From assembly GCF_018860755.1 (NCBI RefSeq), contig NZ_JAHKPW010000070.1, forward strand, positions 261,100-325,099: a DNA stretch of 64,000 nt, given 5' to 3'. Positions 1 to 64,000 of this stretch are shown piece by piece. How positions within the stretch are numbered: position 1 is the stretch's first letter; the number at the start of each line of letters is the position of its first letter. Below the pieces are notes generated by a model. That model was not told where the DNA came from, did not search any database, and was given only the letters and a program-made list of their open reading frames with translations. Both the position numbers and the translations under genes were made by a program. Origin of the DNA: Colwellia sp. D2M02. Its GTDB lineage: Bacteria > Pseudomonadota > Gammaproteobacteria > Enterobacterales > Alteromonadaceae.

Positions 1-31
1 CCGAGTTCAGGTTAGTTAAACGGATAACCAT

Positions 32-60
32 AAAAAAAGCAGCTTGATAGCTGCTTTTTT
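32..60. terminator. Bidirectional rho-independent terminator
   Basis: A run of A residues, the 7-bp stem AGCAGCT/AGCTGCT with a four-base loop (TGAT), then a run of T residues. It is symmetrical, so it can end transcription on both strands. It lies just past the 3' end of the minus-strand yeeN gene and ends whatever plus-strand gene lies left of the window. Confidence 0.85.
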
Positions 61-110
61 ATTGGAAGTTTGTGACCCGTCCTGAATAAGTACTTACTGA
101 ATAAGAAAGC

Positions 111-842
111 TTAAGCTTCCTCTTTTACTTCAGCGTTGTGATAAACGTTTTGTACATCATCGCAATCATCAAGCATGGCAATAAACTTCTCAAAGTTGGC
201 TAAGTCTTCTTCACCTTCAATATCAACATAGGTTTGTGGCACCCAGGTAATTTCTTCAACTTCTAATTCGTACTCAGGCATTGAGTTAGCAAACTCGGTT
301 TTGATTTTGAAAAACTCAGTATGTGGAGCGTAAACGGTAATAATGCCATCTTCTAGTTCAACATCGGTAACATCAATATCTGCCATCATTAAAGTTTCTA
401 AAACGGCTTCGTCATCTTCACCTTTAAAAGCAAAAATAGCTTGGTGATCAAACATATGCGATACAGTACCAGAAGAGCCAATTTTTGAGTTAGTTTTAGT
501 AAAACATTGACGAACATCTTTAATGGTACGGTTACCGTTATCGGTTAAACAGTCAATAATAACCATACAGTTGCCAGGGCCAAAGCCTTCATAACGGGCT
601 TCTGCGTAGTCTTCACCGCCAGCACCAGATGCCTTTTTTATCGCATTATCAATTACATGAGTAGGTACTTGATCTTTTTTAGCGCGATCAATTAAACCCC
701 TCAATGCTAAATTCCCATCAGGGTCTAAGCCATTGTTTTTGGCGCATACATAGATGGCTTTACCATATTTAGAATAAACTTTAGTTTTGGCTCCGGCTGT
801 TTTAGCCATTGATAATTTTCGGTTTTGGTAAGCTCTACCCAT
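111..842 (-). CDS. yeeN: YebC/PmpR family protein, YeeN type
   Basis: The 243-residue product belongs to the YebC/TACO1 family, whose members act as translation factors or DNA-binding regulators. The N-terminus MGRAYQNRK followed by a [15 protein letters not shown] stretch, the central RYEGFGPG and NRTIKDVRQ motifs, [10 protein letters not shown], and the C-terminal DDVQNVYHN are family hallmarks. The MGR start, rather than the MAGHSKWANI of YebC proper, points to the shorter YeeN paralogue group. It is a full-length soluble cytoplasmic protein and stands alone, with a terminator directly after it. Its target here cannot be told from sequence. Confidence 0.93.
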
Positions 843-986
843 GATTAATCGTTCTCGTATTGGTAATAATAGAATTCGGTAAATTCTACCAGTGACAGGA
901 CGGTAAATAAAGTGCTTGCTATTTATGGGCAGCTTTTATATTTTGGGAAGCAGTAACAACGCTTTAATCAATAGTAAGGAAGCTCT

Positions 987-1211
987 ATGGCACAATACGA
1001 TGAGTATAAGGTTATTTATGTCACTGAAGGGGGCTGCGGTACTTTATTACTAGGCTCAAGCGGCTTACCACTTAAACGTTTGGAGTCGACATTAAATCAA
1101 GAGGCTGCTAATGGTTGGCAATTGGTTTTTCAAGTAATAGAACAAAAACGCTTTTGGCTTTTTTGGTCTCGAGAAGCCGTTATTTTAACACTGGGTAAAT
1201 CTCGTGATTAA
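987..1211 (+). CDS. DUF4177-like small protein
   Basis: A 74-residue protein with the pattern YDEYKVIYV...LESTLNQEAANGWQLVFQVIE...AVILTLGK. This matches the DUF4177 fold, in which a short strand is followed by a helix ending in an E.GWELV-like motif (here NGWQLV). A good ribosome binding site (AAGGA) lies about six bases before the ATG. The stop overlaps the GTG start of yidD by 8 bases, so the two are co-translated. The function of the family is unknown. Confidence 0.7.
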   Translation: MAQYDEYKVIYVTEGGCGTLLLGSSGLPLKRLESTLNQEAANGWQLVFQVIEQKRFWLFWSREAVILTLGKSRD

Positions 1212-1434
1212 AACGGCCTTGCTGAAATCTATTCGTTATTATCAAAAAACTGGTGGCTCAGAGCGCCACTTCGCTTTATCGTGTAACTTTTCTCCAACAT
1301 GCTCAGAATATACTTATCAAGCGATTGAGCGCTTCGGCTTTTTTAAAGGCGTTAGACTTGGCATTGGCAGAATTTGTCGTTGTAACGATAAAGACTGCGT
1401 TGAGGTTATTTCTGATGAGATCCCAACGCAGTAA
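1204..1434 (+). CDS. yidD: Membrane protein insertion efficiency factor YidD
   Basis: A 76-residue protein with the YidD/DUF37 core CNFSPTCSEYTYQAIERFG, then GVRLGIGRICRC. YidD is a small protein held at the inner membrane by an amphipathic helix that aids YidC-dependent insertion. The usual place for yidD is the rnpA-yidC locus; here it sits with a DUF4177 gene instead, so this may be a second, divergent copy. The start is GTG at 1204, overlapping the upstream gene by 8 bases. The C-terminal tail (DKDCVEVISDEIP) is longer and more acidic than the HP.G-type tail of classical YidD. Confidence 0.82.
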   Translation: MIKTALLKSIRYYQKTGGSERHFALSCNFSPTCSEYTYQAIERFGFFKGVRLGIGRICRCNDKDCVEVISDEIPTQ

Positions 1435-1491
1435 ATGTTTTATCAAATACATTCATAAAGTTAAGTAGTAATAATTATAAGGATATAAGTT

Positions 1492-1872
1492 ATGACTAAC
1501 GTATTATTAAAGTTAGAAGAAAACCGCTTAAGAGAGCAAATTTCTCGCCTAAACCTTGAACAAAAACGTCATTATTACAATTTAGAAGTTGAAAACCTTA
1601 AAGACCCTGATACTTATGCGGCACTAAACTGGTTGTTTGTTGCAGGGCTACACCATTTTTATTTAGGGAAGTGGAAGCGGGGCGCAATCAATCTAGGTTT
1701 AATGCTACTCGGTTGTGTTTTTATTCTAACAGGGTCGTTTATAGCTGCGGGAATTGCATTAGTATTACTTACTTTTATTATTGAACTACCGCAACTGTTT
1801 AAGAGTCAAAGTATTATTCACGCTTATAACAATCGTTTAATGGAAGAGCTATTAGAGCAGGTTGATAATTAA
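1492..1872 (+). CDS. TM2-domain membrane protein
   Basis: A 126-residue protein. Residues about 1-35 form a charged helix (KLEENRLREQISRLNLEQKRH) likely to be a coiled coil. A TM2-like pair of membrane helices follows: LNWLFVAGLHHFYLGKWKRG is the typical first-helix-plus-loop signature (G.H.FYLG), and GLMLLGCVF/IALVLLTFIIELP gives the rest. A 30-residue cytoplasmic tail follows. An AAGGA-like site precedes the ATG. The TM2 fold call is firm; its role is not known. Plus-strand neighbours are yidD upstream and a DUF2235 hydrolase downstream. Confidence 0.8.
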   Translation: MTNVLLKLEENRLREQISRLNLEQKRHYYNLEVENLKDPDTYAALNWLFVAGLHHFYLGKWKRGAINLGLMLLGCVFILTGSFIAAGIALVLLTFIIELPQLFKSQSIIHAYNNRLMEELLEQVDN

Positions 1873-1928
1873 CAGATAAAATTAGTTGTTATGGATTAGC
1901 TTTACGTAGCTTTAACTTCAAGGATGAT

Positions 1929-2993
1929 ATGAAAAATTTAATTTTTTGCTTTGATGGTACCAGTAATAGCCCCGAAGATATTGTCGATAATAATCGCGAT
2001 GAAAGCATAACTAATGTTTTGAAGTTGCATTTGTTTTTTGGTGGGCAACTGCCAACTAAGCATACACACTCTGAGCTACTATCTCACCAACAAAGCTTTT
2101 ATTACAGCGGTATTGGTACCCGAGGCAGCTGGTTCAAACGATTACTTAATAGTGCTTTTGCCCCACCCTATGGTGAAATGGAAGATATTCTGGCGCAAGC
2201 AAAGTCTGATTTAATTAAGCATTACCAAGACGGCGATAATATTTATATCTTTGGTTTTAGTCGCGGTGCTGCAATAGCACGTATATTTACTTCTCAGCTT
2301 TCTTTGCCTGTTAAGTTTGTTGGCGTTTTTGATACTGTTGCAGCAACGCGAGGTTCGTTAGATTTAAACCCTAAAACTTTTCCTGCCAGTGGTATTGTTT
2401 TTGAAAATGATGTGTTGGGGCAGCATGTTGAAAAAGCGGTACATTTAGTAGCTATTGATGAGCAGCGCTTAGTTTTTCAACCAACATTATTTAATAAAGA
2501 CTCACGCATTAAAGAGGTATGGTTTTCAGGCGTTCATAGTGATATTGGTGGCGGCTATCAGCAAGATGGTCTGTCAGATATATGCTTGAAGTTCATGCTT
2601 GAGGAGATAAAAGACCAACTTATTATTTTACCTATAACCGCATTTAATGATCACACCCTTATTTTTAATAATGAACGCTTTTTAATTACGTCTGAGAAAT
2701 TAGAAATAAAACCCGATGCGTTAGATATACTTCATTATCAAACGTTGCAAAGCAAGAAAAGCTTCTTAAGGGCACCTCGTCTTATTCGGGTGAATGTTAA
2801 TGAAGCTGCATCACCCTTCTTACCGCTTGTACATTACAGCGTTATTGAACGTATTCGCACCGATCAATTTTATCGTCCAGAAGCATTACTAAATAAGCAT
2901 TATAATGTACTCAATAATAAAGGAAATTTAAGTGAGATAGGTTTTTCTTTTATGGATGACAGCTCAGTAGATAAGGGGCTTAAGCAAGGGTAA
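1929..2993 (+). CDS. DUF2235 alpha/beta hydrolase (Tle1-like phospholipase fold)
   Basis: A 354-residue protein with the DUF2235 signature: CFDGTSNSP near the N-terminus, YYSGIGTRG, the nucleophile elbow GFSRGAA (GxSxG), VGVFDTVA after it, and GVHSDIGGGY carrying the likely catalytic His. DUF2235 proteins include T6SS phospholipase effectors (Tle1), but many are free-standing enzymes of unknown substrate. There is no signal peptide, no PAAR or VgrG gene and no obvious immunity lipoprotein beside it. The T6SS cluster lies 40 kb away, so an effector role is open. Spacing of 56 bases to the TM2 gene allows co-transcription. Confidence 0.88.
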   Translation: MKNLIFCFDGTSNSPEDIVDNNRDESITNVLKLHLFFGGQLPTKHTHSELLSHQQSFYYSGIGTRGSWFKRLLNSAFAPPYGEMEDILAQAKSDLIKHYQDGDNIYIFGFSRGAAIARIFTSQLSLPVKFVGVFDTVAATRGSLDLNPKTFPASGIVFENDVLGQHVEKAVHLVAIDEQRLVFQPTLFNKDSRIKEVWFSGVHSDIGGGYQQDGLSDICLKFMLEEIKDQLIILPITAFNDHTLIFNNERFLITSEKLEIKPDALDILHYQTLQSKKSFLRAPRLIRVNVNEAASPFLPLVHYSVIERIRTDQFYRPEALLNKHYNVLNNKGNLSEIGFSFMDDSSVDKGLKQG

Positions 2994-3090
2994 ATATACC
3001 CTTTCCTACACTGAATGTGATAAATACTTAATTACTTGATAAACAAGTTGTATGATGTCTTTTATGTTATTTCTGTTAAGGCCTTAACTT

Positions 3091-3924
3091 ATGCAACAAC
3101 AATTATCAGAACTCGAAATTATAGAACACATTAATAACCGTCAATGCTTTACCGCGACTATCATCGGCGGTGCTTTTACATTAAAAATAGCTGAATACTT
3201 ACCAGCAATGTCAGCTGCGATTCATGATGGCGGTAACCTTAGAGCGTCATTAAGTGAAAATTGTTTACTTGACCAAACATCACGCTATTACGAAGAAGAC
3301 CCCTATACTGGCAGCTTTATTCAAGAGCAAGCCATCACACTAATTGCCCATGATTCACGTTATGAATATGACTTAAACCGTAATACACAAGAGTGTGTCT
3401 ATGAAACGGCTTGGGGAAAAGATATTTGGCAAACACCATTAACAAGTGAAGAGACTAATGAAAGCAAAGCAAAACATGCGCAATTTTATCGTATTGTGGC
3501 AGCGATTGTTGAAGCACTTGTTGAAGACTTTGGTCAATGTATTGTTTATGACAACCACTCGTATAACTATAAAAGACATGAACGCCAAGATTTACCGGTG
3601 TTTAATTTAGGTACAAGCTCAGTCAAAAGCGATAAGTGGCGACCTGTCATTGAACGCTGGTTACATGATTTACAAAGTATGCAAGTCGACGGTATTGACG
3701 TTACAGCCGCTGAAAATGACATTTTCTATGGTAAAGGCTATTTAGCGGGCTTTTGTCATGGTAAGTATGACAATGTGTTAGTACTGGCAACAGAAACTAA
3801 AAAAGTTTTTATGGATGAATTAACTGGCGCTCCTGATAGTGTGGTACTACCGTCATTGCAAACGCAATACAATAATACAGTCGCTAAACATACGCAGTGG
3901 TATATTAGCGAATTTAAAAACTAG
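3091..3924 (+). CDS. N-formylglutamate amidohydrolase family protein
   Basis: A 277-residue cytoplasmic protein. The pattern HDGG near residue 47, YEYDLNRN, YRIVAAIVEALVEDFG followed by VYDNHSYN, then NDIFYGKGYLAG and LATETKKVFMDE fits the FGase (PF05013-type) zinc amidohydrolase fold. The usual catalytic sites (H.GG, D.NR, a metal-binding H/E set) can be followed. Members cleave N-formyl- or N-acyl-glutamate; the true substrate is not set by sequence. The next gene on the strand is gamma-glutamyltransferase, so both neighbours act on glutamyl compounds, though 67 bases separate them and each could have its own promoter. Confidence 0.68.
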   Translation: MQQQLSELEIIEHINNRQCFTATIIGGAFTLKIAEYLPAMSAAIHDGGNLRASLSENCLLDQTSRYYEEDPYTGSFIQEQAITLIAHDSRYEYDLNRNTQECVYETAWGKDIWQTPLTSEETNESKAKHAQFYRIVAAIVEALVEDFGQCIVYDNHSYNYKRHERQDLPVFNLGTSSVKSDKWRPVIERWLHDLQSMQVDGIDVTAAENDIFYGKGYLAGFCHGKYDNVLVLATETKKVFMDELTGAPDSVVLPSLQTQYNNTVAKHTQWYISEFKN

Positions 3925-3991
3925 TTTATTCACAATATAGTCAAGACATTAAACGACAAAAATAATAACCATCAACCAGTAGAGTAAATTC

Positions 3992-5785
3992 ATGTTCTCT
4001 TTTGCGTCACCTAAAATGCCCTATTTATTAGCTAGCAGCATTATAGCCAGCCTAGCCCTTATACCTGAGCAAGTGAATGCCCAAAACCCTTCTGTAATTC
4101 CAACCGTAACTACTACACAAATAAATGAGCAAAAAAGTATTGTTAATTATTACGATATTCATCACCCCGTGATTGGCCGTAAAGGTATGGTGGTGAGTCA
4201 AAGCGATTTAGCAAGTAAGGTTGGTGCCGATATATTGCAGCAAGGAGGCAATGCAATAGACGCTGCCGTCGCAGTTGGCTTTGCATTAGCCGTAGTGCTA
4301 CCTCGAGCAGGTAACTTAGCTGGTGGTGGTTTTATGTTGGTGCACTTAGCCAAAGACGACAAAACTATTGCAATTAATTATCGAGAAGAAGCACCAGAAG
4401 CTGCTCATAGAAACCTATTTTTAAATGAATTAGGTGAAGTTGACACCGATAAAACCTTACAAAGCTTATCTGCATCAGGTATTCCAGGAACGGTTGCGGG
4501 CTTGGCTCATGCATTAGATAAATATGGCACTATGTCTTTAGCACAAGTTATTGCTCCTGCCATTGAACTAGCTACTTCTGGCTTTGCTGTCACTGATGAC
4601 ATGCTTTATATTATTGAGAAAGAGCTTGATAATTTAAGACGTAATGCAGAAAGCTGTCGCGTATTTTTCAAAAAAGACTGCCAATTATATCAAGTTGGCG
4701 AGCTATTCAAGCAGCCTGATTTAGCCAATACGTTAAGTTACATTGCTAAGCATGGCGCTAAGGGCTTTTATCAAGGAGATATTGCAACCAAAATAGTGGC
4801 TGAGATGCAAACCGGTAATGGCTTAATTACTCTGAAAGATTTAGCTAATTACCGTGTTGAGGAAATGCAGCCGCTTACAGGGACTTTTAATGGTTATGAT
4901 ATTGTCACTATGCCACCACCAAGCTCTGGTGGTGTGCACTTATTACAAATGCTAAATATGCTAGAGCAGCTGCCCATACAGGCGTTAAGCCAGGGGAGTG
5001 CTTCTATGATGCACTTACAAGCAGAAGTATTTAAACGCGCTTATGCCGATAGAAGTATGCACTTAGGTGATCCAGACTTTGTTCGAGTACCAACACAAGG
5101 CCTAATTAGTAAAAGCTATGCTAAAAAGCTTGCACAAGGTATATCGCTTGAGCGCGTAACCCCGTCAGCTGAAATATCATCGGGACAGCCAAGTTTACAT
5201 GAAAGCCCTGATACCACTCATTTTTCAGTGATGGACAAAGCGGGTAATGTTGTTAGCAATACATACACTCTTAATCATTATTTTGGCAGTGGTATAACGA
5301 TTCCAGGAACCGGCTTTGTCATGAACAATACCATGGATGACTTTTCCGCTAAGCCAGGTACTGCTAATAGTTACGGTTTAGTTGGCGGCGAAGCAAATGC
5401 TGTAGCAGCACGTAAGCAACCTTTAAGCTCTATGACGCCGACTATTGTCTTTAAAAATAATGAGCCTTATATTGCCACCGGTACGCCAGGGGGAAGTAAA
5501 ATTATTACCGCAGTTTTCCAGCAGCTAGTGAATGTTTTACTGTTTGATATGAATATTAGTGAAGCGACTAATGCCCCACGTATTCACCATCAGTGGTTAC
5601 CCGAGCGTTTACTGGTTGAACAAGATATTGCTGCAGACTCGATAACGTTACTTAAAATATTAGGGTATAACGTGGTTGAGTCTAAATCCTTAGGAAGTTT
5701 ACAAGCCATTATGCTAAGAGATGGCGTTTATTTTGGGGCCGCTGATCCGCGTAGACCAAATGCTAAAGCGGTTGCGGTTAATTAG
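3992..5785 (+). CDS. ggt: Gamma-glutamyltransferase (gamma-glutamyl transpeptidase)
   Basis: A 597-residue precursor. Residues 1-30 form a Sec signal peptide (cut expected after VNA). The Ntn-hydrolase proenzyme cleaves itself before the Thr of TTHFSV at about residue 408, giving a large and a small subunit; that Thr becomes the nucleophile. Other family marks are GMVVSQ, GGNAIDAAVA, NLAGGGFM, PPPSSGGVH, NNTMDDF and GTPGGSKI. The enzyme sits in the periplasm and hydrolyses or transfers the gamma-glutamyl group of glutathione and related peptides. Length and all key motifs are normal. It is followed by two hairpins that separate it from a convergent transporter gene. Confidence 0.96.
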   Translation: MFSFASPKMPYLLASSIIASLALIPEQVNAQNPSVIPTVTTTQINEQKSIVNYYDIHHPVIGRKGMVVSQSDLASKVGADILQQGGNAIDAAVAVGFALAVVLPRAGNLAGGGFMLVHLAKDDKTIAINYREEAPEAAHRNLFLNELGEVDTDKTLQSLSASGIPGTVAGLAHALDKYGTMSLAQVIAPAIELATSGFAVTDDMLYIIEKELDNLRRNAESCRVFFKKDCQLYQVGELFKQPDLANTLSYIAKHGAKGFYQGDIATKIVAEMQTGNGLITLKDLANYRVEEMQPLTGTFNGYDIVTMPPPSSGGVHLLQMLNMLEQLPIQALSQGSASMMHLQAEVFKRAYADRSMHLGDPDFVRVPTQGLISKSYAKKLAQGISLERVTPSAEISSGQPSLHESPDTTHFSVMDKAGNVVSNTYTLNHYFGSGITIPGTGFVMNNTMDDFSAKPGTANSYGLVGGEANAVAARKQPLSSMTPTIVFKNNEPYIATGTPGGSKIITAVFQQLVNVLLFDMNISEATNAPRIHHQWLPERLLVEQDIAADSITLLKILGYNVVESKSLGSLQAIMLRDGVYFGAADPRRPNAKAVAVN

Positions 5786-5810
5786 AAACAAGTAATACAG
5801 CGTTTACATT

Positions 5811-5884
5811 GCTAAGCTAAGCTTATTTTAGCTTAGCCTATTTTACGACACATAATATCTTACTAGTTAAGGCATTATGTGTCG
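5811..5884. terminator. Paired hairpins between convergent genes
   Basis: Two perfect inverted repeats: a 9-bp stem GCTAAGCTA/TAGCTTAGC (5811-5819 with 5829-5837) and an 11-bp stem CGACACATAAT/ATTATGTGTCG (5846-5856 with 5874-5884). They fill the gap between the convergent ggt and symporter genes. The first is followed by CTATTTTA, giving a plus-strand terminator; the second probably serves the minus strand. Confidence 0.6.
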
Positions 5885-5895
5885 TCTATTCAGCC

Positions 5896-8067
5896 TTAAA
5901 ACCAGCCTAGTACATCGTGCATAATAGACCAGCGAGGTTGTATAGCTTGTGGGTTTTCTCCCAGTATCCAGTGGTTATAAACCTCTTGTTCAAAGCCATT
6001 TTCTTTTTTAAGTTTCAGCCATGTGTTAATAAATTGCACATAATCTAGTTGCCCTTTAGGTAGTACAAAGCCAACAGGAGCTCTTAAGCTTACCCCTTTA
6101 GGAATAATAGCAGAGTAATTAGGGTATAGCATTGCCCATGCTGATGCCGCCTCGGTTGAAAACACTAACGCATCGACCTCAGGATATTTACCTCTAAGAA
6201 AGCCACGGACGTTATCTTTGCCTATTTCGGTTAACGTTGCATTAGGAAAGTGCTCTTTTACCATATCTTGATAATACTTGGTACTACCAACACCTAAATG
6301 TAAATTGGGCATCTCTTTCATTGCACTGAGCTCTGAAAACTCATCACGCCTTGAGTCACTTAGTAATAGCCCCGCGGTATGGTAGGTATAAGAGTCTGAA
6401 AAAGCGACATTAAGTGCACGCATTGGCGTTATAACATGGCCGCCAATGCTCATATCAATACTGCCATTACTGAGTAACTCAGCTTCATCTTCACGGTCGG
6501 TTATATTGTACAGCGCAATGGTGATTTCAAGATCAGCTGCTAGTTCATTTAGCATCTCCACATCAAAACCCACCATACGATTTTCATTATTACGAAACAC
6601 ATAAGGTAGGCTCGCATCGTAATAGCCTACACGTAGTATTTTTCGCTCCATAATAACTTCCAAGCGAGGTAGTTTTTGTTCATCTTCGTATAATGGGGTC
6701 AGCTCAGAAGGTCGTTCAATTTTAACCGGTTGCTTCATTGGCACCATAGTTTCAAAAGTTTTTACACCTTCATATTTGTATGGAATTAAAGAGCTTAAGG
6801 TAATACCTGTCGCTACCATAACACCAAAAGTAACCGCTAAATGTACGCCAATTGCTTGCATTAAACGGTGCCAGCGTAGTTTTTTGATCACAGCAGAGGC
6901 AACAAGTAGCGTTACCACAAAGCCATGTAAAGCAGCTAAGCCTGTAGCGAATCTAGCGGTGACAACACTACCGAGTAAATACAGTTGAAATTGGTCTGCG
7001 GGTAAATCAAAAAAATCTAATAAGAATGGGATGGCAACGGCCATACTACCAAAGGCAGTTAAAGCGCCCATCACGACAAAAGAAATATAGTCATTAAAGG
7101 CGAGAGGCGAGCCAACATACCAAGCTGAGAATAGAATAAAACCTAAGCCTAATAAGGTACCTGTACTAGGAAAGCTGTAGGCGGTTGGCACCAATACATC
7201 AACAGTTGAGTCGGTTTCCTCGCATTGCATGTTATGTTCAGCGAGTAAGGCTTTACTGCGCTCAATTATCATCGGCAGAACAACCAAAACAGTACCTGTG
7301 GCGGTTGCGGTTATTACCGCTTCACCAGCGGTTGACATAATTTGACGGTATGAAAACGGTGTCGCCCAATGAATAAGTAAAGGTAAAAATACTAAAGCGA
7401 GCAAGGCAGCTGCGATGATATAGACCCATAAAAATACCTGTAGACGACCTAATTCTTCAACGGCTAACGTACCTGCTGCAGAGGCTGATATGGCAAAAAT
7501 ACCTAATGGGGCTAATTTAGCCACATAGGATGCGACTTTCATTAAGCTATCACCAATGTTGGTGGTTAGTGTTAGAAAGGTTTCCTTATTTTTGACCTGT
7601 ATTAAGGCTACCCCCATAAGCAGTGAAAATAACACTACTGCTGGGACTATAGTTCCAGAAAGTGATGCAAAAATATTACTCGGAATATATAACTCTACAA
7701 AGTTAAACTGGCTCGGCTCAGCAACCATGCTTGAGCTGAAAAAACCTGCTGTTTGCCAGTTAGGGTAGGCAAGTGGTAATAATAGTAATGTTGCCATTAC
7801 TGATAACCACATGATAAGAATAACTTTAACCGCTCTCATACCAATACGGCTAGCCATATTACTGTCTAAACGTCCTAAACCACCAATAATAGAAACTAGC
7901 ACATAAGGTAAAACAGTCATTTGTAGTAAACGAATATACACGTTACCAATAACTTCAAGCTGACCCGCAGGCTCGCCGACAAAAATCCCAGTAAATATAC
8001 CTAAACATAAGGCAATAATAACGCGCTGAAAAGGACTCAGTTTTTTATAAATTTTTACGATTGGCAT
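5896..8067 (-). CDS. Dicarboxylate/amino acid:cation symporter fused to a periplasmic solute-binding domain
   Basis: A 723-residue inner-membrane protein. Residues about 1-430 are a sodium/dicarboxylate symporter (SDF, PF00375-like) with many membrane helices and serine/threonine-rich hairpin regions (for example FPSTGTLLG and ATATGTVLVVLP). After a linker rich in Pro and Glu, residues about 470-715 form a bacterial extracellular solute-binding domain family 3: ILRVGYYDASLPYVF, GFDVEMLNELA, and SIDMSIGGHVITPMR are typical. The binding domain should sit in the periplasm, tethered to the transporter. SDF carriers normally have no binding protein, so the fusion is unusual. The ATG start is preceded by GGAGAG. 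The gene is single, convergent with ggt and divergent from the SGNH hydrolase. Confidence 0.9.
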   Translation of the reverse strand: MPIVKIYKKLSPFQRVIIALCLGIFTGIFVGEPAGQLEVIGNVYIRLLQMTVLPYVLVSIIGGLGRLDSNMASRIGMRAVKVILIMWLSVMATLLLLPLAYPNWQTAGFFSSSMVAEPSQFNFVELYIPSNIFASLSGTIVPAVVLFSLLMGVALIQVKNKETFLTLTTNIGDSLMKVASYVAKLAPLGIFAISASAAGTLAVEELGRLQVFLWVYIIAAALLALVFLPLLIHWATPFSYRQIMSTAGEAVITATATGTVLVVLPMIIERSKALLAEHNMQCEETDSTVDVLVPTAYSFPSTGTLLGLGFILFSAWYVGSPLAFNDYISFVVMGALTAFGSMAVAIPFLLDFFDLPADQFQLYLLGSVVTARFATGLAALHGFVVTLLVASAVIKKLRWHRLMQAIGVHLAVTFGVMVATGITLSSLIPYKYEGVKTFETMVPMKQPVKIERPSELTPLYEDEQKLPRLEVIMERKILRVGYYDASLPYVFRNNENRMVGFDVEMLNELAADLEITIALYNITDREDEAELLSNGSIDMSIGGHVITPMRALNVAFSDSYTYHTAGLLLSDSRRDEFSELSAMKEMPNLHLGVGSTKYYQDMVKEHFPNATLTEIGKDNVRGFLRGKYPEVDALVFSTEAASAWAMLYPNYSAIIPKGVSLRAPVGFVLPKGQLDYVQFINTWLKLKKENGFEQEVYNHWILGENPQAIQPRWSIMHDVLGWF

Positions 8068-8340
8068 TTGCTCTCCGTGATCGTAGTAAAGCTAGCATTT
8101 AAGGTAGGTTACCAATACTGTATTTAGCAGTATTAAGGAATATTAATGCTATTTTAAGCTGTTATTAATAAAAGATAACAGCGCAGGATAAAATATCGCC
8201 ATATGGTACTTAACAATAAAGAAAAAATAAAGTAACCATAGTCGCAATTATGTGTACATTTATGTTGAGTTAATAATGTCGTTACATTGCAGCTCTTTTT
8301 ATCGATAATTAATGTGTCATTGAAAAAATGAGGGAAACGA

Positions 8341-9012
8341 GTGACGATAAATATTTTATGCTTTGGTGACTCTAATACCTGGGGAACTTCACCCAGTGGG
8401 GAGCGTTATAATAAAACTCAACGTTGGAGTGGTAGATTAGCGCAGTTGTTATCTGAAGTAGCAACAGTGATTGAAGCAGGGCAGCCTAACCGTACTTTAG
8501 TTCACAACTTTCCTTTTGCTGGTGATAAGTCAGGTATAAGCTACCTAAGGCCTTATCTTCAAGAGTATAAGCCCGAGTTAGTACTGATTATGTTAGGTAC
8601 CAATGACTTAAAAAATCGCTTTGCGTTAACAGTTGAAGACGTTGCGCTTGCAATGCAAAGTTTAACAGAGCAAGTACTTAAATTTTCGGTTGGTAAGGGA
8701 GCTGAACAAAATACTACAGGTAAAGTGATGATTATTGCACCGCCGCCTTTGTATGAAGTTGGCTCGTATATTAATATTTACCAGAACGGTGCCAAAAAAT
8801 CGCAGCAATTAGCACCACATTACGCGCAGGTTGCTAAAAAACTAGGTTGCTATTTTTTTGATGCGGGTAGTGTTGTACAAGCTTGTGCTGATGAGGGAGT
8901 TCATTGGCAAGTTAATCAGCACCAATTATTAGCACAAGCGCTATCAAGAGAAATCATCAATATTTTTGCCCCACAATCACCACTTGTCGCTAAAAGCCTT
9001 AACCCTAGTTAG
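8341..9012 (+). CDS. SGNH/GDSL hydrolase (lysophospholipase/arylesterase type)
   Basis: A 223-residue enzyme starting at GTG, with GGGAAACGA just before it. Block I is FGDSNTWG (nucleophile Ser11), the oxyanion Gly block is near NFPFAGDKSG, block III is MLGTNDLKNRF, and block V is DEGVHWQVNQHQ, giving the Asp/His pair. These four blocks define the SGNH family. No clear signal peptide is present, so it acts in the cytoplasm unless exported another way. Likely substrates are aryl or acyl esters or acylated sugars. A hairpin with stem AAAGCCTTA/TAAGGCTTT overlaps the stop codon (8993-9028) and may end transcription. Confidence 0.9.
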   Translation: MTINILCFGDSNTWGTSPSGERYNKTQRWSGRLAQLLSEVATVIEAGQPNRTLVHNFPFAGDKSGISYLRPYLQEYKPELVLIMLGTNDLKNRFALTVEDVALAMQSLTEQVLKFSVGKGAEQNTTGKVMIIAPPPLYEVGSYINIYQNGAKKSQQLAPHYAQVAKKLGCYFFDAGSVVQACADEGVHWQVNQHQLLAQALSREIINIFAPQSPLVAKSLNPS

Positions 9013-9096
9013 CAAGGGATAAGGCTTTAGCTTACTCAATTACAGGGTAGCTTAAGAGTTTAAATGACAATTTAGTTTCAATATTAGTTGTAAGAC

Positions 9097-11988
9097 TTAC
9101 TTACCTAAGCGCTTATTTAATATATCAATATCAGGCTGTGAAAAGGTTAGCCCTAATTCTTGCCTCTTATATGCACGAATAAGCCGCCTAGTTGCTAATA
9201 TATCTCCATTTTTAGACGCTTCGCGAAACCAGCTAAGTGCTTTTTTCGTATCTTTTTTGATAGATAAACCATAACCAAAATCGTACATAACAGCTAAAAT
9301 ACGTTGGCTTTCGGCGTGATTTTTCGCTGCGGCCATTTTGCGATAGGTATAGTGCTCAGTCACTTTGTTGTTGTCTTGATAATATTTTGCCAAGGTTGCC
9401 ATCGCATCAACATTGTTAAGCGCAATAGCTTCTTTTAATAAGGCGACTCCACGAACCGCATCTTGTGGTGTACCAATAGCAAGGATATAAGCTCGTCCTA
9501 AACGCGCTTTTGCACCTCCTTGCCAGTGCTCATTTTTGGCAGCCGCTACAGCACTCATTGCAAATTGAAATGATAACTGTGGTTTATTTTTTTCTTCATA
9601 ATGATAAGACAAAAAAGCATGGGCACCGGCATGCTGTTTTACTTTAAGGTAGTCAAACAGCGCTAAGGCTTTTTTGGTTGAGCGCTTTTGCACTTGTCCA
9701 AAATAAAGCTGGTAAGCCAGTTGATAGTTTTCTTCATCGGTTCGACTTTTAATTGCCTCATCAGATAAATCCGCAGCAACGACCACAGGTGGGCCACCCA
9801 GTGAGAACTGATGTGCAGTTAAATTGCGGGTTAATTTTTTAGCTTTACCTGCAACAGGCCAAATATGTGCTTGATAGGTATTAATGCTAATTCGCCCGTT
9901 ACCAAAGCGATCAATATTTAATAACCCTAAATTTCCACTCTTATTTTGTACAAAGTAGTAAGCGGCAGGCTTGCCTTTGAGGGCGCTTAGTACTTCGTCA
10001 CTAAGTGACTGCATTTCTTTAGCGCTAGGTACGCGCCAGTCATTACGTTGGCAGTACTTTATATCATTTAGGCGTTTAATCACCGCACTTAGGCTACAAG
10101 CTTCGTATTGACAATTGTCAGGTTCATTTAGCGTGACTTTGCTCTTCCAGCTAAATAATGAATCACCTGTGGCCTCTTTATTTAGCCAAGTCAGTTGAGA
10201 CTTACTATCTACTATGCAATCTTTAGGTTTAGCATGTAGGCGCTGGCTTATATCTACGTTCATTTGCTGTGCTAAGTAATTAGCAATGTCAGTCAGTTTT
10301 AGTGAAATAGCCCAGTCTAATGCGGTTAAATCATTGCGATCTTTTGCTGCTATATCGGCCCCTTTACTGGTGAGTTGTTTAACCAGAGAAAAGTTAGCTA
10401 AACTCACAGCAAGGTGTAATAGAGATTGCTCTTGGTAGCCGTAACGTTTAAGGTAAATTGGCATTTCAGCGCGAGTTAAAAGCTCCTTAATAAGCGCATC
10501 ATTTTCTATTTCTATTGCAGTATATAAACTGGTATAGGCAAAGTTCTGCTCTTGCATATTAACATCGCTTTCAATTAACTGCTGCGCTAGTTCAATTTGT
10601 TCTTTACTGATTAAATAAGTAAGCAAGGAACTGCCGTTAATGGTTATTTCCGAGTTCAGTTGCGATATATTGTTTAAATATTCCGCTAAGTTAACGGTGT
10701 CAATCACAGTTTTCATTACCGCTGCATCATTTATAAGAGAGTTATTAATGATTAAGGGGATAAGGCGTTTAAGGTTCTTTTGCGTAGATGTCGATGGTAA
10801 TAAAAGTAATGCGAGTTCTTTTGCTTTATCATAGCTGCCTTGAATGAGAAAACCTTCTAAAAAATCAAGTTGCGAATTAATACTCAATTCTTTGATATCA
10901 CGAACTCCGAGGTGTTCAATAAAAAAGCCTGCTTTAGTCGCCTCTAAAAATAAAGGTGCTGCTTTTGCTTTAAAGGTTTTAATGCGCTTTTCAGTGTCGC
11001 TTGCATCATTACCATTATAGGTGCTCTCAGCAGTGCTATACAGTAGGTCAATAATCAGCTCTTTATAAGCGCGAACATTATGAAATTGTTTTGCGTAGCC
11101 ATACCTAATTTCATAACTCTGGCCGCCGAGCATATCATCAAATAAATTTAATAATGCAGACTGCGCCTCTTTATCGCCAAGCTTAGCTGCGCGTTCAAGT
11201 AATGATTTTTTTTGCAAGAACCTATCATCACCAGATAGCTCCGGGTAGAATTTTCTCATATTATCGGCAACGTAAAATATTGCCGGAGAATAATCTGTGT
11301 TTGATAACACCTTGATTGTTTGATACGCCTTTTTTTTGGCAATATCGATGTCTGGGCCGCTGATGTTACGTAAAAACTTTATATCGAAAAGCGCGAGCAT
11401 AAATTTCACGTAAGCTGTATTTTCTACGTCGTAATAGTGATGAAATTGTGCTTTAAATATAGCGACTTCAGAGGTAAAGGGATCTCCATCCTCAGAACCT
11501 AAATCATCACCAATGTCAGATAGTAAACTCCTCATTTGGTACTCTGAGTAATGGATACTTCCCGGCTCACTGAATAACCTAAACCGTAAAACTAAGTCAG
11601 GAAAGTAATTATAATTTTGACGAGAGCGAGGTAGTGGGGAATTACTCCCTAGATATTTTAGCTTGTTGTAATTCAGTAAGTATTGCCAAGTATCTTTTAG
11701 CTCAGCAGGAGATTGTTTATAACCACGTAAAATAGCATCACGAGATAAACCGCCTTGCTCATAAAGGTACTCAATTAAGTCTATTTTTTGGTGTGAAATT
11801 GCCGCGTTAAGTAATGCTGATTTTTCATCTGCTACCAAAACTTCACGTTGTTCAATTTCACTGATAACAGCTGGTAATGACTGCTGTGCAATAATATCTT
11901 GCCATGCAGCGGTATCTAAATCGTCACTTTTCCCACAGCCAAAAAGTAAGCAGGTAAAAATTGCTCCAATAATAAATCTTAATGACAT
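9097..11988 (-). CDS. Lipoprotein with ankyrin, DUF1566-like and Sel1 repeats
   Basis: A 963-residue predicted lipoprotein: the N-terminus ends in LLFGC, with Cys18 as the lipidated residue. Residues about 15-90 and 480-590 contain ankyrin-type repeats (SLLHLAVSLANFSLVKQL, TALDWAISLKL). Around 600-720 a DUF1566/Lcl-C-like segment is seen (SQLTWLNKEATG, RNDWRVPSAKEMQSL). The C-terminal 200 residues carry Sel1/TPR-like repeats (GVALLKEAIALNN, YGLSIKKDTKKALSWFREA). All are protein-binding modules; no catalytic site is visible. The start overlaps by 10 bases the stop of the 1014-residue gene upstream, so the pair is one operon. The role may be in envelope scaffolding or contact with other organisms, which is only inference. 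Confidence 0.75.
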   Translation of the reverse strand: MSLRFIIGAIFTCLLFGCGKSDDLDTAAWQDIIAQQSLPAVISEIEQREVLVADEKSALLNAAISHQKIDLIEYLYEQGGLSRDAILRGYKQSPAELKDTWQYLLNYNKLKYLGSNSPLPRSRQNYNYFPDLVLRFRLFSEPGSIHYSEYQMRSLLSDIGDDLGSEDGDPFTSEVAIFKAQFHHYYDVENTAYVKFMLALFDIKFLRNISGPDIDIAKKKAYQTIKVLSNTDYSPAIFYVADNMRKFYPELSGDDRFLQKKSLLERAAKLGDKEAQSALLNLFDDMLGGQSYEIRYGYAKQFHNVRAYKELIIDLLYSTAESTYNGNDASDTEKRIKTFKAKAAPLFLEATKAGFFIEHLGVRDIKELSINSQLDFLEGFLIQGSYDKAKELALLLLPSTSTQKNLKRLIPLIINNSLINDAAVMKTVIDTVNLAEYLNNISQLNSEITINGSSLLTYLISKEQIELAQQLIESDVNMQEQNFAYTSLYTAIEIENDALIKELLTRAEMPIYLKRYGYQEQSLLHLAVSLANFSLVKQLTSKGADIAAKDRNDLTALDWAISLKLTDIANYLAQQMNVDISQRLHAKPKDCIVDSKSQLTWLNKEATGDSLFSWKSKVTLNEPDNCQYEACSLSAVIKRLNDIKYCQRNDWRVPSAKEMQSLSDEVLSALKGKPAAYYFVQNKSGNLGLLNIDRFGNGRISINTYQAHIWPVAGKAKKLTRNLTAHQFSLGGPPVVVAADLSDEAIKSRTDEENYQLAYQLYFGQVQKRSTKKALALFDYLKVKQHAGAHAFLSYHYEEKNKPQLSFQFAMSAVAAAKNEHWQGGAKARLGRAYILAIGTPQDAVRGVALLKEAIALNNVDAMATLAKYYQDNNKVTEHYTYRKMAAAKNHAESQRILAVMYDFGYGLSIKKDTKKALSWFREASKNGDILATRRLIRAYKRQELGLTFSQPDIDILNKRLGK

Positions 11989-14900
11989 TGGTCACCTCCG
12001 TGTAACGCAAGTACTTTTTTTATTTTCCGATTGTAAGTTTTTTGGTAAGCCGTTTTACCTTGTTTATCCTTTATGCAGGCAGGATAACCATTGCTAAGCA
12101 TCCACTCAGTTATTTCGCTCGACCGGGTAGCTAAAAATAATAATGGCTGGTTTTGGTAATTAACATTCAGTTTTGCCCCGCGACTAACCGCATATTTTAG
12201 TAGCTCTATATTCGATGACTTTATAATGTGAGCAATAGGGGGCTGTTTTATATTGGCGGCATCATTAATATTAATGCCGTTATCGAGTAAAAAACCGAGT
12301 ACTTGAGGAGGGAAGTTAGCTGTGGCTTCTATTAATCTATTATTCGTTTTAACGTCTGAACTCACTTTAAAGCCTTTGCTTTTAAACTGTTGGAACATAG
12401 AAATGATCCGCTTATGGTCGCTTCTTTCTTTACGTGGAAACCCGCTAAGGTAAGCTTGGTAAACTGAAACATTATCCGATACTGTCTTGGTATTAACCGC
12501 TAACTTGTCTAGCTTAGCTAAACACTCAGGGGTCATAGCGGCATTAACTGAGCTTTCAAATAGCGTTTTTCCATCGACGGTTTTAATGTCTTTTGGCAGT
12601 CCATGATTAAGGTATTGCACTAACTCTTTACATGAGAAATACACTCCTTGAGGAAGCTCAGCCAGCTCATTTATTCGAAAGCCATTTTTTTGGTAAATAT
12701 TGAGTAAATCTTCTGCAGAGCCTGAAGTGTTTGAGCTAAATAAGTAATTATATAGCGCCCAATTATTAACGTAACCAGTAAAGTTAGGGTGCTCCGCTAT
12801 TGCTGAGAAGGCTATTGCTCGAACGTTAAGGTTAGCTTCATACGAAAAACTCTTAAGTAAGTTATGTATCGTCTCAGTCGAGTATGGGTAAGCGTGAAGT
12901 GCTTGCTTAAATGGGGAAACCTCAGCGCTCCTTACAAGGTTTTTTGCTGCCTGCCATAAATTATCTTTAGCTGTGGACTTTCTATAAGTGGAGTTATAGT
13001 TCGGCTCGAACTGGCGTATATAAGGCAAAAATAATGTTGCAGCGGTGCTATCTTCTTCAACGTGCTTTTTTACTAGGGACAGTAATGATTCATTGGCAGA
13101 ATTTTTAATAAGTAAGCTATTAATGGTTTGCGCATCGATATAATTAAGTAAATAAAAGTAAGAGCGCGACTCAAGTGAGTTGAATAGCAATGCTCGCTGT
13201 GACGCGGGAGATAATAAATGCTCTGCTTTTTCAATATTATCCCAGTTAATGCTGTTGTTCGCTAAAATGCTATCTAATGCTGCTACCGGGCACTTAAGTG
13301 TGTTATTGGTGAGTGTTTTTTGCGCAGCAGCGAAAGTGTCGCTGTCTTGAACGGTAATTAGCAATTGACAAACTTTCGCCTGAAACCACGAGTCACCGAC
13401 AAACATTGCGCTAAGGGGATTGTGACGAGTTATCAACATTTTGAAGTTGGCTTGTTGTTCTTGTTCATTACCTTGAATATGTACTGCTATTAAGTCGCGT
13501 AATTGAATATCGCTAACCCCCATAAGTAAAAATAGCTGGCTATGGTGGCTTAGCTGATAAAACATATCTTTGTGTGCTAATGCTTTAAATAATGTATCGT
13601 TGTCTAAAGTAATCACGCCATCAGCAGCTAAACTTGCTAAGGAAAATAAGTTGTTGTTGATTAGCTTTTTATATACCCAGACTTGTTGATTAGCGGTTAA
13701 GTTATTCACTTGCGACCAAGCTTTACTATGCACATCACTATTTAAGGTTAATGAAAAAATACAGACGATCGCGCTGTCGTTTAACGTAGTAAAGTCGATT
13801 GCCTCTAAAAAATAGTTGGCTTTAATAGGTTCAGATCTTTTACATTCGCTTTGTAGCATTTCATTGGCAAAGCTGGTTACTTGTTCTGCCATAAAACCGT
13901 TATACCAGGATAGTGGGGCGGCGGTGATTTGTAACAAAGTCCATAGCTTTCTTTTTGCTTCAAGTAAATATACTTTATCAGTAGAGAACAGCTTTTTTAC
14001 TAAAATTTGGTGATCAACACTTACTGCCCAAGAAAATAAGTGTTGTATCGCGGCATCACTTAATAGATTAATATCAATATTTTCGATTACCTTCTCAGGG
14101 TAGGGGTAGCCTAAATGAAGCGCTAAGATAAACTGGTTTAGTGGCTCAATATTGCCATCAATAACGGTTGGCAGGGAAGCATCTAAATCTTTCAATTTGG
14201 GCTGCAAGCTTAAAGCCGTATTGATATTTTCTAGCTCTTTAGGTGTTAACTGTAAAACATTAAGCGTTGCTAAATGCTTTAGTAATTGCATATTCCTTTG
14301 TTGCGTCAGTGTTTCTTTTAAATTGGCTTGATGTTTGTTTTGCTCATACCACCATTTGGCAGCATTAAGGCTTAAATCATAACCCGTATTTTTTGTGATG
14401 CGTAGTAGCTTATTGTTTTTTTGAAATAAGCGCTTAAGCAATGCCATGCCCTCAAGCGTAAATAATTCACTTGCTTGATATAGCATCCAAGATAAATAAA
14501 TATGATCCATACTATATGTTTCAAAGTCACTTCTTTCGACGGGCTTTATGCCAATTTTAAGGTGCTCAATGAAACTGTCGGTGAGTTTTTCGGGATGAGA
14601 TGTTAAAAGTGTTAGTACAATATCTAACTTGATCACATCGCCGAGTGTAGAAAAGTCAACTTGTGCAAGTAAGTTGAGTGCTTTGTCAGTATTGTTATGC
14701 TTAAGTAGGTAGAGGCCTAAATCTATTGCAGCTGTATGGTTGAGCCAGCCGAGTTGCACCCAGCTATCTAATAAAGCGGTATCAAAACCTCGTGTTTGCA
14801 AACGTGCGTAAAGGCTCTGATCTTTATTCCAATCAAGTTTTTTACTATAGCCCCAATTAAAGCGCTCAATTAATTGCTCTTGAGAAAGGTAATTACCGGC

Positions 14901-15023
14901 ATATGAAGGTGCTTTAGGGTTTTTACTTGTATGCTCAAGAGAAAAAGAGCTGCTATGCACATTAACGATATAGCTAATATAGCCAATACAGCAAAGGAGC
15001 ACCTTTACCCAATAATTTTTCAT
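11979..15023 (-). CDS. Large secreted protein with C-terminal ankyrin repeats, function unknown
   Basis: A 1014-residue protein with a signal peptide (residues 1-24, VKVLLCCIGYISYIVNVHSS). The body is almost all helical and leucine-rich, like degenerate TPR/HEAT repeats, with no recognisable enzyme motif. The last about 120 residues contain ankyrin-like units (GFLLDNGININDAA, LLKYAVSRGAKLNVNYQNQPLLFLA). It is the first gene of an operon with the ankyrin/Sel1 lipoprotein. The two look like products of an old duplication followed by domain gain. I do not recognise a named family for the N-terminal 850 residues. Confidence 0.6.
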   Translation of the reverse strand: MKNYWVKVLLCCIGYISYIVNVHSSSFSLEHTSKNPKAPSYAGNYLSQEQLIERFNWGYSKKLDWNKDQSLYARLQTRGFDTALLDSWVQLGWLNHTAAIDLGLYLLKHNNTDKALNLLAQVDFSTLGDVIKLDIVLTLLTSHPEKLTDSFIEHLKIGIKPVERSDFETYSMDHIYLSWMLYQASELFTLEGMALLKRLFQKNNKLLRITKNTGYDLSLNAAKWWYEQNKHQANLKETLTQQRNMQLLKHLATLNVLQLTPKELENINTALSLQPKLKDLDASLPTVIDGNIEPLNQFILALHLGYPYPEKVIENIDINLLSDAAIQHLFSWAVSVDHQILVKKLFSTDKVYLLEAKRKLWTLLQITAAPLSWYNGFMAEQVTSFANEMLQSECKRSEPIKANYFLEAIDFTTLNDSAIVCIFSLTLNSDVHSKAWSQVNNLTANQQVWVYKKLINNNLFSLASLAADGVITLDNDTLFKALAHKDMFYQLSHHSQLFLLMGVSDIQLRDLIAVHIQGNEQEQQANFKMLITRHNPLSAMFVGDSWFQAKVCQLLITVQDSDTFAAAQKTLTNNTLKCPVAALDSILANNSINWDNIEKAEHLLSPASQRALLFNSLESRSYFYLLNYIDAQTINSLLIKNSANESLLSLVKKHVEEDSTAATLFLPYIRQFEPNYNSTYRKSTAKDNLWQAAKNLVRSAEVSPFKQALHAYPYSTETIHNLLKSFSYEANLNVRAIAFSAIAEHPNFTGYVNNWALYNYLFSSNTSGSAEDLLNIYQKNGFRINELAELPQGVYFSCKELVQYLNHGLPKDIKTVDGKTLFESSVNAAMTPECLAKLDKLAVNTKTVSDNVSVYQAYLSGFPRKERSDHKRIISMFQQFKSKGFKVSSDVKTNNRLIEATANFPPQVLGFLLDNGININDAANIKQPPIAHIIKSSNIELLKYAVSRGAKLNVNYQNQPLLFLATRSSEITEWMLSNGYPACIKDKQGKTAYQKTYNRKIKKVLALHGGDQCH

Positions 15024-15387
15024 GTTACTTCCCTAGTAAAATATTCCATTTTTTGAGCGGGGAGCTTAGCACTTTTCGCCGTAATTGCAATAGCTCTCAA
15101 TAGTGATTACGGGGACTGTATTCATTACAACTAATTAAATTTATTAGGTAAATATTAATAGGGATCGCTTGTTTGGTTGTTTATTCTCGTAAGCGCTGTT
15201 AGTTCAATATAGTTTTGTGAACGGCTTCATTCACGTAATATTAGCGTTATGATTAACGCTTGATAGTTAATAGTGACTTAGCAGTAAAGAAGTAGGTAAA
15301 ATATAAAAAAACCTTAGTACTTTCATACTAAGGTTTTTTATGGCGTTAACGTTATCACGCCGAGGGCTAAGCTAAATGAATAAAGTT
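15024..15387. other. Intergenic stretch with one terminator
   Basis: 364 bases between two minus-strand genes. The right end carries the terminator of the operon that would come from the M16 gene. The rest is AT-rich and must hold the promoter of the 1014-residue gene near 15030-15150. I see no small gene or RNA signature in it. Confidence 0.5.
15305..15339. terminator. Bidirectional rho-independent terminator
   Basis: Stem ACCTTAGTA/TACTAAGGT with loop CTTTCA, flanked by a run of six A on the left and six T on the right. It lies about 50 bases after the stop of the minus-strand M16 protease gene and insulates it from the ankyrin operon. Confidence 0.88.
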
Positions 15388-18180
15388 TTACTGCTCTACT
15401 TTACTCATATCGCCTGCTTTAATAATAGAGAAGTCTTCAAGCTTGATGTATTTATTCATTACCTTATTAACATCTGCAGCGGTTAAGTTAGCTAAACGTG
15501 CTTCATAGGCTTTGTTCCACTGCATAGTGCGGTTAAGCGCTAATTGCGATCGTAATGTGCCAGCTAGCTCTTTATCTTGCGAGCGGCTTACGCGTTCACC
15601 CTGTAATAAACCTGATTTAGCATCGTTAACTTCTTCTTCTGTGAAGCCATCTTTTAACATGCGCGCCATTTCTTCTTTAAAGCCTAGCTCTACTTTAGCT
15701 AAGTTTTGTGGAGCACATATTGCGTATGCGCCCATGGCTGTTCTGTTATCGAATGAACTTGGGCTAATAAATGAGCCAGCGCCGTAACTTAAACCGTCTT
15801 TTTGACGTAGTCTTGTTGCTAAACGGCTATTTAAGAAGCCACCACCTAAGATGTAGTTACCAAGCTCTAATGCTGCAGCATCGTCGCTATTATCACCTAA
15901 TGGCAAGGTGATCGCGGCGACAAAAGTGGCATTTTCTTTATCAGGAGTATTAAAGTTTTCATCTTTAACCGGCATTTTTTTATAAGGCGTTGCTAGTCGT
16001 TGGTATTGTTTTTTAGCATTCCAGTTACCAAATATTTCGCTTAACTGTGCATTAACACTTTGCTCATCAAAATCACCAACTACAGATATTTTAGCGGCAT
16101 TAGCACCATAAAAAGCGTTATGGAAAGATTTAACATCGCTAATACTTAACTTCTCTAGTGCCGTTAAACTTTCTTCAAAAGAACCAACATAATTAGGGTG
16201 ACCTTTGGCTACTTGGTTTTGCTTTTTAGAGTAAGCTCTAAATGCTAACTGTTGTGGGTCTTGCATACCTTGTTCAATATCAACTTTACGTGTTGCTTTA
16301 AATTGATCGAATTCAGCTTGGTCAAAACGTGGTGTTTTAAATACAGAGCTGGCTAAAGTAAGCACATCGCTTAAGTTAGTTTTGGTTGTGGTAATGCGAG
16401 CATATGCACCATTACCCCATGCCCCAAAAGAAACTTGAGCATTAAGTTTATCAAACTCATCTTTTAGCTCTTCACGTGTGTATTTTTTGGTGCCGCGCAT
16501 TAACATGGCACCAACACTTTCGCTAACATTTGCTAAACTATGCAGGCTTTTCTCGTCACCTAAATCAATATTGATATTGACTGAAACTGACTCACCTCGG
16601 GTTTTCTTTGACAATAATGCCACTTGTGCACCGTTGGCTAAGGTAAAGCGTTTAGTACGGTTGTCAATATTGTCAAATGATGGTTCAAAGTTTTCACCTT
16701 GGGCTATTTGAGCTTTACCTTCATAACCATCAACCATCGCTGCAACACTCGCCACTTGTGGTATTTCAACGCGCTCAGGTTTGTCTGTTGGAATAAAGCG
16801 CCCAGTAGTACGGTTGTTACGCGTTAAATAGGTTTGAGCAACACGTTGTACATCTTCTGCCGTTACCGCTTCAATGCGATCGCGGTGTAAGAAATATAAA
16901 CGCCAATCGCCCATGGCTAACCACTCACTTAAGGTTTTTGCGATAACCTCAGATGAGTTAAATGATAAGTTAATATTTTTAAGAATATTACGTTTAGCAC
17001 GTTCTACTTCTTCGGCGGTAATGGCATTTTTTTCAATACTTTCTAAAACAGATAACATTTTGTCGCCAGTTTTATCAATATCAAAACTTTTATCTATTTG
17101 CGAAGCAAAAATCATGACTCCTGGCTCTTGCCATTGAAAGTTAAAACCAAATGCGCGACTGGCGAGTTTATTTTCAACAAGCTCTTTATGTAAGCGGCCA
17201 CTTGGTGCTGAGCCTAATACTTGAGAAAGTACGTCAATAGCGGCGTAGTCAGGATGAGATCCCGCTGGAATATGATACATAGCGCCAAATAACTGCATGT
17301 CACCTACGCGACGAACCGTAACGCTTTTTTCACCGTCTTGTGCTGGCTCTTGTGTGTAAAGTGGTGCAATAACGCGATCTGGTTTAGGAATTACGCCAAA
17401 ATAATTATTAATACGTTTTAGCATGTCATCGTTATCAAATTTACCAGCAACGATTAGTGTTGCATTGTCGGGCTGGTAATATTTACGATAAAAAGCCTGT
17501 AAGCGCTCAATGGGGACATTTTCTAAATCTGCTTTGGCACCTATGGTTGATTTACCGTAGTTATGCCAAGTGAAAGCTGATGCCATCATGCGTTGTAAGG
17601 TTACGCGAAATGGGTTGTTTTCGCCGCGTTCAAACTCATTGCGGACAACAGTCATCTCGCTATCTAAATCTTCCTTCGCAATAAATGAGTTAACCATACG
17701 GTCAGACTCCATGCTTAGTGCCCAATTAATGTTTTCATCGGTTGCTGCAAAGGTTTCAAAGTAGTTAGTTCTGTCAGTCCAAGTAGTACCGTTTGGGCGA
17801 GCGCCATGAGAGCTTAACTCTTTGGGAATGTCTTTATGTTTTGGCGTACCTTTAAAGACTAAATGTTCAAGTAAATGTGCCATACCGGTTTCACCGTAAT
17901 TTTCATGTTTAGAGCCAACATGGTAGGTGACATTTACGGTAACTGTTTCTTTACTTTGGTCAGGAAAAAGTAAAACACGTAAACCATTGTCTAAATGGTA
18001 TTCACGTATACCCTCTACTTCATTAATTACAGCTGAGCTTTTGTGTTGAGTGTTAGCGGTAACTGCATTATTAGTGTTTTTGCTGTTATCTGCTGTTGCG
18101 CAGGCCGTAAGTATAGGCAAGCTAGCAAATATAATGAGCGTGGTTATTTTATTTTTATTAAAGCGAGTAAACTTGAACAT
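15388..18180 (-). CDS. M16 family zinc metallopeptidase, lipoprotein
   Basis: A 930-residue pitrilysin/insulinase-type protease. A lipobox LTAC places the lipidated Cys at residue 27, so the enzyme is anchored in the cell envelope facing the periplasm. The inverted zinc motif HLLEH (His102, Glu105, His106) and a third ligand Glu182 in RNEFERGE are intact in the first half. The second half (from about residue 500) is the homologous inactive M16C half with a R/Y pair in RLRQKDGLSYG. Members degrade peptides and small misfolded proteins. The gene stands alone with its own terminator. Confidence 0.93.
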   Translation of the reverse strand: MFKFTRFNKNKITTLIIFASLPILTACATADNSKNTNNAVTANTQHKSSAVINEVEGIREYHLDNGLRVLLFPDQSKETVTVNVTYHVGSKHENYGETGMAHLLEHLVFKGTPKHKDIPKELSSHGARPNGTTWTDRTNYFETFAATDENINWALSMESDRMVNSFIAKEDLDSEMTVVRNEFERGENNPFRVTLQRMMASAFTWHNYGKSTIGAKADLENVPIERLQAFYRKYYQPDNATLIVAGKFDNDDMLKRINNYFGVIPKPDRVIAPLYTQEPAQDGEKSVTVRRVGDMQLFGAMYHIPAGSHPDYAAIDVLSQVLGSAPSGRLHKELVENKLASRAFGFNFQWQEPGVMIFASQIDKSFDIDKTGDKMLSVLESIEKNAITAEEVERAKRNILKNINLSFNSSEVIAKTLSEWLAMGDWRLYFLHRDRIEAVTAEDVQRVAQTYLTRNNRTTGRFIPTDKPERVEIPQVASVAAMVDGYEGKAQIAQGENFEPSFDNIDNRTKRFTLANGAQVALLSKKTRGESVSVNINIDLGDEKSLHSLANVSESVGAMLMRGTKKYTREELKDEFDKLNAQVSFGAWGNGAYARITTTKTNLSDVLTLASSVFKTPRFDQAEFDQFKATRKVDIEQGMQDPQQLAFRAYSKKQNQVAKGHPNYVGSFEESLTALEKLSISDVKSFHNAFYGANAAKISVVGDFDEQSVNAQLSEIFGNWNAKKQYQRLATPYKKMPVKDENFNTPDKENATFVAAITLPLGDNSDDAAALELGNYILGGGFLNSRLATRLRQKDGLSYGAGSFISPSSFDNRTAMGAYAICAPQNLAKVELGFKEEMARMLKDGFTEEEVNDAKSGLLQGERVSRSQDKELAGTLRSQLALNRTMQWNKAYEARLANLTAADVNKVMNKYIKLEDFSIIKAGDMSKVEQ

Positions 18181-18513
18181 CTGTTCTCCTTGTGATGCTA
18201 AAAAGGTTAGTCAACGAAGTGAAACTGAAAACAACTATAGTTGAATAATTCCATAAAGTACTTATCTATAGTGCCAATATTCATAAGTATTTACAATTTT
18301 TTTACATTCCCTGTTGGGAATAAATAATAAATGCTAGTTGGTATGGTGCTTATATGTCAGCTACAAAGCCTAAAGGGGTTAGAAAAAGGCTGTATACCGA
18401 GCGAAGGGGTAATTAGTTATAGTAAATAAAGTAATGAGAGTAAATAAAGTGAGCGTTAATTAGCTCACTAAGGTAAAGGTGCTAATTAACGCAAGAGGGG
18501 AGGTTAACTACTA
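18181..18513. other. Intergenic stretch with an inverted repeat
   Basis: 333 bases between the M16 gene and a DUF4097 gene, both minus strand. It should contain the M16 promoter near 18190-18320. The left part is AT-rich; the right part holds a perfect 12-bp inverted repeat. No small ORF with a convincing ribosome binding site is seen. Confidence 0.5.
18453..18492. repeat. Perfect 12-bp inverted repeat
   Basis: GCGTTAATTAGC at 18453-18464 and its exact complement GCTAATTAACGC at 18481-18492, 16 bases apart. It lies just beyond the stop of the DUF4097 gene. There is no T-run, so it may be a weak terminator, an mRNA 3' stabiliser or a protein-binding site. Confidence 0.65.
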
Positions 18514-19299
18514 TTAAATTTCTTTAATATGAATGCTGCCGCCACTTGTTTTAAGTAACATTTTAGGGCCGCCGCCGTTTATAGTACCAACGATTGATTT
18601 TTTATCGACACTACCTTTTACAGCAAAATCACTCTTAACGCGACCGCCACTGGTTTTAGCGGTTAAGCTTACAGCAGTGTCTTGCGCTAAATACGCAGTA
18701 ATTGAACCGCCAGAAGTGATAAACTCACTGTCTTTTGTTGGCTTAGTTGGTAGGTTTATCTTGATACTTCCACCTGAAGTTTTAGCTTCAATTTTTCCAA
18801 CTACATCGTCAATTTTTAAGCTGCCGCCTGAGGTTTCTATTTCTACATCACCGTGTATTTTACTTAATGAAATAGAGCCGCCGGCGGTATCTACGTCTAC
18901 TTCACCAGTGAGATCTGCTATGCTAATTGAGCCTCCACTGGTTTCAACGTCAACATTATATTGCTCTGGTAAGGTTAGCGTGTAAGTTGCTTTAATGTGT
19001 TTATTACCACTAAAAAAGCTGCTGCCTTGTTTGATGTCTCCTTCGATATTTATACCGTTTGCTGGTGTAGTAAAGTTAATATGTAGTTTATCTTGGTCTT
19101 CACCTTCAATATTCAATTGTACTAATACAGTACTTTGTGAGTGAGTGTTAACTTTAATTGCGCCTATGTCGGTATCAAGTTTTAATAAGCCGCCAGCCGT
19201 AACATCAAAGGTTTTATTAATGGTTTTTGCTTGAGCGCATGAAGCAATAACTAATAAGGCAAGTGGGGCTAATTTTAAAGTAGATAAATGCTGTAACAT
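18514..19299 (-). CDS. DUF4097-type beta-strand repeat protein
   Basis: A 261-residue exported protein. A signal peptide covers residues 1-24 (cut near AQA). The mature part is a beta-solenoid of short repeats built around TSGGSI or TAGGSI (at least seven copies, for example VETSGGSISIADLTG, VDTAGGSISLSKIHG, IETSGGSLKIDDVVG). This is the pattern of the DUF4097/DUF4098 adhesin-like fold. Proteins of this type are often found with anti-sigma or stress regulators, but none is next to it here. Molecular role unknown; likely periplasmic. Confidence 0.82.
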   Translation of the reverse strand: MLQHLSTLKLAPLALLVIASCAQAKTINKTFDVTAGGLLKLDTDIGAIKVNTHSQSTVLVQLNIEGEDQDKLHINFTTPANGINIEGDIKQGSSFFSGNKHIKATYTLTLPEQYNVDVETSGGSISIADLTGEVDVDTAGGSISLSKIHGDVEIETSGGSLKIDDVVGKIEAKTSGGSIKINLPTKPTKDSEFITSGGSITAYLAQDTAVSLTAKTSGGRVKSDFAVKGSVDKKSIVGTINGGGPKMLLKTSGGSIHIKEI

Positions 19300-19410
19300 A
19301 AGAGTATCTCCGTGTTGTTGTTTTTATTTCATCAGTATCATGTTTTTTAGTATGATGCCATTGCATGATAAAAGGTTTAAATTTATTTGAACTTTCATTA
19401 ACCTTTTTAC

Positions 19411-19466
19411 TAATTACTTATTTTCAATTACTTATTTTCAATTACTTATTTTCAATTACTTATTTG
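19411..19466 (+). repeat. Four tandem copies of a 14-bp unit
   Basis: The unit CAATTACTTATTTT occurs four times head to tail (19411-19424 with first base T, 19425-19438, 19439-19452, 19453-19466 with last base G). It lies 34 bases before the start codon of the oxidoreductase gene, in its probable promoter or leader. A change in copy number could vary promoter spacing. Confidence 0.9.
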
Positions 19467-19499
19467 CACGAGTTAAAGGTTATTTATAAGGACAACCAT

Positions 19500-20525
19500 A
19501 TGATTAATTTCGCCGTTATAGGGACGAGTAAAATAACTTGTGCTTTTATTGAGGCAGCTAAACAAGACCCGCGTTTTAACCTTTATGCAGTTTACTCTCG
19601 TCAGCTTGAAACAGCTCAAACCTTTGCTGAAAAACATAAAATAGCGCATTGTTATACCGACTTAAGCGAACTTGCCAATGCTAGTGAGGTTAATGCTGTT
19701 TATATTGCTTCTCCTAATAATTGTCATGAAGCACAAACCTTGATGATGATAAACGCGGGTAAGCATGTGCTATGTGAAAAGCCTATTGCGATTAATACTG
19801 CGCAATTAACACGCATGATTATGGCGGCTAAACATAACAATGTCTGTTTTATGGAAGCTATGCTGATCTCTTTTCTGCCTAACTACCTACAAATAAAAAA
19901 ACACTTACATGCGATTGGTACGGTTCGTAAGTATAGCGCTTCATTTTGTCAATTATCTTCACGTTATCCAGCCTACTTAAAAGGAGAAAACCCTAATACC
20001 TTTAACTTGTTTTTTGGTAATGGTGGTTTAATGGATATTGGTATTTACCCCCTTTATCCTATTATTGACTTATTCGGCTTACCCAATAAGGTTGCCAGTC
20101 AGTGTAGCAAGTTAGCTTCAGGTGTTGATGGTTATGGTGACGTACTATTGTCTTACTCTGATCATTCAGTAAATGCTCAAGGAATAGCTCAAACAGAATT
20201 ACAAGGACTTATCAGCTACTCAAAAGTAAGTCATGGAGCCAATTTAGGTGAGTTACAGGGCGATAAGGGGCGAATTAATTGGCAGCATAGCTCGTTATTT
20301 AACGAAGTTACACTGACATTAAATAATGGGGAAGTACACAATATATCAGTCGCGCAAACGAGTAATAGAATGACCTATGAATTGAGTCATTTCATTGATT
20401 TAATTGAACAAGGTAAAATAGAGTCACCGATTAACCATTGGCAACTTTCTGAACAAGTACTAAGCGTTATTGAGCAGGTAAGAGCACAACAAGGGATAAT
20501 ATACCCCGAAGATACTGCTCTTTAA
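19500..20525 (+). CDS. Gfo/Idh/MocA family NAD(P)-dependent oxidoreductase
   Basis: A 341-residue protein starting at the ATG at 19500, chosen because AAGGA lies eight bases before it and because the protein then begins directly with the Rossmann strand INFAVIGTSKIT. A longer frame from 19365 would read through the tandem repeat and gives no family match. Family marks are AVYSRQLETAQTFAEKH, VYIASPNNCHEAQT, and the catalytic-region motif HVLCEKPIAIN with the conserved EKP. The C-terminal half has the usual sheet domain (GGLMDIGIYPLYPI). The substrate, perhaps a sugar or dihydrodiol, cannot be read from sequence. It appears to be a single-gene unit. Confidence 0.9.
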   Translation: MINFAVIGTSKITCAFIEAAKQDPRFNLYAVYSRQLETAQTFAEKHKIAHCYTDLSELANASEVNAVYIASPNNCHEAQTLMMINAGKHVLCEKPIAINTAQLTRMIMAAKHNNVCFMEAMLISFLPNYLQIKKHLHAIGTVRKYSASFCQLSSRYPAYLKGENPNTFNLFFGNGGLMDIGIYPLYPIIDLFGLPNKVASQCSKLASGVDGYGDVLLSYSDHSVNAQGIAQTELQGLISYSKVSHGANLGELQGDKGRINWQHSSLFNEVTLTLNNGEVHNISVAQTSNRMTYELSHFIDLIEQGKIESPINHWQLSEQVLSVIEQVRAQQGIIYPEDTAL

Positions 20526-20558
20526 TTACGGTGAGATCTTAACCTGAGTTTAAGTTAT

Positions 20559-22016
20559 TTAATGAAAACTGCTAGGCGTTAATGCATAAGAAGGAAGTTC
20601 AAAGTAATAGATGGTGCCGTTCTTACCTTGCTTTTCACCGGTAGTTCCACCTAAAGCATCAATAATTTTCTTGTTTAAAACAATATCTAAAGGGTCTTTA
20701 GCATTACTGTTTACAGTAAGACTATGCTCGCTTAGTAAATGTTTACTATCATCACTAAGCATGCAAGGTTTGCTATCTTCTACCTCGAAGACGATATTAA
20801 ACTTGTCGGGATAAAGGCGTATGTAAATATTATCCCCTTGAGTGCTATTATCAATAGCGTGCTTTGTTAAATGAGTAATGACTTGCTCTACTTGGTTTGG
20901 TACACATAGTTTTTTTATTTTTTCGTCAAGTGATTGGTTAATAATAATATTTTTTATTTTCGCTTTGCTTGACTCTATGTAGAGTTGTCCTGCAATCATA
21001 GCATTTAATGAACACGCCTTTAGGTTTGGACTATGTAAGCATTGTGATAATTCAATGTAACTTTGCAGATCAGCAAAGGTGTGTTCAATTTTATCTTTAG
21101 CTTTTTGACAAAGTAAGCTCGCATCAGCGCTTTTCTTAGTGTCAGGTACGCTATCAACTAACACTTCATTAATGGTAGAAAGTATATAAAGCGGGTTGAA
21201 TATATCTTTTGTTAAGCTGTTAATTATATTTTTATAATCAATGAGAGATTGACGCTCTTTTGTGCTTTGGTAGGCGTTAAAAATTAATTTTCTTAATGTG
21301 ACTGAAAATAACTCTAAATCAAGGGGTTTAATAAAGGTAGCGTCTGCTGCATCGTATAAAAACTTAATGACCGCATTTCTACTCGCGGTAATACCAATAA
21401 AAATAAAGTGTCGTTCTGGAAATGTGTTTCTAATTTCGTCCATTAACTGGCAACCGTTTTTATTTGGCATTTCATAATCTAGAATAATGAGTGTAATAGA
21501 GCTTATTTGGTGTAAAAGGTTAATGACATTATTAGGATTGAGTTCTATGGTATTTTTTATAAACTCTTTTGATAAGATGTTTTCAACGATGTAACTATCT
21601 ACACGTGAGTCATCAACAATTAATGCGTGTTGCGATTGATATATATGGTATTGATGTATAAAACCGTACACCAAAGTTAAAACCTCGGGCGAATTCACAT
21701 TGACAATGAGATCGATATTGCAAGATTTTGCCGTTCTTTCCATTTCAAAGCTACATTCATCGGTTAATAATATGACGGGAATATGTAATGGTGCAGATAA
21801 CTGACACAGCTGCGCTTCTGTTATTGTGTTGTCGTAAACAATTAAAAAATTAGTATCGTCTGATTGGCTTTTTAAATAATTAGCAATGCTAGCGGTTGTA
21901 ACGTTTTTACATGCACCTAATTGCTCTTCTTTGATTAAGGCTGCTAAAGGGAGGTTAAAGTGTTCCGGCAGGTTAACTAATGCTACTTTGAGTATATCCA
22001 CAACGAGTCCTTTCAA
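20559..22016 (-). CDS. Response-regulator protein with degenerate histidine-kinase module
   Basis: A 485-residue cytoplasmic protein. Residues about 8-120 look like a receiver-type fold without the acid pair. Residues 130-245 are a good REC domain: acid pair Asp135-Asp136, phospho-acceptor Asp180 in LIILDYEMPNKNG, Thr210 in GITAS, Lys230 in FIKPL. Residues 255-480 resemble HisKA plus HATPase, but the phospho-accepting His is Lys270 (LTKDIFNPL) and the N box reads THLTKHAID instead of NLLNNA. The G1 box lacks its glycines. It therefore looks like a pseudokinase that receives phosphate but does not make it. No partner kinase gene is adjacent. Confidence 0.78.
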   Translation of the reverse strand: MKGLVVDILKVALVNLPEHFNLPLAALIKEEQLGACKNVTTASIANYLKSQSDDTNFLIVYDNTITEAQLCQLSAPLHIPVILLTDECSFEMERTAKSCNIDLIVNVNSPEVLTLVYGFIHQYHIYQSQHALIVDDSRVDSYIVENILSKEFIKNTIELNPNNVINLLHQISSITLIILDYEMPNKNGCQLMDEIRNTFPERHFIFIGITASRNAVIKFLYDAADATFIKPLDLELFSVTLRKLIFNAYQSTKERQSLIDYKNIINSLTKDIFNPLYILSTINEVLVDSVPDTKKSADASLLCQKAKDKIEHTFADLQSYIELSQCLHSPNLKACSLNAMIAGQLYIESSKAKIKNIIINQSLDEKIKKLCVPNQVEQVITHLTKHAIDNSTQGDNIYIRLYPDKFNIVFEVEDSKPCMLSDDSKHLLSEHSLTVNSNAKDPLDIVLNKKIIDALGGTTGEKQGKNGTIYYFELPSYALTPSSFH

Positions 22017-22192
22017 TGTATTTAGGCTAAAACTATTTTACGTAATAGCATTTGGCCACTTTACCTGTACGGGTTTATGTATGCTCCGTTGATAATAGTA
22101 CAAAAACATTAAATTCGCAGAGTGATTTAATAACCGCATAACTGTTGACTTGAATGTTAAGGAGGAGTTGCTAACTAGGATATTAGTTAAGG

Positions 22193-22212
22193 CATTATAA
22201 ATCTTTATAATG
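22193..22212. repeat. Short perfect palindrome upstream of the REC gene
   Basis: CATTATAAA and TTTATAATG separated by TC. It lies about 180 bases upstream of the REC/pseudokinase start and 80 bases past the end of the YezG-like gene, so it may be an operator or a weak hairpin. Confidence 0.4.
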
Positions 22213-22292
22213 GCGCTCGATAATGCACTAAATAGTAGGTTGATTATCGAGCTGCTTGTTAGATAACATATAGAAAAGAAACCTGCCTCTTA

Positions 22293-22688
22293 TCAAAGGT
22301 TACCATCAAAAGGGGTATCATCAACAAATTTCAAATTAAATTTGCCACTACGCTCAATGGTAAATATTGCTTCAGCCCATACTTTTCCTGACTTTTCTTG
22401 AGCAAGTGTGAATAGCTGTTCAAATGTTGGTTTAATGGCATCAACGTTTTCAATGAGTTTGTCTTCAACATTTGTCTCATGCTCAGGATTAAATGCGCAA
22501 GTATAATAAGCCGTGCAAACATAACTTTTAGTTAGCGCTTCATGTTTATTCTGATGGGGACTTAAACACGAGAGAGAAATATAGGCCGTTAGCCACTCTT
22601 CCTTAATAGATTGATAAAGAAACTGACCTATTGATTTAGTAAGTTCTTGTTCTGATAAGTTTTTAATAGACGATTTTTCTGCTGACAT
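22293..22688 (-). CDS. YezG-like (DUF600) putative orphan immunity protein
   Basis: A 131-residue acidic protein. Its C-terminal part, W-x-AIFTIERSGKFNLKFVDD, lines up with the W-x-KAKYTLEPTGKFNIDF segment of the YezG-type protein at 32402-32737, and the N-terminal helix before a Trp (EEWLTAYI) also fits. YezG proteins neutralise YeeF/Endonuclease_NS_2 toxins. No toxin gene lies next to it here. It may be an orphan immunity gene against toxins of kin or foreign strains; this is inference from family likeness. Confidence 0.6.
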   Translation of the reverse strand: MSAEKSSIKNLSEQELTKSIGQFLYQSIKEEWLTAYISLSCLSPHQNKHEALTKSYVCTAYYTCAFNPEHETNVEDKLIENVDAIKPTFEQLFTLAQEKSGKVWAEAIFTIERSGKFNLKFVDDTPFDGNL

Positions 22689-22908
22689 TATTACTATCCT
22701 TAGCTATAAATTATGTGTTGGTTAATTGTAAAGAGTATAAATTAAAGTTAAAAGTAATAATCGTGAACTTTTCTTCAGTTTATTTAACCTTTTATTTTTA
22801 CTTGATAAATTATTGTACTTTCACCCTATTTTTATTGCTTTATATTCTAAAAGTATGTTACTTTGCACCGCCTTTTTTTCTAAGGCTAATTCATCATACA
22901 AAGGACTT

Positions 22909-23397
22909 ATGAATATGAAAAAAATCATCGCTGTAGCAGCACTTTCTCTTTTACCTTTCACTCAAGCAATGGCTGACCAAGATATTGGTTGTGGCTTAGG
23001 CTCTATGGTATTTGCAGGTAAAGAAGGTAAAGTGTTCAAAGTATTAGGTGCAACAACTAACGGTACTTCAGGTAACCAAACTTTTGGTATTACTTTTGGT
23101 ACATTAGGTTGTGATGGCACAGGCCCTATCACTTCAACTGAAACTGTATCACTTTTTATTGATGGTAATGTTGATCAATTAGCACGTGATATTTCAAAAG
23201 GTGAAGGCGAAACTTTGGCTACACTTGCAGAAGTATGGGGCTTTGCAGAGCAAGATAAAGCCGAATTTGCTTCTTTAGCACAAGCTAACTTTTCCGCTAT
23301 TTACACCTCTGAAAATGTAACTTCACAAACAGTATTAGAAAACCTAAACCGTTTGGTAGCAAGTAATGCTGTATTATCAAGTTATAAACTTGCTTAA
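22909..23397 (+). CDS. DUF3015 family periplasmic protein
   Basis: A 162-residue exported protein: MNMKKIIAVAALSLLPFTQAMA is a clear signal peptide. The mature part begins DQDIGCGLGSMVFAGKEGK and contains NQTFGITFGTLGCDG, the DUF3015 signature, with a conserved pair of cysteines. ATG at 22909 or the in-frame ATG at 22915 could start it; AAAGGA lies just upstream and fits the second slightly better. The next plus-strand gene is the DUF4105 protein, a usual neighbour of DUF3015 in gammaproteobacteria. It ends in a strong terminator, so it may be highly expressed. Function unknown. Confidence 0.88.
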   Translation: MNMKKIIAVAALSLLPFTQAMADQDIGCGLGSMVFAGKEGKVFKVLGATTNGTSGNQTFGITFGTLGCDGTGPITSTETVSLFIDGNVDQLARDISKGEGETLATLAEVWGFAEQDKAEFASLAQANFSAIYTSENVTSQTVLENLNRLVASNAVLSSYKLA

Positions 23398-23430
23398 TTA
23401 GCTACGCAGTTAATTTATTCAAATTATGTT

Positions 23431-23452
23431 AAAGCCCCTTCAGGGGCTTTTT
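23431..23452 (+). terminator. Rho-independent terminator of the DUF3015 gene
   Basis: Stem AAAGCCCC/GGGGCTTT with loop TTCA followed by TT, 34 bases after the DUF3015 stop codon. It separates that gene from the DUF4105 gene. Confidence 0.88.
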
Positions 23453-23584
23453 ATATTTATAGCTGTCGTATTCTTTTATTTTAACAAGGGTATGACCATT
23501 GTATAAAACACATATTCCACCTACACCACTTTTAGTTCCCTATAAAATCAAGCACTTTGAATGGTAACGGGTATATAAGACACC

Positions 23585-25432
23585 ATGAAAATATTAAGCA
23601 CAGTTATATTTATTATTTTAACGTTATTATCTTTACCGTCTTTTTCCAGCGATATATCACTCAAGACCTTAGCTAAAAATTCATATTGGTTACAGCTTGG
23701 TCATTATCGCTCAGCTGTGTTGACTGAGTGGAAAAGTGAAGTAGACAGTGAGAGTTTTTTTCTTACTAAATCTGGAAAAACAGACCCCTATGCCGAGTTG
23801 CTGGCTACCGTTGATAGTTTTAACGCAATAGGGTTAACGGTAAACGAAGCCAACAAACTACGCTGTGCCTTTCCTGCTCGCTATACCTGGCTAAAAAAGA
23901 AAATACCTAATAATTGGCCTGAGCTCAACTGCATTGAACTTAGTCAATGGAAAGAAGTGATGAACCCCGCAGGTATTACGTTGGTTTTTCCTACGGCCTT
24001 TATGAATAGCCCCTCATCAATGTTTGGGCATACGTTACTGCGCGTTGATGCAAAAGATCAAAACAGGCATAGAGAGTTAGTAGCTTTTGCGATCAACTTT
24101 TCCGCCCAACCTGATGTTGAAGATAATGCAGCGGCGTATGCGTTTAAAGGACTTGTAGGGCAATACCCTGGTAACTTCACTGTTATGCCTTATTACCGAA
24201 AGGTACGGGAATATAATGATATAGAGTCTCGAGATATTTGGGAATATAAGCTCAATTTTACCGAAAGAGAGGTTGAGCGTATATTACTTCACTTGTGGGA
24301 GCTACAAAGAGCTACTTTTGATTATTATTTTATTGATGAAAATTGCTCATACCAGTTATTAAGCTTATTGCAACTTGCTAATGAAAAGCTTGATTTAACT
24401 TCTTCATTTTCTTTTCAAGCGATTCCGTCAGATACTGTTGCCGCATTGAAAAATAATAAGCTACTTCAAGAGCCTAATTACCGACCAGCATTTGGTACGC
24501 GTTTATATCATTATGCACAACAGCTATCAGCACAAGAGTTAGCATCTGTTCAACAGTTAATTGAAGAGGGGGAATTTGACAACGCTACCTACACCATAGA
24601 CCGACAAGCCGCTATTTTAGAAATGGCCTATGAATGGTTAAACTTTAATTTTTATGATCAAGGGCTTAATCGAGATCTTATAGCACCACGTTTAAAAAAA
24701 TTGCTATATGAACGCAGTAAGCTAAAAACACCACCTCCTTTTTCTGAGCCAGAAAAACCACTTGCTTCTCCTGAGCAGGGGCATAGTTCATCTCGAGTGG
24801 GTATTACCTTAGTGAATAGCAATAACTACGATAATCAAATAGAGCTTTCCTATAGGTTGGCCTATCATGATTTACTTGATTATTCGCTTGGTTATATTCC
24901 AGGTGCTCAAATTAGCTTTTTTGATTTCCAGAGCAGCTTCAGCAAAAATGATAAACTGCGTATCGAACACTTATACCTAATTGATGCAATGTCACTTGCA
25001 CCTGACAATGAAGTTTTTAATAGTTGGTCATGGAATATGAGGCTAGGGTACGATAGACAGCCTGATATAAATAAGCAAAAAAGTAGATACTTTACTCAAG
25101 GAGGGTATGGCAAGTCATTTGGTGATCCTAATAAGTTTCATAGCTTTATATTAGGATCTGTTGAGTTCAATGCAGGTGATATAGCAGATAACGTTGAAGT
25201 AGGCTTAGGTACCGAGTTAGGTGCGGTTTGGCAACTTAACAGTAATAATAAATTAGCATTTACTGGCAATGTTATGTGGTTACTTAATAGTGAAGTAGCG
25301 CGGCATTCACGCGTCGATTTATCATGGAATTGGGCTTTGCAAACTAACTGGGCACTACGTAGTAATATTAATTACAAAAAGTGGTACCGCGAGGAGACGC
25401 AAGCAAAACTGACTTTGTATTATTATTTTTGA
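23585..25432 (+). CDS. DUF4105 (Lnb N-terminal periplasmic domain) outer-membrane-associated protein
   Basis: A 615-residue exported protein with a signal peptide of about 22 residues. Residues about 100-300 hold the DUF4105/Lnb-N core: FPTAFMNSPSSMFGHTLLRV, ALINFSAQ-like AFAINFSAQ, YPGNFTVMPYYRKVREYN, WEYKLNF, and FDYYFIDENCSYQLL. The conserved His of FGHTL and Cys of ENCSY suggest a papain-like site. From about residue 395 the sequence turns into alternating beta strands ending in LTLYYYF with a C-terminal Phe, as in an outer-membrane barrel. It probably acts at the outer membrane on lipid or peptide bonds, but no substrate is known to me. Confidence 0.85.
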   Translation: MKILSTVIFIILTLLSLPSFSSDISLKTLAKNSYWLQLGHYRSAVLTEWKSEVDSESFFLTKSGKTDPYAELLATVDSFNAIGLTVNEANKLRCAFPARYTWLKKKIPNNWPELNCIELSQWKEVMNPAGITLVFPTAFMNSPSSMFGHTLLRVDAKDQNRHRELVAFAINFSAQPDVEDNAAAYAFKGLVGQYPGNFTVMPYYRKVREYNDIESRDIWEYKLNFTEREVERILLHLWELQRATFDYYFIDENCSYQLLSLLQLANEKLDLTSSFSFQAIPSDTVAALKNNKLLQEPNYRPAFGTRLYHYAQQLSAQELASVQQLIEEGEFDNATYTIDRQAAILEMAYEWLNFNFYDQGLNRDLIAPRLKKLLYERSKLKTPPPFSEPEKPLASPEQGHSSSRVGITLVNSNNYDNQIELSYRLAYHDLLDYSLGYIPGAQISFFDFQSSFSKNDKLRIEHLYLIDAMSLAPDNEVFNSWSWNMRLGYDRQPDINKQKSRYFTQGGYGKSFGDPNKFHSFILGSVEFNAGDIADNVEVGLGTELGAVWQLNSNNKLAFTGNVMWLLNSEVARHSRVDLSWNWALQTNWALRSNINYKKWYREETQAKLTLYYYF

Positions 25433-25561
25433 GGTGTTATTTGTTATGTTTTCTTGCTTGTTTATATGTAGGATCTCAGCGCTACCATAGCTTAGAGTAT
25501 TATCATTCATCACGATGGCACGCTGTTTGTTGTATTTTGTTAAGTCTTCATGCACCCAATA

Positions 25562-26461
25562 TTAAATTCGTATTGAGTGGCAAACACTATGTAGTTGCCA
25601 CTTATCATTTACATGTTGCATAGTAAACTTCATAGCATCACTTGGTGCGGTATAAAAGTTAGCTAACCAAATATTCACTTCATTTTTATTGGTATTTTGC
25701 CAACGAGTCACTTGATTTTTAGTGATAAAAATCCCTTGGAAAACAATTTTTTGAGTGGTTTTTTCCCCTGACTCACAAGGCCAGCTACCTAGTTTTTTTG
25801 CACCAGAATAAAAGGCATAATTTGTTAAAAAAGGCGCTGGGCTAATCACTTCTGATAGAGCACTATTTTGTGTAGCTTGACATATCAACTCAAAAAAATC
25901 GTTAACTAAGCTTTCAGAGTTTGGAATGCCCTGCTCAACTAACTTCTTTGAAATTGTTGAATAAAATACTGGTGTGTTCTTACAATGAGGAGAATTAATT
26001 AGTAGATCGCCATCAACATTACTAAAACCTGAGCCGTTAGTGTTTGTGACTATCGCTGCAATGTCTTGTGCAGGACCATTTTTATTCGTTTTTGTGGGGG
26101 ACTTCTTGTTTCTTTCAGTGATAGGTGCTTGATAAGGTACTTTCTTATCGTTTTCTACAATACTGTTTTTAGTTGATTTATAGGTGAAAGTATCTGCGGT
26201 AATAGAGATTACTTCTAATTTTATCGTGTTGACATTAAATGCAATGACAAGGATGTCTTCCTCAACATGCCAATCTCCATGCATTGTAAACTTCCCCATA
26301 TTTAGATACATAGCTCCATCAGATTGATAGCAGAGGGTATCTTTACCTGTATTTTTCCAGCATCCAATTACCTTTTGAGCTATTTCATTTGCTTTTACGT
26401 TACTTACACTTACACACACAGCGATAAGTAAAAAAACTAACGATTTTATCTTTTTATTCAT
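25562..26461 (-). CDS. Exported protein with a lipocalin-like N-terminal half, function unknown
   Basis: A 299-residue protein with a signal peptide (residues 1-24, ending VKA). Residues about 28-95 (VIGCWKNTGKDTLCYQSDG, FTMHGDWHVEEDILVIAF) recall the small lipocalin-like calycin repeats in which a Trp-containing strand is followed by a display of strands. A Lys/Asn/Pro-rich linker follows, then a C-terminal domain with several cysteines (WPCESGEKTTQK, HSVCHSIRI). It is the last gene of the five-gene minus-strand run that starts with hscC. I do not recognise the family. Confidence 0.55.
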   Translation of the reverse strand: MNKKIKSLVFLLIAVCVSVSNVKANEIAQKVIGCWKNTGKDTLCYQSDGAMYLNMGKFTMHGDWHVEEDILVIAFNVNTIKLEVISITADTFTYKSTKNSIVENDKKVPYQAPITERNKKSPTKTNKNGPAQDIAAIVTNTNGSGFSNVDGDLLINSPHCKNTPVFYSTISKKLVEQGIPNSESLVNDFFELICQATQNSALSEVISPAPFLTNYAFYSGAKKLGSWPCESGEKTTQKIVFQGIFITKNQVTRWQNTNKNEVNIWLANFYTAPSDAMKFTMQHVNDKWQLHSVCHSIRI

Positions 26462-26508
26462 TATTATTCCTTTAACTTTAGTGAGAGTTAAATTCCATTT
26501 CAGTTTAT

Positions 26509-27096
26509 TTAGTGTTCTTTAACCTTATTTAGTTTCGCTTTTATCCGCCATAAAAATGTTAACTGAATTAACATCATCATTATAAATAGCAACACCAAGC
26601 CAACAACTAATTCTCCAGCGTATTGTTCCATAAGTTTGGTCAATTTTGTTGGCTCAAGGGTTTGGTAAATATTGCTTGAAAGTTTGCTGTATTCTTTACC
26701 TGTTAACCACGTATTTGTTTTATGGTTGTAATAGAAATATGTACCCTCTTGCCATCGATAAAAGCTATGCCCATAACTTTCTTCTAACTCTTTAAGCGCT
26801 TTAGGTAATTTAATTTCAATAATACCCATATAGCTAATAGGCAATGTCGTTTCGTAAGTTATTTCTTCAATATTGATATTGATTAAGTCAATATCTCCTT
26901 CAAAAGGAATATTATTAAAGGAGACAGAATAAGTGTCTTCGTCAACTTTATTAAACGACTTTAACTCACTACTGGTTTTTTGAAGTTGTTCCCAACGTGA
27001 TAATAATTCTTCTTTATTAGGCGACTCAGCATTTACAGCTATGGGCAGGGCACAAAAGCACATTATTATTAGGTTTACGATAAGTTTATATTTCAT
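26509..27096 (-). CDS. Membrane-anchored exported protein, function unknown
   Basis: A 195-residue protein: a signal peptide (residues 1-23, ending VNA), a periplasmic part of about 130 residues, one transmembrane helix at about 165-187 (LVVGLVLLFIMMMLIQLTFLW) and a short basic cytoplasmic tail. It lies 47 bases upstream of the lipocalin-like gene and 27 bases after the 205-residue gene on the same strand. No homologous family is recognised. Confidence 0.55.
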   Translation of the reverse strand: MKYKLIVNLIIMCFCALPIAVNAESPNKEELLSRWEQLQKTSSELKSFNKVDEDTYSVSFNNIPFEGDIDLININIEEITYETTLPISYMGIIEIKLPKALKELEESYGHSFYRWQEGTYFYYNHKTNTWLTGKEYSKLSSNIYQTLEPTKLTKLMEQYAGELVVGLVLLFIMMMLIQLTFLWRIKAKLNKVKEH

Positions 27097-27123
27097 TTCT
27101 ATCCTTGTAGTTGAAGTTACTTA

Positions 27124-27741
27124 TTAGTTAGTTTCAGAGGCTATATTTTCAAAAAGACAATAACCTATATGCTCAATGGCTGTTTTAATATGCTTTATGT
27201 TATTAATATAATGCACGAGAAAAACATATTCGTCAGACTCAGTATCAATAATGCTGAGCTGTAAGTCATTTTCTCTTAACTTTTCATCAAAGCTTGTTAT
27301 GACGCTGTCACATGAAATAGAAATATCCTTTTCATATGAGGGAAGTGTAAGAAACAGGTTATAGTTTTCTTGTAAAGCCAAGTTAAGTCGCCATGCTAAA
27401 TTACTTGTTTCCGAATTTAAATCAAATGACATAATAAAGTGGTAATCATTGTCATCTAAAAACTCAGCGAAAACGTTTAACGTTGATAAATAATCATCGT
27501 CATTGTCATAATTCTTCAGTGTATCGATAAATTCAAATACTTCATTCTTACGAGTATTTTTAGGAAGGCATAACTGAGCTAAGTATTGATAAGACTCTTT
27601 GGCTTTATATGAAAGGGTAGGGTAATTCGTTTCTAGCGCAAGGGTCGTGTTGTTATCGATTTTGTTGCTTTTTGAACTGTTTTTTTTAAATGAAAATAGT
27701 AAATCATTTATTTTCTTTATTATCATATGCTTGAACTCCAT
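27124..27741 (-). CDS. Hypothetical cytoplasmic protein
   Basis: A 205-residue protein with a basic, Ser/Lys-rich start and an acidic remainder with many Asp (YDNDDDYLSTLNVFAEFLDDNDYH). The C-terminal segment DLQLSIIDTESDEYVFLVHY followed by a helical end resembles small acidic immunity-type proteins in general shape only. The start could also be the in-frame ATG five codons on. A boxA-like repeat lies directly upstream. Not recognised. Confidence 0.5.
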   Translation of the reverse strand: MEFKHMIIKKINDLLFSFKKNSSKSNKIDNNTTLALETNYPTLSYKAKESYQYLAQLCLPKNTRKNEVFEFIDTLKNYDNDDDYLSTLNVFAEFLDDNDYHFIMSFDLNSETSNLAWRLNLALQENYNLFLTLPSYEKDISISCDSVITSFDEKLRENDLQLSIIDTESDEYVFLVHYINNIKHIKTAIEHIGYCLFENIASETN

Positions 27742-27762
27742 TTCAAGTAATTAACGTGTAGT

Positions 27763-27863
27763 GTATAGAAAGGTTAGTCATACTTATAAAAACCAGCCTG
27801 TCACTTTGTATAGTGACAAAGCAACAAGCAGGTTTGAAATCCATTTCAAATTGTTAAAGAGCG
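27763..27863. repeat. BoxA-like repeat, copy A (about 100 bp)
   Basis: It shares with copy B (31522-31617) the left edge GTATAGAAAGGTTA, the middle TGTCACTTTG and AAGCAAC, and an identical right part GGTTTGAAATCCATTTC plus AAATTGTTAAAGAGCG. The palindromes TTTGAAAT-CC-ATTTCAAA and TGTCACT/AGTGACA (27799-27818) are inside. Read on the minus strand the end is CGCTCTTTAACAATTT, the same as the boxA antitermination region of gammaproteobacterial rRNA leaders. It lies about 110 bases past the J-protein stop. Confidence 0.8.
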
Positions 27864-27973
27864 TGCTTTTTGGTAACAATAATCAAAACAGAGTGATTGA
27901 GCTGGTTAATTTGTTTAAACGGCTCTGACCCCTTTTATTTTTTTGCTGTTATTTTATTAGAGCGTGTTAATAA

Positions 27974-29269
27974 CTAAGCCCTATCACGACTAGGTCGCGG
28001 GGGGTTATTAGTAAATTTAAAATAGTGTCGTGCTTTACGGAGATGACGTAATGTAAATATTCCCCAAAGCGTACCAAATGGTATTAAGAACAAAGCAACA
28101 CAGGCAATAGGCCCAACGCAATAGAATGCTAATTTATTGTTTTGGCAAAGCTTGAAGCATAATACGAATTGGCTAATCACAAGCACTAAATTTCTAATAG
28201 TCGAATTGCTAAACAACAGACCGTCTTGCGTTGTAAACAAAGAGAAAAAGAAAATAGCGAGTAATATTAGACACCATAAAATAAATAATATTTTTAATTT
28301 GAATAAGCTGTTCTTTGCGTTTTCATAAACTGCTATTTCCTCTTCTGAATAACGATTAATTGCGCTAACGCCCCCTTGAACAGCGGCTAGTGACTTATTC
28401 TCGTCAGATGTAGCATTATCAATGTATTCTATGATCGAATCTAATGCTTCTGAATGTGCGAATACGCTGAGTTTTTCCCTCTCTTCTTGCCATAAAAATG
28501 TGTCATTCAGTAACAATATTGAGTTTTTATCTAAACCGTCTACTGAGTATTTTTTATGTTTTTTTCCGTTGGAAATTGCGTTATATAAGGCGTAAATTGC
28601 GTTAATTAAATATAAACTCACTTTAAAGTGAATATCCTGATTAAGTAGCGCTTTATTTTGACTTAGCTCACTCCAGAGTTGAAATTGAATATGTGAATTA
28701 TCTTCAGATAAAATTTCGTCGCATAGTTGTAAAATGTCGTCTAAATTATCAATGCCTTCTTGCTGGCTATTGGTCACTCCAACATCCTGTGGGGTTTCAA
28801 CTAAATTTTTCTCATTCGAGTTAACTAAATTTTGAAAGGAGTTCTCAATAATTTCGTCATGTAGTTGCTGGTCGCTGATTGTTGATTCATCAGTTGCAAG
28901 TTGATCTGCAAGGTATTCATTTTTATCAAAAAGTAATGTTTCTTCGAGGTCAATATGTGTGCTTTCATTAATTAACTCGTTGCCGAAATATGCTTGCTCC
29001 TCTTCTTTATGTAAAGGTGCTCGTTCTTCTTCATATGAGGGCACATCTTCCTCTTGTGTAGAGAAAAACGTTTGTTCCTCAATGGCCATTGTTGTCTGAC
29101 TAGCCGCAATTTTTGCGTACTTGATTGCGCTTTTATAAGCGTTGTGCAGTAAAGAAAACTCTGTGGGTTTTTCGTCAGGGCGAATAACTTTAACACGAGC
29201 AGCATAGGCTTTTTTAATCAAGCCAATTTCAGTCGTTGGCTCTATCTGTAATTGTTCCCAATCAACCAT
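27974..29269 (-). CDS. J-domain-like co-chaperone with C-terminal membrane segments
   Basis: A 431-residue protein read from the ATG at 29269, which overlaps the last base of the hscC stop (TAATG coupling); a TTG three codons earlier is also open. Residues 1-50 form a J-domain-like fold: DWEQLQIEPTTE, IKKAYAARVKVI, RPDEKPTEFSLLHNAY. The canonical HPD is RPD. A long acidic middle follows, rich in Glu, Asp and Gln. Near the C-terminus two or three hydrophobic stretches (ILFILWCLILLAIFFFSLF and a later pair) suggest membrane anchoring. It is the natural partner of the adjacent Hsp70, as J proteins DjlB/DjlC are for HscC in E. coli. Confidence 0.78.
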   Translation of the reverse strand: MVDWEQLQIEPTTEIGLIKKAYAARVKVIRPDEKPTEFSLLHNAYKSAIKYAKIAASQTTMAIEEQTFFSTQEEDVPSYEEERAPLHKEEEQAYFGNELINESTHIDLEETLLFDKNEYLADQLATDESTISDQQLHDEIIENSFQNLVNSNEKNLVETPQDVGVTNSQQEGIDNLDDILQLCDEILSEDNSHIQFQLWSELSQNKALLNQDIHFKVSLYLINAIYALYNAISNGKKHKKYSVDGLDKNSILLLNDTFLWQEEREKLSVFAHSEALDSIIEYIDNATSDENKSLAAVQGGVSAINRYSEEEIAVYENAKNSLFKLKILFILWCLILLAIFFFSLFTTQDGLLFSNSTIRNLVLVISQFVLCFKLCQNNKLAFYCVGPIACVALFLIPFGTLWGIFTLRHLRKARHYFKFTNNPPRPSRDRA

Positions 29270-30954
29270 TAAAACCAACTTTCATTATCGAATGAATCTA
29301 AAGCATCACCGAAAAGCACCTGTTCTCGTTGTATTTCTCTGGGATTTTGGCGGTCTAGTGTATGCTCAAAACGAGAGATCAATTGAGCAATTTCTTCTCT
29401 TTGATAACCAAGGGAGCTACTGTACATACGTTCGGCCCTCGCCACTAAAGCTCGATTTTTTTCACTGTCTCTAGGGTGAAATTTGAGCTTTTGAAGCACT
29501 TTTTTAGCACGAGTTATTTGCTCAGCTGTTAATGCACCTGGTGCGTTATGAATTACTTTATTGTAGGTTTGTCCGGTAGTTTTAACTTTAACGTCGACTT
29601 CCAGTAAGCCACTCATATCGTAACTATAACGAACGGTAATAGGTTGATGTCCAGCTTTGTCTTTAGGCACAGCTACTTTTAATCTACCCAAGAAAATATT
29701 TTTATCTACTTGCCTGTGTTCACCTTGATATATACCAACCTGCATCGCTGTTTGATTATCCGTAGAAGTGCATAAATCGCGTTCCACACTAATCGGCACA
29801 ATAGAGTTTCGCTCGATAATAGGGAGCATTTGACCAGGGTTATCAAAATCATCAAGCACCTCAGTTCCTAGTGTAAAAGGGCATACATCGGTTAAGACAA
29901 TGTCATCTAGCGCTTCGTTTTTCTCTACCAGCCCAGCTTGAACACCTGCTCCTATTGATACAACAAGATCTGGATCTAAATTACATGAAGGTAAGCGGCC
30001 AAAGAGCTTACTGACCATTGAACGCAATGCTTTTAGTTTTGTTGAGCCACCAACTAAAATAACATCATCAATTTCATTTGGGTGTAAGTTGGCATCTCGT
30101 AGTGCCTGTTTAACAGGTTGCTGCACTCTATAGAGCAATGGTGTTATAACGCTATAAAACCACTCTTGCTCTATTGTTAAATCGTATGTTTTATTTTGAT
30201 ATGTCACCTGAAGTTTATGACGCAACTCATTGTCAATATTACACTTAATTGTTTCTAGCTTCATGAGCGCTTGTTGCCGCTCTTTTCGGGAAAACAGTTT
30301 TTTATCCAAGTTGTTATCTATACACAGTTGTTCAAACATTACTGTAACAAAGTCTTCACCACCCAGGTAATTGTCACCAGCGCTGGCGTGTACTTCCATA
30401 ACACCTTCAAAAAATTCTAATATTGATACGTCGAAAGTGCCACCACCCATATCTAAAATAATAAAGGTGCCCTGTTGGCGATTATTTAAACCATAAGCCA
30501 TTGCTGCGGCTGTTGGCTCGTTTATGAGCCTTCTAACGGTTAGCCCAGCTAGTTCCCCGGCAAGTTTAGTCGCATAGCGTTGGTTTTCATTAAAATAAGC
30601 AGGCACGCTAATAACCGCTTCTGTGACTTTCTCCTCTAAAAATTGTTCGGCATCTTCAACCAGAGAACGCAATATAAAAGAAGACAACTCAGGTGCTGTA
30701 AAGGAAAGGCCACCAATTTCTAACGAATGCTCTGTGCCCATAACACGTTTAAACACAGCAACTGTACTTAGTGGATGACTGATTAGTCTTTGCTTAGCTG
30801 TAGTGCCTACAATAACATTTTTGTTATCGTCAATGGCTACAACAGATGGAGTTAAAAATTTATTTAATCGATTGGGGATTTGCACTAACTCTGCATTTTT
30901 CCAAACACAACATGCACTATTAGTTGTGCCTAAATCTATACCTATAATGGCCAT
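29269..30954 (-). CDS. hscC: Hsp70-family chaperone HscC-like
   Basis: A 561-residue Hsp70. The start is the ATG at 30954, chosen because AAGGA lies eight bases upstream and the protein then begins MAIIGIDLGTTNS; a longer frame adds 19 unsupported residues. Nucleotide-site motifs GIDLGTTNSACCVW, LDMGGGTFDVSIL and ILVGGSTKLKAL are intact. HASAGDNYLGGEDF, LTDVCPFTLGTEV, and IIERNSIVP match HscC rather than DnaK, and the C-terminal lid is short. HscC is a specialised Hsp70 that works with its own J proteins. It leads a five-gene run with a membrane-linked J protein and three unknown genes. Its clients here are unknown; the nearness of T6SS effectors is suggestive only. Confidence 0.92.
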   Translation of the reverse strand: MAIIGIDLGTTNSACCVWKNAELVQIPNRLNKFLTPSVVAIDDNKNVIVGTTAKQRLISHPLSTVAVFKRVMGTEHSLEIGGLSFTAPELSSFILRSLVEDAEQFLEEKVTEAVISVPAYFNENQRYATKLAGELAGLTVRRLINEPTAAAMAYGLNNRQQGTFIILDMGGGTFDVSILEFFEGVMEVHASAGDNYLGGEDFVTVMFEQLCIDNNLDKKLFSRKERQQALMKLETIKCNIDNELRHKLQVTYQNKTYDLTIEQEWFYSVITPLLYRVQQPVKQALRDANLHPNEIDDVILVGGSTKLKALRSMVSKLFGRLPSCNLDPDLVVSIGAGVQAGLVEKNEALDDIVLTDVCPFTLGTEVLDDFDNPGQMLPIIERNSIVPISVERDLCTSTDNQTAMQVGIYQGEHRQVDKNIFLGRLKVAVPKDKAGHQPITVRYSYDMSGLLEVDVKVKTTGQTYNKVIHNAPGALTAEQITRAKKVLQKLKFHPRDSEKNRALVARAERMYSSSLGYQREEIAQLISRFEHTLDRQNPREIQREQVLFGDALDSFDNESWF

Positions 30955-31211
30955 AGTCAGATTCCTTCTGAATAATTTAATTCCAATTTTTACGCCCCAA
31001 GATATTACCAATTTAGATTGAGTAAGTCAGTAAAATAAAAGGAATTTTTTATTGCGAATCATCCAACTAAATTGAAACTAAATTGGTTATGCTGCTTCAT
31101 TGCTGTGTTTGGCACTTTAGCTTTAGCTCAAATCCAATTAAAATTAAATAGCCTATGGTCATCACAAACATAAAAAGCTTGTTGAATGACAACTGATAGT
31201 GCCGAAGGTAA

Positions 31212-31421
31212 TTAAAATATATCCAGTAAGCGAATACCCCTGAAAATGCTCTGCTTTTTGTGCGCATTAAACTCAATATAATGCTCCCCTGCGAGGGTTT
31301 TTAAAATCACCTTAGGCTCAGTACCTAAATCGTCAATACAAAGTTCATGGCCCGAGCGAGAAACAATACGATTTAGGTGTGAATTTACACTGGTAACGAC
31401 TGAGGGCTGCACATCATTCAT
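31212..31421 (-). pseudogene. vgrG fragment (gp5/DUF2345 junction)
   Basis: The 69-residue reading frame MNDVQPSVVTSVNS...ILKTLAGEHYIEFNAH lines up with residues about 456-500 of the intact VgrG at 37873-41628 (MNDDQPSVVNSENS...LQTLAGEHYFELNAH). It then leaves the match and stops. Nothing of the upstream VgrG core or of the downstream linker is left. It is the remnant of a second spike gene on the same strand. Confidence 0.82.
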
Positions 31422-31521
31422 GTCAAAACCAATAAGTTAGGCTTTGATTTGATGAGGGCGATTATTGTTGAATGCAGTCTATGTTGAAATGTATGAGCCT
31501 AGCATTAGCCAGAGAATAGGC

Positions 31522-31617
31522 GTATAGAAAGGTTAATTAATAAAAACCTGCTTGTCACTTTGAAAAACTATAAAGCAACTGGCTGGTTTGAAATCCATTT
31601 CAAATTGTTAAAGAGCG
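31522..31617. repeat. BoxA-like repeat, copy B
   Basis: It matches copy A over both ends, with the middle changed (the TGTCACT hairpin is lost on one arm). It supplies the last codons of the truncated toxin ORF: the tail LFNNLKWISNQPVAL is simply a translation of the repeat. This shows that the repeat was joined onto the toxin gene, cutting it short. Confidence 0.8.
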
Positions 31618-32137
31618 CGGTTTTTGGTGCTTCTACAACCATTAAGAACTCGTGATTTCCGCGAGCACCTCTAAGCCCATCTGAAATTTTATTTTTTAGA
31701 GCCGGATTTTTATACCTGTTCGCTAGTTCTTCTGGAGTTCTGGAATCAAACCACTTATTAAAGTTACCTGAATCGAATGTAGGAATATCACTAACTTTCA
31801 GCTTTGAAAGATTAAATTCTTTCTTACTGCTTTTAGCCCCTTTCAACTCATTCCCTTTCGGGGCTTTGAGTTGGTCGGCTCTGATTTTATTCGGTACGCT
31901 GGTTATGCCTACATGGGCTAACTCACCCGTGTATTCATCAAGGGCTTTGCTAAATTTTTTCTCAAGGTCTTGCATGCCCTTTTGCATGCCGAGCTCTACT
32001 TTAGGAAGTATTTCGCCGAGTTTTTTACTGGCATTTTTTAAGCTATCAAGGGCTTCATCGGGAATAATTCTTTTTAAACACCAGCTATCGACAATATCAT
32101 CAAAGGCACCACGGATACCGACTATTTTCTCTTTCAC
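31568..32137 (-). pseudogene. Orphan VgrG toxin tip, 3'-truncated (cassette 3)
   Basis: An open frame of 189 residues from a GTG. Residues 1-85 repeat the VgrG pre-toxin linker (LGEILPKVELGMQKG, KALDEYTGE, ending at LKAPKGNELKGAK), in the same linker version as the PoNe cassette. Residues 95-170 are a new tip: FDSGNFNKWFDSRTPEELANR, LKNKISDGLRGARGNHEFLMV. The frame ends inside the boxA-like repeat, so the toxin fold is incomplete. No immunity gene follows. I do not recognise the toxin class; the G-x-HE core recalls tip domains seen in other polymorphic toxins. Probably dead. Confidence 0.72.
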
Positions 32138-32275
32138 TAAATCGATAGCTTGTTTGGTTAAACCAGCCCAGTCAATTTCTCGTAAGAATTTAACCGGGTC
32201 GCCTTTACCTAGCTCACGTAAAACGGCAAGGGTAAACCACCCAGTGCTGTTGTTAGCGTTGTCATCATCGTTAAG
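32138..32275 (-). pseudogene. Decayed vgrG linker sequence upstream of cassette 3
   Basis: On the minus strand the LRELGKGDPVKFLREIDWAG part of the VgrG linker is still readable up to about 32210. Then a deletion joins it to bases matching the DDNETNDTAGW region of vgrG (NDDDNANNSTGW-like). No VgrG start or core is present, so the cassette is cut off from any secretion domain. Confidence 0.65.
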
Positions 32276-32401
32276 TTATAAAGTATGGTACGCCGTTATT
32301 TCTTGGGTGTTGGGAATAACGGCGTTAATTAATGTCGCATGCAGATGAAGTGATAAGCAGGCTATATTAATGCTAAGAGCATCACAGAAAGTATTGAAAA
32401 G

Positions 32402-32737
32402 TTACTCGTTATTTAAGCGCTCAATTTCATCAGCAAGCTCTTGATCCCACTCAAAGTCAATATTGAATTTACCTGTTGGCTCTAGCGTGTATTTTGCTTT
32501 ATTCCACTTATTATCAGAGTTTTCAGTGGTTATTTTATGAAGCTCTTTAAATAATTTAAATAAGTTATACCCCGCAGTTAAATCAATGGTTTCATTTCTC
32601 GTACTAACATATGTAACGTCAAATTCAGCAGCATCCTCAAAAAATTCCGTTTCAATCTTACATTCTTTCCAGCTGTCATTAAGCTGTGCTATTAAATGTT
32701 GAGCGATTCCCATGTAGATATCATCAATCGTTCGCAT
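32402..32737 (-). CDS. YezG family (DUF600) immunity protein
   Basis: A 111-residue acidic cytoplasmic protein. The order of an N-terminal helix with IAQHLIAQLNDSW, a strand segment with Thr/Arg-rich turn, a YNLFKLFKELHKIT helix, and a closing KYTLEPTGKFNIDFEWD fits YezG/DUF600 proteins, which bind and block YeeF-type nucleases. A strong AGGAGG site precedes the ATG, and it lies 6 bases after the stop of the Endonuclease_NS_2 toxin. The toxin-immunity order is thus textbook for this pair. Confidence 0.82.
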   Translation of the reverse strand: MRTIDDIYMGIAQHLIAQLNDSWKECKIETEFFEDAAEFDVTYVSTRNETIDLTAGYNLFKLFKELHKITTENSDNKWNKAKYTLEPTGKFNIDFEWDQELADEIERLNNE

Positions 32738-32743
32738 TTACCT

Positions 32744-33541
32744 TTAACCTCCTGATTTATTTAATAATGTGGTTGATTTCTTTTTCCCATCAATAAAATA
32801 TGTGACATCAAATGCTTCAGCTCTTTTTGAGCTACCTTCGTAAATAGCATTTATTTCTACCTTAACCTCTTTAGGCGGATTTCCCTTTAATGCTTTAGCC
32901 CATGTATTTTCCATACGCTTCCATGCACCTTTATTTAAATTGCCGTCCATAGCAGCATAGTTAATTTGTTCGCCAGGTCCTTTAAATATAGAAGCAATCA
33001 AATGACCGCCTTCATCATCTCTGAGGCCATCTTTAATGCCATCAGTTTTTCCTGCTTTACCTTGTTGATAGGTATTTCTATCTACTTTTGACAAATCAAG
33101 CTCACCACCAACAGATTTAACACGACCTAATTCATCTGTTTTATAGGTATATTTACCTACTTTATAGGTGGCACTTGGCTCTAGTTTACCATTAAGTTGC
33201 TTATTCCAACCGCCTTTTTTACTTTGCTCTAATACGTTGATGCGAGGTTTAGCCCCCTTCAACTCATTGCCTTTCGGTGCTTTGAGTTGGTCGGCTCTGA
33301 CTTTGTTTGGTACGCTGGTTATGCCTACATGGGCTAACTCACCCGTGTATTCATCAAGGGCTTTGCTAAATTTTTTCTCAAGGTCTTGCATGCCCTTTTG
33401 CATACCGAGCTCTACTTTAGGAAGTACTTCGCCTAGCTTTTGGCTCATAGAGGCAATACTATCGATAGCAGAATTAGGCAGTAATAACTTCATAGAATAA
33501 CTACTGATAATGCCATCCAAGGCATCTTTTATCGCAATCAC
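32744..33541 (-). CDS. Orphan VgrG tip with Endonuclease_NS_2 (YeeF-like) toxin (cassette 2)
   Basis: A 265-residue frame from a GTG. Residues 1-95 repeat the intact VgrG linker almost word for word (IAIKDALDGIISSYSMK, LGEVLPKVELGMQKG, LKAPKGNELKGAKP). Residues about 100-265 are a YeeF-type nuclease: YKTDELGRVKSVGGELDL, then the core R-DDEGGHLIA, GPGEQIN, LNKGAWKRME and a closing RAEAFDVTYFIDG. The GHLIA His is the expected catalytic base of a DNA/RNA non-specific endonuclease. It has no VgrG core and the frame upstream is broken, so expression would need the internal GTG. The immunity gene follows 6 bases on. Confidence 0.8.
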   Translation of the reverse strand: MIAIKDALDGIISSYSMKLLLPNSAIDSIASMSQKLGEVLPKVELGMQKGMQDLEKKFSKALDEYTGELAHVGITSVPNKVRADQLKAPKGNELKGAKPRINVLEQSKKGGWNKQLNGKLEPSATYKVGKYTYKTDELGRVKSVGGELDLSKVDRNTYQQGKAGKTDGIKDGLRDDEGGHLIASIFKGPGEQINYAAMDGNLNKGAWKRMENTWAKALKGNPPKEVKVEINAIYEGSSKRAEAFDVTYFIDGKKKSTTLLNKSGG

Positions 33542-33765
33542 TTTTTCTTTAATTAGGTCGGTTGCTTGCTTGGCTAAATCTGCCCAGTCAATTTTTCGTA
33601 AGAATTTAACCGGGTCGCCTTTGCCTAGTTCACGTGCTTATTTCAATTGAAAGCGCAAGGGCGGGAGTAAGTACTTCCCCTGCATTTTCAATAATAACTT
33701 TGCCGACGCCTTTAATGGCAGAGCCGCTTGACTTTGGGGAGGGGGATAAAACCAACACCTGTTAA
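33542..33765 (-). pseudogene. Broken vgrG linker upstream of cassette 2
   Basis: Minus-strand translation runs ARELGKGDPVKFLRKIDW and on into the toxin gene, but a stop (TAA) lies two codons before it. Here the VgrG-matching bases CACGT-AACACG-GCAAGGGC carry CACGT-GCTTATTTCAATTGAAAG-CGCAAGGGC instead: a short block containing the palindrome TTTCAATTGAAA has replaced them and shifted the frame. Further left the match to vgrG goes on to about 33760 (AAAACCAACACCTGTTAA against AAAACCAATACCTGTCAG). Confidence 0.7.
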
Positions 33766-33791
33766 GAGGTAGTTGGCTAATCACAAGCGTT

Positions 33792-34313
33792 TTACTGAAA
33801 ACAAAAAACAAATACACCACAATTATTCTGACGAGCGCAAGAGAGAGAGTTTATCAGTGCTACTAATTCATGCTCTTCAATAAAATCTTCGTCGTAAGCT
33901 TCGTTATCAAGCATGTCTTGAAATGCTGTAATGTAGCTGCTCAATGATTTGCTATCGCGATAAACCACTGCTGGTGTACCATGTGGTGACAATGGCAATG
34001 TAAAGTCATCAGCCACATCCCAATCATTGAATAGGAAATCAACCATCAGCGGGTAATCATCATCAAGATAAAATGTTATACAATCGCTTTGTGTTGATTT
34101 AGCCTCGCACAATGCCTCAAGTGCGTATAATAACTCACATGCTGTTTCACTCTCATGTGTTTCGGGGTCTCGGGTGTATGATTTTGCAAATAATACATCA
34201 AGGGCTGATTGATGTTCATCGAGTTGCTCTTGAGTTAAAACAACGTCTTTATTTATTAATGTTTGTTTTATTGTGTCGTGTTGGCATTGGTGTATTTTGA
34301 TAAAATAACTCAT
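33792..34313 (-). CDS. Putative immunity protein, unrecognised
   Basis: A 173-residue acidic protein. The ATG at 34313 (MSYFIKIHQCQ) is preferred, since AAAGGA lies five bases before it; an earlier in-frame ATG would sit on that site. It contains a long helix, an acidic middle (FYLDDDYPLMVDFLFNDWD) and a tail EHELVALINSLSCARQNN. It is the third small acidic gene after the PoNe tip, on the same strand with a 55-base gap. Position, size and charge fit an immunity protein for some lost tip; this is inference. Confidence 0.55.
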   Translation of the reverse strand: MSYFIKIHQCQHDTIKQTLINKDVVLTQEQLDEHQSALDVLFAKSYTRDPETHESETACELLYALEALCEAKSTQSDCITFYLDDDYPLMVDFLFNDWDVADDFTLPLSPHGTPAVVYRDSKSLSSYITAFQDMLDNEAYDEDFIEEHELVALINSLSCARQNNCGVFVFCFQ

Positions 34314-34368
34314 GTTCATCCTTTTTTTGAGTCGTTCACATGATGTGCTTTTATAAAACAAGGCAACT

Positions 34369-35166
34369 TTATTGCGCTTGTTTGATTAAATCACTGGCTA
34401 GCATGGAGTGAGGTGCCAGCGTTGTTTTTTCTATACCAGTTAAGTTTGCCACTAATGCGTGCTCAAAACACCAGTAGCCAATATAATAATCCGTATACTC
34501 AAACTCACAATCACACTCATGGTTTTCATGCCAATCAGCGTCTTCTAATTGTGCGTACCATTGTTCAATAAATTGATTGAGCAATACGGTTTGTTGCTCA
34601 GGCTTTGCGCTAAATGCATCATGTAATGCTTGGTACACGTCGGGGTAATAAAGTGTTGGAGAAATAGGGCGATTAACATCACCTAAAGCAATTGCAATGT
34701 TATCAAGCAAGGCGTCTTTGCCTTGCTCGCCAATAATGGCGAGTACTTCGTCAAGGTGCGCTTGGTCAGCTTCACAGGCTTGCAGGAGTGACAACCACCA
34801 GAGGGTATAAATGTATCGGTTGATATTTTCAGAGCCAACGGCATCACCTTGTCCGCCTAACTTTTCAAAAGCATTACGATAGAACTGATGAGGCGCAGGT
34901 AATTTATCGCAGTATTCGGTTAGTTGCTTGCGATATGGCAATATTTCCAATACGTAACGTCTTACATCACCTAAATGTGCGCCGTATGAGTAATGGCTGA
35001 CCGCACGCATAATAGCTAATTGGTACAAGCGCTGACAAACATCAACTCGTTCACTTGGTGAGGTGAAGTTACCATTATCTAGCGCTGCTTGGGTTTCGTT
35101 TAGCGCTTCTTCAAAATCAACCAATAGGGTTTCAAAATAATCACTGTCTTTGCGAGTATCACGCAT
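34369..35166 (-). CDS. PoNi-like immunity protein 2 (DUF1910/DUF1911)
   Basis: A 265-residue acidic protein. The N-terminal half is helical (VCQRLYQLAIMRAVSHYSYG, then EILPYRKQLTEYCDKL) as in DUF1910. The C-terminal half ends with YYIGYWCFEHALVANLTGIE and SMLASDLIKQ, the DUF1911 signature. It has the same order as the 251-residue gene just upstream (YKGYWCWEAALVVKL), though the two differ greatly along their length. PoNi proteins protect against PoNe DNases. Two in a row suggests that one is for the present PoNe tip and the other for a past or foreign variant. Confidence 0.8.
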   Translation of the reverse strand: MRDTRKDSDYFETLLVDFEEALNETQAALDNGNFTSPSERVDVCQRLYQLAIMRAVSHYSYGAHLGDVRRYVLEILPYRKQLTEYCDKLPAPHQFYRNAFEKLGGQGDAVGSENINRYIYTLWWLSLLQACEADQAHLDEVLAIIGEQGKDALLDNIAIALGDVNRPISPTLYYPDVYQALHDAFSAKPEQQTVLLNQFIEQWYAQLEDADWHENHECDCEFEYTDYYIGYWCFEHALVANLTGIEKTTLAPHSMLASDLIKQAQ

Positions 35167-35183
35167 GAGTCTAATCCCTAACC

Positions 35184-35939
35184 TTATTTGTTATTATCTT
35201 GCCAGTGCACTAAATCTTTTGGGTAGTACTCATGGTCAATAAAGCTGCTATCGTCTATGTTGTAAAGCTTAACCACTAAAGCGGCCTCCCAGCACCAATA
35301 GCCTTTGTATGTGTCGGTATCCATCAAATGTAAGTCAGGGCTACCATAAAGCTTATACCAAGCATTTAAATAAGCGAGCATCATCTTAGGTTGCTGCTCT
35401 GGAGTTGCCTCTATTACTAAATGCAGTTTATTAAAGCGCTTTTTAAACAACACGGTATTATTTACTTCACGTGAGCTATCACCCATTTTTACGGCTATAC
35501 TATCAAATACCGCATCAAGGCCTTGACTTCCCAATAGGACGAGTACTTTCTGGTAATAGCTTTGTCCCACATTTAGACAATAAGCAAAGGCTAGCCAATT
35601 CAACCAATCCTCTAGGTAATCTTCACGAATTTCTTCCCAACCAATGCGTTTTTTTTGTTCATTTTCTGGTAATAAATCAGCATAGTATTTTTGTTTTTCA
35701 CGATATTTCAGGATTGCATCTAAATGAGGTATAAATTCTGATAAATTATCGCCGCGGGAGTAGCGCAGGTGCATTAATCTGACAGAATCATTAACTAAAC
35801 CAAATGAAAATTTCATTTTTGAATCAATATTTAAGCTTTTATCACTTTCTAAGTCATGGAGATCTTCATCTATTGTTTCTAGGCTATACTCTATATATTC
35901 ATCGAAATAAATTTTATTTTTTAACTTGTCTCTCAACAT
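35184..35939 (-). CDS. PoNi-like immunity protein 1 (DUF1910/DUF1911)
   Basis: A 251-residue protein starting 12 bases after the PoNe tip stop, with AGGGGA before its ATG. N-terminal helices (EYIEYSLETIDEDLHDLES, VRLMHLRYSRGDNL, LDAILKYREKQ) correspond to DUF1910; the end, YKGYWCWEAALVVKLYNI with YYPKDLVHW, to DUF1911. This is the standard architecture of immunity proteins for PoNe-type PD-(D/E)xK DNases, and the close spacing makes it the cognate partner. Confidence 0.86.
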   Translation of the reverse strand: MLRDKLKNKIYFDEYIEYSLETIDEDLHDLESDKSLNIDSKMKFSFGLVNDSVRLMHLRYSRGDNLSEFIPHLDAILKYREKQKYYADLLPENEQKKRIGWEEIREDYLEDWLNWLAFAYCLNVGQSYYQKVLVLLGSQGLDAVFDSIAVKMGDSSREVNNTVLFKKRFNKLHLVIEATPEQQPKMMLAYLNAWYKLYGSPDLHLMDTDTYKGYWCWEAALVVKLYNIDDSSFIDHEYYPKDLVHWQDNNK

Positions 35940-35950
35940 TTTATTTTCCC

Positions 35951-36820
35951 CTAAAATCCGAGTGCTTTACTAATGATTTTCGCATTTTCATCTAATGTTT
36001 TGACAACTAAACTACCGTCGAGTTTATTTCTGATAAGTAGCTTTTCAACTGAACCGTCACCTCTCTTTAAGGAACGCAAAATTTTATCAACTTCTCTACG
36101 ATTTAAGCCTGCCTTTTCAAGACGATCTTTTGTTATCCACTCATCACTCATTTGTTTGCCTGATTTAGTATTACCCAAACGAGCAGTATTATATTTGGCT
36201 TCAGTAATAACATAATCGGGCGGTGGATTCGGGTGAAGGTAAATACCATCTATACCTGTTTCACCGGGTTTGTAATTACCGTCAGTTTTTCCGAGTGGTG
36301 TATAGCCTTTTTCAGTCATGAGTTGGTGGCTATTATACTCTCCTGCAGCAGCCTTTTTATGGTTCATTGATTTAAATTCAGTAAAATCATCAGGTGTTTT
36401 TCGTGACTTTGTTAAAGCTTTAGCTGCTTGACCACCGGGTAAATTATTGCCTCTTGGGGCTTTGAGTTCAATCGTTTTTACTTTATTAGGTACGTTAGTT
36501 ATGCCTAAAGCAGGTACTCCACCCGTGTATTCATCAAGGGCTTTGCTAAATTTTTTCTCAAGGTCTTGCATGCCCTTTTGCATGCCGAGCTCCACTTTAG
36601 GAAGTACTTCGCCGAGTTTTTTACTGGCATTTTTTAAGCTATCAAGGGCTTCATCGGGAATAATTCTTTTTAAACACCAGCTATCGACAATATCATCAAA
36701 GGCACCACGGATACTGACTATTTTTTCTTTCACTAAATCGATAGCTTGTTTGGTTAAACCAGCCCAGTCAATGTCGCGTAAGAATTTAACGGGGTCGCCT
36801 TTGCCTAGTTCACGTAACAC
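35951..36820 (-). CDS. Orphan VgrG tip with PoNe-like PD-(D/E)xK nuclease (cassette 1)
   Basis: A 289-residue frame from a GTG in the vgrG-like reading frame. Residues 1-125 repeat the linker of VgrG but in a second version (IRGAFDDIVDSWCLKR against IKDALDGIISSYSMKL), then rejoin the common block LGEVLPKVELGMQKG. Residues about 150-289 are a nuclease of PoNe type: ELKAPRGNN, HQLMTEKGYTPLG, GIDGIYLHPNPPPDYVITEAKY, with the Asp of GIDG and the EAK triad as PD-(D/E)xK core, then GKQMSDEWI. PoNe proteins are DNases delivered by T6SS and related systems. It is followed by two PoNi genes. There is no intact VgrG in front of it. Confidence 0.83.
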   Translation of the reverse strand: MLRELGKGDPVKFLRDIDWAGLTKQAIDLVKEKIVSIRGAFDDIVDSWCLKRIIPDEALDSLKNASKKLGEVLPKVELGMQKGMQDLEKKFSKALDEYTGGVPALGITNVPNKVKTIELKAPRGNNLPGGQAAKALTKSRKTPDDFTEFKSMNHKKAAAGEYNSHQLMTEKGYTPLGKTDGNYKPGETGIDGIYLHPNPPPDYVITEAKYNTARLGNTKSGKQMSDEWITKDRLEKAGLNRREVDKILRSLKRGDGSVEKLLIRNKLDGSLVVKTLDENAKIISKALGF

Positions 36821-37148
36821 GGCAAGGGCAGGAGTAAGTACTTCCCCTGCATTTTCAATAATAACTTTGCCGACGCCTTTAATGGCAGAGCCGCTTTACT
36901 TTGGAAATTAGGGGAACAAAACTAATGCCCGTTAAGGGGAGGGCAATCCAACCTATGCTGTCGTTAGCGTTGTCATCGTCAGTGAGCAGCATAGTGTTGG
37001 CACAGACATCATGTACATCAATTATTAGCGACTCGTCCAATAGTCGGTGGTTGAATAGTACTTGGCTCGCTGGCACTGATAGATGATCAGAGTTTAATAA
37101 AATAGTGAGGTAGAGCTTACCCGAATGGATAAGCTGTTTATTATGCAT
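36821..37148 (-). pseudogene. Decayed vgrG segment upstream of cassette 1
   Basis: Minus-strand reading gives pieces of VgrG residues about 690-930: ASQVLFNHRLLDES (matches the ASEPSAIQPPTIG region by DNA in another frame), then DVHDVCANTMLLTDDDNANDSIGWIALPLTGISFVPLI in frame, then a frameshift before ENAGEVLTPALAVLRELG. The Ig-like part is deleted. A boxA-like element sits at its upstream edge. Confidence 0.75.
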
Positions 37149-37152
37149 TTAG

Positions 37153-37166
37153 ATTGTTAAAGAGCG
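37153..37166. repeat. BoxA-like core, copy C
   Basis: ATTGTTAAAGAGCG, identical to the last 14 bases of copies A and B; the rest of the 100-bp unit is missing. On the minus strand it is the boxA-like CGCTCTTTAACAAT. It lies 30 bases past the stop of the Tdi1-like gene and marks the border between the live VgrG module and the first displaced cassette. Confidence 0.65.
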
Positions 37167-37195
37167 AAGTAGTCTAAATTTAGGTAATAACAATA

Positions 37196-37873
37196 TTAAC
37201 CAAAGGCTTTTTGGATAAGGCCATCTTTGTCGAGTAGTTCTTTTTGTCCAAATGAAGCAAGCATTGATAAATGAGCAAAAATATTAACTTTGTTCGTATT
37301 CTCTAACTTAGGCTCACCACCTAAAAATAACGCTGGCTCAAAGGCGTACATTTCATCATATGCGAGAGGTTTGTGCATGATTTTACATTGTTCAAATAAT
37401 GGCTTTTCTTCAGGGTCTTTAATATCAAGAGGTTCGGGGCGTTTTAAATAAAAGAAAAGTTGTATAGCATCATCCATATTGCCTTTTGCAATATTTTTCT
37501 TATCACCTTTTTTTTCAATAACCCAACCGTTAGTTGTATCTATTATATATTTAAATCCATTGTTCGCGCCCCACAAATATAATTCACCAAATGCGCTACG
37601 GGCAATAACATAATAGGCATCTTGTTCAACTATTTCAGTGTCACCTAACCATGCTTCAAGTACACCCTCATAATCATCAGGGTTTACTACCCAAAACAGA
37701 CCATTCTTAAAACCGCAAAAGCCATATTCTTGCCAATAGGCTAATAATCTATCTGGTAGTTTACCTTGAAATTTTTTGATAGTTTCACTCGTAACACTTT
37801 GGCTAAAAGTAGGGGAGCCAAACTGTTCTAAAAACCACTCAAAGTCTTCATCTAATTCAAATGTAGTGTTCAT
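37196..37873 (-). CDS. Tdi1-like immunity protein (GAD-like + DUF1851)
   Basis: A 225-residue protein. Residues 1-110 form a GAD-like domain (FEWFLEQFGSP, IKKFQGKLPDRLLAYWQEYG, GFKNGLFWVVNPDDYEGVLEAWL). From about 110 a DUF1851 domain follows (VIARSAFGELYLWGANNG, ending ALFLGGEP and HLSMLASFGQ). This pair is the known architecture of Tdi1, the immunity protein for the Ntox15 DNase Tde1 of Agrobacterium. Its ATG overlaps the last base of the vgrG stop codon (TAATG), so toxin and antidote are made together. It should act in the cytoplasm by binding the DNase. Confidence 0.9.
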   Translation of the reverse strand: MNTTFELDEDFEWFLEQFGSPTFSQSVTSETIKKFQGKLPDRLLAYWQEYGFCGFKNGLFWVVNPDDYEGVLEAWLGDTEIVEQDAYYVIARSAFGELYLWGANNGFKYIIDTTNGWVIEKKGDKKNIAKGNMDDAIQLFFYLKRPEPLDIKDPEEKPLFEQCKIMHKPLAYDEMYAFEPALFLGGEPKLENTNKVNIFAHLSMLASFGQKELLDKDGLIQKAFG

Positions 37874-40800
37874 TATTTACACCTTTGTAATTCTATATTC
37901 ATTTTAGCATTTGGTCCTATAGTATCGAAAGCCTTTTGAGCAGAACTGTCCATTCCTGCTACTCTATTGGATTTAGACCATTGCGAGCCTAATGAAGAGT
38001 TTACATTTTTATTACCTAATTTACGTATTTTATCCTTACCTCCAGCAATAAGGTCAGGATCGTGTAATGCAGCTAATTGTGACATTTGTTCTTTTACTTT
38101 TTTAGAAGCTATAGATATGGCTTCTTTACCTCTTATATTTTTATTTCTAAGACTCTCTAAGATAGAGTCTGTCATCTCATCGGCTAATTTTTTTCTGGCA
38201 CTTGCCTGAGCGTTCCCGTTCTTGGTTAACATTTTTCGAGCTTTTGTGTGACCGTGCTTATCCGTTAGATCTGTGAGGATTTTTCGGTTACTAAGGTACT
38301 CACCAACAGTCATTTTATTTATACCAGCTTGCTGTGCTTTTAGCTGTTTATAAAACTCTTTTTCTAATGCTTTTTCCCCACCCTTAAAGTTTTTGGCTAA
38401 ATCCGGGCCAGGAGTGAAACATGGTGGTTTATATTTTTTCATCGGTATGAGTTTAGGCTTAGCCCCTTTCAACTCATTCCCTTTCGGCGCTTTCAACTGA
38501 TCAGTTTTAACTTTCTTAATATCGCCTGTTTTACCCACATGTGGTATTTCACCCGTGTATTCATCAAGGGCTTTGCTAAATTTTTTCTCAAGGTCTTGCA
38601 TGCCCTTTTGCATGCCGAGCTCCACTTTAGGAAGTACTTCGCCTAGCTTTTGGCTCATCGAGGCAATACTGTCTATAGCGGAATTAGGCAATAATAACTT
38701 CATAGAATAACTACTGATAATGCCATCCAAGGCATCTTTTATCGCAATCACTTTTTCTTTAATTAGGTCGGTTGCTTGCTTGGCTAAATCTGCCCAGTCA
38801 ATGTCGCGTAAGAATTTAATGGGGTCGCCTTTGCCTAGTTCACGTAACACGGCAAGGGCAGGAGTAAGTACTTCCCCTGCATTTTCAATAATGACTTTGC
38901 CGACGCCTTTAATGGCTGAGCCTATCACAGGAACAAAACCAATACCTGTCAGTGCTAAGGCAATCCAGCCTGCAGTGTCGTTGGTTTCATTGTCATCGGT
39001 TAATAACATGACATTGGCACAAACATCGCGCACGTCCATCACTTGGTCAATAACGGGTATCATTGAAATAATGGTACCGACTACAATTTGTGACGTAGAC
39101 GGGTTTTTATTGAAATCGCCTTGCAGCGTGCCCCATAACCAATCACCTGCACCTGCGGCGATATCTGCCGCATCACTTAATAAGCTGGTATCACCACTTT
39201 CAACCATCTCAATGGCTGCTTTGGGCGTTATTTGCCCATAAAGTGGATTAGGTGTGGTGTTTTCAATAGGGGCATAATCACGTGCGTCTTCGCCGTATTG
39301 TACCGTAAACTGTCCTGGAGGCATGCCCGATAAGGTAGCTTTACCGCTGGTATCAAGCGTTCCTGTTAATTCGGTTCCATCTTTGAGTATTAAGGTATAA
39401 GGGGCATTTTGTACTGGGTCACCGTCTTGATAGCTGTATTCTAATTCAATGTCTTGTGTAGGGGCTGTTAACGATGCGCCAGCGACACTAAAATTAGCGA
39501 CTCGCCCAATAGTCGGTGGTTGAATAGCACTTGGCTCGCTGGCACTGATGGGGGATTCAATATCGTATTCAACACTGCCATCAAAAATTATCATTTGACC
39601 GTCTAAGGTCAGCATATCACTGCCGATAAGCTCTACATTACCACTGCTGTCGAGCTTTATCATACCGTTTTGGTTAAACAGGGTAATGTCACCACTGCCA
39701 GTGCCTTCTATACTAATATTACCATCAGTATTGATAAGGGTTGAGCCTTGTGGCGCGCTAATAGATAAGTTGCCTTGTGCGGCTTCCCATACAATAGCGT
39801 TATTGGCGGTTACAGTTAAGCTGCGGGCGGTTAGCAGTGAGGTTGAGCCTTGCGATTCAAGTAAAATATCTTTAGCGGTATGATTTACTTGCGTGGCACT
39901 TTGTATATTTAAAGAGTCTTGTTTGCTGGTGCAATCGGCTTCTACGGTAATACCAACGCTATTTTTAGCATCTATGTGTTGATAGCCCCCAACACTGACA
40001 TCAATATTACCTTCTTCGGTGTCAAATAACAGGTCGGTAGCGGCATGAAAACTGATACTGCCAATCCGTGATAGCCATTGAATATATTGCTCAGCTTGGG
40101 TATGCGCATTAAGCTCAAAGTAATGTTCACCTGCGAGCGTTTGTAAAATAACGGTTGGAGCAATGTCATCATCATCAAAGCGTAATTCGTGACCTGAGCG
40201 CGATAAAATGCGGTTATGTAGTGAGTTTTCACTGTTAACAACACTCGGCTGGTCATCGTTCATGTCAAAGCCTATGAGGTAGGCTTGACTAGGATCATTA
40301 TTTAAACAACCAATAAGTACTTGTGCGCCGTTTGCTAAGGGGAAGTGCCAGCCTGTGGCTTGTGGTTGATTCGCACAAGCGTAATTAACGAGTCGTCGTA
40401 ACGATTGACTGCTGGTTAATGGCGTTTTGGCTATTTCATCGAATCCCAATTTGGTAAAGTATTCGCCTGTATCGGTTAGTGTTGCGAAAGGCGTGACTGA
40501 CTCTACTTTGGCTGAAAAAACCATAGGTAAAGGGGGAAAGTCTTTAAAAGGTAGCTTGTAAGGTTGTCCTCGTGGTATTGCTTTAACAACACAATGGTAT
40601 TTAGTGAGGCCGTCTTGGCTTGTTTCATCTGAGGGCTGTTGACAAAAGTGCTCTACCGAGACACAAATATAATCGCCACTGGCATTAATACCTGAGGTGT
40701 CGTGTAATGAAAATGAGCAACCAGCAAAAATATCAGGTACGTTACCTGTTAAGGTAATTAGTTGTTCAAAACGATTTAATGCCAAGCTTTGACTTTGCGC

Positions 40801-41628
40801 CACATTATCCGCTTCATTGGAGCTGGTTGATACCGGTTGAGCAAAGTTATGCGCAGCTAAATCTTCACCTTCTAAACGATACTCTTGTGATATAGCACTA
40901 GCTAAACCTGTACCTACTTGCGTGGTATATTGACACTGAGTAAAGCCAACAAAACCTTGGGCGGCGACATCACTTACCAATTGGCTCGGTGCAATTTCAG
41001 GGTTAAAACCAACGCCGTGATGTACTTGTAATAAACCTCGGTCAAGGTAGGGGCTTGACGAGTTGTTGTCACTAATAACAATGGCAGCATCACTTGCAGC
41101 GGAATCAAAACGGTAAAATAAACCGTACTGGCGAAGTAGGCGATTGAAAAAAACAAGGTTTGATTCCATTGCCTGTACGCATTGTTTCAAATAAGGCAAT
41201 GGTGTGGCCAGCGTGAACTGAATTTGACTATTTTGATAGCCAGCATCATTAAGCAATAACGTTAAGATATCGCTCAGACCCGTATCAATGAATATACGTG
41301 AGTGTTGTGTAGTACTCAGTAATGAAAGTCTTGGTTTTAAGGTAAGTTGGTAACGTCTTTTTAAACTGTCAACCTGCGCTAAGTTAGCACCAATAATCCC
41401 TTTATCTTCAACACTTAATAGCGTTGAATTGAGTTGGCGTTCATAGCCGTCACTGGCAATAAAATTTAAGCAAACAATACTGCCTAAACCTTGTTGTAGT
41501 GGTTGTATATTAAGGGTATCAACAATAACAGTGTAGTGTGATTGTTCACTTAATATGTCGGTACCTTGCAAGTAATTTGCAGCATAACTAGCGTTGGCAC
41601 AAGTGATCAATAAACGGGGGGAAGCCAA
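37873..41628 (-). CDS. Specialised VgrG with C-terminal Ntox15 (Tde1-like) DNase
   Basis: A 1251-residue evolved spike. Residues about 1-460: VgrG gp27/gp5 core (FIDTGLSDILTLLLNDAGY, LANGAQVLIGCLN). About 465-690: DUF2345 beta-helix (LSRSGHEL, then SVGITVEAD and many short strands). About 720-790: an Ig-like segment (GTELTGTLDTSGKATLSG). About 850-945: a helical region with a hydrophobic hairpin (GWIALALTGIGFVPVIGSAI). About 950-1050: pre-toxin linker (LPKVELGMQKG, EYTGE, LKAPKGNELKGAKP). About 1055-1251: Ntox15, with PCFTPGP and the HxxD motif in ALHDPDLIAGG near residue 1187. The tip should cut DNA in target cells. It is divergent from the T6SS operon and coupled to a Tdi1-like gene. Confidence 0.92.
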   Translation of the reverse strand: MASPRLLITCANASYAANYLQGTDILSEQSHYTVIVDTLNIQPLQQGLGSIVCLNFIASDGYERQLNSTLLSVEDKGIIGANLAQVDSLKRRYQLTLKPRLSLLSTTQHSRIFIDTGLSDILTLLLNDAGYQNSQIQFTLATPLPYLKQCVQAMESNLVFFNRLLRQYGLFYRFDSAASDAAIVISDNNSSSPYLDRGLLQVHHGVGFNPEIAPSQLVSDVAAQGFVGFTQCQYTTQVGTGLASAISQEYRLEGEDLAAHNFAQPVSTSSNEADNVAQSQSLALNRFEQLITLTGNVPDIFAGCSFSLHDTSGINASGDYICVSVEHFCQQPSDETSQDGLTKYHCVVKAIPRGQPYKLPFKDFPPLPMVFSAKVESVTPFATLTDTGEYFTKLGFDEIAKTPLTSSQSLRRLVNYACANQPQATGWHFPLANGAQVLIGCLNNDPSQAYLIGFDMNDDQPSVVNSENSLHNRILSRSGHELRFDDDDIAPTVILQTLAGEHYFELNAHTQAEQYIQWLSRIGSISFHAATDLLFDTEEGNIDVSVGGYQHIDAKNSVGITVEADCTSKQDSLNIQSATQVNHTAKDILLESQGSTSLLTARSLTVTANNAIVWEAAQGNLSISAPQGSTLINTDGNISIEGTGSGDITLFNQNGMIKLDSSGNVELIGSDMLTLDGQMIIFDGSVEYDIESPISASEPSAIQPPTIGRVANFSVAGASLTAPTQDIELEYSYQDGDPVQNAPYTLILKDGTELTGTLDTSGKATLSGMPPGQFTVQYGEDARDYAPIENTTPNPLYGQITPKAAIEMVESGDTSLLSDAADIAAGAGDWLWGTLQGDFNKNPSTSQIVVGTIISMIPVIDQVMDVRDVCANVMLLTDDNETNDTAGWIALALTGIGFVPVIGSAIKGVGKVIIENAGEVLTPALAVLRELGKGDPIKFLRDIDWADLAKQATDLIKEKVIAIKDALDGIISSYSMKLLLPNSAIDSIASMSQKLGEVLPKVELGMQKGMQDLEKKFSKALDEYTGEIPHVGKTGDIKKVKTDQLKAPKGNELKGAKPKLIPMKKYKPPCFTPGPDLAKNFKGGEKALEKEFYKQLKAQQAGINKMTVGEYLSNRKILTDLTDKHGHTKARKMLTKNGNAQASARKKLADEMTDSILESLRNKNIRGKEAISIASKKVKEQMSQLAALHDPDLIAGGKDKIRKLGNKNVNSSLGSQWSKSNRVAGMDSSAQKAFDTIGPNAKMNIELQRCK

Positions 41629-41969
41629 ATCGTCATCCTTAACGAAAATATAAAAATAGAGGTATCCTAAAGCACGTTATGGTAACTAAATTTTTCGCTA
41701 GCGCAACACTTTTTAGTCAAAACACATTATTGGTTTCGCTTTTTTAATATATTTTAAAAATTAATTATATTAAAAATCAGTTGATTAGCGCAGTACCCAC
41801 CTTAATGAGATAAACTTTCATTTGACATGTTCATATAAACGGCTATCATGCCGCAATCAAATTAAGGATGATTTATTTGTTTTCGCATAAGTAACGAAAA
41901 CAAAATGTTTACTCTATTTACATGGTAAATAGTAAACAAATTATTGTGATTTTAAGGATGAAACAGCAT
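41629..41969. promoter_or_regulatory. Divergent promoter region with two nested inverted repeats
   Basis: The 341 bases between the divergent vgrG-toxin gene and the T6SS operon. At 41876-41904 a perfect 10-bp inverted repeat TTTGTTTTCG/CGAAAACAAA has a 9-base loop. At 41906-41938 a second, near-perfect one pairs TGTTTACTCTATTTAC with GTAAATAGTAAACA (two bases unpaired). The rest is AT-rich with poly-A/T tracts. Both repeats lie where an operator or a leader hairpin for the T6SS operon would be expected. No sigma-54 site (TGGCAC-N5-TTGC) was found by eye. Confidence 0.5.
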
Positions 41970-42455
41970 ATGGAACTTGCTAAAAAAAATGTAATGTTTT
42001 TACATGACTCTATTGAGCATTCTACAGATTCAACTCTTGAATCTTCATTCAAACACTGTTTTATTTCTTCAGTTTGGACACAGAGCCGTTTAGTTTCTTC
42101 TTTGTTAGACCAAGTAGGTCTAGCGTATCATCGTGTTTTTCACAATGAAGCTTTAGAGCTGTTTTTAGTTTTAATTAATACCCAGTCACCCGATTTTGAC
42201 TCATTTGCAAGTTACGGCATTGAAGAGTTCTCATTACTTAATAAAGACTTATTAACTATTCAGTCAAAACTGATCTCTTCAATGGATCTTTTTGTTGTTG
42301 AAGCGTTCAACAATACTCAAAAGCAGAAATCTAGTACCAATTTTTTTAATAAACTATTAGGCAAACACCATGAGTGGAAGTCGTGCGCAAAAGCTCGATT
42401 TGAACAAGTTATTTGCCCTATTTTAGAACAAAAACTTATCAATAAAACACTATAA
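41970..42455 (+). CDS. T6SS-cluster protein of unknown function
   Basis: A 161-residue soluble protein starting at the ATG at 41970, with AAGGA upstream; an ATG at 41922 lies in the middle of an inverted repeat and has no ribosome binding site. It is mostly helical (VSSLLDQVGLAYHRVFHNEALELFLVLI, then LLTIQSKLISSMDLFVVEAFNN) with a basic tail. There is no signal peptide or known motif. It is the first gene of the T6SS operon and lies 19 bases before tssJ, so it probably helps assembly or regulation of the system. Confidence 0.55.
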   Translation: MELAKKNVMFLHDSIEHSTDSTLESSFKHCFISSVWTQSRLVSSLLDQVGLAYHRVFHNEALELFLVLINTQSPDFDSFASYGIEEFSLLNKDLLTIQSKLISSMDLFVVEAFNNTQKQKSSTNFFNKLLGKHHEWKSCAKARFEQVICPILEQKLINKTL

Positions 42456-42474
42456 TAAATAACCAGGTAGTAAC

Positions 42475-42942
42475 ATGAAATTAGTTAAATTATTTACAAT
42501 ACTTTTTTTTGCATCGTCATTAATGGCGTGTACATCAACACAAGTTAACTTAGATGTCTCAGCAACAGACAATTTAAATATGAATCAATTTGATGAGGCG
42601 CTACCTATTGTACTTAGGATTTATCAACTCTCCGATGTACAAGGATTTAAAACAGCTTCATTTGAAGATTTATGGAAATCAGATAAGTCGGTATTAGCGA
42701 ATTCGTTAATTACAGTTGAAGAGCGCACTGTTAACCCATCAGACAAGGTAAGCATTAATTTTGACCAAGCTGAAGAAGCAAAATATGTTGCTATTTTCGC
42801 TTTGTTTAGAGATAGATCTGATGAAAACTGGCGTGTTTATCACGAACTGAATACAGGTACTGTGCAACTTTCAACCTCTTTAGATGTATTGTTAACGAGC
42901 AATGCCATTACATTTCCACATGTAAAAAAAGAAACTGAATAA
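42475..42942 (+). CDS. tssJ: T6SS outer-membrane lipoprotein TssJ
   Basis: A 155-residue lipoprotein: the signal peptide ends in LMAC with Cys19 lipidated. The mature transthyretin-like fold shows PIVLRIYQLSDVQGFKTASFEDLW, the classical TssJ motif, followed by strands (KYVAIFALFRD, WRVYHELN). TssJ anchors the membrane complex to the outer membrane and holds the C-terminus of TssM in the periplasm. It overlaps tssK by one base. Confidence 0.95.
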   Translation: MKLVKLFTILFFASSLMACTSTQVNLDVSATDNLNMNQFDEALPIVLRIYQLSDVQGFKTASFEDLWKSDKSVLANSLITVEERTVNPSDKVSINFDQAEEAKYVAIFALFRDRSDENWRVYHELNTGTVQLSTSLDVLLTSNAITFPHVKKETE

Positions 42943-44282
42943 TGTCGCTAGCTTTAGGTCGAAAACCCGTATGGGCTGAAGGTGTGTTGCTTGGGCAACA
43001 GCACCTACAAGTATTTGATGAATATCAAGAGTATTTACACGCTCAACGACAGTTTATTCAGTCGCCTATTGCCTATGGCTTTAAACGTATATCTATTGAT
43101 AATACTGCATTATCACGCGGCGAAATTGATGTACTTCAACTTGAGTTTGTACTTGAAACAGGTCGCTATATAGCGTTTAACCGCTCATTTAATCAGCAGT
43201 TAACATTAACTTTACCCCAAAATAGCAGTACGGTAACAGTATATGTTGGGCTTGCCTCTAATAATGCCAGTTCAGGCATTAGCGGTTATAACAATACAGG
43301 ACAGCTTTCAGCGTATGAGGCTGAATATATTGACGTTAACGATCAACATGACTCTTCCCGTACGCGTGAGGTCATGGTGGCTCAACCTAAGCTAACGTTA
43401 TTTACTGATACCGATACCACCACCTATTTTGATGTATTGCCATTATTTCAAATAGTACGTGGCCCTGATGGGCACTTTGCGTTAAATGAAAAATTTATTC
43501 CGCCATTACTAGATATTAGTGCCTCTATTTATCTAAATGAGTTACTAAACCGAACGAATAACCTAGTTAACGCTAAAGCGAATGTTTTACTCAGTAGACG
43601 TCAAGGGTTAGGGGCCGTAACAGATTTTGGCCCGAATGAAATGAATAGCTTTTTACTACTTAGTGGTATGTTGCCAAGCGCAAAAATGTTGTCACATTTA
43701 AAGCAGTTAGTGAATGTGCATCCTGAACGATTATACAGCGAATTTACACAGTTACTCAGTCGTATTTCTTTGTTCGAGCACAGTCAATTGATTGACTCAT
43801 TACCTACTTATCAGCACAACAACTTAACTGAAGTTTTTGCGCAGTTTGAACAAATGATCACTCAGCTACTTGATGGCGTTGTACCTAAGAAAATGTCAGG
43901 ACTTAAGCTTGAGAAAATGTCTGATGCGTTGTACCAAGTTGCCACTATTGATTCGGCTCAACTTAGTAATAACGACTTCTATTTAGCTGTTTATTTTGAA
44001 TCCTCAGATAGTAAATGGATTGATACCTTTGGTGAGCAAGTGAAAATTGGCTCGGTTGATAAAATAGATATTATTGTTTCTTCGGCATTAAATGGTTTAT
44101 CAGTGAGTCATTGTCAACGTACTCCTAATAAACTTGCAGTGAAGAGCGGTTATGAATATTTTCGCTTAGAGTCTCATGGTCATATTTGGCAACAAATAGT
44201 TGAAGAACAAAGCTTAGCGGTTTTTGTACCCTATAGTTTGCAAAAAGCTAATGTCGAAATTGTCATTGTTGATAAGAATTAG
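42942..44282 (+). CDS. tssK: T6SS baseplate protein TssK
   Basis: A 446-residue cytoplasmic protein with the family N-terminus KPVWAEGVLLGQQHLQVFDEY, the middle helical bundle (LLSGMLPSAKMLSHLKQL, HPERLYSEFTQLLSRI) and the C-terminal HIWQQIVEEQSLAVFVPYS. TssK trimers link the baseplate to the membrane complex through TssL and TssM. The start codon overlaps the stop of tssJ (TAATG). Confidence 0.95.
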   Translation: MSLALGRKPVWAEGVLLGQQHLQVFDEYQEYLHAQRQFIQSPIAYGFKRISIDNTALSRGEIDVLQLEFVLETGRYIAFNRSFNQQLTLTLPQNSSTVTVYVGLASNNASSGISGYNNTGQLSAYEAEYIDVNDQHDSSRTREVMVAQPKLTLFTDTDTTTYFDVLPLFQIVRGPDGHFALNEKFIPPLLDISASIYLNELLNRTNNLVNAKANVLLSRRQGLGAVTDFGPNEMNSFLLLSGMLPSAKMLSHLKQLVNVHPERLYSEFTQLLSRISLFEHSQLIDSLPTYQHNNLTEVFAQFEQMITQLLDGVVPKKMSGLKLEKMSDALYQVATIDSAQLSNNDFYLAVYFESSDSKWIDTFGEQVKIGSVDKIDIIVSSALNGLSVSHCQRTPNKLAVKSGYEYFRLESHGHIWQQIVEEQSLAVFVPYSLQKANVEIVIVDKN

Positions 44283-44324
44283 ACCAAATTTTTTGCATAC
44301 GGATATAAGTTAGAGAAATAAAGA

Positions 44325-45056
44325 ATGGAATCTACAGATAAAACACCTGATCTGCTGGCCTGTATTGCGCCTGTAATACATGCATTAATGCCACTAAAAA
44401 TACACAATGATGTGAGTAAAATCTCAGATGACTTTCGTGAGGTTATTATTGAGTGTTTTGATCAATTCGAGCGTAAATGCTACGAAAATCAAATTACAAC
44501 TTCACAAATGCAAGAAGCAAAGTTTGCACTAACAGCTACTTGCGATGAGTTGGTGATGAGTTCTGGCGCCAGTTTTAGAATGCAGTGGATGAGTAGACCA
44601 TTACAACTAGAGTTTTACGGAAATAACCGTGCGGGCGAAGAATTTTTTGAACGTATGGAAAAGCTGCGTATGGGCAGCGAAGGAAAAATAAAAGTACTAG
44701 AGGTCTATTACATTTGTCTGCAACTTGGTTTTGAGGGCATCTATAAAGTCAAAGGGCTCGAACAACTTAAAGCACTTATTGTTGACATACGAGCACAGTT
44801 AGAAGACTCAACCGAAGTTGTAGATACCAGGCTGTCTACCTATGGTACGCCAAGTGAAGGTTTTGTAATGAAGGTAGGTCGAAACCTACCTTACTGGGTG
44901 ATTTTTAGCATCAGCTTAAGTTTGATTATGTTCTTATACATGGGCTTTCACTATGTTATTAGCAAAGATGCGAAAAGCAGTAATCAAGCAATTGAAACTA
45001 AATTAGCGGTATTACAGCAACTTAACAAATCAGAACTCAATGGAGAGAGTGAGTAA
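44325..45056 (+). CDS. tssL: T6SS inner-membrane protein TssL (DotU/IcmH)
   Basis: A 243-residue C-tail-anchored protein. The cytoplasmic helical domain contains AKFALTATCDELVMSSG, FYGNNRAGEEFFERME and YYICLQLGFEGIYKV, all DotU marks. One transmembrane helix near residues 190-212 (WVIFSISLSLIMFLYMGFHYV) and a short periplasmic end follow. There is no OmpA-like peptidoglycan-binding domain, so cell-wall anchoring must come from another protein or be absent. It precedes tssM by one base. Confidence 0.95.
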   Translation: MESTDKTPDLLACIAPVIHALMPLKIHNDVSKISDDFREVIIECFDQFERKCYENQITTSQMQEAKFALTATCDELVMSSGASFRMQWMSRPLQLEFYGNNRAGEEFFERMEKLRMGSEGKIKVLEVYYICLQLGFEGIYKVKGLEQLKALIVDIRAQLEDSTEVVDTRLSTYGTPSEGFVMKVGRNLPYWVIFSISLSLIMFLYMGFHYVISKDAKSSNQAIETKLAVLQQLNKSELNGESE

Positions 45057-45057
45057 C

Positions 45058-48000
45058 ATGGCAGGACGCGGAAATACAAGTGGCCTAGTGCACTTTTTAC
45101 TTGGCTTAGCATCATCAAGAGCAGCAGGGCAGTTTGTTGGCTTTATTGCGGTATTGACCATTGTTTGGTTTGCAGGTCATTTAGTTGGGTTAGATACACC
45201 AGACAAGCGAATTATAGCAATGCTAGCGGTATTCGCTGCTTTTGTTATTTATTTGATTGCACGTTGGTTTTGGACAAAACGTTCGGGTGACAAATTAGTT
45301 GCCGAGCTTGCTACTCACAATGCAGGCTCACAAGCCGAAATTGATGAAATACAAACTAAAATGACTGATGTGCTTCAGTCATTAAAAACATCACATTTAG
45401 GCGCAGGTCATCGTGGTAATGCCGCATTATATGCACTGCCTTGGTATATGATTATTGGCCCGTCAGCAACCGGTAAAAGTACACTATTTGCTAATTCAGG
45501 GTTGCACTTTCCTTACGCTAATTCGAATGAATTACACGTTCAAGGCTTCGGTGGTACTCGCAACTGTGATTGGTGGTTCTCTGATCAAGCGGTATTAATT
45601 GATACTGCAGGGCGTTACACCACAGAGTCATCAGACAATAAAGAGTGGTTATCTTTTCTGGGTTTACTGAAAAAACACCGCCCTAAGCTTCCTGTAAATG
45701 GCGTTATTGTTGCAATCAGCGTTGCTGATATTTTAACCAGTGATAGCGAGAGTATTCGTCAGCACGTAAAAACGGTTCGTGAGCGTATTCAAGAGCTAAT
45801 TAATGAGCTTGGCGTTATTTTCCCGGTGCATATTACTTTTACTAAAGCTGACTTAATTAGTGGTTTTGAACCTTTCTTTGCTGACTTGTCTGAAAAAGAC
45901 CGAGAGCAAGTATGGGGAGCTTATTTGCTTGATGAGAGTGAAGATCAAAGCCAAGACCCTGCTGAGTTATTTGAAGTGCGTATGGAGGCATTGTACGAGC
46001 GTTTATGTGAACAACGATTGAGTAAATTAGCGCGTGAAAGAAACTTACACCGTAAAGCGTTGATTGTTGATTTTCCTAACCAGTTTAAAGCCGCTTCAAT
46101 TAAGTTAACTGAATTTGTTAACTTACTTTTCAAGGCCAACCCATACCAAGAAGTTCCTTGGTTTGCTGGCGTTTATTTTACTTCTGGTACACAAGAAGGT
46201 ACGCCAGTAGAGCGGATATTATCGGGTGTTAGAGAACAGTTTTGCTCGGTTGCTATCGAGCAAAATCAAGAGACTATTACCAAAAGTTACTTCATTAACC
46301 GATTTTTTAATGACGTTGTCTTTAAATTACAAGACTTAACGCGCGGTAATCGCCGCGAACGCAAAATACAGCGCTGGTTAAAAGGTTTAGCAGTATCAGC
46401 GACCTTAGCGAGTATCGCTGGTACAGTCGCACTATTAATGACTTCATATACTATGAATTCTATGTTGATTACTTCTGGTCAAGAAAAAGTAGATGCATTG
46501 GTTGAGCTGGCGGTTACTACAGAGCATCCTGCCGATAGAATTCAAGCTTTTATTGAAGTGTTTGACCACCAACAACAACTCGTAAGTTATGAAGATAAGC
46601 TACCGTGGCGCTTTATTTTAGGTATATATGAGGGTGATGAAACACTTGATGCGGTTACCGCTATTACCATTCAAGAAATGGAAGCTTTAATCTCTTTACC
46701 TATACAGCAGTCCGTAAAAAGGCAGTTACTTAGCTTTGGTGAGCGCTGGGCCAGTGCTGAAGATATGGACAGAAAGAATGAATTACGACAAGAGTATTAT
46801 AGTTTACTTAAATTACAGCTTATGTTTTCTACTCACCCAAGCAAAATGGACAAAGCCTTTGCTATTGCAGAGTTAAAGAAACATTGGCAACCTATTTTAG
46901 GTATTGAGTTAGGTCAAGAAGAGCTGCAAGAGTTCTCACAAAAAATTGAATTTATATTAGCGTCATACGTTGATTACCTTGGCAGTGATGTTGAAAACGC
47001 TGGTCGTATTGCTTACTGGAGTCATGATGAATCAATCACTGAAATTGCTCGATTGCAGCTTGATACACAGCCAGAGCCAGAGCCATTATACCGACAAATA
47101 ATTGCCAGCAAAGCAGCGAAGAAAAAGCCAACAACATTAAAAAGTTTACTTAATACAAAGAATGAAAAGTTACTAGTAGGTAACTACCAAATACCTTATG
47201 CCTTCACGCAAAAAGGTTGGCAAGAATACTTTCATAATGAAATGAAGCGCGTTGTTACTGTTGTCAGTTCAGGTGACTGGGTAATGGGAACAGCAAATGA
47301 GCAAGGTGAAAACTTAGTTGACAGTGCAAAGGCTAATGTACTGGAGAAAGCGATCCGCTCGCTTTACTTTAAAGATTATGCAAATCATTGGTTAGCACTG
47401 TTAGAAGGCTCAAAAGTAAAAAGCTTTAATGGTTTAGCCGATACTAGTGTCTCAATGGCTACGTTAAGCTCTCTCGATGGACCATTCGCAGAGTTAATGC
47501 TTAATATTAATAAAAACATTAACTTAAGTGATAAGCCAAACGCTGGTGTTGATTCAGTATCACTCGATGTTAAGTTACTTGCAGAGAAAAGTAACATCGA
47601 TATTCCAAACGTTATTATTAAAAGAGTCCCAGAACTTGAAGGGCGCTTAGCTGATTTAAGACGCTTTACAAACACTAAAGAGCAAGGTCAAGTAAGCGAT
47701 TTCTTACAGCAATATATTAGCATTTTAAGTACAGTACACAGCGATATTAAATCGCTAATGAGTAGCAATGAGTCAGATGCTCAGGCGATGGAGTTTGCAC
47801 AAAAACTATTGAATGGTGAAGACTCTGAAAGTGGATTACAAGGCTCTTGGATTATTGTTGAGAGTCAGTTACGAGCCCTCGACCCTATCGCTAAAAAGTC
47901 ATTAGAAGGGTTATTTAAAAGCCCTTTACGTTCAACTTTCAATGCCATTGCGACCGTTTCACGACGTCAGCTAGATGAAGAGTGGCAAGAGCAAGTGTTT

Positions 48001-48738
48001 GCACTGTACGAAGCTGGTATTAAAGGTAAGTTCCCTTTCCATTCTAAAGGGGCTGATGCCGCTGTTGCCGATGTCTCTGAATTATTAAATAGCCGATCTG
48101 GCTTATTGTGGCGCTTTGTTGAAGACCAGTTAGAGCCCTTCTTGAAAAAACGCAAGGGTAAGTGGGAAGAGCGTACTTGGAATAATATGGGCATAGGCTT
48201 TAGTAAACAATTTTTAACGGGCTTACACAAAGCGAATGGCGTAACTCGTTCGTTATTCGCTAAAGGTAGTGAAACCTCACAGTTTCAATTTCAAGTATTA
48301 CCTGTTCCACAACGAGGTATTCGTGAAACTTATTTAGGCTTTAGCGAGCAAGCCTACCGTTATCGAAATGAGCCTGAAGAGTGGCGTAAATTTAACTGGC
48401 CAGGCAAAGGTACTACCGAAGCGGCACGTATTTATGCTATTGACCGTGAAGGTAATAGATTAGGTATTGAGCGCACTGGGCCTTGGGCTTTATTAAGAAT
48501 ACTTAGCGAAGCGAAGGTTAGGTGGATTAAAGGCACTGAATATGCCGTTGATTGGTCGTTTACTGATAAAAACCCACAAGATGAATCTATTGTGAATACG
48601 CTTAGTGCTAAGTTTATGCTTAAGTCTGGACGCAGTAATGGTATTTTCAACCGTAGTACAATGACTTCGTTTTATTTAACCAAAACCTTGTTTGTTCAAT
48701 CAAACGAGCAGTCAGAATCATTAGCTAGACTCAATTAA
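45058..48738 (+). CDS. tssM: T6SS inner-membrane protein TssM (IcmF)
   Basis: A 1226-residue protein. The start is taken at the ATG at 45058, with GGAGAG in the tssL tail as its ribosome binding site; an in-frame ATG at 45040 would overlap tssL. Membrane helices lie near residues 15-75. An NTPase domain follows with Walker A GPSATGKST (about residue 136) and IDTAGRYTT as Walker B-like. The IcmF helical region (RVREQFCSVA-like, then a third TM helix GLAVSATLASIAGTVALLM near 445) leads into a periplasmic part ending with the TssM C-terminal domain (FQVLPVPQRGI, FNWPGKGTTEAARIY). It spans the membrane and contacts TssJ. Confidence 0.96.
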   Translation: MAGRGNTSGLVHFLLGLASSRAAGQFVGFIAVLTIVWFAGHLVGLDTPDKRIIAMLAVFAAFVIYLIARWFWTKRSGDKLVAELATHNAGSQAEIDEIQTKMTDVLQSLKTSHLGAGHRGNAALYALPWYMIIGPSATGKSTLFANSGLHFPYANSNELHVQGFGGTRNCDWWFSDQAVLIDTAGRYTTESSDNKEWLSFLGLLKKHRPKLPVNGVIVAISVADILTSDSESIRQHVKTVRERIQELINELGVIFPVHITFTKADLISGFEPFFADLSEKDREQVWGAYLLDESEDQSQDPAELFEVRMEALYERLCEQRLSKLARERNLHRKALIVDFPNQFKAASIKLTEFVNLLFKANPYQEVPWFAGVYFTSGTQEGTPVERILSGVREQFCSVAIEQNQETITKSYFINRFFNDVVFKLQDLTRGNRRERKIQRWLKGLAVSATLASIAGTVALLMTSYTMNSMLITSGQEKVDALVELAVTTEHPADRIQAFIEVFDHQQQLVSYEDKLPWRFILGIYEGDETLDAVTAITIQEMEALISLPIQQSVKRQLLSFGERWASAEDMDRKNELRQEYYSLLKLQLMFSTHPSKMDKAFAIAELKKHWQPILGIELGQEELQEFSQKIEFILASYVDYLGSDVENAGRIAYWSHDESITEIARLQLDTQPEPEPLYRQIIASKAAKKKPTTLKSLLNTKNEKLLVGNYQIPYAFTQKGWQEYFHNEMKRVVTVVSSGDWVMGTANEQGENLVDSAKANVLEKAIRSLYFKDYANHWLALLEGSKVKSFNGLADTSVSMATLSSLDGPFAELMLNINKNINLSDKPNAGVDSVSLDVKLLAEKSNIDIPNVIIKRVPELEGRLADLRRFTNTKEQGQVSDFLQQYISILSTVHSDIKSLMSSNESDAQAMEFAQKLLNGEDSESGLQGSWIIVESQLRALDPIAKKSLEGLFKSPLRSTFNAIATVSRRQLDEEWQEQVFALYEAGIKGKFPFHSKGADAAVADVSELLNSRSGLLWRFVEDQLEPFLKKRKGKWEERTWNNMGIGFSKQFLTGLHKANGVTRSLFAKGSETSQFQFQVLPVPQRGIRETYLGFSEQAYRYRNEPEEWRKFNWPGKGTTEAARIYAIDREGNRLGIERTGPWALLRILSEAKVRWIKGTEYAVDWSFTDKNPQDESIVNTLSAKFMLKSGRSNGIFNRSTMTSFYLTKTLFVQSNEQSESLARLN

Positions 48739-48747
48739 GGATTGATG

Positions 48748-49749
48748 ATGTTTGGTTTATTTAAGCGACATAAAGAAGTTACACCCGAAGTACTGCGCAA
48801 GAATACTTATGGTTACTTAGGAAAGACGGCGTTAAAACCTGATTTCATTAAGTTTCAAGTAAACTCTAGAGAGTCTATCGCGCTAGACCATTGGATCAAA
48901 GAAGGCTTTGCTTATGCTTCTCGCAACTCGTTGCAGGGTAACCCACAGAATAATACTTTTGGCCTAACTAACTTGTTTTTTATGGCGGGTAATGACACTG
49001 AAGCGAGTTTAATAGGTGTTATTACGCCGAGCCTTGACAGTAGTGGCCGACATTATCCTTTTGTTAGCTTTATTAATACTGGACAAGAGTTATATCGTAC
49101 GCATCCCGCGGCTTTATTCTTAAATGACAGTAATGACTTTAATCATCTACATCAAATTGTAGGTGAAGTATTTGCATCGTCATCAGACGAAGAAATGCAA
49201 AAGCAGTCAAGCCAACTAGAGCATATTGTGTATGGCTTGAAGCAACCTGCAGTGATTAATCAATTATTAGAGAAATTTCGTCATATACCGATGGAAGCGC
49301 TATGGACATCCGTAGGCATTGATGATCTTGAGTCACGTGCAGTACTTATTCACGAGTCATCATTAATCTTAAAGTCTATTGCTAATCGAGGATGCCTACG
49401 AAGCCAACAAGGTTTACGTTTTCCAATGCCTAAATTAGGCGACGGTTTTGAAGTAATTGCTGCATTTTGGTTGCATTTGGTTACCGCTGTTGTGGCCGAT
49501 CATAACTGGCGACCGTGGGTGTTTTATCAAGTAGGGCGTGATGATAAGTCAGCAAGCTTAACGATATTTACAACGCCTATGGCTCCGTCTTACTTTGACA
49601 GTATATGGTCTGACGCTTCAGCTAATAATGCCATTATTGAATTGAATGCATTAAAAGCAACGCAATCGTTATCCGAAGCCTCACTCTCATTGGCCAAAAT
49701 GAACAACGTGAGTATGTATGACGCTTTACGCAGATGGTGTAAGGCTTAG
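48748..49749 (+). CDS. tagF: T6SS-associated protein TagF (ImpM)
   Basis: A 334-residue cytoplasmic protein. Of the in-frame TTG (48742), ATG (48745) and ATG (48748), the last has the best spacing from TAAGGA. Marks of the TagF family are YGYLGKTALKPDFIKF, LDHWIKEGFAYASR, FFMAGNDTEASLIGVITPSLDSSGRHYPF near the N-terminus. A longer C-terminal part than in short TagF proteins follows (IPMEALWTSVG, FPMPKLGDGFEVIAAFWLH). TagF represses T6SS assembly post-translationally, often against Fha, but no fha or ppkA gene is seen in the window. Confidence 0.9.
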   Translation: MFGLFKRHKEVTPEVLRKNTYGYLGKTALKPDFIKFQVNSRESIALDHWIKEGFAYASRNSLQGNPQNNTFGLTNLFFMAGNDTEASLIGVITPSLDSSGRHYPFVSFINTGQELYRTHPAALFLNDSNDFNHLHQIVGEVFASSSDEEMQKQSSQLEHIVYGLKQPAVINQLLEKFRHIPMEALWTSVGIDDLESRAVLIHESSLILKSIANRGCLRSQQGLRFPMPKLGDGFEVIAAFWLHLVTAVVADHNWRPWVFYQVGRDDKSASLTIFTTPMAPSYFDSIWSDASANNAIIELNALKATQSLSEASLSLAKMNNVSMYDALRRWCKA

Positions 49750-49753
49750 AACC

Positions 49754-51325
49754 ATGACACAGCACCATACCCACGACAATTGGTCTGCTTGGTTAGAGCA
49801 ACTTTCATCACCCCTAGGCGATATAGCTTGTGGTGAAGATTTAAAGTACGAGGAAGATTTTAAGTATTTAAAATCAAGTTTCTCGGGTGTTAGCGAACTT
49901 GATTGTAAACATATTTTTATTACTGCTACACGTCTAACCTCAGATAAATCAAAAGATTTACGCATAGCGAGCTATTTATTATTTGCGGCGGCCAGTGAGT
50001 ATGGCGTTGCAGGACTAGCCAGCGGCTTGGCACTGTTTAACCACTTTGTTGAGTCATTCTTACCTGATGTGCACCCCACTAAAGATAAAGCGCGTAAGGC
50101 TGTACATACTTGGTTGCTTGGACAGCAAAACCGTATTATTGCCTTAGCGGAGCAACAAGGACAGTTTGCCCCTGAACTTATTGTTGAGTTGCAACAGCAG
50201 CTAAATAAGTATGCGCATGAGAATGTTAGAAAGTTAGATCAAGATGCTGGACCGTTGTCTGACTTTATGCAGTGGGCTGATAAATTACAGAAAAAATATC
50301 CAGTTATTGTTGAAAAAGTTGAAACGGTTAAGCCAGAAGCAAGCCAGGCGGTTGAAAAACACACAGTTAGTAGTGAAAGCGCTGATCAAGCACAAAACGT
50401 TACAGCCCAAAATGTATCTCATTCAGCGGTCGCGGCGCCATTACAGAATATTGAGTCTGATACGCAATTTGCTGAAATGCTGCGTAAATTACTCGCATTT
50501 GATAAAGAGAAGCAAAATATAGCGCGTTTAATGCGACTGTCTAGGGCTGCGCGTTGGTCAGATATTAAATTACCGCCTAACGAGCAAGGAAAAACACGTA
50601 TACCCGCACCAAGAAGTACAGCTTTTTCTCCTATTAGCAACGCACTAAATAATGACGACTACTTTAATGCATTAATGCTAGGTGAAGCACTATTTATGGA
50701 AGGCGCTATGCATTTTAATTTAGACCTTCAAGCCATGCAATTAAACGCATTAAAAGGGCTGGGAAATCCCGTTGTTATTAAACAGCTTGAGCTTGAGTTA
50801 TATCAACTCACTTCTCGTTTCCCTCAATTAAGCCAGCTAACTTATGATGATGGCAGTGCGCTATGTAGCGCAAAAACTAAAGATATTATTAGTGATATTG
50901 CTGGGCAATTTAATCAAATTGACTCAGCAGCAGGTGCTAACAACACTGAATTTGAGCAAGCTGAAGCCACAGCTAAAGAGCAAGTGGAACAAGGTAAATT
51001 AGATAACGCATTAGTAACCTTAGGAGCCTTGCCGGCAAGCGATGCTTTTACACAAGCTAACGTGCAATTACTTAAAGCAAAAATGTGTTTGTTATCTGAA
51101 CGTTATGATTTTGCTGCGCCTATGCTTGTTGAGCTTGTTCAAAAAATTGACAAACATGAACTCGGTCAATGGCAGCCTGCATTTTGTATGCAAGTGTGGC
51201 GAAACGCTGTGTTGTGCTTTGATACTTTGGCTGCTAGTGGTGATGACGCTTTGGCAGGCAAAAGCCAAACGTTAAAACAGAAAATGATTTTAACTCAACC
51301 TGAAGTCGCTTTGGGTTGGATTTAA
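49754..51325 (+). CDS. tssA: T6SS protein TssA (ImpA_N domain)
   Basis: A 523-residue protein from the ATG at 49754, four bases after the tagF stop. The ImpA N-terminal domain is clear: WLEQLSSPLGDIACGEDLKY, then DLRIASYLLFAAASEYGVAG and FNHFVESFLPDVHPTKDKARKA. A Gln/Thr/Val-rich linker follows (about 170-230), then the C-terminal repeat part with RLSRAARW, ALMLGEALFMEGAMHFNLD and a VasJ-type end. TssA organises the growing sheath and caps its far end. Confidence 0.93.
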   Translation: MTQHHTHDNWSAWLEQLSSPLGDIACGEDLKYEEDFKYLKSSFSGVSELDCKHIFITATRLTSDKSKDLRIASYLLFAAASEYGVAGLASGLALFNHFVESFLPDVHPTKDKARKAVHTWLLGQQNRIIALAEQQGQFAPELIVELQQQLNKYAHENVRKLDQDAGPLSDFMQWADKLQKKYPVIVEKVETVKPEASQAVEKHTVSSESADQAQNVTAQNVSHSAVAAPLQNIESDTQFAEMLRKLLAFDKEKQNIARLMRLSRAARWSDIKLPPNEQGKTRIPAPRSTAFSPISNALNNDDYFNALMLGEALFMEGAMHFNLDLQAMQLNALKGLGNPVVIKQLELELYQLTSRFPQLSQLTYDDGSALCSAKTKDIISDIAGQFNQIDSAAGANNTEFEQAEATAKEQVEQGKLDNALVTLGALPASDAFTQANVQLLKAKMCLLSERYDFAAPMLVELVQKIDKHELGQWQPAFCMQVWRNAVLCFDTLAASGDDALAGKSQTLKQKMILTQPEVALGWI

Positions 51326-51405
51326 CTTAGTGCCTAGATTTTCTAGGATAATTGATAGTTCGCGCTATTTGCGCGTTGGATAATTGAAATAATAAAGGAA
51401 AGACT

Positions 51406-51915
51406 ATGTCTGATACATTTCAAAAAGAGATTCCGAGAGCTCGCGTAAATATATCTTTAGAGCTTGAAACAAACGGCGCCTCTAATAGTAAAGAATTACC
51501 ATTAAAAATGTTGGTTGTTGGCGATTACTCTAATGGTAAAAACCAAGAAGAACTAGCGGAGCGTGAACGCGTATCTATTAGTAAAAACAACTTAGACCAA
51601 GTGCTTAAAAATACTGCGCCACAAGCTAAGTTTATGGTTGATAACAAAATTACAGGGGAAGGCGCTATTGGTGTTGACCTAACATTTGATTCATTTAAAT
51701 CATTTGACCCTGAACAAGTCGCTGCACAAATACCAGAGCTAAATAAAATGATAGCAATGCGTAACTTGCTGAAAGACTTGAAATCAAACTTACTTGATAA
51801 TTCATCACTTCGTAAAGAATTAGAGCGTGTATTGCAAAATAAGCCAGAGCTTGACGAGTTAAAAGCAAGGCTTGAAGACATAGCGCCATTATTAGAACCT
51901 AAAACGGCAGAATAG
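51406..51915 (+). CDS. tssB: T6SS sheath small subunit TssB
   Basis: A 169-residue protein starting after GGAAAGACT. Typical TssB motifs are IPRARVNISLELET, LPLKMLVVGDYS, ERERVSISKNNLDQVL and FDSFKSFDPEQVAAQIPEL. With TssC it builds the contractile sheath. It begins an expression block (tssB, tssC, Sm-like gene, hcp) after an 80-base gap, where an internal promoter may lie. Confidence 0.97.
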   Translation: MSDTFQKEIPRARVNISLELETNGASNSKELPLKMLVVGDYSNGKNQEELAERERVSISKNNLDQVLKNTAPQAKFMVDNKITGEGAIGVDLTFDSFKSFDPEQVAAQIPELNKMIAMRNLLKDLKSNLLDNSSLRKELERVLQNKPELDELKARLEDIAPLLEPKTAE

Positions 51916-51927
51916 AGGGAATTAGTT

Positions 51928-53448
51928 ATGTCAATGCAAGAACAATTAAATGTAGCAGCAACGGTAGAAGAAACGGTTGCTAAAAGTACTTATGAAAACC
52001 TTTGTGATCTAGTCGATATTGCTCCTGTTGGAGAAAAAGTATCTATTGAATCATTTCGTGATGCTAATAACTTGGCTGAAACAAAAGCTGATGAGCGTTT
52101 AACTGCAGCATTAAGTGTCTTTTTAGATATGGCCAGTGACGGTAACGTTACTCGTATCGATAAGAGCTTGTTGGATAATTACGTTTTAAAAATTGATCGT
52201 ATTATTTCAGAGCAGTTAGATGAGATATTACATAACTCAGAGTTCCAGCAAATTGAATCGGCGTGGCGTTCATTGCAATATATCATCAACCGTACACCGA
52301 ATAATTCAAATATCAAAATTGAATTGCTTGATGTTGATAAAGAAACTTTACGTGATGACTTTGAAGAAGCGCCAGATACAACTCAATCAGCACTTTACAA
52401 GCATATTTACACATCAGAGTATGACACTCCAGGTGGCGAACCATTCTCTAATATTATTTCTAACTTTGAGTTTGACTGTAGCGCTGCTGATGTGAGCTTA
52501 TTACAAGAAATATCTCGTGTATCTTCAGCGGCTCATTGCCCATTCTTAGGCTCTGTTGGTGCTAAGTTTTTCTTAAAAGATTCATTAGAAGATGTAGCGA
52601 AAATTCAAGATCTAGGTTCATACATGGAGCGAGCAGAGTTTCTCCGTTGGAAGAACTTTAGAAACACGGAAGACTCACGTTATATCGGCTTATCTTTCCC
52701 GCGTTATTTACAGCGCTTACCTTACGGTGACGCAAACCCAGTACGCAACTTTAATTATGAAGAAGATATTACAGGTGAAGACCACGATAAATATTTATGG
52801 GGTAATGCATCATTTACCTTTGCTGCAAATATAATCCAAAGCTTCCATAAAAATGGCTGGGCTGTAAATATTCGTGGTCCGCAATCTGGTGGTAAAGTTG
52901 AAAACCTACCAATGCATTCATTTGAAGCAGGTAAGGGATTAGAAACTAAAATCCCAACAGAAGTATTGATTTCTGAAACCAAAGAGCTTGAGTTTGCAAA
53001 CCAAGGTTTTATTCCGCTAAGTTACTATCAAAATTCTGATTTTGCTTGTTTCTTCTCGGCAAATAGTACACAAAGACCAACCGAGTATGACACACCTGAA
53101 GCAACGGCTAATGCTCGTATTAACTCACGTCTACCTTATATTTTCTTAGTGTCGAGAATTGCACATTACATGAAGGTATTACAACGTGAAAACATTGGTT
53201 CAAGTAAACCTCGTCATGAGCTTGAGCAACAGCTAAATGATTGGTTAGGCTCACTGGTTACTAAAATGAATAACCCAGATGAAGAGCTAATTGCTACTCA
53301 TCCGTTGAAAGACGCTAACGTGACTGTTTCTGAAATACCAGGCAACCCAGGTTACTATCGCGTGAATACCTTTATTGTACCGCACTTCCAAGTAGAAGGT
53401 GTCGATGTCAGCTTATCTTTAGTTGGGCAAATGCCAGGCGAGAAGTAA
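51928..53448 (+). CDS. tssC: T6SS sheath large subunit TssC
   Basis: A 506-residue protein, with AGAGGGAATTAG before the start. The family regions IQQIESAWRSLQYI-like (FQQIESAWRSLQYII), IYTSEYDTPGGEPF, CPFLGSVGAKFF, FLRWKNFRNTEDSRYIGL and the C-terminal NPGYYRVNTFIVPHFQVEG are intact. It forms the TssBC sheath that ClpV dismantles. The spacing of 12 bases to tssB is usual. Confidence 0.97.
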   Translation: MSMQEQLNVAATVEETVAKSTYENLCDLVDIAPVGEKVSIESFRDANNLAETKADERLTAALSVFLDMASDGNVTRIDKSLLDNYVLKIDRIISEQLDEILHNSEFQQIESAWRSLQYIINRTPNNSNIKIELLDVDKETLRDDFEEAPDTTQSALYKHIYTSEYDTPGGEPFSNIISNFEFDCSAADVSLLQEISRVSSAAHCPFLGSVGAKFFLKDSLEDVAKIQDLGSYMERAEFLRWKNFRNTEDSRYIGLSFPRYLQRLPYGDANPVRNFNYEEDITGEDHDKYLWGNASFTFAANIIQSFHKNGWAVNIRGPQSGGKVENLPMHSFEAGKGLETKIPTEVLISETKELEFANQGFIPLSYYQNSDFACFFSANSTQRPTEYDTPEATANARINSRLPYIFLVSRIAHYMKVLQRENIGSSKPRHELEQQLNDWLGSLVTKMNNPDEELIATHPLKDANVTVSEIPGNPGYYRVNTFIVPHFQVEGVDVSLSLVGQMPGEK

Positions 53449-53477
53449 AAAAGCTGAACCTATAGGAAGTTAAGTTA

Positions 53478-53762
53478 ATGAAGCAAAGTAGCTATTTGTT
53501 AATAGTCGTTTTAATGATGGTTACCGCATTTTGTCAAGTGTCTGCAAAGGATATGGAGACAGCTAGCGGTAACTATCAGTTTGCAGAACAGCTTAACCAA
53601 GCTATAGGTAAAAAAGTAAGTTTAGTGTTGAAAAATGAACAGGTTATTTCTGGCAATGTTAAAGAAGTTCGCGAAAATAGTGTGTTGTTAGTTTTGAAAG
53701 ATAAATCATTCAGGCAAGCAAGTATTTATTTTGAGGACGTAAAGTTAGTCATTGTTAGATAG
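53478..53762 (+). CDS. Small exported protein with Sm-like pattern, between tssC and hcp
   Basis: A 94-residue protein. Residues 1-23 are a signal peptide (LLIVVLMMVTAFCQVSA). The mature 70 residues read NQAIGKKVSLVLKNEQVISG-NVKEVRENSVLLVLKD, then SIYFEDVKLVIV: five short strands with an Sm/LSm-like rhythm (G-K-V-x-L, G-x-V, L-V-L, V-x-L-V). It has an AGGAAG site, and is in line with tssC and hcp. An exported Sm-like protein inside a T6SS operon is unknown to me; it could be a periplasmic assembly aid. The fold call rests on pattern only. Confidence 0.6.
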   Translation: MKQSSYLLIVVLMMVTAFCQVSAKDMETASGNYQFAEQLNQAIGKKVSLVLKNEQVISGNVKEVRENSVLLVLKDKSFRQASIYFEDVKLVIVR

Positions 53763-53919
53763 CGTAATTTCCCTGAGCTGGTTGCAGCCAGCTCAGGGGA
53801 TGTTCCCCTTGGCATAAGGCACTGGGCTTTTTGGGGCACCTCCGTAGGATAGCATTTTATTTTACAGAGGTGTATGCCATCAATTAGGAAATTTAGTTAA
53901 TTTAAAGGAGATATACCCA
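53763..53919 (+). promoter_or_regulatory. Structured leader before hcp
   Basis: 157 bases with three possible hairpins: a perfect 11-bp stem CCCTGAGCTGG/CCAGCTCAGGG (53771-53798) with loop TTGCAG; an overlapping stem GGGGA/TCCCC (53796-53808) that competes with its right arm; and CACCTC/GAGGTG further on. No T-run follows the first, so it is not a plain terminator. A very strong ribosome binding site AAAGGAGATATACCC stands directly before hcp. Together they suggest mRNA processing, stabilisation or attenuation that sets high Hcp output. Confidence 0.55.
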
Positions 53920-54405
53920 ATGGCAATTCCTGCTTATATGTGGTTGAAAGATGACCAAGCAAATGATATCCAAGGTTCAGTAACTGTTGCAGAACGTGAA
54001 GGTTCAATTGAAATTTTACATTTTGATCACGAGTTACGTATTCCAATCGATAACGATACAGGTGAACTAACAGGTACTCGTAAACATGAACCTTTTGTTA
54101 TTACAAAAGCAGTTGATGCTTCTACGCCATACCTATACAAAGCTTGTGCTAATGGTCAAACACTTAAGCAACTTGAGCTTAAGTGGTACCGCATTGATGA
54201 CACGGGTACTGAAAGAGAGTACTTCTGTCAAAAATTGGAAGATGTAAAAATCACGTCAATTGCACCAACAATGCATAACGTTAAAGATTTAGATAAAGAG
54301 CGTTACCCGCATCTTGAAACTGTTTCATTACGTTATAAAAAAATCACATGGACATACCTTGATGGCAACATTGAGTTCACAGATTCATGGAATGAAGGCC
54401 GTTAA
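53920..54405 (+). CDS. hcp: T6SS tube protein Hcp (TssD)
   Basis: A 161-residue protein of the Hcp1 type: MAIPAYMWLKDDQANDIQGS, REGSIEILHFDHELRIP, GTRKHEPFVITKAVDASTPYL, and a C-terminal TVSLRYKKITWTYLDGNIE. Hexamers stack into the inner tube and are also the secreted marker of the system. It has the strongest ribosome binding site of the cluster and is boxed between a structured leader and a terminator hairpin, as expected for a subunit needed in excess. Confidence 0.97.
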   Translation: MAIPAYMWLKDDQANDIQGSVTVAEREGSIEILHFDHELRIPIDNDTGELTGTRKHEPFVITKAVDASTPYLYKACANGQTLKQLELKWYRIDDTGTEREYFCQKLEDVKITSIAPTMHNVKDLDKERYPHLETVSLRYKKITWTYLDGNIEFTDSWNEGR

Positions 54406-54419
54406 TACCCATTAATGGT

Positions 54420-54454
54420 GGTGCTACCTGATGCTCAGGTAGCACCTTTCTATT
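54420..54454 (+). terminator. Hairpin terminator after hcp
   Basis: A perfect 12-bp stem GGTGCTACCTGA/TCAGGTAGCACC with loop TGC, followed by TTTCTATTT, starting 15 bases after the hcp stop. It would reduce transcription into the baseplate genes and so make hcp mRNA more abundant than tssE-G. Confidence 0.85.
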
Positions 54455-54478
54455 TAATCACTTTGACTAATATTCTTT

Positions 54479-54883
54479 ATGGCGTTATTTGATAAATTAG
54501 CTAACCCGGTGTGTTACAAGTCGGTAGAAGCAGAACAACGAGAAGAACTTGATAGCGTATGCTTACACTTAAACTCTCTACTTAACTCACGCCGCGGCGT
54601 ACTAGTACATATGAGTGATTATGGCTTACCTGACGTAGAGGATATTTATGAAGGGCTACCGTACTCGCAACAAACATTAGCATTTGAAGTTAAAAAGCTT
54701 ATTGAAAAATACGAGCCGAGAGTTAGAAGCGTTAATGTAATCGCTAAAAATATTAATCAACATGACTGCGTGATTAATTTAGAGATTCAAGCATTTTTAG
54801 TGAGTGGTTTATCACTGCAATTTAGTACTAAGTTTGCCTCAGGTGGCAAAGCTGATGTACACCGTAAGATTGCTTCATCATGA
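54479..54883 (+). CDS. tssE: T6SS baseplate protein TssE (gp25-like)
   Basis: A 134-residue protein of gp25/lysozyme-like fold: LDSVCLHLNSLLNSRRG, then YGLPDVEDIYEGLPYS and IEKYEPRVRSVNV are TssE marks. It is part of the baseplate wedge with TssF and TssG. The ATG has no strong purine site right before it; TTCTTT precedes it, so translation may depend on coupling or a weak site. Confidence 0.93.
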   Translation: MALFDKLANPVCYKSVEAEQREELDSVCLHLNSLLNSRRGVLVHMSDYGLPDVEDIYEGLPYSQQTLAFEVKKLIEKYEPRVRSVNVIAKNINQHDCVINLEIQAFLVSGLSLQFSTKFASGGKADVHRKIASS

Positions 54884-54946
54884 TTATCAAACCACTGACT
54901 AAAAATTTATTGATTGAAACAACAATTAAACTAACAAGGAATGTGT

Positions 54947-56662
54947 GTGCAACAGTACTTTGATGCTCAAATGCGCTTATTAACTCAAGCAGGTAAACAA
55001 TTTGCAGAGCATTACCCAGAACACGCTGGGCAGTTAAATATTGACTCCATTAAAGAACGAGATCCGCATGTAGAGCGGTTACTTGAGGGAGTCGCTTACC
55101 TGAACGCCAACATTCAAAAACGTCTAGACCAATCACTACCTGAAGTATCAGAGCAAGTGCTTAGGCAGCTATGCCCAGCGTTATTAAATTTTTACCCATC
55201 AACAACAGTTTTTCAATTTCACCCTAAATACTCAATGCAAGAATCACTTTTAGTGAAAAAGGGTCTTGAAATTACAACTGAAGTGGCGGTTGAACAAGTT
55301 AAGTGTAAATTTACCACTTGCCATGATGTGAGCGTGTTGCCATTAGAAATTGTTGCGGCGCAGAATCATGACACCTTTGACGGCTCCGAATTACGCTTTA
55401 AAGTAAAGTGGATATGTCAGGGAGAGAAAGAAAACTACGATTTAAGTAAATTACGTCTGTATTTAGACGGAGATACCCCCCTTGTTAGTGGTTTATACCA
55501 CTTATTAATGAGTGCCAGTGAACCCGTTTTATTAGACTTTGGCGCTGCTGATTCAGGTTTTAACTGCCGGTTAACTAAGGCAGTAATTGCCCCTGCTAAT
55601 TTAAATCAACATAGCGCGTTATTACCCAATGCTTCTACCAGCCACCCTGGCTATGCATTACTACACGACTACTTTAATGGCAAAGAGCGCTTTAACTTTA
55701 TTGATATTGAATTTAATAGCGAGGTTGAATTACCAGAGCGTTGTGATTTCTTCGACGTTGTTATTAAATCTGCGGTTAAACTACCGCCAGGGCATAAATT
55801 AAGTGCTGCGAACATCAAGCTTAATTGTGTTGTTGGTATTAATCTTTTTGCTCAAGACGCAGAGCCAGTTAAGTTAGAATTGAACCAAACAGAATATGTT
55901 GTTGTTCCCGATCGAAATAAACGAAATAGTGTATTTACCTATTCGGTTGATAGGGTTGAGGGACGTGAAAGGTTAACGTCACAGGCGTACGATTATACCC
56001 CACGTTACCAAAGTATTTTTGGCGATGAAAAAAGGCTATACACACTTATTTTAAAAGATGTGGGTGATGTTGTACCAACACATTATGTTGCTTTGCCTAT
56101 TGAGCAAAATAGTGTTGATGAGACTGTCTCATTGGAGCTTACTGCCTATAATGGTCGCTGGCCGAAGCAAACCATCAGAGAAGGGCAGTTAAGCCAAGGC
56201 GGAAAAAACATGCCTTCAATGTTACAAGTTCGCAATATTGCCCGTCCATCAGGTTACAACGAATCTCAAGACAACACTAAGCATTGGCAGTTAATTAGTT
56301 TACTTAATCTTAAGTTTTCATCGTTATCCAACGTCAATGAGTTGAAACGATTGTTGGCTTTATTTGATTGGTCGAAACGCTCAGAAAACAAGCGAAGAAT
56401 TGAAGCAATTATTGATGTAAAAAGTAATAAAGTGAACCAAATTAAACGCGGCATATTTATTCAGGGCGCAGAGCTTCATATTACCTTAGATGAAAACAAA
56501 TTTGTTTGTCAGTCAGACGTATACCATTTCGCTTCTGTATTACATCAGTTTTTTGTTTTATATGCGCCTATTAACCAAAGTATGCAAACACGTATTGAGT
56601 GCGTACCTAGCTATAAGGAATTTGTTTGGGCGATAGAGCCTGGGCAAAGTGCGCATATATAG
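54947..56662 (+). CDS. tssF: T6SS baseplate protein TssF
   Basis: About 571 residues. The GTG at 54947 is preferred because AAGGA ends six bases before it; the ATG at 54941 lies directly on that site. The N-terminus FDAQMRLLTQAGKQFAEHYPEHAG is typical, as are DPHVERLLEGVAYLNANIQKRLD, LLRQLCPALLNFYPS-like QLCPALLNFYPS, and the C-terminal GRWPKQTI, then LNLKFSSLSNVNELKRLLALFDW. It forms the wedge with TssE and TssG. The stop overlaps the start of tssG. Confidence 0.94.
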   Translation: MQQYFDAQMRLLTQAGKQFAEHYPEHAGQLNIDSIKERDPHVERLLEGVAYLNANIQKRLDQSLPEVSEQVLRQLCPALLNFYPSTTVFQFHPKYSMQESLLVKKGLEITTEVAVEQVKCKFTTCHDVSVLPLEIVAAQNHDTFDGSELRFKVKWICQGEKENYDLSKLRLYLDGDTPLVSGLYHLLMSASEPVLLDFGAADSGFNCRLTKAVIAPANLNQHSALLPNASTSHPGYALLHDYFNGKERFNFIDIEFNSEVELPERCDFFDVVIKSAVKLPPGHKLSAANIKLNCVVGINLFAQDAEPVKLELNQTEYVVVPDRNKRNSVFTYSVDRVEGRERLTSQAYDYTPRYQSIFGDEKRLYTLILKDVGDVVPTHYVALPIEQNSVDETVSLELTAYNGRWPKQTIREGQLSQGGKNMPSMLQVRNIARPSGYNESQDNTKHWQLISLLNLKFSSLSNVNELKRLLALFDWSKRSENKRRIEAIIDVKSNKVNQIKRGIFIQGAELHITLDENKFVCQSDVYHFASVLHQFFVLYAPINQSMQTRIECVPSYKEFVWAIEPGQSAHI

Positions 56663-57651
56663 TGAACGAAGTACAGCAACCGAGTTGGAGTAAACTCTCT
56701 AGTAACCTACAAAAACTTCAAGATAAACCGTGGAAATTCGGCTTATTTAAAGCGCTTAACCTCTTAGAAACAGAGTGGGCAGAGCTTGATGAAATGCAAA
56801 TAGGCTTGAGTAGTCGGGTACTTATTACCCCCAATAAAGAATTAGGGTTTCCTGTTTCAGACATAAGAAAAGCCAGCCTACTTAAACATGGCAGAGGGGT
56901 TTTTCATGTTGAATCAAATTACTCAGGTTTATATGGCGTTGATGCGGCTATGCCACATTATTTGCTAGAGCAAGCAGCGGGAGATGATCTTGCAGCTGCT
57001 CGTACTCGGGCTTTTTTAGATATGTTTAACCATCTCTACTATTGCTTGTTGTATCAGTCATGGAAAAAGTCACAATTAACCATTAAAGGTATTGGCTCAG
57101 ATCAGTTTGAAGAAGTATTAAACGCTATTTTGTCGGGCCGTCACAGCACAGATACTCATGCTGGCGTTGCAGTATTAAAAACCTCAAGTGCTAGCGGTAT
57201 GGCAAAGCTACTGTGCAATGAATTTAATTGCGAACAAATAACAGTAGATGACTCAAGTCCCAATTGGCAACCTGTTGGAAATAGCACCAAGCTTGGTGAT
57301 GAAGGCACCTCGGTTTTAGGTGAGTCGGTTATCTTGGGCGATCATGTTTTAGTGTCAGGTGGCAAAGTTATTGTCGAGCTGGGTGAAATGGAAGAAAGCA
57401 GAGCTAAAAGCTTTTTTCCTGGCAGCACTAACGGTAATAAATTACAAAAATTGATTGAATCACAATTGCCGTCTGACTTGTCATGGGAGTGCACTATGTC
57501 TATTCACCATGATTATAAAGCGATTCAACAATTAGGCGATGACACTGTAATACTCGGTGTTAATAGTCATATAGGCGAAGTATCACAATTAATAGAATTT
57601 CAACAGTTTAAAGATAGTCAATACAAACAACGGATGGCTCAGGCTCGTTAA
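56662..57651 (+). CDS. tssG: T6SS baseplate protein TssG
   Basis: A 329-residue protein starting at the GTG at 56662, which overlaps the tssF stop (TAGTG). Family marks are WKFGLFKALNLLE, SDIRKASLLKHGRGVFHVE with the SN-x-SGLYG motif, PHYLLEQAAGD and FLDMFNHLYYCLLYQSWKK. The C-terminal part (LGDDTVILGVNSHIGE) is less usual in sequence but of normal length. It joins TssF in the baseplate wedge. Confidence 0.93.
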   Translation: MNEVQQPSWSKLSSNLQKLQDKPWKFGLFKALNLLETEWAELDEMQIGLSSRVLITPNKELGFPVSDIRKASLLKHGRGVFHVESNYSGLYGVDAAMPHYLLEQAAGDDLAAARTRAFLDMFNHLYYCLLYQSWKKSQLTIKGIGSDQFEEVLNAILSGRHSTDTHAGVAVLKTSSASGMAKLLCNEFNCEQITVDDSSPNWQPVGNSTKLGDEGTSVLGESVILGDHVLVSGGKVIVELGEMEESRAKSFFPGSTNGNKLQKLIESQLPSDLSWECTMSIHHDYKAIQQLGDDTVILGVNSHIGEVSQLIEFQQFKDSQYKQRMAQAR

Positions 57652-57672
57652 ATCAGCAGATAGGATATAGCA

Positions 57673-60459
57673 ATGGACGTAAAAGGCATTAAACAACTTA
57701 TTGATAAATTAAATGGACATACTGCAACCGCATTAGAGAATGCTGCTGGTTTTTCAAGTAGCAGAACACACTATGAGGTAGTACCTGAGCATTTATTAAT
57801 AAAACTGATGGAAGAAGATGCAAACGGTGATTTAGAGCGTATTTTTCATTTCTTTGGGGTCAGCCAAGATGATATTTGGCACGCTTTATTGGCTCACTTA
57901 AACACCCAGCCTGCAGGTAGCAAAAGTAAGCCGGTTTTTTCAAGACGCTTGTATGAATGGCTAGAGAAGTCATGGTTAACGAGCAATATGAACTACGGTG
58001 GCGATTGGATTTCTGGCATGTCACTGGTTGATGCATTAGTTGAAATGGCTCCATACAGTCCAGTACTCGCGTTACCTGAACTACTTGAAAAAATAGATAC
58101 GCACTTTTTACGTGCCAATCATGAAAAAATCTGTGAAGGCTCATGTGAGCGCTTAACCGCTAAAGCGCAAGAGTCACAGAGCAGCAGCTCACAAACTGCT
58201 AATACGCAGCAAACTGGGCAAGCGTTACAAGATTTTTGTGACGATCTTACTGGTAAAGCTGAGCGTGGTGAAATAGACCCTGTGCTTGGGCGTAACGATG
58301 AAATTCGAATGATGGTCGACGTACTATGTCGTCGCCGTAAAAATAACCCGATTATGGTGGGGGAGCCAGGTGTTGGTAAAACTGCTGTTGTTGAAGGTAT
58401 GGCGCAACGTATTATTGATGGGCAAGTACCAGAAGAGTTGAAAAACGTTCGTTTATTAACCCTAGACATGGGGTTACTACAAGCGGGCGCTGGGGTTAAA
58501 GGTGAGTTTGAACGTCGTCTAAAACAAGTTATTGATGAGGTCAAAGAGTCTGATATTCCAATTATTATGTTTATTGATGAAGCACATACTTTAATTGGTG
58601 CTGGTGGTGATGCAGGCATGAGCGATGCCGCTAACTTACTTAAGCCTGCGTTAGCACGCGGTGAGCTGCGCACAGTAGCCGCCACCACATGGTCAGAGTA
58701 TAAAAAGTATTTTGAACGTGATGCGGCACTTGAGCGACGCTTCCAACTGATTAAAGTTGAAGAGCCGTCAGAGCAAGCGGCTAAATTAATGCTTTCTGGC
58801 TTAAAAGCGAGTTATCAAAGTCACCATAATATTCAAATTACCGATGACGCTATTGAAGCCGCGGTTACCTTGTCAGCTCGTTATATTACCGGACGCTACT
58901 TACCCGATAAAGCGATAGATGTACTTGATACAGCCGCTGCTCGTGTACGTATGTCAAGTGCCACAGAGCCTGCCGCTATTGAGTCTGAAATAGAGCACTT
59001 AGCTTATTTAGAGAGAAGAATTGAAAACCTGCAAACCGAAAAGTCGCAAGGTATTAGTATCAAGCCAGGACTTATTGAACAATTAAATAGCGAAAAGACA
59101 GCCTCAACCGCAACATTGACTCAAATGTTAGGAGCGAGAGAAAACCAAAAATCAACGCTCAATATTATTAATGAGTTAAAGCTAGCGCAAGCTAATGGTG
59201 AAGATATTAACGAGCAGCTGTTAGCGATGCGTGAGCAATTGAAACAACAAAACGCTGACGGTAACGGACTATTCTCTGAAGTTGATGCTGACTCAGTTGC
59301 TGAAATTATTGCCGAATGGACAGGTATTCCAGCAGGCTCAATGGTTAAAGATGAAATCAACACGCTAATTTCATTAGAAGACTCTCTAAGTGATGTTGTT
59401 ATTGGTCAGTCGGATGGTTTAGCTAAATTGGCACAATCTTTACGGGTGAGTAAAGCTGGCGTTAGTGCATCAGAAGGGCCTTTAGGCGTGTTTTTATTAG
59501 TGGGACCGTCAGGTATTGGTAAAACCGAAACCGCGCGTACTTTGGCTAATGAAATGTTCGGAGGAGATAAATTTTTAACCACTATTAATATGAGTGAATA
59601 CCAAGAAGCGCATACTGTCTCACAACTTAAAGGCTCACCTCCTGGGTATGTTGGCTACGGAGAAGGGGGCGTACTGACCGAGGCAGTTAGACAACGACCA
59701 TACTCTGTTGTTTTGTTAGATGAAGTTGAGAAGTCACACCCTGATGTTATGAACTTGTTTTATCAAGTTTTTGAACGTGGCTTTATGCGCGATGGCGAAG
59801 GCAGAGAAATTGACTTTAGAAATACCATTATTTTAATGACTTCTAATTTGGGCTCACAAACATTAATTGACCAATGTGAAGAACCTTCAGTTGATGAAGA
59901 GCAAACGCAAAACAGCATTATCGATGACGATGCGCCTGAAAATGAAGCTGAGCTAACGACTGAGAGCGCAGATGAAACTACAGCAGGTGTGGTGAACGAA
60001 GTGTTGGCAACCGACATCCAGCAAAATGCGTGGCAACGTCCAACACTTAGTGCGTTAATTGAAGAAATTAAACCTGAACTATTGAGCTTTTTTGCTCCAG
60101 CGTTATTAGCGCGTATGCAAGTTATTCCATTTTTGCCGTTAGATAATGAAGCTCTCGGCGCTATTGTTGCGTTAAAGCTTGAATCAGTTGCTAAACGCTT
60201 AATGACAAACCACCAAATGGAGTTACGTGTTGACGGTGATGTTGTGCGTTATATTACATCGCAATGTCAAATGTCAGACTCAGGGGCGCGTATGGTTAAT
60301 GCTATGATCGAGCAGCAAATTTTACCGGGGATTGCTCGCTCAGTATTAGAGTTTATGGCAGATGATGACATGCCTGATATTTTAACCCTAACCCTAGATA
60401 GCAACGGCAAAATAGAAGCTATTTTTGCTGATAATGCATCTAAAACGGTAGCTGCTTAA
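57673..60459 (+). CDS. clpV: T6SS sheath-recycling ATPase ClpV (TssH)
   Basis: A 928-residue AAA+ protein. Residues 1-150: ClpN-like domain that grips TssC. D1 has Walker A GEPGVGKT (about 233) and Walker B MFIDEAHTLIGAG. A coiled middle part follows. D2 has Walker A GPSGIGKT (about 612) and VVLLDEVEKSH. The TssH type is shown by GEGGVLTEAVRQRPYS. Unusual: between SNLGSQTLIDQ and RPTLSALIEEIKPELL, residues about 736-785, there is an acidic insert rich in Glu, Asp and Thr (EEPSVDEEQTQ, DDDAPENEAELTTE), about 40 residues longer than in other ClpV. It takes apart contracted sheaths. Confidence 0.96.
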   Translation: MDVKGIKQLIDKLNGHTATALENAAGFSSSRTHYEVVPEHLLIKLMEEDANGDLERIFHFFGVSQDDIWHALLAHLNTQPAGSKSKPVFSRRLYEWLEKSWLTSNMNYGGDWISGMSLVDALVEMAPYSPVLALPELLEKIDTHFLRANHEKICEGSCERLTAKAQESQSSSSQTANTQQTGQALQDFCDDLTGKAERGEIDPVLGRNDEIRMMVDVLCRRRKNNPIMVGEPGVGKTAVVEGMAQRIIDGQVPEELKNVRLLTLDMGLLQAGAGVKGEFERRLKQVIDEVKESDIPIIMFIDEAHTLIGAGGDAGMSDAANLLKPALARGELRTVAATTWSEYKKYFERDAALERRFQLIKVEEPSEQAAKLMLSGLKASYQSHHNIQITDDAIEAAVTLSARYITGRYLPDKAIDVLDTAAARVRMSSATEPAAIESEIEHLAYLERRIENLQTEKSQGISIKPGLIEQLNSEKTASTATLTQMLGARENQKSTLNIINELKLAQANGEDINEQLLAMREQLKQQNADGNGLFSEVDADSVAEIIAEWTGIPAGSMVKDEINTLISLEDSLSDVVIGQSDGLAKLAQSLRVSKAGVSASEGPLGVFLLVGPSGIGKTETARTLANEMFGGDKFLTTINMSEYQEAHTVSQLKGSPPGYVGYGEGGVLTEAVRQRPYSVVLLDEVEKSHPDVMNLFYQVFERGFMRDGEGREIDFRNTIILMTSNLGSQTLIDQCEEPSVDEEQTQNSIIDDDAPENEAELTTESADETTAGVVNEVLATDIQQNAWQRPTLSALIEEIKPELLSFFAPALLARMQVIPFLPLDNEALGAIVALKLESVAKRLMTNHQMELRVDGDVVRYITSQCQMSDSGARMVNAMIEQQILPGIARSVLEFMADDDMPDILTLTLDSNGKIEAIFADNASKTVAA

Positions 60460-60477
60460 CTAAACGGAGAGAGTTAA

Positions 60478-62508
60478 ATGAGTGCGTTTGAATTTTTAAA
60501 GTCAATAAAAGCCAATGAAAGCCAATATGAGCTTAATATTACCGGTATTCCTAGCGGCTTATTTTCAGTAACCGATCTCGTTTCGGTTGAAGATGAACTG
60601 TGTAGTGATTACTGCTTTGAAATAGAGTTATTAAGTAATGATTTGATTTCAGCGGACACTGTTATTGGTAAAGATACAACGCTCTCAATTTTATGGGGTA
60701 TGAGCGATCGTACTATTAGTGGTCTGGTTAGCCATTTTGTTGCTCGCGGTCAAAGCCATCAAGGTTATCATTATAATTTAACCTTGAACTCTCATTTATC
60801 CTTATTAAAACATAAACGTTCAAACCGTATTTTTACAGCTATGTCGGTTGACAGCATTATCACTAGTGTTTTCACCAAGTCAGGCTTCCCAATGGAAAAG
60901 CTCGATATGATGGCAAGTGGACCAACACTTGACATGGTAGTGCAATATAATGAAACAGACTATCAGTTTGTTGAACGCATTATGCGTAAATATGGTTTTG
61001 TTTATGGCGCCATAGAAAACAATGGCTCAGTAAGAATTGCAGTGTGTAATTCAAGTGCTGACTTTGCTAGCAACACTACGCCAATAGACATTATTTACCA
61101 AGCACCGTCGGGTGTTGTGCGCGCAAATGAAAGTATTTTTGCAGTCAGTCGCAAAGCGAGCTTGCTAACTCAGGATATTCATTTAAATGATTACAACTAT
61201 GAAGCACTAGGTAATTTAAATGTTGAAGAGCAAGGTAGTAGCAAAGTTGCTGGTTTTGGTAGTTCGAGCATTTATGGTGAAAATTATAGGGATGCAGGTC
61301 AAGGCTCTATGCTTGCTAATGTGAGAAAGCAAGCATTTGACTGTCAACGCGATATTATTATTATTGACAGTGACTGTCGTGCTATTCGCCCAGGTTGTGT
61401 GGTTAATATTATTGATCATGACGATTACAGTGGTGCCTATTTTGTCACTAAAGTCGCTCATATAGGTAGTCAATCAGGCGGCGTTAACTACGGTAGTAAA
61501 GTTAAAAATTTACACTATAAAAACCAAGCTCACCTAATTCCACTTGATACACCTTTTAAAGCCGAAGTACCAGAAAGTGCCAAAACATTTACAACTTTTA
61601 ATGCCACTATAGAGCAAGAGGTTGATGATAAAGGCCGCTATATTGTAAAGCTGCCATTTAACCAAGACGGAGAGGGGCAAGAAAGTAAACCCACTCGTAT
61701 GGTACAGCCTTATGGTGGTAGTGGTCATGGTATGCACTTTCCATTAACACAAGGCAGTGAAGTGATTGTCTGTGGTGAAAATGGCGACCTAGACCGACCT
61801 ATCATTTTAGGTGCGGTATATAACGGTGAATCGCCAAGCCCAGTGACCTCAATCAACCCAACACAAAACCTTGTGGTCACGAGAGCGGGTCATAAGCTAT
61901 TGATGGATGATGCTACAGGCCGAGAAGAAATAGAGTTAAGTAACCCCGAAGGGGCTAACATACTCAAGTTAAATGCCAGTAGTAATGGAGACCACTTTGC
62001 TCAGCTTAAGTCAACGAACGGCAGAGTAGAAATTCAAGCTAAGAAAGACTTATTATTGACTAGTGATCGCAACCATATTGTGTCAACAAATAATGTTATG
62101 CAAACCGTGGTACGTGATCATATTAAAATTGAAACGCGCGAAAATGACATTTCTCTTAGCGCAGGTCGAGGAATTAATATTAACGCGGGCACAGGGCTTA
62201 AATTTCAAGCCACTGAAAATAATATTGATATGAACGCAGAAGCCAATATTAATATGCAGGCTCAGCAAAACGCTTCACTCTATGCTGAAGAAGGTAATAT
62301 TGACGTCAAAGCTAATAGTGGTGATCTCTCGGTTGAGTCTGGCGCTAATATTGTTATTAAAAGCACTAGCAATGGCAGTATTAACTTATCGCAAGGTAGT
62401 GGTTCTATTGAAATCGATGCTGGCGGAAACTTAACGATTGACGCCAATACTATTACATTAAGCGCAAGTAATATTGTTATTAAAGGCAATGCGGTAACCA
62501 ATAATTAA
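60478..62508 (+). CDS. vgrG: T6SS spike protein VgrG (TssI)
   Basis: A 676-residue spike. Residues about 1-380: gp27-like part (FEIELLSNDLISADTVIG, MSVDSIITSVFTKSGF, YNETDYQFVERIMRKYGF). About 385-470: gp5 OB fold (RYIVKLPFNQDGEGQES, GMHFPLTQGSEVIVCGENGD, RPIILGAVYN). About 480-676: DUF2345/beta-helix needle with short repeats (NIDMNAEANINMQAQ). There is no toxin extension, unlike the 1251-residue VgrG at 37.9-41.6 kb. It is likely the structural spike of the operon. Confidence 0.96.
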   Translation: MSAFEFLKSIKANESQYELNITGIPSGLFSVTDLVSVEDELCSDYCFEIELLSNDLISADTVIGKDTTLSILWGMSDRTISGLVSHFVARGQSHQGYHYNLTLNSHLSLLKHKRSNRIFTAMSVDSIITSVFTKSGFPMEKLDMMASGPTLDMVVQYNETDYQFVERIMRKYGFVYGAIENNGSVRIAVCNSSADFASNTTPIDIIYQAPSGVVRANESIFAVSRKASLLTQDIHLNDYNYEALGNLNVEEQGSSKVAGFGSSSIYGENYRDAGQGSMLANVRKQAFDCQRDIIIIDSDCRAIRPGCVVNIIDHDDYSGAYFVTKVAHIGSQSGGVNYGSKVKNLHYKNQAHLIPLDTPFKAEVPESAKTFTTFNATIEQEVDDKGRYIVKLPFNQDGEGQESKPTRMVQPYGGSGHGMHFPLTQGSEVIVCGENGDLDRPIILGAVYNGESPSPVTSINPTQNLVVTRAGHKLLMDDATGREEIELSNPEGANILKLNASSNGDHFAQLKSTNGRVEIQAKKDLLLTSDRNHIVSTNNVMQTVVRDHIKIETRENDISLSAGRGININAGTGLKFQATENNIDMNAEANINMQAQQNASLYAEEGNIDVKANSGDLSVESGANIVIKSTSNGSINLSQGSGSIEIDAGGNLTIDANTITLSASNIVIKGNAVTNN

Positions 62509-62575
62509 ACACTGTGTTTAGGGTTAACGTAAGTAATAAAAATAAAGAACAAACCAGAAATTATAAGGATATAAA

Positions 62576-63028
62576 ATGTCGGCGTCTGTTACCTCAATTG
62601 CTCCTAAAGCAAACATGTCAGACTTTCAGCCTCAAATGGCAAAAGTGACAGCGATAGATGAACAAGGACGAATTGAAAAAATCGCCTTGCTTACGCAAAA
62701 CGCCCAGCAATTAGACAATTATGCTGTTTGCAGTCAGGCTAAGCACATTGCTCGAGCGACTATTGATGATACTGTTTTAGCACAAAACACTCATCAAGGT
62801 TGGGTAGTTATAGCACAACTTGCTAGTCCCACAGACAGCCCATCAGCCTGTATCACCGACACGAATGGACATGTCAATATTAAAGGTGCCAAAAGCGTGA
62901 GCTTATCAACCTCAAAAGGCACCATTGAAGTACATAATGACGGCAGAATTGTTATTGATGCTACTGAGTTAAGCGCCACTAGTGAGCGAGACTTCACTAT
63001 TGCTGGTTGGCCTATTCGCCTTAACTAA
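62576..63028 (+). CDS. DUF6484-like VgrG-associated protein
   Basis: A 150-residue protein with AAGGATAT-AAA before the ATG. Residues about 20-85 (AKVTAIDEQGRIEKIAL, ARATIDDTVLAQNTHQGWVVIA) follow the DUF6484 pattern of a small OB-like barrel. The remainder (NIKGAKSVSLSTSKGTIEVHNDGRIVID) is a short beta-helix like the tip of VgrG. It sits right after vgrG and probably adapts an effector or PAAR protein to the spike. Family call is moderate. Confidence 0.6.
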   Translation: MSASVTSIAPKANMSDFQPQMAKVTAIDEQGRIEKIALLTQNAQQLDNYAVCSQAKHIARATIDDTVLAQNTHQGWVVIAQLASPTDSPSACITDTNGHVNIKGAKSVSLSTSKGTIEVHNDGRIVIDATELSATSERDFTIAGWPIRLN

Positions 63029-63101
63029 CATTCACTAACCTTAAACCATTAACCTTAATCACCCGCAGTTATTAATGCTATTACAAAATATGAATCACTA
63101 A

Positions 63102-64000
63102 ATGTTTGAAGTTGTCGCGCGAGCTAATATCCATCATCAGCAAGTTGTAAAGCTGTTAAAACAACGTAAAAAAGTCCACCAAACCTTACTTTATGAACAA
63201 GGCCGTATAACGACGCTTGAACAAAGCCTATGCGCTCACATTTATGCATTGCAAGATGCTGAACCCGATATCTTAAAAGCAGAGGTGACAGTACTGGTTG
63301 ATGCTTTAAATATTCTTACAGATGATCAACTTACCAGTGAGCAATTAATTAATAGTTATGAGCAACAAACCACAGCAGGGCAGGCAAACGAGCTAGCTAA
63401 AGCAATTGAATTACTATGTAGCTTATTACCTGCGGGCTACTTTGAGAAAAAATTAAAAATAGAATTTGAGAATAACTTTCTTGAAGATATTTTATATCGC
63501 AACAGTCAGCTATTAGAGCTTTTAATACACTTTAACATTGCGTGGCCTATTGAACCTTTACAAGTTGTCCGTCAGTCGGCATTGGCGGCTAAATTTTCGC
63601 CGTCACTTACCGTCGCTTGTTTGCTCTTTGGGCAAAGTAATGTCAGTACACAAGAGTTGGCACAAGGCTACCAGCACCCGCTATTTTCTATTGCTCAAGC
63701 GAGTTTTATTAAAGGTCTCGCGATTGATAAAACCAATGCACAAATAGCCTTGTTTAATCGCTTTGCAAAAACCACTGACGTTGCCGAAAAAGCAGAGCTA
63801 TTAACAATAGCTGGTTTGTCAGGTGATAACCGTTGGCTTGAGCCTTGCGCAATATTTTGCCAAGAGTATCCGCAGTATACCTTTACCGTGCTAAGTCACT
63901 TCCAACACAAAAGCAGCTTAACATTGGTTATTGAATTAATGGCCGTTGCGCAAACCAGCGAACAGGCCTATCAAGCTTGGTTATTATTAACCCATACAAA
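63102..64000 (+). CDS. HEAT-like T6SS-associated protein (TIGR02270-like), cut by the window end
   Basis: An open frame from the ATG at 63102 with no stop before the window ends (299 codons seen). The N-terminus VVARANIHHQQVVKLLKQRKKV, then RITTLEQSLCAHIYALQDAEPD resembles the start of TIGR02270-type proteins found beside VgrG and PAAR genes, in which a His-rich helix is followed by an L-x-R-L-x-AH-L motif. The rest is made of helical pairs (EKAELLTIAGLSGDNRWLEPC), like HEAT repeats. No strong ribosome binding site is seen. Function unknown; probably effector loading. Confidence 0.62.
   Translation, partial: MFEVVARANIHHQQVVKLLKQRKKVHQTLLYEQGRITTLEQSLCAHIYALQDAEPDILKAEVTVLVDALNILTDDQLTSEQLINSYEQQTTAGQANELAKAIELLCSLLPAGYFEKKLKIEFENNFLEDILYRNSQLLELLIHFNIAWPIEPLQVVRQSALAAKFSPSLTVACLLFGQSNVSTQELAQGYQHPLFSIAQASFIKGLAIDKTNAQIALFNRFAKTTDVAEKAELLTIAGLSGDNRWLEPCAIFCQEYPQYTFTVLSHFQHKSSLTLVIELMAVAQTSEQAYQAWLLLTHT

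Follow-up and report, generated by a model that had tools for sequence, protein, structure and literature searches.

An SDF-family carrier joined to its own family 3 binding protein in Colwellia: a rebuilt pocket and a possible elevator-type importer

Among elevator-type carriers, the SDF family has been studied most thoroughly, and many structures of its members are known. We analysed a stretch of 64,000 nucleotides of DNA from Colwellia sp. D2M02 (here called the window), in which a single gene encodes an SDF carrier followed in the same chain by a binding protein (SBP) domain of family 3. This raises the question of what such a carrier would do with a binding protein of its own, and of what it could carry. 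The features concerned are listed here, with residue numbers referring to the fused protein.

5896–8067, minus strand: whole gene of the fused protein (SDF part, ninth helix, SBP domain), 723 aa, ATG start, no internal stops
6883–8040, minus strand: SDF part with the glutamate-transporter fold, residues 10–395, from the alignment of the model with 9bgz (Pfam PF00375, residues 15–390, 169.3 bits against a cut-off of 27.9)
7156–7170, minus strand: P-S-T-G-T, residues 300–304, where canonical carriers have the TM7 loop NMDGT
6997–7068, minus strand: HP2 region (extracellular gate), residues 334–357, six residues shorter than in canonical carriers by profile alignment
6919–6975, minus strand: TM8 region, residues 365–383, with A371, A374, A378 and G382 for D394, R397, N401 and D405, and a new conserved R372
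6787–6873, minus strand: extra (ninth) membrane helix, residues 399–427, seen in the model, hydrophobic and with a positive-inside flank
6670–6786, minus strand: poorly conserved linker, residues 428–466
5953–6669, minus strand: SBP family 3 domain, residues 467–705 (Pfam PF00497, residues 478–701, 71.2 bits against a cut-off of 26.4)
3992–5785, plus strand: gamma-glutamyltranspeptidase, between the fusion and the FGase-like gene (PF01019, 574.5 bits)
3091–3924, plus strand: FGase-like amidohydrolase, 277 aa, a stand-alone partner by linkage and co-occurrence (PF05013, 54.5 bits against a cut-off of 28.9)

An earlier note on this DNA, made from the sequence alone, had read the gene as an SDF carrier and a family 3 SBP in one chain. 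This is confirmed: both Pfam domains lie in the single 723-residue minus-strand frame, and SDF and SBP_bac_3 are the only domains that Pfam finds there. The borders given in the note (1–430 and 470–715) were slightly off, the SDF part ending at about residue 395 and the SBP domain running from about 467 to 705, with the helix at 399–427 between them. The same genome has two further SDF genes, both unfused, which score 433 and 225 bits in Pfam, compared to 172 for the fusion.

The note had also named what would refute it, namely a sequencing error that had fused two separate genes into this frame. Such an error, whether in sequencing or in assembly, is ruled out by orthologues within the genus, by 98 distinct fused proteins (the alignment set, each covering at least residues 30–700), and by the lack of an unfused member in 369 genomes of the class. 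In the genus, a full-length orthologue in a single frame, with 73–81% identity, is present in 22 of 36 other genomes, and in one more (G035) it is split across two contigs. Together with the window's own copy this makes 24 genomes with the fusion. A second fused paralogue with 30–33% identity is found in 17 genomes of the genus, with an internal TAG in one. It occupies a fixed site (L037–L043, L195, L197) behind a methionyl-tRNA synthetase-like gene, identified by eye from its sequence, and before an RcsF-type lipoprotein gene, identified with Pfam in L037. A genome from another family of the same order (G055) has three fused copies.

Outside the genus, the fused family is widespread but patchy, which answers the earlier note's call to check its distribution. 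It is present in 10 of 369 genomes in an even draw from the class, and in 6 of 398 (seven matches) in an even draw from the phylum. The phylum draw also gave SBP-only matches in 13 genomes and an SDF-side match in one (L189), which proved to be canonical. A scan covering a single genome for each species gave 463 stretches encoding some relative, and the best 80 of these were used as a set of loci. In 75 of the 80 both domains are present in full, while the SDF part is truncated in four (L088, L114, L116, L119) and one (L124) stops before the SBP domain. The best 80 comprise 56 from Pseudomonadota, 13 from Myxococcota, five from Thermodesulfobacteriota, one each from Verrucomicrobiota and Acidobacteriota, and four unassigned; many are metagenome bins, and the phyla with a single case should be taken with care. 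The earlier note had placed the protein in seawater; marine records are indeed present, but this is too narrow, as the titles also include sediment and reactor-type MAGs.

When a profile of the SDF part only was run against the 369 genomes of the class (E up to 1e-25), no unfused member of the subfamily was found. The 15 matches were 12 members and three ordinary SDFs (413–442 aa, 92–103 bits). Ten of the 12 members lie in frames of at least 695 aa, and in the other two (G358, G323) the frame runs into the end of a contig. The two kinds are clearly separated, with members at 469 bits or more (except for one contig-end-cut member at 217) and ordinary SDFs at 103 or less. Up to four candidates per genome were scored in this search, and two or three in the two draw scans. 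Over the 98 fused proteins, SDF and SBP distances correlate with r = 0.85, implying that carrier and binding domain have kept together in evolution. A tree (quick search) built from the SDF parts of 32 fused and 27 ordinary proteins separates the two sets on one branch with an SH-aLRT of 100, a split partly built in by the choice of motif-filtered controls. None of 12 phage records contained a full-length match, and 2 of 271 matching plasmid records contained a full-length relative.

The SDF part retains the complete fold. An AlphaFold2 model from 57 rows has a mean pLDDT of 81.5 and a pTM of 0.66, with residues 115–138 below 50. Its SDF part superimposes on 9bgz with Z 37.6 and rmsd 2.9 over 352 residues (residues 10–394), and all eight helices and both hairpins of the elevator fold are present, with Z of 33–38 to GltPh, EAAT, ASCT and ancestral carriers over roughly residues 1–395. 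The VIA-align rows cover residues 1–395 only, the SBP part having been checked with Foldseek and by sequence.

Canonical SDF carriers have eight helices, and both their termini are inside. In the model, the helix at 399–427 comes after the last SDF helix. This segment has a 19-residue Kyte-Doolittle mean of at least 1.6 in 98/98 fused proteins, and the loop preceding it is more positive than the stretch following it, again in 98/98. A ninth helix with this positive-inside signal should place the C-terminal SBP domain on the outer face, where it would be able to work.

The pocket is a different matter. The family profile was aligned (hhalign, probability 99.9) with a profile of 27 unfused SDFs of the class. 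In this alignment P300-S-T-G-T304 falls on the NMDGT loop, a gap of six residues opens in HP2, and A371, A374, A378 and G382 correspond to GltPh D394, R397, N401 and D405, the last of these pairs being read from a TM8 alignment without gaps, since hhalign had inserted a gap at that column. N310, D394, N401 and D405 are found in none of the 98 fused proteins and R397 in only one (L126), so that 97 of the 98 lack all five. All five are present in 27/27 of the unfused controls, which had been chosen by a motif filter requiring canonical-like letters, with 4 of 31 loci dropped. In those four the TM7 loop varies and the TM8 Asn is kept, and the canonical profile scores them far above the family profile. 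P300 is invariant in the fused proteins (98/98).

These are the residues on which ordinary transport depends. In the available part of PMC12668577, D394 holds the amino group, R397 the side-chain carboxylate and N401 the main-chain carboxylate of the substrate; the signature of Na+ coupling is given as S/T at 92–93, N310, M/S at 311, D/E at 312 and D/E at 405, and that of H+ coupling as A/L/I/V/M/F at 92, L311 and N405. The fused protein has M86-W87, P300, S301, T302 and G382 at the Na+ positions and fits at position 311 only. For the H+ signature M86 fits, and S301 and G382 do not. Throughout the family, the S/T pair of TM3 is mostly L or M, and W. The substrate residues of SLC1 amino acid and dicarboxylate carriers are likewise replaced, by A371, A374 and A378. 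Since both these and the cation sites are absent, ordinary cation symport of amino acids or dicarboxylates appears unlikely, and the suggestion in the earlier note that these may be the substrates is not supported. A version in which glutamate, aspartate or C4-dicarboxylates are taken up with high affinity in ordinary symport with Na+ (or H+), improved by the SBP domain, has the Pfam membership and the fold in its favour; with both signature sets missing, we give it a slim chance. By the same argument, the pocket does not support the name ‘cation:dicarboxylase symporter family transporter’ that an annotated plasmid relative bears.

Is the SDF part then simply dead? Its conservation argues against this. 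Majority identity reaches 0.73–0.78 in residues 41–60 (TM3-like), 181–200, 301–320 (TM7) and 341–380 (HP2/TM8), which are the best conserved parts of the chain, compared with 0.54 for the SBP domain and 0.36 for the linker. R372 is retained at 90% or more in A2. In six pairs, dN in the SDF part is 0.06–0.12 and is lower than dN in the SBP part in all six; dS is above 1.7, near saturation, in the five pairs where it could be computed. A conserved pocket together with a low dN points to selection for function, presumably with another substrate or ion. A dead carrier is thus disfavoured, and the SDF part would be a different transporter. Related to this is the idea that a non-transporting SDF trimer serves only as a membrane platform for the SBP domain, which would act as a scavenger store or supply another transporter as its subunit. 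It would account for the loss of every tested ion and substrate letter. However, a bare anchor would need only one helix, whereas here the whole elevator fold is retained, hairpins included, and the pocket is more constrained than the rest, as is the SDF part relative to the SBP domain in the dN values. We therefore consider it distinctly unlikely.

The SBP domain has the two-lobed fold (Foldseek probability 1.00 to both 9e2b and 5t0w), and its relatives are binding proteins of the amino-acid type: 9e2b with E 3.5e-14, 5t0w with a TM-score of 0.82 on the target, and 5jos with E 1.8e-22 in phmmer. In GlnBP, R75 is the Arg that binds the ligand carboxylate and D157 the Asp that binds its amino group. 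The Arg is matched by R550, while the Asp is replaced by S637. This position is Ser in 39 of 40 close relatives. R550 is kept in 29/40, 25/27 and 10/14 members of the nearer groups, compared with 3/17 in the far group; the ligands of near and far groups probably differ, and the far group's SBP domain may bind something else. The replacement of the Asp by S637, taken together with the amide-cutting partner described below, makes an N-blocked or amide-bearing amino acid-like carboxylate the simplest guess for the ligand, rather than a free acidic amino acid. As a further possible clue to the ligand, the window was searched with Rfam for a riboswitch, with no matches. In a promoter scan, sites were no more frequent than in shuffled sequences.

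The commonest partner among the neighbours is the FGase-like gene. Among the best 80 of the 463 stretches it adjoins the fusion, or lies one gene off, in 32, of which 18 are not titled Colwellia. It is convergent with the fusion in 25 of these 32, directly downstream on the same strand in five, and upstream on the same strand in two. In the five downstream cases the genes overlap, by the four bases ATGA in four and by one base (TAATG) in the other. The presence of three gene orders in different lineages argues that the association reflects function rather than an inherited order. Within the genus, and using a profile built from genes found beside fusions, 19 of the 24 fusion-bearing genomes were found to have a stand-alone FGase, and none of the 13 others (hypergeometric 2.4e-6, ignoring kinship). 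One genome (G019) keeps the gene about 13 kb from the fusion. In the class draw a stand-alone FGase occurs in 3 of 369 genomes, all three with the fusion; the other FGase matches there are in frames of 663–677 aa. The partner is not obligatory for the family, as it is missing from 7 of the 10 fusion genomes of the class draw, from 5 of the 24 in the genus, and from the fetched flank in 48 of the best 80 loci.

The Pfam name does not prove the reaction. The partner scores 18.8 bits with NCBIfam HutG TIGR02017, against a cut-off of 278.75, and a search for its closest solved structure gave none (best E 0.84). By eye, it has no signal peptide. Of the FGase matches in frames of 663–677 aa, the one examined is a different gene in the window's own genome (C30, L202, 5192–8213); it encodes an FGase domain joined to a MATCAP-type peptidase (PF08014) and overlaps an upstream gene for a glutathione-synthetase-like ATP-grasp protein. 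It has relatives in other genomes, and from the domains it would form with the ATP-grasp gene an uncharacterised pair of amide-making and amide-cutting enzymes, separate from the partner of the fusion.

Relatives of the gamma-glutamyltranspeptidase adjoin the fusion in four other loci, and its membership of the system is doubtful. A gene for a RimK-type glutamate ligase occupies the position behind the fusion in nine of the best 80, most of them from Myxococcota and Thermodesulfobacteriota; the nine were grouped by blastp cluster, with only L100 identified (TIGR00768, 212.8 bits against 143.4), and we treat the ligase as a lead only. Judged from their families, the FGase-like and RimK-type partners would both handle amide bonds of glutamate-like compounds. 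Genes for a transposase, PLD, DUF4136, DUF4340, peroxidase, radical SAM, HGSNAT-like, DUF481 and methyltransferase proteins beside the fusions gave no lead.

The neighbours also bear on two readings in which the protein is not primarily a transporter. SBP-type domains are common as sensors, which helps the idea of a transceptor in which a solute is detected by the SBP domain and the altered SDF part relays the state of that domain to the other side of the membrane, while transporting little or nothing. That the canonical residues for substrate and ions are missing would fit this. So would the finding in G055 that one fused copy is directly followed, in the same orientation, by a GGDEF-EAL gene and a second copy by a member of that gene's blastp cluster (L034, L035), which suggests a link to c-di-GMP. 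However, that cluster is a very common family and is placed elsewhere in its four other loci, the fused protein has no cytoplasmic output domain, its pocket region is the best conserved part, and the commonest partner is a metabolic enzyme rather than a regulator. A sensor is a minority reading, unlikely but with some real chance of being right, and together with the platform it forms the chief alternative to transport. SBP-like domains also gate channels in glutamate receptors, those such as GluR0 having the same pairing of domain types, and there is an anion path in EAATs. Binding to the SBP domain could by analogy open an ion route through the SDF part, and the altered HP2 gate would be in keeping with this. 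The enzyme partner offers no reason for a channel, and we regard a ligand-gated path as very improbable.

On the basis of these observations, we hypothesise that the fusion imports its cargo by an elevator mechanism with the help of a binding protein tethered to the carrier, and that this cargo is a carboxylate, N-blocked or amide-bearing, which is then cut in the cytoplasm. We give this reading a probability of roughly one half. The SBP domain would catch a scarce small carboxylate outside and pass it to the open outer gate of the SDF carrier, which would move it inwards by an elevator stroke that makes no use of the usual Na+ sites. In lineages that have the partner, the cytoplasmic FGase-like amidohydrolase would then split an amide bond of the cargo, and this cleavage would also trap the product and so give the transport a direction. 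We infer hand-over, transport, substrate and direction from the domains, fold, topology signals, site loss, conservation and linkage set out above.

A secondary transporter that depends on an SBP combines an elevator-type membrane part with a dedicated SBP, and the fusion has both, in one chain and never apart in the 369 genomes. The available part of PMC12344293 (Commun Biol 2025) counts only TRAP and TTT as such systems before its own TAXI-GltS, which bears out the earlier note's statement that SDF carriers do not normally use binding proteins. TAXI-GltS is the nearest system found. It pairs an SBP with a secondary carrier of the elevator type, one that otherwise functions on its own, and the two are fused in some Lachnospiraceae, in 14 entries of about 10,000 GltS in InterPro according to that part of the paper. 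It resembles the present family in having an elevator-type carrier paired, and sometimes fused, with an SBP. It differs in that the carrier is GltS (ESS family) with a TAXI-type SBP at the N-terminus, whereas here an SDF carrier has a family 3 SBP at its C-terminus, joined through the extra helix. TRAP and TTT share SBP-dependent secondary transport (PMC12344293, PMC8276074, both in part), but have unrelated membrane parts and DctP/TAXI/Bug-type SBPs, as a rule on separate chains. The Pfam result gives no DctP, TAXI or Bug-type SBP and no DASS-like or GltS membrane part in the fused protein.

Compared with the SLC1/DAACS carriers (GltPh, GltTk, DctA, GltP), the likeness is the SDF fold over residues 10–394; the differences are nine helices instead of eight, the SBP domain, the missing NMD loop, the missing Asp/Arg/Asn/Asp of TM8 and the shorter HP2. 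The structure 9bgz is that of AncInt, an uncoupled ancestral transporter that, in the available part of PMC12668577, keeps its binding residues and is uncoupled by allostery. The likeness is therefore in outcome at most, as the sites of the fusion are lost. ABC importers with a fused SBP (GlnPQ type) likewise have a family 3 SBP covalently attached to the membrane part, and the PDB match 6h30 is such a chain, but the fusion lacks an ATPase and has a different membrane fold.

In the open-access literature searched, from which subscription papers are mostly missing, no description of an SDF-SBP fusion was found, and the open-access papers found do not state that the SDF family uses a binding protein. 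Coupling an elevator-type transporter to a catcher protein in this manner may be new. The available part of PMC12344293 asks whether delivery from an SBP to a carrier is made possible by something in the elevator mechanism, and calls for further classes on which to test this. The SDF-SBP family would provide one, and as both parts are in a single chain it should be easy to express. Its members are also naturally occurring carriers with the glutamate-transporter fold that lack every known ion site, and are thus relevant to how coupling can be lost. The partner enzyme is a concrete lead to the ligand.

The window also contains genes for type VI secretion. A T6SS cluster spans 41922–62508, where the frames tested include VasE, IcmF, the VipB sheath, a ClpV-type ATPase and a VgrG-type hub, and the region before it contains an HSP70-like protein of 580 aa (29269–31011, minus strand). 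A T6SS Tle1-like phospholipase domain protein (PF09994; 1929–2993, plus strand) lies two genes from the neighbourhood of the FGase partner. At 37873–41628 on the minus strand there is a VgrG-like hub with a C-terminal Ntox15 domain, which from this domain is likely to be an antibacterial T6SS effector, and the 225-aa frame that abuts it (37196–37873) may be its immunity gene.
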